Shown here one piece after another: positions 1-34,023 of a stretch of 34,023 nt of DNA; positions within the stretch are counted from its first letter, which is position 1; every line of letters starts with the position of its first letter. The notes under the pieces are model-generated. The model worked only from the letters and a program-made list of their open reading frames with translations. It made no database searches and was not told where the DNA came from. The DNA lies in contig JADFQE010000014.1 in assembly GCA_022561985.1 (NCBI GenBank), positions 1-34,023 on the forward strand. Direction: 5' to 3'. This DNA comes from Chloroflexota bacterium (GTDB lineage: Bacteria; Chloroflexota; Dehalococcoidia; Lucifugimonadales; Australimonadaceae). The position numbers and the translations under genes were made by a program.

Positions 1-1
1 C

Positions 2-1147
2 CCCACGGTCACTCCGACGGTCGCGCCCACCGCAACGCCGCCCCCCCAGGCGGCCCCCACGCCCGACGCGGCCGCCCTGTTCGAGGCCGAATGGGCCGCG
101 CTGATCGAGGCCGCGCAGGCGGAGGGTGAGCTGAGCCTGGTATTCGGCACGAGCGGGCGCATCTTCCGCCCGATGGCCCAGATCTTCGGCGAGAGATACG
201 GCATCGAGATGATCATCTCCACCGGGAGCGGCAGCGCGGGTGTGAATCGGGTGCTGGCTGAGCAGGGGAGCGGGCGCTACCTGGTGGACGTCATGTACGG
301 GGGTGCAACGTCGGTGGCCAGGAGAATGATCCCCGCGAACGCCCTCGACCCCATCGCGGAGCTGTTCATGCACCCGGAGGTGACCGATAAGTCCCTCTGG
401 TACGGGGGCAAGCACTACTACACCGACCTGCAACAGAAGTTCCACTTCTCCTTTGCCGCAACGGCAGGCCCCGAGAACCTGTCGATGCACTACAACACGG
501 ACCTCGTCACCCAGGAGGACATCGACGCCATGGGCTCCGTGTTCGACTTCCTTGACCCGAAATGGAAGGGGAAGATCGTTTCGCTTCTTCCCGGCAGCGG
601 CGGGTCGGGCGGACCGTATTTCCAAGCGTACGTCCACCCCGACATCGGCGCGGAGTGGATAGACGGGTTCCTCGCGCCGGAGCTGGACGTGACCTTTACC
701 CCCGACAAGCGGTTCATCGTCGACGGCGTCACCAAAGGCAAGTTCCACATGGTCATCGCCGGCGGCAGCTCGTCGGACCTCGACGCGCTGGCCTCTCTTG
801 GCGCGCCCGTCAAGAAGCTCCGCAAGGAGTTCACGGAGGGAGGCGGCCTGAGCGCATCGGACGACAGGACCAACATGTCGGTCCCGATAAATCAGCCGCA
901 TCCGAATGCCGCGAAGCTTTGGGTCAACTGGTGGCTCTCGAAAGAGGGCCAGACGCTCATGCACACCACGGCGGTGGAAGTGCGCCCGACGCTCCGGGTC
1001 GATGTCACCGACTGGGGCTATACCAAGGAGGAGGAGCGCCGAGTGGAAGGGAAGTCGTACTACTTCTTCACGACGGACCCGGAATACGTTCTGCAGAGGG
1101 AGGCGGCGAGCGACTACGTCACCACCGCCTACGAGGCATCCCGCTAG
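2..1147 (+). CDS. Extracellular solute-binding protein of an ABC transporter, 5' truncated
   Basis: The ORF track starts at an internal Met (173), but the same frame is open to the window edge, so about 381 residues are visible and the true start lies outside. The visible N-terminus is a Thr/Pro-rich linker (PTVTPTVAPTATPPP) of the kind that follows the lipidated Cys of surface lipoproteins. Then comes a periplasmic-binding-protein fold of the iron(III)/small-anion type, opening with GELSLVFGTSGR and carrying a central KWKGKIV segment typical of this family. It would capture a substrate outside the membrane for an ABC importer. The permease and ATPase are not in the window and may lie upstream. 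The ligand cannot be told from sequence. The downstream RraA and DUF6282-like genes suggest an organic acid, but that is only context. Confidence 0.85.
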   Translation, partial: PTVTPTVAPTATPPPQAAPTPDAAALFEAEWAALIEAAQAEGELSLVFGTSGRIFRPMAQIFGERYGIEMIISTGSGSAGVNRVLAEQGSGRYLVDVMYGGATSVARRMIPANALDPIAELFMHPEVTDKSLWYGGKHYYTDLQQKFHFSFAATAGPENLSMHYNTDLVTQEDIDAMGSVFDFLDPKWKGKIVSLLPGSGGSGGPYFQAYVHPDIGAEWIDGFLAPELDVTFTPDKRFIVDGVTKGKFHMVIAGGSSSDLDALASLGAPVKKLRKEFTEGGGLSASDDRTNMSVPINQPHPNAAKLWVNWWLSKEGQTLMHTTAVEVRPTLRVDVTDWGYTKEEERRVEGKSYYFFTTDPEYVLQREAASDYVTTAYEASR

Positions 1148-1191
1148 AGGGCGTTAGCCGACCCGCGGAGTTTCCTCGATGGGAGCACTCC

Positions 1192-1214
1192 GGTCGCATC
1201 GGCTGCGTGCGACC
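1192..1214 (+). other. Intergenic hairpin after the solute-binding protein
   Basis: A perfect 7-bp stem (GGTCGCA / TGCGACC) encloses a 9-nt loop, 44 nt after the solute-binding protein stop and before the RraA gene. No T-tract follows on the plus strand, so it is at best a weak or Rho-assisted terminator or an mRNA-stabilising stem. The rest of the 195-nt gap shows nothing I recognise. Confidence 0.3.
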
Positions 1215-1342
1215 CAAGCGGACTCGCCAAAGCGCCGGAGCAGCGCCCGCGCTTGACGACCACGGCGCCCTCGTGCACCCTGGGGCGCACGCCCATCCGG
1301 GCATCCCATCATCCCCCCAACGACCCCTCAAGGCAGGTGAAC

Positions 1343-1996
1343 ATGGACGCGATGGTTGAGGCTTTCGCCAAGCTCGGCACCACCACGGTCTCGGACGCGA
1401 TGGACCGGCTCGGGCTGACCGGGCAGGCATTCGGGATCAAGCCGGTGGACCGCAGCTTCAAGCTGTGCGGGAGGGCCTTCACGGTCCGCAACGAGCCCAT
1501 GACCGCCGGGCACAAGGGCGAGAGCGTCGGCGACTACATCGACGACATCCCCGAGGGCGGCATCGTCGTCATCGACAATGGCGGCCGCCTGGACGCCACG
1601 GTGTGGGGCGACATACTCACGATCATGGCCAGCCGCAACAAGCTCGGCGGCACCGTCATCAACGGCGTCTGCCGCGACTCCGACCGCAGCCTCGAGCTCG
1701 GCTACCCCATCTTCTCCCGCGGCACCTACATGCGCACCGGGAAGGACCGCGTGCGGGCCGACGAGTACAACGCCCCCGTCTCGCTGGGGGAGGTCCGCGT
1801 GCTGCCCGGCGACCTGCTGCTGGGCGACGGCGATGGCATCGTCGTCATCGCCAAGGAGCACGAGGAGGCCGTGCTGAAGGCGGCCCAGGAGATCGACGTG
1901 GCCGAGGAGAAGATCCGGAACGAGATCGCCAAGGGCGGGCGGCTCGACGAAGCCCGCAAGAAGTTCGCCTACCACACGCTGCAGAGCCGCGAGTAG
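1343..1996 (+). CDS. RraA family protein (HMG/CHA aldolase-like)
   Basis: The start chosen is the ATG at 1343, preceded by AAGGCAGGTGA; the track ORF from 1253 adds an unlikely N-terminus. The 217-aa product has the RraA fold: an N-terminal TTTVSDAMDRLG segment, a central GGIVVIDNGG strand-turn, the NGVCRDSD motif holding the conserved Arg-Asp pair, and the C-terminal LLGDGDGIVVI motif. Family members are either divalent-metal aldolases/decarboxylases cleaving 4-hydroxy-4-methyl-2-oxoglutarate or oxaloacetate, or regulators of RNase E. In this catabolic setting an aldolase or decarboxylase acting on a small oxo-acid is more likely. It lies between a solute-binding protein and a DUF6282-like gene on the same strand, 41 nt before the latter, so co-transcription is likely. 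Confidence 0.88.
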   Translation: MDAMVEAFAKLGTTTVSDAMDRLGLTGQAFGIKPVDRSFKLCGRAFTVRNEPMTAGHKGESVGDYIDDIPEGGIVVIDNGGRLDATVWGDILTIMASRNKLGGTVINGVCRDSDRSLELGYPIFSRGTYMRTGKDRVRADEYNAPVSLGEVRVLPGDLLLGDGDGIVVIAKEHEEAVLKAAQEIDVAEEKIRNEIAKGGRLDEARKKFAYHTLQSRE

Positions 1997-2037
1997 CCCG
2001 CTTCTCGCGAGGGTCCCCAACGGACGAAGGAGCACTC

Positions 2038-2961
2038 GTGACCACCGCCGATTCCGAGACCGTGAAGGGGCTCATCAAGGGCGCCTACGACATGCACGTC
2101 CACAGCGCGCCCGACGTGCTCCCGCGCCGCTTCGACGATATGGTCATGGCCCAGCACGCGCTGGCCGCAGGCATGGCGGGCTTCGTCATCAAGAACCACT
2201 ACGCGCCGACGGCCGGGCGCGCCGCCGACGTCCGCGCGGCGGTCCCCGGCGTCAACGTCTACGGCGGCCTCGTGCTCAACAACGCCGTCGGCGGGATGAA
2301 CGCCATCGCGGTGGACATCGCCGGCAGGATGGGGAACAAGGTCGTGTGGATGCCGACGGTGGACGCGGCCAACGAGCTGGACAATATCGCCGGCCAGGTG
2401 GACGAGAGCAAGCTGCCCTACTGGATGACCATCGCTCGCGCGATGCGCGCCAAGGGCATCGCCGGCGAGCCGATCCGCGTGGTCGACGGCGACGGCAGGG
2501 TGACCAAGGACACCCGGGACTGTTTGGAGCTGATCGCGGAGCACGGGATGGTGCTCGCGACGGGGCACGTGAACCCGCACACGGAGCTCGAGCCGCTGAT
2601 CAAGGCTGCGGTCGAGTCCGGCGTGGACCGCATCGTCGTCACGCACCCGGAGTTCCCGACCACGTACCTCACGGCGGACGAGCAGGTCGCCCTGGCGAAG
2701 TACAACGTCTACTTCGAGCGCTGCTTCACGCAGCCCTACACCAAGAAGGTGTCCTGGGAGGTCGTCTTCGAGAACATACGCAAGGTCGGCCCCGCCTCCA
2801 CGATCCTCTCGACCGACCTCGGACAGTCCACGGCACCGTGGGTCGAGGACGGGATCGGTATCTTCATCAGCAAGCTGCTGGGCGCCGGCTTCACCGAGGC
2901 CGAGATACAGATGATGTCGCACCACAATTCGGGACAGATGCTGGGCGTCGAGGGGAGCTAA
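2038..2961 (+). CDS. DUF6282-like metal-dependent hydrolase-fold protein
   Basis: The start chosen is GTG 2038, with GAAGGAG six bases upstream; the 498-aa track ORF extends far into the RraA gene and is not credible. The 307-aa protein starts with YDMHVHSAPDVLPR, an HxH metal-binding motif at the end of the first strand as in amidohydrolase/PHP barrels. Later come GHVNPHTE and VVTHPEFP, which supply further His ligands, and a C-terminal STDLGQS segment with a conserved-looking Asp. This matches my memory of DUF6282 proteins; the reaction is not known to me. The arrangement with RraA upstream suggests hydrolysis or processing of a small carboxylated metabolite, an inference from neighbourhood only. 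Confidence 0.75.
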   Translation: MTTADSETVKGLIKGAYDMHVHSAPDVLPRRFDDMVMAQHALAAGMAGFVIKNHYAPTAGRAADVRAAVPGVNVYGGLVLNNAVGGMNAIAVDIAGRMGNKVVWMPTVDAANELDNIAGQVDESKLPYWMTIARAMRAKGIAGEPIRVVDGDGRVTKDTRDCLELIAEHGMVLATGHVNPHTELEPLIKAAVESGVDRIVVTHPEFPTTYLTADEQVALAKYNVYFERCFTQPYTKKVSWEVVFENIRKVGPASTILSTDLGQSTAPWVEDGIGIFISKLLGAGFTEAEIQMMSHHNSGQMLGVEGS

Positions 2962-3007
2962 GCCGCCCCGTCGCCCCTATCGCTCAGACTGGCGCTCGGA
3001 GGCGCGC

Positions 3008-3406
3008 TCAGCCGGACTGCGCCACCGCGATCTGGGTGATGTGTTTCTGAAGATCGTGTGCCATGTCCGCCATGGACTGCAGAGAGAGCACGGCGGACGC
3101 CGAGCTGACCTGCTCCACCTGCTTCGCCATCGACTCGACCGCAAGGGAGATGGCGTGCACGGAAACGAGCATCTCCTCCGAGAAGGGGGCGTGGAGCTCG
3201 GCGAGGGCACGAGCGTCTCTGAGCGCGCTCTCGACCCGCTCGATGATCCGGTCGAGTCCATCGGTGGCCTCGATCACTCCGCCGGTCATCCGCCGCACCC
3301 TGTCCAGGGAGACATCGAGGAAGTCGGCGGGGATCTCCCTGACCAGGGACGAGAGGCCGGATCCGGTGGCTTGGCCCTGCGCCGATCCGTCGGTGCCCTT
3401 TGTCAT
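3008..3406 (-). CDS. Small helical protein resembling the chemoreceptor C-terminal tail
   Basis: The start chosen is the ATG at 3406 (MTKGTDGSAQ); the track ORF from 3625 reads through an intergenic hairpin and part of the chemoreceptor. The 132-aa product has no Cys, no signal peptide and no membrane segment, and is almost entirely helical heptad-like sequence. Its tail (MAKQVEQVSSASA ... MADMAHDLQKHI) resembles the tail of the adjacent chemoreceptor ([22 protein letters not shown]). It may therefore be a detached helical piece that packs on the receptor bundle, or a partial duplication that acquired its own start. It is the last gene of the minus-strand sensory cluster, 109 nt after the receptor stop and separated from it by a strong hairpin. 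I do not recognise a named family. Confidence 0.65.
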   Translation of the reverse strand: MTKGTDGSAQGQATGSGLSSLVREIPADFLDVSLDRVRRMTGGVIEATDGLDRIIERVESALRDARALAELHAPFSEEMLVSVHAISLAVESMAKQVEQVSSASAVLSLQSMADMAHDLQKHITQIAVAQSG

Positions 3407-3453
3407 GGTGGAGCTCTCCAAGATCTGTGGGTGGGGCAGCCAAGGGGCCGCCC

Positions 3454-3487
3454 GGTGGGGCCGGGCGCACCCGCGCCCGGCCCCACC
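3454..3487 (-). terminator. Perfect 15-bp GC hairpin between chemoreceptor and small helical gene
   Basis: GGTGGGGCCGGGCGC pairs perfectly with GCGCCCGGCCCCACC around a 4-nt loop, 28 nt past the chemoreceptor stop on the minus strand. There is no T-tract on either side, so it may be a Rho-type pause, an mRNA 3'-end stabiliser or a partial terminator that lowers expression of the next small gene. The structure is seen directly; its role is inferred. Confidence 0.55.
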
Positions 3488-3515
3488 CGTGACTCTGATA
3501 ACGCTTCGCGAACGC

Positions 3516-5474
3516 TTAGCTCGCCAACGCCAGCGGCTCGTTCTTGGAATGACCGTTGCTTGGGACCACGGCCAGGTGCCCCCGAGCGCCGTTGGTGGCG
3601 CGGACGGTCTGCTGGCCCGTCCCATCGTCCATCTTGAAGGTCGCGACGATGGCCTGGAGCTCCTGGGCCATCCCGGCCAGGTCGGTGGCGGAGTTCACCA
3701 CCTGCTCCACCTGCTGGCTCATCTGAGACGCAGCGGCCGACATCTCCTCCGTCGCGGCGCTGTTCTCCTCCGTGATGCCGGCGACGCTCTCGATGGTCTT
3801 GGTCACATCCGCGCTGTTGATCGCCATCTCCTGGGCGGAGGCTGATGTCTCCTCCGCGATCGAGCTCACGTTGTCGATGTTCTTCACCATCTCGTCGCTG
3901 GAGGCGCTGACCTCCTCGGCCGCCGCTGAGATCTGCTCGATCTGGCCCGAGACCACCTCGACGGCTTCGTTGATCTTGTTGAGGGCCGCCCCCGCTTCCT
4001 CGACGAGCTGCGCCCCGGTGGCGACCTCCTTGCCGCCCTCCTCCGTTGCCTTGATGGACTCCTCCACGCCGTGCTGGACGGTGTCGATGAGGCCCGCGAT
4101 CTCCTTCGTCGCGTCGGTGACGCGCTCGGCGAGCTTCCGCACCTCGTCCGCCACCACGGCGAACCCACGGCCCTGCTCGCCCGCCCGGGCGGCCTCGATG
4201 GCCGCGTTGAGCGCCAGCAGGTTCGTCTGGGCGGCGATGTCGTCGATGACGGCAACGATCTTGCCGATCTCGGCCGACTGCTGGCCCAGCTCCTCGATCT
4301 TGCCCGAGGCCGTCAGCACCGCATCGCGGATGCGGTCCATGCCTTCCACGGTCTTGTGGACCGCGTCCATGCCCTCGCCCGCGGCCTCGCTGGTCTGCCG
4401 CGATCCTTCCGCCGCAGCCTGAGCGTTCTTGGCCACGTCCTGCATCGCGTTGGCCACCTGGTTCACGATCATGGACGTCGCTTCGACGGAGGTGGCCTGC
4501 TCCCGGGCGCCCTTGGCGATCTCCTCGATGCCCGTGCCGAGCGCCGTGATCGCGTTGGTCGCGTCCTGCACGCTCTCCGCCTGCTGCCCCGCTCCCTTGG
4601 CGATCTCTCCGCTCGTGGTGGCGATCCCCTCCGTGGCCTGACCCGCCTGGGCCGCAGCCGTGGACAGTCCGGCGCTGGAGTCGGCGAGTCTGCCGGCGGT
4701 GTCTCCCAGCCGGCCGACGACGTCGCGCAGGCTCTCGACCATCTTGCCCAGGGCGAGCCCCAGTGTGTCCTTCTCGGACTTCGCCTGCGCGTTGACGGTC
4801 AGGTCGCCGCCCGCGATGGCCTCGGCGACCCTCGACTGCTCCTCGATGTACTCGACGATCTGCAGGAAGGACTGCGCCAGCTCGTCCCCGCCCTGGAGGA
4901 TCTCGGCGCCGCGCACGTCCACGTCGCCCACGGCGAGCTTGGAAGCCGCCTCGTTGACCTGCGTCCGCAGGTTGATCGTGATGTTGTCGACATACGTGTC
5001 CATGATGATGGCCTGGTCGAAGATCAGCAGCTTGTGGACGGCGTCGACGGCCTGCTTGGCCTTCGCGGGCCGGCCGCGGAACTGCTTGCGGATCATGGGG
5101 AAGAGGATGTCGTAGTAGAACTGGTAGCTGGCGATGTAGTACTGGGCGGTGACGCCCATGGAGGCGTGCCTCTTGCCGACGATGAGGCGCTTGTCGACGT
5201 AGGCATCGTCGGGCCAGCCGCGGAACAGGTCGACCGCGTACCCACTCTGGGCCGCTTCCAGCCGCTCCCGGGTGGAGTTCTGCTTGCGTATCATATCGAC
5301 GATGGCCGGGACCTTGTACGAGCGGTCGTAGAAGAAGCGGGAGAAGGTGGGCATCGCGCGCTCGGCCCACGGCCTGAGCGTCTGAAGCAGGGCCGCGTCC
5401 GCGTCGGTGAACTCCAAAATCGATAGCCTCTGCCGGATGTCCGTTGCGTCGATCTGACGGGTAGCGGTGGTCAT
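3516..5474 (-). CDS. Globin-coupled methyl-accepting chemotaxis protein (soluble, HemAT-like)
   Basis: 652 aa, with ATG at 5474 preceded by AGGAGA. Residues ~10-170 match a protoglobin sensor domain; the segment [20 protein letters not shown] places the proximal haem His at about H103. A HAMP-like two-helix linker follows (~212-262, [13 protein letters not shown]), then a long methyl-accepting coiled coil with the conserved hairpin tip at ~405-450 ([37 protein letters not shown]). There is no signal peptide or membrane helix, so it should be cytoplasmic and sense a diffusible gas such as O2, NO or CO through haem. There is no CheR/CheB-docking pentapeptide at the C-terminus. It follows a degenerate CheW gene and precedes a small tail-like gene. 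No intact CheA or CheW is visible, so any partner kinase must be encoded elsewhere. Confidence 0.93.
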
Positions 5475-5540
5475 GGTGGCGTCTCCTCTAGAAAATGCGT
5501 AGGAACGTGTTCCCCGCGATGCTTCATTGCCCGTCCGCGG

Positions 5541-5834
5541 TCAGTCGCGGGCGGTCGCTGCGTCGAACCTCTCTATCACGAGTCCAAGATCCAGCAGACT
5601 GATCAGGGGCCGGGCCGCTTGAGGATGCCGGCCGGGTAGTTGGAAGCGGCGCTGATGACGGCGCCGGCCGGCGCCTCGATGGATACAGCGCGAAGCCCAT
5701 GCCCCGCTCGCCGGTGTCGACCACGAAGATCTGCTTGGCCTCGCTCTCCTTGTCCCCGCCAGGGCCGCAGCGCTTGCGCAAGTCGACCACGAGCGTGATC
5801 GCACTACGTGAGGCTGTGTCGGTTCCGCCGCCAT
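5541..5834 (-). pseudogene. Degenerate CheW-like coupling protein (C-terminal half, frameshifted)
   Basis: An ATG at 5834 with a good Shine-Dalgarno (GAGGAGGG) opens a 97-codon ORF whose middle is not protein-like. The CheW C-terminal subdomain is instead spread over three frames: ITLVVDLRKRCG and KQIFVVDTGERGMGFAL in one, SIEAPAGAVISAASNYPAGI in a second, and LISLLDLGLVIERFD back in the frame of the start. Joined, they match the order of a CheW domain (VVDLRKRFG, IVVV..G..VGF.VD, GI....LI.LLDL). At least two or three indels are needed, and the N-terminal half of the domain is missing. CheW normally links chemoreceptors to CheA. Sitting directly upstream of the chemoreceptor, this copy looks inactivated, unless the indels are sequencing errors. 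Confidence 0.75.
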
Positions 5835-5896
5835 GCTTCCCTCCTCTTTCCGCTGTTGGTCTGACGAACTTCTTTGATCGAGTTCCCCTGAGGGGG

Positions 5897-5941
5897 TAAA
5901 AAAAAGGGAGCAACGCTGGCGATCTGCCTTGCGTTGCTCCC
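5897..5941 (-). terminator. Intrinsic terminator or attenuator upstream of the CheW remnant
   Basis: On the minus strand a perfect 11-bp stem (GGGAGCAACGC / GCGTTGCTCCC) with a 14-nt loop is followed at once by eight T residues, the classical Rho-independent form. It lies after the small CX4GXC gene ending at 6032 and before the CheW remnant starting at 5834. The upstream arm belongs to a sequence repeated at 6442-6475, so this could be an attenuator in the CheW leader rather than a plain end of transcription. A short CCCC/GGGG hairpin follows the T-run. Confidence 0.75.
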
Positions 5942-5964
5942 GCCGATTCTCGGTTCTAAGAGCT
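5931..5964 (-). repeat. 34-nt leader repeat, copy 1
   Basis: This copy matches 6442-6475 at 28 of 34 positions without gaps. On the minus strand both copies read AGCTC-TAGAAC--AGAA and end in GGGAGCAACGC, which forms the left arm of a hairpin. It sits about 100 nt upstream of the CheW remnant start. Conservation of both the single-stranded part and the stem suggests a cis-regulatory RNA or a short dispersed repeat; I match it to no riboswitch class I know. Confidence 0.6.
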
Positions 5965-6031
5965 GGTATGTGCGGTTGTTCAGGTCATCCGCGTGGGGTC
6001 CGCCCCTCGTTCGCCACGCGGCCGGGTCTCT

Positions 6032-6325
6032 TCAGGCCGCGCCGGCGCCATGACCGTTCCCGTCCGGCTGCTTCCTCACGGAGCGCGTGACCTGGATGGT
6101 GACTCCGTCGCGGTTCCGCTGGAGCGAGAGGCTGTCTCCCAGCCTCGCCGACGCGGCGAACCGCAGGAACGTCTCGAGTATGTTCGTCCCCAGAGCCTGG
6201 CCCAGGGCGGCCGCCTCGCAGGGGCCGCTCGTGTAGTGGCAGGTGCCCATGGGAGCACCCTCGGCTCGCAGCGCCAGCCGGCTTGCGCTGCGATGGGGCG
6301 GTGTCTGAACGCTTGAAGCTGGCAT
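6032..6325 (-). CDS. Small CX4GXC protein A, unknown function
   Basis: 97 aa from ATG 6325, chosen because GGAGGGGG lies just upstream; the longer track start at 6424 would run through the leader hairpins. The core begins with CHYTSGPC (C-x4-G-x-C), followed by a helix (LGTNILETFLRFAAS) and a strand-rich end (DSLSLQRNRDGVTIQV-TRSVRK). It aligns without gaps over about 58 residues, roughly one third identical, to the neighbouring protein at 6499-6780. It has no signal peptide or membrane helix. Two conserved Cys could bind a metal or act in redox chemistry. It lies in the same direction as the globin-coupled chemoreceptor and CheW remnant, so a role in that signalling set is possible. I recognise no family. 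Confidence 0.7.
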   Translation of the reverse strand: MPASSVQTPPHRSASRLALRAEGAPMGTCHYTSGPCEAAALGQALGTNILETFLRFAASARLGDSLSLQRNRDGVTIQVTRSVRKQPDGNGHGAGAA

Positions 6326-6372
6326 GTCCCCCTCCGTTCCGCGGATCGGTGATCTTCCTCTTGGCCGGCGCC

Positions 6373-6475
6373 GTAACCGCTCGGTTACTCGTGGCTGAAC
6401 CGCGCCAGGCACGAGCGATAGCAACGCCGGCCCTTCCTGCCGCGTTGCTCCCGCTCGTTCTTAGTTCTAGGAGCT
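6373..6475 (-). promoter_or_regulatory. Structured leader of small protein A (two hairpins plus 34-nt repeat copy 2)
   Basis: Between the two small genes the minus strand carries repeat copy 2 (6442-6475), then a bipartite stem (CGAGCG + AGCAACGC pairing with GCGTTGCT + CGCTCG, 2-nt internal loop, 6412-6457), then a second hairpin GTAACC-GAGC-GGTTAC (6373-6388). The start codon of protein A follows about 50 nt on. Unlike copy 1 there is no T-run, so the element could act on translation or RNA processing instead of termination. The structure is seen; function is inferred. Confidence 0.55.
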
Positions 6476-6498
6476 CCTTGCTGTAGACGGATCTTCGT

Positions 6499-6780
6499 TC
6501 AGGATGCGTCCACTCCCCTCGAAGCCAATCTCTCCTGCATGGCCTGAAGCGCGTTGACGTCGACCGGCTCTCGCGAGCCCCTCCGGACAGAGTCGGTGAG
6601 GTTCAGCGTGAAGGAGTCGGCCGTCCGCTCGAGGACGAGACGTCCCCCAGCATCATCTCCCAGCACGAAGGCCACGAAGGCATCGTAGATGTCGCTCCCG
6701 AGGCTCTCCTTCGAGCCTGCGAGCAGGCAGGCACCCTTCAGCTGCGGGCAGTAGGACCATTGCGGCTCTTGGTCAGACAC
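6499..6780 (-). CDS. Small CX4GXC protein B, unknown function
   Basis: 93 aa starting at GTG 6780, with AGGAG nine bases upstream. It has the same plan as protein A: CPQLKGAC (C-x4-G-x-C), helix LGSDIYDAFVAFVLG, strands RLVLERTADSFTLNLT and an SVRR ending. The ungapped alignment and equal Cys spacing point to tandem duplication. It is the first gene of the minus-strand sensory cluster, divergent from nfeD with a 262-nt spacer. No signal peptide, membrane segment or known motif is present, and I do not recognise the family. A small cytoplasmic metal-, redox- or partner-binding protein serving the chemoreceptor is one possibility. Confidence 0.7.
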   Translation of the reverse strand: MSDQEPQWSYCPQLKGACLLAGSKESLGSDIYDAFVAFVLGDDAGGRLVLERTADSFTLNLTDSVRRGSREPVDVNALQAMQERLASRGVDAS

Positions 6781-7042
6781 CTTCAGTCGCTCCTGTCGCG
6801 AGGTTGGGGCTGCACCGGCGGATCGTGCGTTGGCTCGGTGCGTTTAGATTCGCATGGGTCGGCGCACGCGCGCATGGGTGAAGCCCCCCAAATCCACCCT
6901 ACATGCGTGCGCCCATCGTCAGCGACCTGGGCGCACGCGCCCGTACTGCCAGAGGCGCCCGCCTGCGCGCCTCCTTGGGAACCGCGCGAGTTGACACCGC
7001 GCACGACCGCATCCATGCTCGCCGCATGCACGGACGCACTTC
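6781..7042. promoter_or_regulatory. Divergent intergenic region (small protein B / NfeD)
   Basis: This 262-nt spacer should hold promoters for both directions. I see a short perfect inverted repeat GGGCGC-AC-GCGCCC at 6929-6942 and several GCGCACGCGC-type runs, but no convincing -35/-10 pair and no clear Shine-Dalgarno before the NfeD ATG. Confidence 0.35.
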
Positions 7043-8437
7043 ATGACGACGCGGCGCAGGCCCTGGCGCCTGGCGCTGACCGCCCTCTGGGTGGCGTGCC
7101 TCGCGCTCGGGACCGTGGGCCAGGCCGTTGCCCAGGACGTGGGCGGGGCGCGCCAGGCGCACGTCGTCACCATCGACGGCATCATCAACCCCGTGAGCGC
7201 ACGCTTCTTGGAGCGCGCCGTCGAGGGCGCCGAGGCCGCGGACGCCGAGGTCATCGTGCTCGTGCTGAACACGCCCGGCGGGCTGCTCGATTCCACGCGG
7301 CGCATGGTCGAGACGATCTTCGCATCCGGCGTGCCGGTCATCGTCTACGTGGCGCCCTCCGGCGGCCGGGCGGCCTCGGCCGGCACGTTCATCACCGCGG
7401 CGGGACACATCGCGGCGATGGCGCCCGGCACGAACATCGGCGCCGCGAGCCCCATCGGCGGGCAGGGCGAGGAGCTGCCGGAGACGCTGAAGGAGAAGAT
7501 ATTCGAGGACACGGCAGCCGAGATACGCGCCATCGCGGAGCGGCGGGGAAGGGCGGTCGAGCCGCTCGAGGCCACCGTGCTCGAGGCCAAGGCCTACACC
7601 GCGAACGAGGCGCTGGAGCTCGGCATCATCGACCTCGTCGTATCGAGCGTCAGTGAGCTGCTCGATCTGATCGACGGCCGCGAGGTGCTCGTCGAGACGG
7701 AGGAGGGCGAGGTCACGGTCACCCTGGAGACGGCGGGGCTGACGGTCAGGGACGTGGAGATGGGGTTCTTCGACCGGCTGCTGTCGTTCATCGCCGACCC
7801 GAACATCGCCTTCCTGCTGCTCTCGCTGGGTGGATTGGGGCTGGTCGTGGAGATGTGGAGCCCCGGCCTCATCTTCCCCGGGGTCAGCGGTCTCATCGCG
7901 CTGGTCCTCGCCTTCATGGCCCTCGGCAACCTGCCGGGGAACTGGGCCGGCATCGCGCTGCTTCTCCTGGCGTTCGTGCTCGCCATGACCGAGGCCAGCG
8001 TCGATGGGTTCGGCGTGCTCGGTGCCCTCGGCATCGTCAGCTTCGTCCTGGGGGGCGTCCTGCTGTTCGCCCACTTCGGGACGCCGTCGCCCGTTCTGCC
8101 GTCCCTCCGGGTGAGTCTGTGGGTGCTCGTGCCGGTCTCGGCGGCCATGGCGGCGAGCGTCGGTGGGCTCACGTACTCGATGGTACAATCCCGGCGCGAA
8201 CAGCACCGTGAAGGGCCGGAGGAGCTCCCGTTCATCGGGGCCGGAGGCGTCGTTACGGCAGTCCTCAACCCCCGCGGAACGGTCCGCGTCCGCGGACAGA
8301 TGTGGGGTGCGAGCGCCGCGGACGGCGAGCGCATCGAGCGCGGCGCCGGCATCGTCGTCGTCGCGGAGGAGGGCGCGCTGCTGACGGTCGAGCGGCGCGC
8401 CGAGGCCGCCGAGCCTGGAGCGGAACCGCAAGCCTGA
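7043..8437 (+). CDS. NfeD-family membrane serine protease (long form, ClpP-class)
   Basis: 464 aa. An N-terminal signal peptide (LALTALWVACLALG ... AVAQD) leads into a ClpP/crotonase-fold protease domain (~40-220) with VLVLNTPGGLLDS and the nucleophile motif GGRAASAGTFI (Ser112). K151, in LKEKIFED, is the probable general-base Lys. Four to five membrane helices follow (~255-370), then a C-terminal OB-fold domain (GAGGVVTAVLNPRGTVRVRGQMW). Long NfeD proteins are membrane proteases that cleave stomatin-family partners, and a slipin gene follows 50 nt downstream as in the classic pair. The start codon lacks an obvious Shine-Dalgarno. Role: membrane protein quality control. Confidence 0.93.
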   Translation: MTTRRRPWRLALTALWVACLALGTVGQAVAQDVGGARQAHVVTIDGIINPVSARFLERAVEGAEAADAEVIVLVLNTPGGLLDSTRRMVETIFASGVPVIVYVAPSGGRAASAGTFITAAGHIAAMAPGTNIGAASPIGGQGEELPETLKEKIFEDTAAEIRAIAERRGRAVEPLEATVLEAKAYTANEALELGIIDLVVSSVSELLDLIDGREVLVETEEGEVTVTLETAGLTVRDVEMGFFDRLLSFIADPNIAFLLLSLGGLGLVVEMWSPGLIFPGVSGLIALVLAFMALGNLPGNWAGIALLLLAFVLAMTEASVDGFGVLGALGIVSFVLGGVLLFAHFGTPSPVLPSLRVSLWVLVPVSAAMAASVGGLTYSMVQSRREQHREGPEELPFIGAGGVVTAVLNPRGTVRVRGQMWGASAADGERIERGAGIVVVAEEGALLTVERRAEAAEPGAEPQA

Positions 8438-8487
8438 CCGAGGCCCAACCAAGGCCCAACCCAAGGCCCATACCCAAGGAGGGACCC

Positions 8488-9360
8488 ATGGCGAACTGGG
8501 GAATGAACGTCGTCAAGCAGTACGAGCGGATGGTCGTCTTCAGGTGGGGGAAGTACACGGAGACCCGGATGCCCGGCGTGCGGTGGCTCTGGCCCATCGT
8601 CAACAACGGCTCGAAGACCGTGGACCTGCGCGAGGTGCCGGTGATCATCCCGCGCCAGACCAGCATCACGCGCGACAACGCGCCCATCGACATCGACTTC
8701 TTCGTGTACATGCAGATCATGGCGGACCGTCCCCAGGACACCATCCTGAACATCGACAACTTCGGCCTGGCGGCACAGGCGCTCGCCATGACCAGCCTGC
8801 GCGCGATCGTCGGCGAGATGAACCTGGACGAGGTGCTGTCCAAGCGCGACCGGATCAACTCGCAGCTCCAGCTCAAGCTGGACGAGGTGACGGCGAACTG
8901 GGGCGTGAAGGTCACCCGCGTCGAGATCAAGGAGGTCGAGCCCCCGCGCGACGTGCAGGAGGCCATGAACCGCCAGCTCTCGGCGGAGCGCAACCGGCGG
9001 GCCGCCGTCACCGAGGCGGAGGGCCAGCGCGACGCGCAGATCAACATAGCCGAGGGCGACAAGCAGGCCTCCGTCCTGCGCGCAGCGGGCAACAGGGAGG
9101 CCACGATCCTGGAGGCCGAGGGCCATCGGCAGGCCGAGATCCTGCGGGCGGAGGGCTTCAGCCTGGGCATGGAGCGCATCAACCAGGCCGCGATGGTGGC
9201 GGACCCGCGCACCATGAGCCTCCAGTACTTCGATACGCTCAAGGAGATCGGGGCCGGCGAGTCGACGAAGTTCATCTTCCCGATGGAGTTCACGTCGATG
9301 CTCCAGTCCTTCATCCAACAGATGCGTGGCGGTGGGAGCGACGAGCAGACGGGCAGCTAG
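8488..9360 (+). CDS. Slipin/stomatin-like SPFH protein without membrane anchor
   Basis: 290 aa from ATG 8488, preceded by AAGGAGGG; the track start at 8302 lies inside nfeD. The protein has the stomatin/SPFH order: YERMVVFRWGKYTETRMPGV at the very N-terminus, VDLREVPVIIPRQTSITRDN, IDFFVYMQI, then a helical Ala/Glu-rich region with EAEGQRDAQI, AAGNREATILEAEGHRQAEI and ending in SLQYFDTLKEIG. Slipins form membrane-associated oligomers and are cleaved by NfeD. The usual N-terminal hydrophobic hairpin is missing, leaving only about ten residues before the SPFH fold, so it may be peripheral or recruited through NfeD. It is translated from the same operon as nfeD. Confidence 0.9.
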   Translation: MANWGMNVVKQYERMVVFRWGKYTETRMPGVRWLWPIVNNGSKTVDLREVPVIIPRQTSITRDNAPIDIDFFVYMQIMADRPQDTILNIDNFGLAAQALAMTSLRAIVGEMNLDEVLSKRDRINSQLQLKLDEVTANWGVKVTRVEIKEVEPPRDVQEAMNRQLSAERNRRAAVTEAEGQRDAQINIAEGDKQASVLRAAGNREATILEAEGHRQAEILRAEGFSLGMERINQAAMVADPRTMSLQYFDTLKEIGAGESTKFIFPMEFTSMLQSFIQQMRGGGSDEQTGS

Positions 9361-9376
9361 GCGGCTCTGCCCCCGG

Positions 9377-10105
9377 ATGCCGAGACTGCTCGCCACCCTC
9401 GCGGCCGGCGCCGCCACCCGTGCGGCGGCAGCGATGAGCGCGGCCGCGCTCATCGCCGCCTGCACGGCCGCTGTGCCGCCGCCAACGCCGCCGTCGGCCG
9501 AAGCGCTCCGTGACCGCGCCGTGGCCACGCTCCGTGACCTTTCGAGCGTCCACTTCACCGTCTCGCACGAGGCGGGTGGCACCGACCTTGGCGGTGGCCT
9601 GACGCTGCTCACGGCCGAGGGCGATGCGCTCTTCCCCGACCGCGCCGAGCTGAGCGCGCTCACGGTGGTCGAAAGCGCGGGGATCAACCTGTCGCTGGGC
9701 ATCGTGCAGATCGCGCGAGACACCTACGTGCGCGACCCCGTGAGCCGCATCTGGCGCGAGGCGGAGCCCGGCACGCTGCCCTTCAACTTCGTTGGCATGC
9801 ACGACAGCCTCGCGGACGCGCTCGCGGCGACGACCGGCCTTGCGCTCACCGACGGCGGCGAGCGGGACGGCGTTGCGACGTTCCTGCTGAGCGGGACCGT
9901 CGCGGCGCGCGCCTTCGCCGGCCTCGTTCCGGGTGCGTTGGAGGGGTCCGTGCTGCGGATCGATGCCTGGATCGGCCGGGAGGACGCGCTGCCGCGGAGC
10001 ATCCGTCTGGCGGGCGCGCTCCTGGCGGGCGATCCGCCGGAGATGGTCCGCCTGATGGCGCTCCGCGATTTCAACGCTCCCGTCACCGTCGAGCCGCCCC
10101 TCTAG
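9377..10105 (+). CDS. LppX/LprAFG-like lipoprotein
   Basis: The start chosen is ATG 9377 (MPRLLATLAAG), 17 nt after the slipin stop; the track start at 9326 overlaps the slipin. The 242-aa protein has a signal peptide with lipobox-like ALIAAC, a Pro-rich tether (PPPTPPS), and then a region like the LppX/LprG half-barrel fold: LRDLSSVHFTVSHEAG, LLTAEGDALFPDRAE, and a second half ending in ALRDFNAPVTVEPP. These lipoproteins bind acyl lipids in a hydrophobic cavity and carry them across the envelope. An MFS exporter begins only 8 nt downstream, a pairing reminiscent of LprG with the P55 transporter in actinobacteria, so lipid or glycolipid export is a reasonable inference. Confidence 0.78.
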   Translation: MPRLLATLAAGAATRAAAAMSAAALIAACTAAVPPPTPPSAEALRDRAVATLRDLSSVHFTVSHEAGGTDLGGGLTLLTAEGDALFPDRAELSALTVVESAGINLSLGIVQIARDTYVRDPVSRIWREAEPGTLPFNFVGMHDSLADALAATTGLALTDGGERDGVATFLLSGTVAARAFAGLVPGALEGSVLRIDAWIGREDALPRSIRLAGALLAGDPPEMVRLMALRDFNAPVTVEPPL

Positions 10106-10113
10106 GACCCCCC

Positions 10114-11586
10114 ATGCGCATGCAGCGGCTGATCCCCAGCGTCTCCTCACCGGCCGCGGTCCTCGTGACCGTCTGCGCCGGCGTCTTCCTCGCCTCCCTC
10201 GACCAGACCTCCGTGGTCACCGCGCTGCCCGAGATCATGCTGGACCTGGGCATCACCATCGACCGCCTCGACGACCTGGCGTGGGTCGTGACGGCCTACC
10301 TCCTGGGCTTCACCGTCGCCATGCCGCTGCTCGGGCGCGCGGGGGACGTCTACGGCTACCGGCGGCTGTACATCGGGGCCACCCTCGTGTTCGGCGCCGG
10401 GTCCGCGCTCGTGGCGGCGGCGCCGGACCTCGGCTGGCTCATCGCCGCACGCGTCGTGCAGGCGGTCGGTGGCGGCGCGCTGATCCCCGCCGCCATCGCG
10501 CTCGCCAGCGAGCGCTTCCCCGCGGCGCGGCGGCCCATCGTCTTCGGCATCGTGGGCGCGGCGGCAGAGATGGGGGCCGTGCTCGGCCCGCTCTACGGCG
10601 GCACCATCATCCACCTGCTCGGGTGGCGGTGGATCTTCTGGACGAACCTCCCCGTCGTCGTCGTCCTGCTCGCGGCCGTGCTGGCCGTGCCCGTCGTCCG
10701 GCGTGCGGGCGGCCGGCTCGATGTCCGTGGAGGCTTGCTGCTTGCCGCCGGCCTCGCGCTCGTCACCCTCGCCCTCTCGCAGCGCTCGCTGTTCCAGGGG
10801 GTGAGCGTGCTGCCCTACGCGCTCGGCGGCGCCGGGATCGCCGCGTTCGCTGCCCTGGCGTGGGCCGAGCGGCGGGCCATCGAGCCGGTGCTCTCCGGGG
10901 CGCTGTTCCGCTCCCGCCGGTTCGCGGCCGCGATGTCGGCGCAGCTGCTCGTGGGCGGCGCGCTCATCATGGCGCTCGTCACCGTGCCGCTGATGACGGA
11001 TACCGTGCTCGGCGGGAGCCCCCTGGAGGGCGGCTTGAACCTGATGCGGTTCACCGGCGCGATCCCCCTCGGCGCGATCGCCGGAGGGTATGCGGCGCGC
11101 TGGCTCGGACCGCGCACGCCGACGCTCGTGGGACTCGCCTTCGGCGCGGCCGGGCTCCTGCTCATGAGCACGTGGGACGTCTCGATCCGGGACCCGGCGC
11201 TCTCGCTGCACCTGGCGACCGGGGGCTTCGGGTTCGGGCTCGTCATCGCACCGCTCGTCGTCTCCACCATCGACGCGGCGGCGGAGAGATACCGCGGGAC
11301 GGCGGCGGCATGGATCACGGTCTCGCGCATGCTGGGCATGACGCTCGGCCTGGCGGCGCTCTCGGCCTGGGGCATGGGGTACTTCCAGGTGCTGACGGCC
11401 GACGTCGCCTTCCCGCTGGGGGGGAGCGCCGAGGCGTTGGCGGCGTACGAGGCCGGCGTGAGCGGAGCGGCGGTCGATGTCTTCTCGGCGTTCTTCCGGG
11501 CCGGCGCCGCGCTCAGCCTTGCGGCGATGGTGCCCGCGCTCCTGCTGGCGGGCCACCCGAGCCGAGGCGCCCCGGCGAGCCGCTAG
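10114..11586 (+). CDS. DHA2-family MFS transporter (14-TM, EmrB/QacA type)
   Basis: 490 aa, highly hydrophobic with about 14 predicted membrane helices. The first helix has the DHA2 hallmark FLASLDQTSVVTALPEI. Motif A between helices 2 and 3 reads GRAGDVYGYRRLYIG, and a motif-C-like Gly-rich helix is present (GIVGAAAEMGAVLGPLYGG). Such proton antiporters export drugs or lipids. It starts 8 nt after the LppX-like gene and is the last gene of the nfeD-slipin-lipoprotein-MFS run. Its stop overlaps the convergent nnrE stop by 4 nt. Substrate unknown; the lipoprotein neighbour favours a hydrophobic or lipid cargo. Confidence 0.92.
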   Translation: MRMQRLIPSVSSPAAVLVTVCAGVFLASLDQTSVVTALPEIMLDLGITIDRLDDLAWVVTAYLLGFTVAMPLLGRAGDVYGYRRLYIGATLVFGAGSALVAAAPDLGWLIAARVVQAVGGGALIPAAIALASERFPAARRPIVFGIVGAAAEMGAVLGPLYGGTIIHLLGWRWIFWTNLPVVVVLLAAVLAVPVVRRAGGRLDVRGGLLLAAGLALVTLALSQRSLFQGVSVLPYALGGAGIAAFAALAWAERRAIEPVLSGALFRSRRFAAAMSAQLLVGGALIMALVTVPLMTDTVLGGSPLEGGLNLMRFTGAIPLGAIAGGYAARWLGPRTPTLVGLAFGAAGLLLMSTWDVSIRDPALSLHLATGGFGFGLVIAPLVVSTIDAAAERYRGTAAAWITVSRMLGMTLGLAALSAWGMGYFQVLTADVAFPLGGSAEALAAYEAGVSGAAVDVFSAFFRAGAALSLAAMVPALLLAGHPSRGAPASR

Positions 11587-12311
11587 CCGAGGCGCACGAT
11601 GTCGTCGGTTGCGAACAGAGGGCCGAGCGCGATGCTCAGGCCCGGCCGGGCGTAGAGCTCGGGTGGGATGGAGATGTCGGCCAGGTAGAGCTCGCCGACG
11701 TACTCCGCCGCCGCCGCCGCCCGCAAGCCTTCCTTGGGCAGTGCCAGCGTGAGCGTGGCGTCGGCGCGGATAGCCTCGCCGGCGGCTTCGCCGGTCGTCG
11801 CATCGAGCCCCGTCGGCACGTCCAGCGCGAGGGTTGGGGCGCGGTGGCGGTTCGCCGAGCGCACCAGCGCCGCCGTGGTCTCTGAGGGAGCGCCGCGCAG
11901 GCTGTAGCCGATCAGCGCGTCGACGATGAGGTCGGCCTCCGGAAGCGCCTCGGCTTGCGGCGCGACGGCCACGGGCACGCCGGCGGCCTCGAGGATGCCT
12001 CGCTGGTGGCGCGGCACGTCGCCCATCTCTTCGGGTGGCTCCGTCGCGAGCACGCGGACGTCCGCGCCCCAGTTGTGGAGATTGCGTGCGCAGACCAGCC
12101 CGCCTCCGCCGTTCCCCCCGGGGCCCGCGAGCACGAGCACCCGTCTCCCGCGCGCATCCCCGGCCAGGAACCGCTCGCGGGCGAGGCGCGCGAGCGCACG
12201 CCCCGCGTTCTCCATCATCTGGAGGAGCGTGATCCCGAACTCTTCGACGGCGAGCCTGTCGACCTCGCGCATCTGGTCCGCCGTGACGTACGGGACCTGG
12301 GGGCCCGTCAA
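11583..12311 (-). CDS. nnrE: NAD(P)H-hydrate epimerase (YjeF N-terminal domain only)
   Basis: 242 aa. Motifs of the YjeF_N fold run in order: MREVDRLAVEEFGI, LLQMMENAGRALA, VLAGPGGNGGGGLVCARNL, VDALIGYSLRGAP and ALDVPTGLDATTG. The enzyme interconverts the R and S forms of hydrated NADH or NADPH so that the dehydratase NnrD can repair them. Many bacteria fuse both domains; here only the epimerase is present and NnrD must be elsewhere. It is the last gene of the tkt-pgi-HAD-zwf operon, 9 nt after zwf, so it is probably made together with the main NADPH-producing enzyme. It ends in a 4-nt overlap with the convergent MFS gene. Confidence 0.9.
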   Translation of the reverse strand: MTGPQVPYVTADQMREVDRLAVEEFGITLLQMMENAGRALARLARERFLAGDARGRRVLVLAGPGGNGGGGLVCARNLHNWGADVRVLATEPPEEMGDVPRHQRGILEAAGVPVAVAPQAEALPEADLIVDALIGYSLRGAPSETTAALVRSANRHRAPTLALDVPTGLDATTGEAAGEAIRADATLTLALPKEGLRAAAAAEYVGELYLADISIPPELYARPGLSIALGPLFATDDIVRLG

Positions 12312-12320
12312 CGGGCGGCT

Positions 12321-13783
<1,463 letters not shown>

Positions 13784-13787
<4 letters not shown>

Positions 13788-14548
13788 GGGCCCGCCACCT
13801 CCAGGTGCGCCTCGCGGTTGTGCGCCTCGATCCGCCGCCTCACGGTATCGAGCAGCGCATCGGTGCGGCGGACGACCCACTCCTCCGGAACGGGAAGCTC
13901 GCGTTGGAGGCTGCACTCCGTGAAGGGCGTCGCCACCGCGATGACGCTCATCCCCGCCGCGACGCCGGAGCGGACGCCCATGACCGAGTCCTCGATCACC
14001 AGGCACTCGCCCGGGGGGACGCCGAGCTTCGAGGCTGCCAACAGGTAGATCTCCGGGTCGGGCTTCGGCTTCTGGACGTCCTCGCGGCTCACGATGACGT
14101 CCAGGTGCTTTTCGATGTCGAGAGCCCGGAGCACATGCAGTGCCTCCTTGCGCTGCGACATGGTCGCCAGCCCCGTGCCGCAGAAACTCTCCTTGGCCAC
14201 GCGCAGCAGGCCGACGGTATGCGGCCATTCGTTGTCGCGGACCACCTGCGGGTCCGCCACCATCGCGTCGTAGATCTCGAGGCGCATGCGGGTCAGCACC
14301 GCCTCCGGCTCCGCATCCCCATGCTCCGCCATCAGCGGCCGCAACAGCGGCTCGAGGCCCAACGACTCCATGATGTGGCGCGAGGCGACGTTGCGCTCGG
14401 ACCCGACGATCTCGCGGTAGGCCTCGACGGCGCGCTCGTCGGGCTCGTCGAGGCCTCCGAGGCGCTGCGCCGCGATCGCGTACGACCGGGCCTTGAGCCG
14501 CTCGGACTGCACCAGCGTGCCGTCGAGATCGAACAGGATCGCCTTCAC
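13784..14548 (-). CDS. HAD-superfamily phosphatase/phosphomutase-like hydrolase
   Basis: 254 aa from GTG 14548, with GAGGAG six bases upstream. HAD motif I is FDLDGTL with D7 as nucleophile and D9 as acid-base. A helical C1 cap follows, then a motif II region (LATMSQRK), motif III Lys in QKPKPDPEIYLLA, and motif IV VIEDSVMGVRSGVAAG. This is the beta-phosphoglucomutase/sugar-phosphatase type. Placed between pgi and zwf with translational coupling to zwf, it probably acts on a sugar phosphate, for example removing a dead-end or side product or isomerising a glucose phosphate. The exact substrate cannot be read from sequence. Confidence 0.88.
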
Positions 14549-14562
14549 GCTCGCTCCTCTAT

Positions 14563-16215
14563 TCAGCCCGTGGACAATTCAGCCAGCAGCCGCAGGATAC
14601 CGGCTTCCGCGTCCGGCGAGACGTCGATGCGGGCCACGCGCCGGCCCGCCGCCACCAGCGCTTCGAAGTCGCCCTGGGCCTGCGCCGCAACGAGCGTTCG
14701 GAAGCCGAAGTCGCTGCCGGGGATCGCGACGTCGCTCCCATCGGCGTCCCCACCCTCATAGGTGAGCTGCAGGAACAGCCCGGTGTCCGGGCCGCCCTTG
14801 TGCAGCTGGCCGGTGGAGTGGAGGAAGCGCGGGCCGTAGCCGAAGGTGGTGGCGATCTTGTGGCGCTCCATCACGCGCTTGCGCAGCGCCGCGGCCGCGG
14901 CGTCGACGCCCGTGCTCTGAGGGACGTACGCCATCACCGCGAGGTAGTCGCCGGGCTTGGCACCCGCCAGCAGCTCTTTCGCCGAGCCGGCGGGCGGGGC
15001 ATCCGGCGGGGCCTTTGCGCTGCCGAAGGTTTCCAGCACGCGGCCGGTCGCGTCCTTCGCCGCCTGCACGTTCGGCTGGTCGAAGGGCTGGACGCCTAGG
15101 ATCGCGCCCGCGACCGCTGTCGCGAACTCCCAGCGGAAGAACTCGGCCGCGATGTCGTAGGCGTCGCTGAGCACGAGCTGCACCAGCGGGTGCCCGGCCC
15201 CGGCGAGCCGCTCGGTCGCGACGTCGAGCGAGGCGTTGTCGTCCCCCGGGACGCGCAGGTAGACGAAGACGCGGTCGTCGCCGTAGTCGCCCGGGCTCCC
15301 GACCGGCTCGCCGGCGACCGGGACGATGCCGGTGCCGTCCTTCCCGGTGCTCTCGGCGATGAGCTGCTCGATCCAAAGCCCGATGCTTAGCACCGAGGGC
15401 GAGGCGACGATGGTGAGCTTGTCTCGACCCTTGAGCGCCAGCGCGCCGAGCATCGCGCCGAGCCATGCGCCGGGGTTGGAGGGCACATCAAGCGCAGCGT
15501 CGCACCGGGCCGCCATGTCGTTCGCCCGCTCCAGCAGCCGGGCGATGTCGACGCCGATCGCCGCCGCCGGGACGAGGCCGAAGTGCGTGAGCACCGAGTA
15601 GCGCCCGCCGATGTCCGACCGGCTCTCGAACAGCCGCCGGAAGCCGTCCGTTGCGGCAAGGCTCGCCAGGGGGGTTCCGGCGTCGGTCACGGCGACGAAG
15701 TGGTCGCCGGCGCCCTCGCCGACCGCGTCGGCGACCACGCCCCTGAAGTGCTTGTAGAGCACGTTGGGCTCGATGGTGGTGCCTGATTTCGACGACACGA
15801 TGAACAGCGTCCGGGCCGGGTCGATGGCCTGCGTCACGCTCCGCACCCGCGCGGGGACCGTCGAGTCGAGCACCGTCAGCTCCGGGAAGCCGCCGGCGCT
15901 GCCGATCGATGCGCGGATGACCTCCGGCCCGAGGCTGCTGCCGCCCATGCCGAGCAGCACGACGTCTTGGAACCCACCGTCCCGGACGTTGCCCCCGAAG
16001 GTCCGCAGCGTGTCGAGCTCGCGCTTCATGTCGCCGTCGGTGTGCAGCCATCCCAGCCGGTTCTCGATCTCGGCCGGGTCGTCCCGCCAGACGGTGTGGT
16101 CGCCCGACCAGATGCGCTGGACCACCGCCTCCTTCTCGAGGCGCGTGAGCGCGTCCGTCACGTCCGTGGCATACGACCCCAGGGAGATCGTGGGACGCTC
16201 GGCGCTCCCGGTCAC
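14563..16215 (-). CDS. pgi: Glucose-6-phosphate isomerase
   Basis: 550 aa. The phosphosugar-isomerase fold is shown by [16 protein letters not shown] (~85-100), [16 protein letters not shown] (~137-152), and the C-terminal [18 protein letters not shown] carrying conserved His and Lys residues. The form resembles the isomerase half of the transaldolase-isomerase fusions common in some phyla, but no transaldolase domain is attached here. It interconverts glucose 6-phosphate and fructose 6-phosphate, linking glycolysis with the pentose phosphate genes around it. Its start overlaps the transketolase stop by 4 nt, and the HAD gene follows after 14 nt. Confidence 0.93.
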
Positions 16216-18245
16216 AGCGCGGCCTGCTTCACCAGGGCCTCGGCCTCATCCGCGACGTGCTCGGGCGTGAGGCCGAGCTCTTGGTAGATGCGCTTGTACG
16301 AAGCCGAGGCGCCGAAGCGATCGACGCCCACGGATGCACCGTCGAGCCCGACGTAGCGCTCCCAGCCGAGGGTCCCCGCGGCCTCGACGGACACGCGCGC
16401 CCTCACGCCGCGTGGGAGCACGCTCTCCCGGTAGCTGGCCGGCTGCGCGTCGAAGATCTCCCACGATGGCAGTGAGACGACGCGGGCGGCGACGCCGCGG
16501 TCATCGAGCAGCTTCGCGGCATCGAGCGCGATCTGCACCTCGGAGCCCGTCGCGATGAGGATGGCCTGTGGGTCGCCTGGCGCCTCCCGGAGCACGTAGC
16601 CACCGCGCTGGAGGCCGGCGGCGCTCGCGTAGGCCGTGCGGTCCAGCACCGGCATTCCCTGACGCGTGAGCACGAGCGCGGTCGGCCCGTCGCGCCGCTC
16701 AAGCGCAGCCTTCCACGCCTCCGCCGTCTCCGTCGCGTCGGCCGGCCGTATGACGACGAGGTTCGGGACGGCGCGCAGCCCGATGAGCTGCTCGATGGGC
16801 TGGTGCGTCGGGCCGTCCTCGCCGAGGGCGACCGAGTCGTGGGTGAAGACGAAGATCGCGCGCTGGCCCATCAACGCCGCGAGGCGCATGGGCGGGCGCA
16901 TGTAGTCGGAGAAGATGAAGAAGGTCGCGGTGTAGGGGATGACGCCCCCGTGCAGCGCCATCCCGACGGCGATGCTGCCCATCGCGTGCTCGCGGACGCC
17001 GAAGTGCATGTTGTGGTCGACGGTTGCATCGAGCCCCACGTCCGCGTGACTCTTCAGCAGCGTCTTGGTGGACGGCGCAAGGTCGGCGGACCCTCCCGTG
17101 AGCGCATGGACGCGCTCGGCGATCGCGTTCATCGCCCGGTTCCCGGCGTCGCGCGTGGAGAGCGCGGTGTCGCCGTCGAAGAGGCCATCGAGCCCGTCCG
17201 CCCAGCCCTCGGCCAGATCGCCGCTCAGGTCGGCCTCGAGTTGCGCGGCCTCGGCGGGGTAGGCGGCGCGGTAAGCTTCGAGGCGCGCTTCCCAGTCGCG
17301 CTGCGCGTCCGCGCCCCGGCCCAACGCCCCCCGCATGTGATCGAGCGCGTCTGGGGGGATGACGAAGGGCTCGTTCTCCCAGCCCAGCCGCTCGCGGGTC
17401 AGGCGCACCTCGTCCTCGCCCAGGGGCTCGCCGTGCACCCCGCCGGTGTTCGCCTTGTTCGGGCTGCCGTAGCCGATCACGCTATGCACCACGACCAGGC
17501 TCGGCCGGCCCGTCTCGGCGCGCGCCTCGGCGATCGCGGCCTCGATCCCGTCGAGGTCGTTGCCGTCGACAGGCCCGGCGACGTGCCAGCCATAGGCGCG
17601 GAAGCGCGCGGGGACGTCCTCGGTGAAGGCGATGTCGGTGTCGCCCTCGATGGAGATGCCGTTGTCGTCGTAGAGGTAGACGATCTTGCCGAGGCCCAGG
17701 GTGCCCGCGAGCGACGCCGCCTCGGACGACACGCCCTCCATGAGGTCGCCGTCCGACACGATGGCGTAGACGCGGTGGTCGATGATCCGGTGGTCCGGCC
17801 GGTTGTAGTGCTCGCCCAGCCAGCGCTCGGCCACCGCCATCCCGATGCCGCTCGCGAAGCCCTGGCCCAGCGGGCCCGTGGTCATCTCAGCGCCGGGGGT
17901 GTGACCGTATTCGGGGTGTCCGGGCGTCTGAGAGCCCCACTGCCGGAACTGGCGGATCTCCTCCAGCGAGAGTGGGTAGCCGCTCAGGTGCAGCAGGGCG
18001 TAGAGCAGCATCGACGCGTGTCCGGCCGACAGCACGAAGCGGTCGCGGTCGGGCCAGCGGGAGTCGGCCGGGTTGTGCTTGAGGAAGCGGTCCCAGAGGA
18101 TATACGCCATCGGCGCGGCACCCATGGGCGCGCCCGGATGCCCGCTGCCGGCCTTCTGGACGGCGTCGACGGCCAGGAAGCGGATGGTGTTGATGCTGAG
18201 CTCGTCGAGCTTTGCGGTCGTTCGCGATGCTGTCACCGAAGGCAT
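16212..18245 (-). CDS. tkt: Transketolase
   Basis: 677 aa if started at ATG 18245. GTG 18236 is an alternative with better spacing from GGAG; the track start at 18299 is less likely. The thiamine-diphosphate domain has [34 protein letters not shown] and [18 protein letters not shown] with [11 protein letters not shown]. The pyrimidine-binding domain carries [21 protein letters not shown]. Length is as usual for the two-domain bacterial enzyme. It moves two-carbon units between sugar phosphates in the non-oxidative pentose phosphate pathway. It is the first gene of a tight five-gene minus-strand operon; a 7-bp hairpin in its leader may matter for expression. Confidence 0.95.
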
Positions 18246-18280
18246 CTCCACAAGGGCCGGGTTCGAGCCCCCCGATTCTA

Positions 18281-18297
18281 GCAGGGCACAGCCCTGC
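18281..18297 (-). other. Hairpin in the transketolase leader
   Basis: GCAGGGC-ACA-GCCCTGC is a perfect 7-bp stem with a 3-nt loop, 36 nt upstream of the transketolase start. No T-run follows, so it is probably not a terminator. It may be a leader structure or a remnant of a palindromic repeat. Confidence 0.35.
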
Positions 18298-18362
18298 ACT
18301 CACATGGGGGAAGGCCGCCGGTGTGCGACGGGCGCTGCCGTGCAAGACGTGCCCGCCCACCG

Positions 18363-18387
18363 TCATCCTGAGCGGAGCGAAGGATCT
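18363..18387. repeat. TCATCCTGAGCGGAGCGAAGGAT-type dispersed palindromic repeat, single copy
   Basis: The sequence TCATCCTGAGCGGAGCGA + AGGATCT contains the inverted repeat ATCCT...AGGAT. I recognise it as an intergenic repeat common in many Chloroflexota and other genomes. Only one copy is seen in this window, in the divergent tkt/cyclodeaminase spacer. Function unknown; usually treated as a miniature mobile or structural repeat. Confidence 0.6.
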
Positions 18388-18486
18388 CTCACCCCACCCG
18401 CGACTTAGATGCCGCCACGACCAGGGACGGCGCAGGCACTCTTTCTTTGGCATACTCAAGAGGCGCTCACGAGAAGGGAGACCCAC

Positions 18487-19596
18487 ATGCTGTTCATCGA
18501 CAACGAGACCGCCCAGCGCGTGCTGACCATCGCCGATGCCATCGACGTGCAGGAGACGGCCTTCCGCGGCCTGGCCGACGGCGGCTCGATCCACCGGCCG
18601 CGCGTCGACATGTACGTGCCCACCGGGCGCGAGCACGACTACTATCGCTGGGGGACGATGGAGGGCGCCAGCCGCGACCTCGGCGTCTTCGCCATCCGCA
18701 TGAAGTCCGACATCATCGAGTGGCCCGAGGACGCGGATGGCAACTGGACCGAGGAGAAGTACTGCGTCCAGCCCGGCACCTACTGCGGGCTGGTGTTCCT
18801 CTTCAGCACCCGCAACGGCGAGCCGCTGGCGATCATCAACGACGGCCACATCCAGCACATGCGCGTGGGCGCCGGCGCCGGCCTCGGCGTCCGGTACCTC
18901 GCCCGTGAGGACGCTCACGTGGTCGGCATGATCGGCTCCGGCGGCATGGCCCGCACGTACCTCCAGGCCTTCTGCAACGAGCGCCGGATCGACAAGGTCC
19001 GCGTCTACAGCCCCACGAAGGAGCACCGCGAGTCCTACGCCGCCGAGATGAGCGACCTGCTCGACATCGACGTGACGCCGGCCGACGACGCGGAGAGCGC
19101 GGTGCGCGGCGCGGACATCGTCGCGACCTGCACCGACTCGATGCGGCCCGTGCTGAAAGGCGCCTGGCTGGAGCCCGGCATGCACGTCACCAACGTCGGC
19201 GGCTTCGAGCTCGACGCCGAGGTCGGCGAGCGGGCCACCGTGGCGATCCGCCAGGGCGTCAGCGGCCTGCCGATCGCCGAGGGCACCGAGCGCGTGGAGC
19301 GCGGGCGCGGCCACAGCCCGGTGGCCTACATCGCGGGCACCGAGGAGGAGATGAAGCGCATCCCGCCCGCGGCCGAGCGCTTCGCCGGCGACCGCCGCCA
19401 CGCGACGTTCGCCGAGCTCGCCAGCGGCGCTGCAGCCGGCCGCACGAGCGCCGACGACATCACGCTCTATCTGAACACGGGCAACCAGGGGTTGCAGTTC
19501 GCAGCGGTTGGCTCGGTCGTCTACGAGAAGGCGAAGGCCGCCGGCCTCGGCCGCGAGCTACCGACGGAGTGGTTCCTGCAGGACATCCGGGATTAG
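18487..19596 (+). CDS. Ornithine cyclodeaminase / mu-crystallin family protein
   Basis: 369 aa from ATG 18487, with GAAGGGAGA upstream; the track start at 18409 lacks support. The Rossmann NAD(P)-binding motif GMIGSGGMARTYLQAF is at ~148-163. Upstream, RMKSD and INDGHIQHMRVGAGAGLGVRYLA hold the Lys and Asp positions conserved in this family. Later ADIVATCTDSMRPV and HVTNVGGFELD complete the fold. Members deaminate-cyclise ornithine or reduce cyclic or acyclic imines and related substrates. An unusual insert (EWPEDADGNWTEEKYCVQPG, ~78-97) marks the long subgroup often found near catabolic genes, so substrate assignment to ornithine is not justified. It is transcribed alone, toward the cupin/Rieske set. 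Confidence 0.88.
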   Translation: MLFIDNETAQRVLTIADAIDVQETAFRGLADGGSIHRPRVDMYVPTGREHDYYRWGTMEGASRDLGVFAIRMKSDIIEWPEDADGNWTEEKYCVQPGTYCGLVFLFSTRNGEPLAIINDGHIQHMRVGAGAGLGVRYLAREDAHVVGMIGSGGMARTYLQAFCNERRIDKVRVYSPTKEHRESYAAEMSDLLDIDVTPADDAESAVRGADIVATCTDSMRPVLKGAWLEPGMHVTNVGGFELDAEVGERATVAIRQGVSGLPIAEGTERVERGRGHSPVAYIAGTEEEMKRIPPAAERFAGDRRHATFAELASGAAAGRTSADDITLYLNTGNQGLQFAAVGSVVYEKAKAAGLGRELPTEWFLQDIRD

Positions 19597-19613
19597 CGAG
19601 GGGTTCGCCCTCG
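19597..19613. terminator. Bidirectional hairpin between convergent genes
   Basis: CGAGGG-GTTCG-CCCTCG fills the 18-nt gap between the cyclodeaminase-like stop and the bicupin stop. Its position between convergent genes suggests shared termination on both strands, although no strong T-run is present on either side. Confidence 0.5.
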
Positions 19614-19614
19614 G

Positions 19615-20745
19615 CTACGCCCCTGCGTAGTCCCACTCCCACTTGGGGTCCTTGTAGGCCATGCCGGGCATGTCGCTCTTGAGGCCGCGCTTGGCGAGCT
19701 CCTCCTCGAAGTGCTTGCGCACGTCGGGGTCCTCCGAGGGGTATTCGATCTGGTCGCGGTTGACGTCTTCGATGAGCTCGCCCGTGCCCGTGAACTGCGG
19801 CAGCGGGTGGAACGCCAGGTAGCGCGCGGGGTCGCCGCCCAGGTTGAAGTGCTGGTGGAACCAGCGGTTGGGGGGCACGAAGATGCTGCCCTCGTGCCAG
19901 GGCACCAGCACCTTGTCCTTGCCCTCCGGCCACATCACGGAGTAGCCCTCGCCGAAGGGGATCACGATGACGAAGGCCGGGCCGTGGCGGTGGCCCTTCT
20001 TGTACGTCTTGGACGGGAACACCGACATGTGGGCCGTGAGCTCGGAGCCGGGGAACTGCACGAACACCGTCGTCCCGCCGGCGCCGCGCCCCCGGAAGGG
20101 CACCAGCTTGTCCCACGCCCGCATGTCGGGGAAGAAGTTGCCGTACCAGTAGTTCCGCACGCGCCCGGTGAGGCGTGGGTCCTGCTCCACCACCTTCGCC
20201 TCGGCGTAGAAGCCGTCGTCGCCGCCGTCGCCCACCACGTCCGCGGCCGTCACATGCTCGCTGTCGAAGAAGAATGACGGGTCCTGGACCGTCGACATGG
20301 AGACGGGCAGGTTGTTGTAGTGGAGCAGCCGCACGGGCGCGTCGCCGGCCATGCTCGCGTACTCCACCCAGTGGTTGCCGGGGATGCGGAACAGGGCGTG
20401 CGCCTGCCACTCGAAGCTGCGCTTGGCGCCGCCGTCCGCCCAGACCGTCGCCACGCCGCGGCCCTGGAGGACGTAGACGATCTCTTCGAGCGCGAACTTG
20501 TAGGGCTTGATGGACCCGCCCGGTGGGATCTCGGAGATGCGGGCCTCGGTGACGCCCGCCTGGCCCGCGAGCTGCAGGAACGCAGCGGGGTGGCCGCGCT
20601 CCTCCCAGAAGCCGAGCTCGAGGGTGCGGCCGTCCTCGATGAAGTAGTCGCGGTAGATCGGGATGCCCTGGGACTCCATCCAGCGGTCGTAGAAGGCCGG
20701 CTTGCGGATGTAAGCGGGCGCATCTTGCTGCGGGCCCTGCGTCAT
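19615..20745 (-). CDS. Bicupin protein (gentisate-dioxygenase-like fold)
   Basis: 376 aa from ATG 20745, with AGGAGG eight bases upstream. There are two cupin barrels. The first (~75-145, EEIVYVLQGRGVATVW) lacks the HxH metal ligands. The second (~225-320) has KKGHRHGPAFVIVIPFGEG and PPNRWFHQHFNLGG, enough His residues for one metal site. This single-site bicupin plan recalls gentisate and hydroxynaphthoate ring-cleaving dioxygenases, although the usual Glu ligand is not clear. It is the last gene of the minus-strand set oxidoreductase-Rieske-bicupin, so ring cleavage or modification of the oxygenase product is a fair inference. An alternative is a non-enzymatic cupin acting as a sensor or isomerase. 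Confidence 0.82.
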   Translation of the reverse strand: MTQGPQQDAPAYIRKPAFYDRWMESQGIPIYRDYFIEDGRTLELGFWEERGHPAAFLQLAGQAGVTEARISEIPPGGSIKPYKFALEEIVYVLQGRGVATVWADGGAKRSFEWQAHALFRIPGNHWVEYASMAGDAPVRLLHYNNLPVSMSTVQDPSFFFDSEHVTAADVVGDGGDDGFYAEAKVVEQDPRLTGRVRNYWYGNFFPDMRAWDKLVPFRGRGAGGTTVFVQFPGSELTAHMSVFPSKTYKKGHRHGPAFVIVIPFGEGYSVMWPEGKDKVLVPWHEGSIFVPPNRWFHQHFNLGGDPARYLAFHPLPQFTGTGELIEDVNRDQIEYPSEDPDVRKHFEEELAKRGLKSDMPGMAYKDPKWEWDYAGA

Positions 20746-20863
20746 GGCGGACGCCTCCTGCGGTGTGTTACCGGGACTGTATCACCAGCGATAGCAGTGT
20801 GGGGGGCGGGTCAGCGCCCGCACTGGACACGGACGCACCGTCGACGTGGACGGCGCTACCTCA

Positions 20864-20910
20864 TGTGGGTCAAGGGCGATGCCCTTGTGTGGGTCAAGGG
20901 CGATGCCCTT
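20864..20910. repeat. Two tandem 23-nt palindromic units (24-nt period)
   Basis: TGTGGGTCAAGGGCGATGC + CCTT occurs at 20864-20886 and again at 20888-20910 with identical sequence. Each unit holds the hairpin AAGGGC-GAT-GCCCTT. The second unit overlaps the last codons of the Rieske gene and the first lies just beyond its stop, so paired stems at the mRNA 3' end could act as terminator or stabiliser before the bicupin gene. Two units are too few to be called CRISPR. Confidence 0.7.
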
Positions 20911-22138
20911 GGCTGTGCCATTGGAGAAGATGCGGGAAGTGATCGCGCCAGTGCTCGGCTGCGGGGATCACCTCGGCGATCGTGTCGATGTGGCGCATGT
21001 CGTTTTGCCGCGGGTCGGTCACCTGGTGCGGTGGCTCGCCGCCGTCCGTGAAGGCGCGCAGCGTGGATAGCAGGTAGCGGCGGAGCGCGATGACGCCGCG
21101 GTCGCTGACGCCGAGGTGCTCGGCCGAGCGGTCGGCGAGCGGCCCCATGGATTCGGTGGCGGCGGCGTCCTGGTTCAGGAAGACAGCGATGCCCGTGAAG
21201 TCGGACGTGCGCTGCCGCTCGCGGTCCTGGAGATAGTCGTTGCTTGCGTTGCGGACCCGGTGGAAGTCGGGCCCGATCTCCTGGGCGCGGGAAGCGTCGT
21301 CGGCGGTGGCGGGCCGGTCCAGCACGCCCATGTCGAAGCGCCAGGTGTGCGTGTCGTCGATGGGGACGTAGATGTGCGGTGCCTTGGTGCCGCGTCCGTT
21401 GATCCAGCAGGTCACGGGCATGACGAAGCTCGTCACGCGCACGTACTGCTCGCCGGGGCCGGCCTCGCGCAGCGCGACAAGGCGCAGGCCGAAGTCCGTC
21501 TCCTCGATCTCGTAGGCCGGTGTCGTGTCCTGCTGGAACAGCCCCTGGCGGTCGTCGGTGCTGCCGGCGCCCCACTCCTTGTGCAGGAACGAGAGGTGTG
21601 CGGAGTCGACCTCGCCCTCGAGGCCCTGGAGGTAGTTGCACTCCAGGACGGACTTGGTGACCCAGACGTTCTCCGGCGGCACCTTCGTGAACAGGTAGCT
21701 CGGGAAGAGCGGCAGGTGCTCCTTCGGGCCCATGTAGGCCCAGATGAGCCCCGCGACCTCGTGGCAGGGGTACGCCGTGTGCTGGACCTTGGGCCCGAGC
21801 TTGCTGCCGGCCGGCTCGGCGGGCGTGTCGAGCACATTGCCGTCGACGTCGTACTTCCAGCCGTGGTAGATGCAGCGCAGGCCGCACTCCTCGTTGCGTC
21901 CGTAGAGCAGCGACGTGCCGCGGTGCGAGCAGTGCTCGGCGAGCAGGCCGAGGCGGCCGTCCGTGTCGCGGAAGCCGACGAGGTCCTCTCCCAGAACCCG
22001 GACGCGCCGGGGTGGCGAGTCGGGGGCGGGCAGCTCCGAGGACAGCATCACCGGCAGCCAGTACCGCCGCATGAGCCGGCCCATGGACGAATCGGCGCCG
22101 GTGCGCGTCAGGAGCTCGTTGTCTTGGAGGCTGAGCAT
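20894..22138 (-). CDS. Rieske non-haem iron aromatic-ring oxygenase, alpha subunit
   Basis: 414 aa, with ATG 22138 preceded by GAGAGGA. The Rieske [2Fe-2S] motif is C70-S-H72 ... C89-x2-H92 (EHCSHRGTSL, LRCIYHGWKY). The mononuclear iron site is D178-x2-H181-x4-H186 (VDSAHLSFLH). The type is like phthalate 4,5-dioxygenase and related O-demethylases, which are homo-oligomeric and need an external reductase. It is encoded between a quinone oxidoreductase (22 nt upstream) and a bicupin. No ferredoxin or flavin reductase is in the window, so electrons must come from an unlinked protein. Substrate likely aromatic or methoxylated; the exact one is unknown. Confidence 0.93.
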   Translation of the reverse strand: MLSLQDNELLTRTGADSSMGRLMRRYWLPVMLSSELPAPDSPPRRVRVLGEDLVGFRDTDGRLGLLAEHCSHRGTSLLYGRNEECGLRCIYHGWKYDVDGNVLDTPAEPAGSKLGPKVQHTAYPCHEVAGLIWAYMGPKEHLPLFPSYLFTKVPPENVWVTKSVLECNYLQGLEGEVDSAHLSFLHKEWGAGSTDDRQGLFQQDTTPAYEIEETDFGLRLVALREAGPGEQYVRVTSFVMPVTCWINGRGTKAPHIYVPIDDTHTWRFDMGVLDRPATADDASRAQEIGPDFHRVRNASNDYLQDRERQRTSDFTGIAVFLNQDAAATESMGPLADRSAEHLGVSDRGVIALRRYLLSTLRAFTDGGEPPHQVTDPRQNDMRHIDTIAEVIPAAEHWRDHFPHLLQWHSQGHRP

Positions 22139-22160
22139 CGTGGTCCTCTCGCCTGTGGGC

Positions 22161-23129
22161 CTAGGGCACCAGGATGACCTTGCCGGTCGTGAGGCGGCCT
22201 TCGAGGCGCCGGTGTGCCTCGGCCGCCTCCGAGAGGGGCAGCCGCTCGCCGATGCGCACCGTGAGCTTGCCGGATGCCGCCCAGGAGATGAGGTCGCCCG
22301 AGCGCTCCTCGAACTCCTCGCGCGTCCGCGTGTAGTGCCCGAGGTTCGGCCGCGTCAGGAAGAGCGAGCCCTTGGCGTTGAGCACCTGCGGGTCGAGCGG
22401 GGCCACCGCGCCCGAGGCCTGCCCGAAGAGCACGAGCATGCCGCGGGGACGCAGACAGTCGAGGCTTCCATCGAAGGTCGTCTTGCCCACCGAGTCGTAG
22501 ACGACCGGCAGCATCTCGCCGCCGGTGATGCGCTTCACGGCCGCCACGAAGTCATCCTGCGTGTAGAGGACGACGTCGTCGGCGCCCGCCTCGCGGGCGA
22601 GCGCGGCCTTCTCCGGCGTGGACACCGTCGTGATGACGCGCGCGCCGCGCATCTTCGCGATCTGGATCAGCAGCAGTCCGACGCCGCCCGCACCCGCATG
22701 GATCAGGCAGGTGTCGCCGTCGCTGAGCGGGTAGGTCGACGTCGCGAGGAAGTGCGCGGTCATGCCCTGGGTGGGGAGCGCCGCCGCGGTCGCTTCGTCG
22801 AAGCCTTCGGGCAGCTTGACGAGGCGCTTCGCCGAGGCCACGACGAGCTCGGCGTAGGCGCCCCGGCCGCCGCTGACCATCACGCGGTCGCCAACGGCGA
22901 AGCCGTCGACCCCCGGGCCGAGCGCCACGATCTCGCCCGCGCCCTCGGAGCCGGGCAGGTGTGGAAGCTCCACCGGGTAGGCGCCGGCGCGGCGGTAGGT
23001 GTCGACGAAGTTGACGCCGACGGCGCTGAGCCTGATGAGCGCGTCGCCCTCGCCGGGCTCGGGATCCCCCACGTCCTCGTACCTGAGGACCTCGGGACCG
23101 CCGTGCTCGTGGAAACGGACTGCCTTCAC
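22161..23129 (-). CDS. Zinc-free NADPH:quinone oxidoreductase (MDR family)
   Basis: 322 aa from GTG 23129, with GGAGGAGG upstream. The fold is medium-chain dehydrogenase/reductase: N-terminal MKAVRFHEHGGPEVLRYEDV, VGVNFVDTYRRAGAYPV with the Asn-Phe-x-Asp pattern of QOR enzymes, PGSEGAGEIVALG, the Rossmann motif HAGAGGVGLLLIQIAK, and a VYDSVG segment. Catalytic zinc ligands are absent, as expected for QOR. It reduces quinones or activated enones with NADPH. It is the first gene of the minus-strand catabolic trio and probably acts on quinone or enone intermediates formed by the Rieske enzyme. Confidence 0.92.
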   Translation of the reverse strand: MKAVRFHEHGGPEVLRYEDVGDPEPGEGDALIRLSAVGVNFVDTYRRAGAYPVELPHLPGSEGAGEIVALGPGVDGFAVGDRVMVSGGRGAYAELVVASAKRLVKLPEGFDEATAAALPTQGMTAHFLATSTYPLSDGDTCLIHAGAGGVGLLLIQIAKMRGARVITTVSTPEKAALAREAGADDVVLYTQDDFVAAVKRITGGEMLPVVYDSVGKTTFDGSLDCLRPRGMLVLFGQASGAVAPLDPQVLNAKGSLFLTRPNLGHYTRTREEFEERSGDLISWAASGKLTVRIGERLPLSEAAEAHRRLEGRLTTGKVILVP

Positions 23130-23231
23130 GCTCGCCTCCTCCAGCCATGATGTGGCCGCGATGATGTGGCGGATTCTAGCGGCAACCGGCGGGCCGTGCT
23201 CGCCCGGCCGTCGCCCCGACCAATCGAAGGG

Positions 23232-23726
23232 TCACGTGAGCGCGGCGTAGACCGGCGGAGCGAGGAGCCCCACGATGATCGGGAAGGGCGCGTTGACGGC
23301 GAGGCGGCTCGCGGCGAAGGCGCCGCCCATGAAGGGGACCTCGTACATGATCGTCCGGGTGAGGGGGATCACGCTCCACGCCGTCAGGAAGGCGGCGACG
23401 GCCCCGACCCCCGCTCCCGAGGAGAACACCGAGCCCGTCAGCGGCATGACGATGGCGGGCCCGCCGGGCATCACGGCCCCGAGCGCCGCGCCGATCAGCA
23501 CGCCGGAGAAGCCCGAGTCCGCCCCCATCCACCGGGTGATGAGCTCGGACGGCAGCACGACCCGTACCATACCGGCGAACAGCATGCCCATCGCGATGAG
23601 CGGAGCGACTTGCCGGAGCAGGCCTGCCGACACGCCGAGCCCGGCGCGCACCCCGGCCGGGCCCTTGCGGAGGAGCACGAGCAAGCTCGTCGCGGCAAAG
23701 AGCGCAGCAAGGATGGCGAGCGTCAT
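23232..23726 (-). CDS. Half-permease B (ArsP/YraQ-like, DUF318-type)
   Basis: 164 aa, almost wholly hydrophobic with four or five membrane helices. Core motif: LITRWMGADSGFSGVLIGAA, then GAVMPGGPAIVMPLTGSVFS and a PFMGGAFAASR ending. The same motif order occurs in the upstream gene, which overlaps it by 4 nt. Predicted permeases of the PF03773 type (ArsP/YraQ) contain two such repeats in one chain; here each repeat is a separate gene, so the working transporter is probably a heterodimer. No metal- or arsenic-binding Cys is visible, so substrate is unknown. Confidence 0.8.
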   Translation of the reverse strand: MTLAILAALFAATSLLVLLRKGPAGVRAGLGVSAGLLRQVAPLIAMGMLFAGMVRVVLPSELITRWMGADSGFSGVLIGAALGAVMPGGPAIVMPLTGSVFSSGAGVGAVAAFLTAWSVIPLTRTIMYEVPFMGGAFAASRLAVNAPFPIIVGLLAPPVYAALT

Positions 23727-24394
23727 CGGCCGTCCTCGCCGGTGTCCACGCCGGTGTCCATGATCTCTGGGGGGGTCGCCTCGCCCCCAGCGCGCGTCTT
23801 GCCCCTCGTCCGCATCTCAGAGGTCCGCGCAAGCTTGGTCCGGGCAGCCTCGCGCGCACCGGCGGGCATGAGCCGGAACAGCACGGGGACGAGCACGACC
23901 GAGACGAGGGGGAGCCAGATGGCCCCCACCACGCGGGCCGCGGTGAACGGCAGTCCGAGGAAGGGGATGTCCCAGACCAGCAGCCGGGAGACCGTGAAGG
24001 AGTTGCGCATCGCCAGGAAGCCGGCCAGAGGCCCGATCCCCGCGCCGCCGCTCATCATCCCAGCGGCGAGGGGATAGGCGATGTAGGGACCGCCGGGCGA
24101 GAAGGCCCCGGCGGCGACGCCGATCGCCAGGCCGGCGAACCCGGCATCGTCGCCCATCCAGCGTCCGATGGCACTCGGCGGGATGAGCACCGTCAGCATG
24201 CCGGCCATCCCGATGCCGAGGAGGACGAAGGGTGCGGCACGCAGCAGCAGGCGCACCGCGCCTTCACCGCCGTCCGCGAGCCCGCCGGTGCCTTCGCGGA
24301 CGAACACCAGGAGCGTGGCGACGACGAGCAGCCCGAGCATGATGCGGAGAGAGGGGTTACGCCACCAGGGGGTGTGGGGTCGAGCAGGGCGCAA
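23723..24394 (-). CDS. Half-permease A (ArsP/YraQ-like, DUF318-type)
   Basis: 223 aa with about five membrane helices and a charged, Thr/Gly-rich C-terminal tail of ~45 residues in the cytoplasm or outside. Core: AIGRWMGDDAGFAGLAIGVA, GAFSPGGPYIAYPLAAGMMS, IPFLGLPFTAARVVG, matching the partner at 23232-23726 position by position. The 4-nt stop-start overlap implies translational coupling and equal amounts of both halves. It is upstream of the QOR-Rieske-bicupin set on the same strand, but a 102-nt gap separates the two groups, so a joint role is not certain. Confidence 0.8.
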   Translation of the reverse strand: MRPARPHTPWWRNPSLRIMLGLLVVATLLVFVREGTGGLADGGEGAVRLLLRAAPFVLLGIGMAGMLTVLIPPSAIGRWMGDDAGFAGLAIGVAAGAFSPGGPYIAYPLAAGMMSGGAGIGPLAGFLAMRNSFTVSRLLVWDIPFLGLPFTAARVVGAIWLPLVSVVLVPVLFRLMPAGAREAARTKLARTSEMRTRGKTRAGGEATPPEIMDTGVDTGEDGR

Positions 24395-24484
24395 GGGGGT
24401 CCTTGGGGGAGGCGATGGACGCCCCGGGAGATGCGCCCATGATAGCCGACCGCAGGATCGGGAGCAGGCGCCGGCGCGCTCGGG

Positions 24485-25458
24485 CTAGCCTGGCACCGTG
24501 AAGTCGATGGTGAGCTGCGGCCGGCTGGCGCCGTTGGAGTGCTCGCGGCTGTCGAAGCGCTTCGCCGTCTGCCGGGCATCCTCGTTGCCCTTGAGCAGCC
24601 AGCCGAAGTTCCCCTCCGGCGCATCGAGCCACGATTGCACGTCGGCGACCATCGCCTCGGCCGACGCCCAGGTATCGCTTCCGGTGCCGCCGACAGCCGT
24701 GCCGCCGCTGGGGGCGGTCTCGAAGTCGCCTCCGGGGGTATCCCACGCCTGGGTGTCGAAGAAGCGATGGACCCACGTGGCGTCGCCCATGGCGGCGCGC
24801 GTGCCGGCTCCCTCCGGCCCCGATGCGTCAGAAGCGCCTTCGCCCCAGTCCGCCAGCACCCGGTGCAGCGTGAGGGTCTCGGTGCCTCCGCGGGTCCTCG
24901 ACATCCGCATCCGCAGCGTCACGGCCGTCACCGTCGCGCCGAGGGGAACGGCCCCGGCGACGTCGAACCGCAGGAGGGCGCGCCGCGTGTTGCGCGAGTT
25001 CGTATTGCCGACGAAGAGATAATCGCCCGTGCCGTTGGACCGGAAGCTGAAGGTGTCCTCGAAGAGCGTGTTGTCCGCGGAGGGCTCGATCGTCACGGAG
25101 CCGGGCTCCGGCGGCGGTGGCGTCGCGCTGGGCGTGGGCGTGGGTACGGGCGTCGGCGTGGGCGATGGCGTCGCGGCGGGGGCGTTGGCGTTGGCGTTGG
25201 CGTCGCGATGAGGGTCGGCGTCGCAGCCCGCGCCGGCGTGGGGACCGGCGTGGCCGTGGGGGTTGGCGAGGGCTCGGGCGTCGCGGCGGGAGGCGGCGTG
25301 GGAGTGGACGCCGGCTGTGGGAGCGTGACGGTCGCAGTGGGAGCCACGCTCGGCGTCGGGTCCGCGCTGCAGGCGGCCGTGCCGAGCGTGAGCACGAGGC
25401 CCACGAGCAGCCAGCCGCCTGTGCGGACCTGCGCTGAGGCTTGGGAGAAGCGCGTCAT
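24485..25458 (-). pseudogene. DNRLRE-domain surface lipoprotein, frameshifted in its Thr/Pro linker
   Basis: The two parts are in different frames. From ATG 25458 comes a lipoprotein signal (LLVGLVLTLGTAAC) and a long Thr/Pro linker (TPTPPPAATPEPSPTPTATP). The frame then changes to one giving more linker (PSPTPTPVPTPTP) and a DNRLRE-type beta domain of ~200 residues (NTLFEDTFSFRSNGTGDYLF, RRALLRFDV, VTLRMRMS, LHRVLADWGEG). Adding one C to the C5 run (G5 on the plus strand, 25178-25182) joins both parts into one ORF of ~323 aa. DNRLRE domains are extracellular carbohydrate-binding-like modules. The shift may be slippage, a real null allele or a sequencing error in GC-rich repeats. Confidence 0.8.
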
Positions 25459-25526
25459 CAGACTGAGCTACGCTCACGGCCTCCGGCGAGCTTCATGCGC
25501 GGACCGCCGGAGGCCGTTGCGGACGG

Positions 25527-26132
25527 CTACGTCAGGCGCTTGAGCGCCTCCGCCGCCGTGATCGACTCGTGAGCGATGAAGCCGTAGTTCGTGAGCGCCG
25601 CCTGGTAGGCGTCCGGCCCCGGCCCGGCAGTGGCGTCGTTGATCACTATCACTTCATAGCCACGCTCCTCGGCATCGCGCAGGTGCGACTCGACACACAG
25701 ATTCGCCGACATGCCGCACAGCAGGATCGTGTCGATGCCGCGCTTGCGGAGCTGGATGTCGATGTCGCTCGTGTGGAACCCGCTCAGGTTCTTGTGCGGC
25801 CCGCACTGCACGACATCGTCCGCGGGCACCAGGTCCGGGTGGAACTCGGCGCCCCATGCCCCGCGGGAGAACATCTTGCGGGTGAACATCACCGTGTCGA
25901 TGAAGTTGTTGTTCTGCCAGGCTTCATACTCCTTGTCGTAGTAGTGGGGGGAGTAGAAGACCCGTACACCGGCCTTGTTGGCCGCGCTGACGAGCTGGCG
26001 AAGCTTCGAGACAACGTCGTGCTCGACCACCTGATCCCCGACGAGGTCCCAGACGGCGCCGCCCTCGGAGAGGAAGTCGTTCTGTGGATCCACGATCACC
26101 AACGCTGTGCTCTTCGGGTCGATGGGCGGCAT
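25527..26132 (-). CDS. Isochorismatase-family cysteine hydrolase
   Basis: 201 aa, with ATG 26132 preceded by GGAGA. The catalytic triad of the family is visible: D15 in LVIVDPQNDF, K114 in GPHKNLSGF and C146 in GMSANLCVESHL, with the cis-peptide-like GMSAN segment before the Cys. Relatives hydrolyse nicotinamide, carbamoyl groups (N-carbamoylsarcosine, biuret), or isochorismate. There is no DNA- or ACP-binding extension, so the siderophore role is unlikely, and amide or carbamoyl hydrolysis is favoured. It is followed by the DNRLRE lipoprotein and preceded by a dihydroxyphthalate-decarboxylase-like gene on the same strand, with a 121-nt gap. Confidence 0.9.
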   Translation of the reverse strand: MPPIDPKSTALVIVDPQNDFLSEGGAVWDLVGDQVVEHDVVSKLRQLVSAANKAGVRVFYSPHYYDKEYEAWQNNNFIDTVMFTRKMFSRGAWGAEFHPDLVPADDVVQCGPHKNLSGFHTSDIDIQLRKRGIDTILLCGMSANLCVESHLRDAEERGYEVIVINDATAGPGPDAYQAALTNYGFIAHESITAAEALKRLT

Positions 26133-26253
26133 GAATCATTCTCCGGGTGATGGGATCACGACCAGGCTGACGCCGGCCGGCGATAGTGAGATGCGCCAGG
26201 GGCCGAAACGGTGCGGTGCCGGGTCGGCTCGCATCGTTTTACGCTAGCTATGC

Positions 26254-27183
26254 TTAGGAGGAGCTGTCTACGAACAGGTCGGCGAGACTCCACGCCTTGC
26301 GTATCAGACCCTGCTCATGGAGGTAGCCGACCACGACTTCGACGCTCCGGCCGTGCGTTCGGAGCCCGTGGGGCCGCGGGAAGTGACCGGCTTTGCGGAG
26401 CGCGCCCACCCGCAGCCCCTGGTGCACGGCGTCGTCGGGCTCCTCGGCGTCGTAGATCGCCCGCGCCTTCTCCGCGGCAGCCACGACGGCACCCGCAAGC
26501 CCAGGGTTCGCCGCCGCCGATGCTTCCTTGATGACCAGCATCGTGTTGATGGGGAAGGCGCCGGAATCCTGGACGTACGCATCGAGGGCAGGGTACGGGT
26601 CGCCGATCAGCCGCGAGACGTTCTCGGGGAGGCCGACGTTGCCGCCTGCCACCACCAGCGCGTCGATCTCGCCCGCCGCAAGCAGCGCGTCGAGGTCCTT
26701 GCGCTGCTCACGCTTGAACCGGGGCGGACGCGGGTAGGGCACGCCCGAGAGCGAGTCGCGCTCGCCCTCCACCCAGACGATGGAGTCGGCGGCGACGCCG
26801 TAGTGGTGCTCGATGATCCCCCGGAGCCAGACGGCGGGGTTGGAGGCGAACCCGAGGGGGACGCCAACGCGCTTCCCCGCGAGGCCGGCCGGGCCGTCGA
26901 TGCCGGAGCGCCCGCTCACGGTGACACCGGTGAGCGGGAAGAAGAGGTTGGGGAAGACCGGGAGCCCGATGATGGGCACGCCCTGGTCGCGGGCGATGAT
27001 GAAGTTCGCGATGGTGAGCTCGCCCACGTCGTAGGGCAGGGTGGTCACCATGTCCGGGAAGATGGGTGCCGGGGCCGGGCCGGGGTTGACCATCTCCACG
27101 TCGAACCCGTCGATCAAGACGCGCCCGCTCAGCAGGAACTTGGTCTCGAGGCGGTCACCCACCGCGATCTTGAGCTTCGGCAT
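26254..27183 (-). CDS. 4,5-dihydroxyphthalate decarboxylase-like / NMT1-type solute-binding fold protein
   Basis: 309 aa without signal peptide or lipobox. The periplasmic-binding-protein fold is shown by MPKLKIAVGDRLETKFLLSG at the start, YDVGELTIANFIIARDQGVP, GLAGKRVGVPLGFASNPAVW and DALVVAGGNVGLPENVSRLI. Cytoplasmic members of this subgroup were named after 4,5-dihydroxyphthalate decarboxylase; others are ABC binding proteins whose leader was lost or mis-annotated. Since no leader is present here, a cytoplasmic enzyme is the better guess. The cupin upstream (37-nt gap) and the isochorismatase downstream fit an aromatic acid catabolism block. Confidence 0.75.
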   Translation of the reverse strand: MPKLKIAVGDRLETKFLLSGRVLIDGFDVEMVNPGPAPAPIFPDMVTTLPYDVGELTIANFIIARDQGVPIIGLPVFPNLFFPLTGVTVSGRSGIDGPAGLAGKRVGVPLGFASNPAVWLRGIIEHHYGVAADSIVWVEGERDSLSGVPYPRPPRFKREQRKDLDALLAAGEIDALVVAGGNVGLPENVSRLIGDPYPALDAYVQDSGAFPINTMLVIKEASAAANPGLAGAVVAAAEKARAIYDAEEPDDAVHQGLRVGALRKAGHFPRPHGLRTHGRSVEVVVGYLHEQGLIRKAWSLADLFVDSSS

Positions 27184-27220
27184 CTTAGGGGCCTCCGTTC
27201 CGGGGTCTGAAGTGGGGGGT

Positions 27221-27817
27221 CTAGGCTTTCGGCATCTGCGTGGCTGACCGGAACACGGAGCTCTTGTTGTCGCCCAGGTGGTAGCGGTGCCGCCAGACGT
27301 CGTCCAGGTTCTGGCTCGTCACCCGCACGTAGACCGTGGCCTCGGTGGTAGAGCCCTGGGGTGCTGTGGGATCTCGCCGGGGAGGAAGTAGGCGGCCTCC
27401 CCAGGGCCCTGGACGACCTCCTGGACCTTCCTCAAGCACCGGTGGCTGCGTGGTGTCCTCCGGGTAGCTCCACCGGTAGCGCGCCTGGACGTTCGAGCCC
27501 GCGGCCACGCCGTAGACGACGAAGCACGTGCCGTGGTCGTGCGGCGATGGCACGCCCGCCTTCTGCGGCCCCTGACGGTACACCATCACCATGAAGCCGG
27601 GGTCGGGGTGGCCGCGGTCGGCGTCGGCGTGGATCGTGTAGCTGCCGGCCGCCTTGCCGAAGCGCTCGCTCGTCTCCGGCCAGCCGGTGGCGAACAGCTC
27701 CCGCATCCGGTCGGCGATCGTCTGCGCCTGGACCCGCGCGTCCTTACCCGCGGCGAATGCTTCGCGGATGTCCTCGATGAACCGCTGCTCCGTATAGGGT
27801 GGGGTCGCTCCTGTCAT
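27221..27817 (-). CDS. Cupin-fold protein (cysteine dioxygenase-like) with an internal out-of-frame patch
   Basis: The start chosen is ATG 27817 (MTGATPPYTEQ), giving 198 aa. The N-terminal helices (IREAFAAGKDARVQAQTIAD) precede a cupin barrel with GVPSPHDHGTCFVVYGVAAG, whose HDH supplies metal ligands, and a C-terminal RVTSQNLDDVWRHRYHLGDN. Between them, about 27 residues read GPGGRPGPWGGRLLPPRRDP, which is not cupin-like. A neighbouring frame of the same bases reads VQEVVQGPGEAAYFLPGEI, which is a good cupin strand. Small indels at both ends of this patch, +1 and then a net +2, leave the ORF open. Function may be compromised if the indels are real. It heads a cupin/decarboxylase-like/isochorismatase run. 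Confidence 0.75.
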   Translation of the reverse strand: MTGATPPYTEQRFIEDIREAFAAGKDARVQAQTIADRMRELFATGWPETSERFGKAAGSYTIHADADRGHPDPGFMVMVYRQGPQKAGVPSPHDHGTCFVVYGVAAGSNVQARYRWSYPEDTTQPPVLEEGPGGRPGPWGGRLLPPRRDPTAPQGSTTEATVYVRVTSQNLDDVWRHRYHLGDNKSSVFRSATQMPKA

Positions 27818-27882
27818 CGCACGCTCCGCTGTCACAGGCTTCTTGACGGGCCGCCGCCAGGATAGCGGAGCGCAGGAGCGCG

Positions 27883-28998
27883 TCAACCACCGCCGCCCCG
27901 GATCGCGTCGGCGAGTATCTGTGCCCGTTTCGCGTTCCCCAGCTCCGTGAAATGCCACTTGTTGCTGATGTCCCGCTCTGGAACGAGGTCCATCGCGGCG
28001 TCCAGATCGATGAGCTTCACCTTTCGTATCTCCGAGAAGTCGCGGACCGCTTCGTTGATGCGATCGATGCCCCACGCATAGACGGGTCTCGGGCCGATGT
28101 GCATGTCGGCTCTGTTGTAGGCCGCCGTCGTCAATACCAGCTGTGCGCCCGTCTCTTCGCTGATCGCGGCGAACAGGGCCAGGGTGGCGGAGAACGGATC
28201 GGTGCTGAACAGCTCCTTCCCAAGCGCAACGTGCTCTGGATCGAAGAAGTCAACGACGTGTCGCTCGGCGAGGCCGTCCCAGACTTCGGCGCCTCTGCCG
28301 CCAGCGACGAGGGCCGCAGCCAGCTTGAGCGTGGCCGGCAGGAGACGGCGGATCCCCGCGCGCCGGCCTCCGTAGGGGACCCAGGGTACGTAGATGTGCG
28401 TGTGGCCGGGGCCGACTTCCCCTCGATCATGGGCCAGGAAGCCGAGCACGTCGTTGATGCCCGCGAACAACACGATGACGTCGGCCTTGTACCCCCGCAG
28501 CACATCGAAAACGAGCCGATTGTATGCGTGAGCCACCGTGTAGTGCGGGGCGCCGGCATTCAGGACTCTCCATCCATCGAGGTGCGCCGCGAGCTGGTAG
28601 GCCATGGTCTGATGGGGAGCGAGCTGGTCCTCGAACACCACGCAGTCGCCAGCGAGATACAGCGTCCTTCCTGCTGGATCCGCTCCCTCGGACGTCCGGC
28701 GGAAGTGATCGTGAACGTCGGGGTAGTCCGATGACGGGATGAAGTGGGTGAAGATGTGCGGTTCCATCCGCAGCGAGGGCGTTCCCCGCCGGAGGAGCGT
28801 TGGGAACCTCCTTCTCAGCATGGCGCGGGCAAACAGCTCAGCGGCGAGGAGCATCAGGGCGCTGTAGGTCAACGCGATGAGCACGAGCCCGATCACGCGA
28901 CCCCGTTCCTCGAACGTCAGGGCCGCCGCGACGGCGCCCAGGCCAAGGGCACTGAGCAGCGCCATCGAGCCTGCGAGCCTGATAGCGAGCGGTTTCAT
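27883..28998 (-). CDS. Membrane-anchored SGNH/GDSL-like protein with altered catalytic residues
   Basis: 371 aa. Two N-terminal hydrophobic helices (~5-27 and ~35-58) anchor the protein; the rest should face the outside. The SGNH fold is recognisable: block I LYLAGDCVVFEDQ, block II RVLNAGAPHYTVAHAYN, block III VLFAGINDVLGF, block V NKWHFTELGN. In block I the usual nucleophile Ser is Cys (C119), and in block V the DxxH Asp is Asn, while Gly and Asn of blocks II and III are kept. Such proteins usually act as esterases or O-acetyl transfer enzymes on surface glycans. The next gene, on the same strand, is a sugar-nucleotide-type transferase, consistent with envelope polysaccharide work. Confidence 0.85.
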   Translation of the reverse strand: MKPLAIRLAGSMALLSALGLGAVAAALTFEERGRVIGLVLIALTYSALMLLAAELFARAMLRRRFPTLLRRGTPSLRMEPHIFTHFIPSSDYPDVHDHFRRTSEGADPAGRTLYLAGDCVVFEDQLAPHQTMAYQLAAHLDGWRVLNAGAPHYTVAHAYNRLVFDVLRGYKADVIVLFAGINDVLGFLAHDRGEVGPGHTHIYVPWVPYGGRRAGIRRLLPATLKLAAALVAGGRGAEVWDGLAERHVVDFFDPEHVALGKELFSTDPFSATLALFAAISEETGAQLVLTTAAYNRADMHIGPRPVYAWGIDRINEAVRDFSEIRKVKLIDLDAAMDLVPERDISNKWHFTELGNAKRAQILADAIRGGGG

Positions 28999-29072
28999 CC
29001 TAGATCGAGTGCACCGGCATCGCGCATCCGGGCGAGATCATGCGAAGGAGACCGTGGGCATGCCCAGGGCGC

Positions 29073-29828
29073 TCAGGCGAGAGTGGCCGTTGCGACGATT
29101 CGCTGGCGCCGCAGGGATGGCAGGTCGGGATGCTTGTCGAGGGTCCGGACGAGGGTTCGCGTGCTCCACAGAGGCGCGTTTCGACCCGGGAGGGCGGCAT
29201 ACAGCGCGCGGACGAACTCAAGGTCCTCGGGATAGTCCACGTCCAGCCGGTATCCGGCGCCAGCCACGTTCGCCGAAACCAGAGCGCCGAGGCGAAATTC
29301 ATCGGGGTGGTCATACGCGTACAGCGTCACGTGCTCCCGGTGGTCCTGGGCCACGGCCACGGTGTCGAGCCGATCGAGGACCGCGTCGGTGACGACCTCG
29401 GCGCCAACCCCGTCGGGGAGTCCGCACTCCGGCCGGTGGTTGTAGGCGAGGTCATAGCCGCCATCGCGCTCGAACCGCACGAGGCTGTCCACCTGCCTCG
29501 GATCGACGAAGGGGTTGTCGGCACACACCCGGACGAAGAGGTGCCCTGGGTATTCGTGGGCCGCTTGCCGGAACCGCGCCAGGACATCCCATGAATGGCC
29601 GCGCACGCAAGGGAGCCCAAGCTTGCTGACCTCAGTCTCGATGGCATCGTCTTCGTCGGCCGCGGTCGTCGCCACCACGATCGTGTCCAGGGTGCGTGCT
29701 GCCATAAGCCGCAGCAGCACGAGGCGGAGCAACGATTGCCCGCCAACGTCCGCCAGGGTTTTCCCCGGAAGTCGGGTTGACCCCATGCGAGCCTGGACTA
29801 TAGCCACTGTCTGCGTTGGTGTGGTCAT
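29073..29828 (-). CDS. SpsF-like cytidylyltransferase
   Basis: 251 aa from ATG 29828 (MTTPTQTVAIVQARMGSTRL); the track start at 29897 would place it upstream of the -10 element. The nucleotide-binding motif VQARMGSTRLPGKTL is at the N-terminus, followed by TIVVATTAADEDDAIE, the acidic VRVCADNPFVDP motif for metal and nucleotide, and DVDYPEDLEFVRAL near the end. These match SpsF and the CMP-sugar (acylneuraminate) cytidylyltransferase fold. It would activate an acidic or amino sugar with CTP for a surface polysaccharide. A 74-nt gap separates it from the SGNH gene, and its own promoter is predicted just upstream. Confidence 0.88.
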   Translation of the reverse strand: MTTPTQTVAIVQARMGSTRLPGKTLADVGGQSLLRLVLLRLMAARTLDTIVVATTAADEDDAIETEVSKLGLPCVRGHSWDVLARFRQAAHEYPGHLFVRVCADNPFVDPRQVDSLVRFERDGGYDLAYNHRPECGLPDGVGAEVVTDAVLDRLDTVAVAQDHREHVTLYAYDHPDEFRLGALVSANVAGAGYRLDVDYPEDLEFVRALYAALPGRNAPLWSTRTLVRTLDKHPDLPSLRRQRIVATATLA

Positions 29829-29864
29829 GGGTTGGTGGATCGGAATCGGCGCATTACGCATTAC

Positions 29865-29894
29865 ATTGTAGGTACGAATGTTACTAATAATCAA
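29865..29894 (-). promoter_or_regulatory. Sigma-70-type promoter for the SpsF-like gene
   Basis: On the minus strand TTGATT (29889-29894) and TACAAT (29865-29870) are spaced by 18 nt, close to consensus. This predicts a short leader of about 30 nt before ATG 29828. No strong Shine-Dalgarno follows. Confidence 0.55.
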
Positions 29895-30104
29895 CATTAA
29901 TGATGGTCACGTATCGATCGATGGAGGGCCTTCGGGCGCTTTATCCAACATAGCCGCCTTCTGCATCTTTGCGCTGTCACATGAAGTCAGCGACGGAAGA
30001 TGTACGTATCGATACCAGTAGAGATACTAAAAATATCATCCGGGGTGAGTCCGAGGGCTACCCGGCCCGGCAGACGAGGCGAGGTGCACGACGATCCCCT
30101 GCGG

Positions 30105-30138
30105 TTGACGAATGATGACCGTAAAGTCACACTGTGAC
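30105..30138 (+). promoter_or_regulatory. Probable operator/promoter of the XRE regulator
   Basis: TTGACG (30105-30110) can serve as a -35 box, with a weak -10 (CACACT) after 17 nt. Overlapping that -10 is a perfect dyad GTCACA-C-TGTGAC (30126-30138), the right size for a small HTH dimer. The XRE gene begins about 70 nt downstream, so negative autoregulation is the simplest reading. The dyad is seen; the binding protein is inferred. Confidence 0.5.
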
Positions 30139-30206
30139 GTACCGAGTGACCAGAGCATTCGGGGCGCGCCTGCACCGGCGCCCGGTGGGAGTTAGGGGGC
30201 CAACCG

Positions 30207-30653
30207 ATGCTGAGAGCAATGAACACCGCGACGTTGGGGCTGCGCATCCGAGAGCTGCGCCGATCGAGACGCCTGACTCACGCGATGCTGGCCGAGAAGG
30301 TCGGGATCAGCCGTAGCTACGTCACTCGGCTGGAGTCAGGCCGGATCGACCTGCCGAGTAAGCGGGTCCTGTGGTCGCTCGCCAAGACACTTTCCGTCAC
30401 GACCGGCGACCTCCTGGCCGCCGCCGGATATCTGCCATCCTGGGAGCAGGTGAACACGCTCTCCGGGATCGAGATCGCCTTCATGTACGTCGCGACGCTC
30501 CCCGAGGACACCCAGCGCGAAGTGCTCGACTTCGTAGCCAGGATCTCTCTGTATCACGATCAGCGACTCCGCGAGCAGGACACCGGAAGGAGCTTGGATC
30601 ATCCCGCGGAGAGCGCCGACCATGCCGAGGATGCGGTCTCCATTCCTTCTTGA
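30207..30653 (+). CDS. XRE-family helix-turn-helix transcriptional regulator
   Basis: 148 aa from ATG 30207 (GGGGG upstream); ATG 30225 is a close alternative start. The HTH of the Cro/C1 type covers the first ~65 residues: LRIRELRRSRRLTHAMLAEK, GISRSYVTRLESGRIDLPSK and LWSLAKTLSVTTGDLLAAAG. The rest is helical without a ligand domain I recognise and ends in an acidic, polar tail. It probably binds its own promoter dyad. RecQ follows after 34 nt on the same strand, so both may share a transcript. The gene is not next to a toxin or phage gene, so a general or envelope-gene regulator is as likely as a defence one. Confidence 0.88.
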   Translation: MLRAMNTATLGLRIRELRRSRRLTHAMLAEKVGISRSYVTRLESGRIDLPSKRVLWSLAKTLSVTTGDLLAAAGYLPSWEQVNTLSGIEIAFMYVATLPEDTQREVLDFVARISLYHDQRLREQDTGRSLDHPAESADHAEDAVSIPS

Positions 30654-30687
30654 GCCCCAGTCTCCGTCGCAGGGATGACTGCAGGGC

Positions 30688-32793
30688 ATGTACAGAGGCC
30701 TGCGGCCCGCACGCAGCAGCCGTTCCTGCGACAACCGCCACTTTGGCTTCGGGCCGCCGCGTGCTAGCGTGGCCCAGCGCGGCCGAGCTTGCACGCGCGC
30801 CACGTTCCATGAGTCGACCGCTATCGCCAGCACCACTGCATCTCCCGTCGATACCTACCGCGGCCTGCTGAGCCGCTACTTCGGCTTCAGCGAGTTCCGC
30901 GACGGCCAGGAGCGCGTGCTGGGCGTGCTCGCCCACGACGACGTCCTCGCGGTCATGCCGACAGGCAGCGGCAAGAGCATGTGCTACGTCCTCCCGGCGC
31001 TCGCCGCCGGCCGCACCCTCGTCGTCTCGCCGCTGATCGCACTCATGCAGGACCAGGTGGAGTCCCTCACGGCCGCGGGCGTCCCGGCAGGCTTCATCAA
31101 CTCGAACCTCGACCGTGCGGCGCAGAACCGGAACTATCTCGACTTCGTGGGGGGGCGGCTCAAGCTCCTCTACGTCGCGCCGGAGCGCTTCGCCAACGAC
31201 CGCTTCGTCGCGGGGCTCCGGGAGGCGGGCGTCAACCTGCTCGCCATCGACGAGGCGCACTGCATGTCGGAGTGGGGGCATGACTTCAGGCCCGACTACC
31301 TCACCCTCGGCTCGGTCCGTGAGCGCCTCGGCTCCCCCCGGACCCTGGCGCTCACCGCCACCGCGGACCCGGCCGTCCAGCGCGACATCGCCCGGCTGCT
31401 CGGCATCACCGCCGCGCCGGTCGTCACCTCGGTGGACCGCCCGAACCTCAAGCTCGCCGTCGTCCGCGCCGGTGGCCCCGCCCAGGCCAGGGCGTGGCTG
31501 CTCCGGTACGTTGGCGAGCGGCCGGGGCAGCCGGGCATCGTCTACGTCAGGACGCGCCGGGCCGTCGATGAGGTCGCGGCTGCGCTGTGCGAGGCGGGGG
31601 TCGCCGCCGCCGGCTACCACGCGGGCATGCCCGCCGAGGAGCGCTCGCTGACGCAGCGGCGGTTCACGCTGGACGAGGTGGCGGTCATCGTCGCCACCAA
31701 CGCCTTCGGGCTGGGCGTGGACAAGCCGGATATCCGTTTCGTGGTGCACATGAACATGCCCGGGCGCATCGAGTCCTACTACCAGGAGGCAGGGCGGGCG
31801 GGGAGGGACGGCGACCCCGCCGAGTGCACGCTCCTGTACGACCCGCGGGACGAGCAGGCCCAGCAGTACTTCATCGAGCGCTCGCACCCCAACGAGGAGC
31901 GGTTCCGGACGATCTGGGCCCAGCTCGTGGACGATGCCGCGGAGAGCGGCGGCGCCCCGGTCCGCCGCAATGGGCCCCCGGCCGAGGAGGAGGGCTACGC
32001 CACCGGCATCGCCGCTCTGCGGGAGGCCGGCCTCATCGACCCGGCTGGGAGGCTGACGTCGGACGACCCGGATGCGCCCCTGGACCTCGCGCCGGTCCGG
32101 GCGCACCAGCGCTACGCGGAGGACCGGCTCGCCCGCATGGTCGACTACGCCGAGTCCGGCCGCTGCCGGCACCTGCTGATCCTGGACTACTTCGGCGAGC
32201 CGGCGCCCGAGCGGTGCGAGAGTTGCGACAACTGTCTGGGTGAGGCTGCGCCCACGGGGGCCGCCGCCGACGCGGGACTGCGGGAGATCATCGCCACGCT
32301 GCGCGACGAGCTGGCGTCGCGCTACGGCCGCGAGCCGGCCGACATCATGGGGCCGCGCACCGTGCGCGAGCTCGCCACCTACCGGCCCCACGACCGCGGC
32401 GAGCTCCTCGAAACCTGGGGCATCGGCGGGGTCAAGCTCGACTGGTTCGGCCGCGAAGTGCTGCGGGCCATCGGCGAGTGGGAGGAGGCGAACCCGGACG
32501 CCCCGGCGCGTCCAGAGCGCCCCGTACCCACGGGGCGGCGGCAGGTGCGGCTCGTCGAGGCCGAGGAGCGCCCCGTGGACGAAGCGCTGTACCGGCGGCT
32601 CACCGAATGGCGGATCGAGCGCGCGCGGAGGGACGGCGTCCCCGCCTACGTGGTCTTCTCGAACAAGACGCTGCGCGAGATCGCCGCGCTCCGCCCGAGC
32701 GATACCCACGCGCTCTCCGGCGTGTGGGGCGTGGGCAGCTCGCGCGTCGCCCGCTACGGCGACGAGGTGCTCGCCGTGCTGAACGCCGTCTGA
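30688..32793 (+). CDS. recQ: RecQ family ATP-dependent DNA helicase with two HRDC-like domains
   Basis: The core runs FSEFRDGQERVL (motif 0), PTGSGKSMCYVLPA (Walker A, ~91-97), IDEAHCMSEWGHDFRPDY (DEAH at ~188-191 plus aromatic-rich loop), ALTATADPAV and the motif VI region YYQEAGRAGRDGDP. A zinc site follows with C..C-x2-C-x2-C (RCESCDNCLGE). Two C-terminal HRDC-like repeats come next; the last (EALYRRLTEWRIERARRDGV ... LSGVWGVGSSR) is complete and the first is more degenerate. RecQ unwinds 3'-tailed DNA and restores forks. The N-terminus is uncertain: the first ~53 residues of the track ORF look non-native, GTG 30769 is possible, and an ATG at 30809 is one frame off. Confidence 0.93.
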   Translation: MYRGLRPARSSRSCDNRHFGFGPPRASVAQRGRACTRATFHESTAIASTTASPVDTYRGLLSRYFGFSEFRDGQERVLGVLAHDDVLAVMPTGSGKSMCYVLPALAAGRTLVVSPLIALMQDQVESLTAAGVPAGFINSNLDRAAQNRNYLDFVGGRLKLLYVAPERFANDRFVAGLREAGVNLLAIDEAHCMSEWGHDFRPDYLTLGSVRERLGSPRTLALTATADPAVQRDIARLLGITAAPVVTSVDRPNLKLAVVRAGGPAQARAWLLRYVGERPGQPGIVYVRTRRAVDEVAAALCEAGVAAAGYHAGMPAEERSLTQRRFTLDEVAVIVATNAFGLGVDKPDIRFVVHMNMPGRIESYYQEAGRAGRDGDPAECTLLYDPRDEQAQQYFIERSHPNEERFRTIWAQLVDDAAESGGAPVRRNGPPAEEEGYATGIAALREAGLIDPAGRLTSDDPDAPLDLAPVRAHQRYAEDRLARMVDYAESGRCRHLLILDYFGEPAPERCESCDNCLGEAAPTGAAADAGLREIIATLRDELASRYGREPADIMGPRTVRELATYRPHDRGELLETWGIGGVKLDWFGREVLRAIGEWEEANPDAPARPERPVPTGRRQVRLVEAEERPVDEALYRRLTEWRIERARRDGVPAYVVFSNKTLREIAALRPSDTHALSGVWGVGSSRVARYGDEVLAVLNAV

Positions 32794-32876
32794 CGGCGGG
32801 CGGGGCCCGTGCCGCCGCGCCCGCGGGCTGGGGTACACTGCACCGCACCGGCAGCAGATCGGCCGGAGGAGTACCG

Positions 32877-32978
32877 ATGCGCACCCAGGAGATGAACGAC
32901 CGGCTCACCAGGGTTGGCACATCGGACGTCGAAGCCCTGCTCTCGGGAGATGGCGCCCAGCTGCCCGAGTGGAGCTGA
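32877..32978 (+). CDS. 33-residue ORF with strong RBS, similar to a Rieske oxygenase N-terminus
   Basis: MRTQEMNDRLTRVGTSDVEA ... LPEWS is preceded by GGAGGAG at good spacing and ends 9 nt before the CoxS start. NDRLTRVG resembles NELLTRTG at the start of the Rieske oxygenase in this window. It may be a relic of a deleted oxygenase gene fused to unrelated sequence, a small leader peptide, or a chance resemblance. Too short for a function call. Confidence 0.45.
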   Translation: MRTQEMNDRLTRVGTSDVEALLSGDGAQLPEWS

Positions 32979-32987
32979 CTCCGGCGC

Positions 32988-33464
32988 ATGGTCCACGCGA
33001 TCCACTTGACCGTCAACGGCACGGAGCACGCACGCGAGGTTGAGCCTCGGCTGCTCCTCGTTCACTTCCTGCGTGACGTCCTGGAGCTCACCGGCACGCA
33101 CATCGGCTGCGACACCTCCCAGTGCGGCGCGTGCACCGTGCTCGTGGACGGCGCCGCCGTGAAGTCGTGCACGCAGCTCGCGGTCCAGGCCGACGGCGCC
33201 GACGTGCTGACCATCGAAGGCCTCGCAGGGGGCGGGCCGCTGCACCCGATCCAGGAGGCGTTCTGGGAGAAGCACGGCCTCCAGTGCGGCTTCTGCACGC
33301 CGGGCATGGTCATGACGCTCCTCCAGGTGCTTGAGCGCAACCCCGACCCGAGCGAGCACGAGGTGCGCACCGGCATCGCCGGGAACCTCTGCCGGTGCAC
33401 CGGCTACGAGAACATCGTCGAGGCGGCGCTGTTCGCCGCGGCGGCGATGCGGGGGCCCGCATGA
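32988..33464 (+). CDS. 2Fe-2S subunit of a molybdenum hydroxylase (CoxS type)
   Basis: 158 aa. The plant-type [2Fe-2S] cluster near the start is bound by C41, C46, C49 and C61 (IGCDTSQCGACTVLVDG, KSCTQL). The second, all-alpha cluster by C100, C103, C135 and C137 (LQCGFCTPGMVMT, GNLCRCTGYENIV). Length and motifs are standard for the small subunit of xanthine dehydrogenase/CO dehydrogenase-like enzymes. It carries electrons from the molybdopterin subunit to FAD. Its stop overlaps the FAD subunit start (ATGA). The large catalytic subunit is not seen and would lie past the window, so CO versus N-heterocycle or aldehyde substrate cannot be told. Confidence 0.95.
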   Translation: MVHAIHLTVNGTEHAREVEPRLLLVHFLRDVLELTGTHIGCDTSQCGACTVLVDGAAVKSCTQLAVQADGADVLTIEGLAGGGPLHPIQEAFWEKHGLQCGFCTPGMVMTLLQVLERNPDPSEHEVRTGIAGNLCRCTGYENIVEAALFAAAAMRGPA

Positions 33465-34023
33465 TCCCAGCCGCCTTCGACTACGCGGCCCCGGCCACCG
33501 TGCGGGAGGCCGTCGGCCTGCTCCGGGGGCGGGCGGGGGACGCGCGGCCGCTGGCGGGCGGCCAGAGCCTCATCCCGATGATGCGGCTGCGGCTCGTGAA
33601 TCCGGCCCTCGTCGTCGACCTCGCCCGCATCCGGGACCTGGCGTACGTGCGCGAGCACGACGGCGGTCTCGCCATCGGCGCGATGACCACGTACCGGGCG
33701 ATCGAGACCTCGACGCTCGTGCGCGAGCGCTTCCCGCTGCTCGCGGAGGTCGCCGGGCAGGTCGCGGACCTTCAGGTACGCAACCGCGGGACCATCGGTG
33801 GCGCCCTCGCCCACGCCGACCCATCGGCGGACCTGCCCGCCCTCATGGTCGCGGCCGAGGCCCGGATCGCCACCGCCGGAGGCCGGCGGGCCCGGAGCAT
33901 CGCCGCGAGCCGCTTCTTCGTCGACGCCTTCACGACGGCGCTCGGCGAGACCGAGATCATCACCGAGGTCCGCCTCCCGGCGCATCTGAGAACTGCGGGA
34001 GGAGCGCGTGTGGGAGGGGCGTA
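33461..34023 (+). CDS. FAD-binding subunit of a molybdenum hydroxylase (CoxM type), 3' truncated
   Basis: 187 codons are visible before the window ends, in one open frame from ATG 33461. FAD-binding motifs typical of CoxM are present: ARPLAGGQSLIPMMRLRLVN near residue 30-50, AIGAMTTYRAIE, VRNRGTIGGALAHADPSADL (~107-126), and FFVDAFTTALGETEIITEVR (~157-176). It passes electrons from the iron-sulfur subunit to an acceptor. It is translationally coupled to the CoxS-type gene. It was not listed in the ORF track because no stop codon lies in the window. Confidence 0.93.
   Translation, partial: MIPAAFDYAAPATVREAVGLLRGRAGDARPLAGGQSLIPMMRLRLVNPALVVDLARIRDLAYVREHDGGLAIGAMTTYRAIETSTLVRERFPLLAEVAGQVADLQVRNRGTIGGALAHADPSADLPALMVAAEARIATAGGRRARSIAASRFFVDAFTTALGETEIITEVRLPAHLRTAGGARVGGA

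Follow-up and report, generated by a model that had tools for sequence, protein, structure and literature searches.

Antitermination under the control of a protein or a ligand classically relies on an antiterminator and a terminator that cannot form together (PMC3369936). In the RAT targets of the BglG-SacY-LicT factors, which carry a CAT domain, the leader forms a hairpin with an asymmetric internal loop that overlaps its intrinsic terminator and keeps the latter from forming, and the gene of the factor may be found in the same cluster (PMC3369936, PMC9981650). ANTAR targets comprise two hairpins whose loops contain A1 and G4 (PMC3369936). The element described here comes from a window of 34,023 nucleotides (positions 1 to 34,023 of contig JADFQE010000014.1, assembly GCA_022561985.1), which belongs to a Chloroflexota bacterium of the class Dehalococcoidia. 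The best reading of this element is that it works like RAT/LicT or ANTAR antitermination and yet fits neither. We consider it probable that it is a cis-acting transcription attenuator that precedes sensory and surface genes and is controlled by a factor, for which a small protein, here called orfX, is the best candidate. The attenuator RNA class is genuine, narrow in distribution and accompanied by a candidate protein partner; it is apparently undescribed so far, as neither Rfam 15 nor the openly accessible literature that we searched contains it.

The window contains two copies of the element, both on the minus strand (Table 1). A preliminary description of this DNA had given the two copies as identical at 28 of 34 positions of the stretch compared, and a recount returned exactly this number. 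Its other observations also hold. Copy 1 (w1) does end in a stem and T-run resembling an intrinsic terminator; copy 2 (w2) has no T-run and is followed by an extra hairpin near a start codon, about 50 nt 5' of the ATG (6325) of the next ORF; and the unpaired TAGAAC--AGAA, conserved in both copies, has the family form TAGA(U/A/C)..ARA(U/A). When the whole 2.39-Mb assembly (88.7% complete) was searched by BLAST with copy 1, the sole match was copy 2 (78% identity, 56 nt, E = 4.7e-5). Without a T-run, copy 2 is probably degenerate or has another mode of action. Termination has probably been lost, and this copy might act on translation or be in the process of decaying.

Table 1. Coordinates of the two element copies, their parts and the neighbouring genes within the window
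Feature	Position	Strand	Evidence
Copy 1 (w1), attenuator element, complete	5897..5966 (5966-5897)	-	CM R2, 74.6 bits, E 3.9e-17 in window (by construction, because the model was built from copy 1)
P0 5' strand GCUCUU of copy 1, predicted antiterminator; partner 5941-5936	5958..5963	-	MFE of 5' part; pair counts in 13 sequences
Internal loop AGAA of copy 1, conserved (AGAU in most relatives)	5954..5957	-	Alignment A4
P1 small hairpin CCGAGAAUCGG of copy 1	5943..5953	-	Compensatory changes at both outer pairs, family-wide
GGGAGC strand of copy 1 (P0 3' strand and terminator 5' strand)	5936..5941	-	Invariant, 13/13
Intrinsic terminator stem-loop GGGAGCAACGC...GCGUUGCUCCC of copy 1, 11-bp stem	5906..5941 (5941-5906)	-	
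T8 tract of the copy 1 terminator	5898..5905 (5905-5898)	-	Sequence
Copy 2 (w2), 3' half degenerate	6410..6477 (6477-6410)	-	CM R2, 52.2 bits (by construction, because copy 2 is part of the model); BLAST match to copy 1
Extended stem of copy 2, comparable to the copy 1 stem, without T-run	6413..6456	-	RNAfold
Second hairpin after copy 2, perfect, GTAACC-GAGC-GGTTAC	6373..6388 (6388-6373)	-	Sequence
CheW remnant 3' of copy 1, pieces in three frames	5540..5850	-	One piece CheW, E = 0.01, short of the Pfam cut-off
Globin-coupled chemoreceptor (Protoglobin + HAMP + MCPsignal), first intact gene 3' of copy 1	3516..5474	-	Pfam
orfX copy A, small protein directly 5' of copy 2	6499..6780	-	A3 HMM, E 1.5e-35 (by construction, because it is in the A3 alignment); tblastn with G038 protein, 6e-18 (independent)
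orfX copy B, between copies 2 and 1	6032..6325	-	tblastn with G038 protein, 2.4e-8

How widely is the element distributed? We find 13 copies in 7 genomes: two each in the window genome (G000), G027, G059 and G063, three in G071, and one each in G038 and G324. Outside the window genome this makes 11 copies, spread over six further MAGs of the class. The family was built stepwise, from a terminator-arm pattern through all 250 genomes of the order to a covariance model. Most copies are inside the covariance models, and their scores are therefore by construction. Independent links come from the pattern matches and from the BLAST matches, which join copy 1 to copy 2 and copy 1 to G027 (one homologue, 80% identical, among 39 related genomes). 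They also come from three copies (G063b, G059b and G071c) that a model built without them detected, with E-values of 1e-9 to 1e-13. No further copies were found in the 25 genomes searched from the order of G324, and 400 genomes drawn from the whole phylum gave none beyond the window genome. The viral contigs searched contained neither the element nor orfX. The named records among the matches are Chloroflexi/Dehalococcoidia MAGs, several of them derived from groundwater. A scan of the window against Rfam gave no matches at the gathering score, and a permissive scan of copy 1 gave sub-threshold matches only. Several candidates were rejected. The GGGAGCAA...TTGCTCCC palindromes of family f37 have no 5' half and look like ordinary terminators; pattern matches in genomes of Firmicutes, Bacteroidota and others are without the conserved 5' part and were attributed to chance; and a covariance-model match in G450 (27.5 bits) was dropped, having neither TAGA nor GGGAGCAAC.

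The consensus of the family (alignment A4) is AGCUCCUAGAUCCGARAUNCGGCGGGAGCAAC-(variable stem-loop)-GUUGCUCCC-N-UUUU. Invariant or nearly invariant positions are CUC/CUU, AGA, A17, A19, GGGAGC, AA and the 3' arm of the terminator. The 5' part, up to GGGAGCAAC, folds into a like hairpin in all 13 copies by minimum free energy, with negative folding z-scores in every copy. Its lower stem, P0, consists of six base pairs (GCUCCU:GGGAGC); above it lies an asymmetric internal loop (AGAU/C), predicted as one 4x1 loop, and then the upper stem, P1, with the sequence CCG(ARAUN)CGG. Both P0 and the upper hairpin appear in the minimum free energy structures of 12 of the 13 copies, with the register of the upper stem deviating in G059b, G071a and G071b; w2 shows P0 alone. 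When the complete element is given to RNAalifold, the terminator alone appears, as expected since two structures compete.

The preliminary description had proposed looking for compensatory changes in related genomes, and covariation is found both in P1 and in the inner part of the terminator stem. P1 is just 2-3 bp long; its outer two pairs are kept in 26 of 26 cells, with the variants CC/GG, UU/AA, CU/AG and UC/GA and with CG to UA double changes in G071a, G071c and w2, while three of the family copies, among them several of the covarying ones, come from the single genome G071. The inner terminator pairs contain seven double-changed cells. P0 is paired in 76 of 78 cells, and the variation opposite G is exclusively C/U; the support is one-sided, with wobble changes only, because the terminator limits change in the 3' strand of P0. 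Controls with slid partners were paired in 38-70% of cells, compared to 93% in the real register, although shuffles and slides give no formal probabilities. Two unpaired bases also vary together. At columns 13 and 20 of A4 (window positions 5954/5947 and 6465/6458), in the internal and apical loops respectively, most copies have U/U and both window copies have A/A; this paired change might reflect a non-canonical contact or paired half-sites.

In all 13 copies GGGAGC serves both as the 3' strand of P0 and as the 5' strand of the terminator, and the two structures are therefore mutually exclusive. The preliminary description had read the element as a cis-regulatory RNA or attenuator without mention of the antiterminator; that reading is supported, and further strengthened by this exclusivity. 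In every copy the computed stability of the terminator state exceeds that of the antiterminator state by 4-19 kcal/mol, which suggests that the default is off and that some factor must hold the first hairpin. We infer that P0 forms in vivo and that readthrough at the element is regulated. In the proposed mechanism, the transcribed GCUCC-UAGAU-(CCGARAUNCGG)-C-GGGAGC would fold first into a hairpin of approximately 29 nt (P0, internal loop and P1). By default, the more stable GGGAGCAAC...GUUGCUCCC terminator would capture the GGGAGC strand and transcription would stop at the T-run. A factor that recognizes the conserved unpaired AGAU of the internal loop and ARAU of the apical loop may hold the first hairpin; the terminator would then be blocked and transcription would continue into the downstream gene. 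The candidate for this factor is orfX, usually encoded just 5' of the element and in the same direction.

Placement of the element is not random, a possibility that the preliminary description had raised: all 13 copies point the same way as the gene that follows, sensory and surface genes are favoured, and seven copies come just after orfX. Copy 1 is followed by a frameshifted CheW and then the globin-coupled chemoreceptor, and copy 2 by orfX-B, a paralogue of the orfX upstream of it. The targets in G027 are an OmcA/MtrC decaheme cytochrome and a Band_7 protein; in G071, orfX, a PAS histidine kinase-receiver, and a carbonic anhydrase fragment followed by a 4HB-HAMP receptor; in G059, a Trans_reg_C response-regulator-like protein and a small membrane-anchored protein; in G063, a Kelch secreted protein and a second secreted protein; in G324, a LamG secreted protein; and in G038, a secreted protein.

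Some details of these neighbourhoods are worth recording. The broken CheW-like gene of the window (5540-5850, minus strand), between copy 1 and the chemoreceptor, is either a pseudogene or the result of an assembly error. Elsewhere in the window (7043-9360, plus strand) an NfeD/Clp-protease-like gene is followed by a Band_7 (SPFH) gene, and G027b likewise has a Band_7 gene as its target. The fragment directly 3' of G071c, before the 4HB-HAMP receptor, is the C-terminal part of an alpha-type carbonic anhydrase (L063, 16518-16745, plus strand). Adjoining orfX and the element of G324 is an ORF (L041, 9-1448, minus strand) that reads like the large subunit of a phage terminase, a reading left unconfirmed by the absence of a Pfam match.

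A sigma-70 promoter was not found consistently before all copies; good matches (uncorrected p-values 0.01-0.035) precede G063b, G059b and perhaps G324 only. The promoter-like TTGACA-17-TAGGTT of G063b ends 11 nt 5' of the element and thus leaves no room for a leader peptide. Ribosome-mediated attenuation would call for a short ORF at or just before the antiterminator; this does not fit the predicted promoter of G063b, nor the copies that follow orfX, which lie about 14-70 nt beyond its stop codon.

The product of orfX is approximately 95 amino acids long, with the pattern WPxC...GxC..Y..G..LG...F...GARLxLQ...GFTxQVTG.V.R. It has no sequence match in Pfam, NCBIfam, PHROGs or PDB, and its AlphaFold models (pLDDT 68 and 79) have no significant match among solved folds. 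The gene lies about 14-70 nt 5' of the element in 7 of 13 cases (w1, w2, G038, G059a, G063a, G071b and G324) and two genes' distance 5' of G027b. A protein scan of the genome contigs with orfX-B as the query gave no match; orfX-B has diverged too far for such a query, and the search had to rely on the A3 profile. All seven element-bearing genomes have orfX. Within the order it occurs in 10 of 247 genomes, including all six with the element and only 4 of the other 241 (hypergeometric p-value 7e-10), a co-occurrence that is inflated by physical linkage and by shared descent or transfer. In the draw from the class it was found only in G000 and G324, both element-bearing, and it was absent from the plasmids searched. 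G071 has a second orfX (contig C101), and the orfX of G059 (L026, 6297-6614, minus strand) has an in-frame TAG in the middle of the gene, beyond which the homology resumes.

Is orfX confined to the element? In the four genomes without the element, orfX adjoins chemoreceptor or response-regulator genes, and no diverged element was found near it in G112, G146, G147 or G200. This suggests that orfX predates the element or has a wider range than it; it also means that orfX does not have to be an RNA-binding protein and may have a role in signalling instead. The distances between RNA loops correlate with those between orfX proteins (r = 0.62, p about 0.01), a correlation that common descent explains equally well. 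The two orfX copies of the window differ at 74% of aligned residues (approximately 26% identity) while their elements are the same at 28 of 34 nucleotides, so the RNA element looks selected and not merely carried along by a recent gene duplication. We regard orfX, and not a ligand or another protein, as the leading candidate for the controlling factor. A bolder proposal, which we put forward tentatively and with some doubt, is that orfX is the founder of a new family of very small (approximately 95 amino acids) RNA-binding antiterminators, each paired with its hairpin, that in uncultured Dehalococcoidia might link chemoreceptor-associated signalling to readthrough of genes for sensing, electron transfer and secreted proteins.

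Could the first hairpin bind a small molecule? In a ligand-sensing riboswitch, the 29-nt hairpin would bind a metabolite or second messenger, and orfX would be a mere neighbour in the regulon. Conserved unpaired nucleotides, with the terminator as expression platform, are consistent with this, and the chemoreceptor, multiheme cytochrome and secreted-protein targets resemble the regulons of second-messenger riboswitches; GEMM (c-di-GMP) and others of that kind have comparable target genes and a terminator platform. However, the hairpin has just about 12 unpaired nucleotides, in which neither a pseudoknot nor a junction was seen, Rfam has no match, the distribution is very narrow (7 genomes), and close coupling to one protein family would be unexpected. 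We therefore think a riboswitch unlikely. The coupling to orfX might alternatively mean that the element is a plain intrinsic terminator of conserved sequence that closes that gene at its 3' end and was duplicated with it, as the seven copies within about 14-70 nt 3' of an orfX stop codon and the strong stem and T-run of copy 1 and most others would suggest. Such a role is quite improbable given that orfX does not precede G063b, G059b, G071a, G071c and G027a. Two of these, G059b and G071a, have solely divergent genes upstream: G059b lies beyond an HTH gene of the opposite strand, and a ribosomal protein S2-Ts-UMP kinase operon (read from sequence) runs away from G071a in the other direction. 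These two must therefore be leaders, not gene-end terminators. Moreover, the 25 nt 5' of the stem are conserved to about the same degree as the stem itself and also covary and fold, and the stem sequence is fixed, not free to covary.

The joint change of the two AGA(A/U) half-sites in the window copies would also suit a DNA operator, with AGAU...ARAU repeats bound by a protein as DNA and a terminator added. Pairing-preserving changes in P1 and C/U-only variation opposite G in P0 are what one expects of RNA, and make an operator very improbable. We give hardly any credence to a functionless dispersed mobile repeat. Its presence would be patchy across families, as observed, but there are at most three copies per genome, these are invariably codirectional with the next gene, and the elements are conserved despite the divergence of the neighbouring orfX paralogues noted above.

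If the attenuator reading is true, the element represents an unlisted class of attenuator RNA that links chemoreceptors, two-component regulators, a decaheme extracellular cytochrome and secreted proteins, and provides a first regulon, with a named candidate regulator, for groundwater Chloroflexi known from metagenomes. With an RNA of about 70 nt and a candidate protein of about 95 amino acids, the central claim lends itself to a test in vitro.

How does the putative attenuator compare with the systems described so far? Its antiterminator hairpin excludes an intrinsic terminator in all 13 copies, as computed, which is the arrangement of RAT. It differs from RAT in having one predicted internal loop rather than two, in targeting sensory and surface genes rather than sugar use, and in its adjoining protein (orfX alone was examined), which has neither CAT_RBD (PF03123) nor any other Pfam domain. 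With the targets of ANTAR proteins (AmiR/NasR/EutV) it shares a distal hairpin strand that overlaps the terminator and the joint control of several leaders of one regulon. In contrast to these, it has a single upstream hairpin with an ARAUN-type loop and no second conserved loop; the ANTAR domain is absent from six of the seven element-bearing assemblies, which are incomplete, with one match in G063. Compared to GEMM and other second-messenger riboswitches, the element has a far smaller aptamer and no Rfam match.
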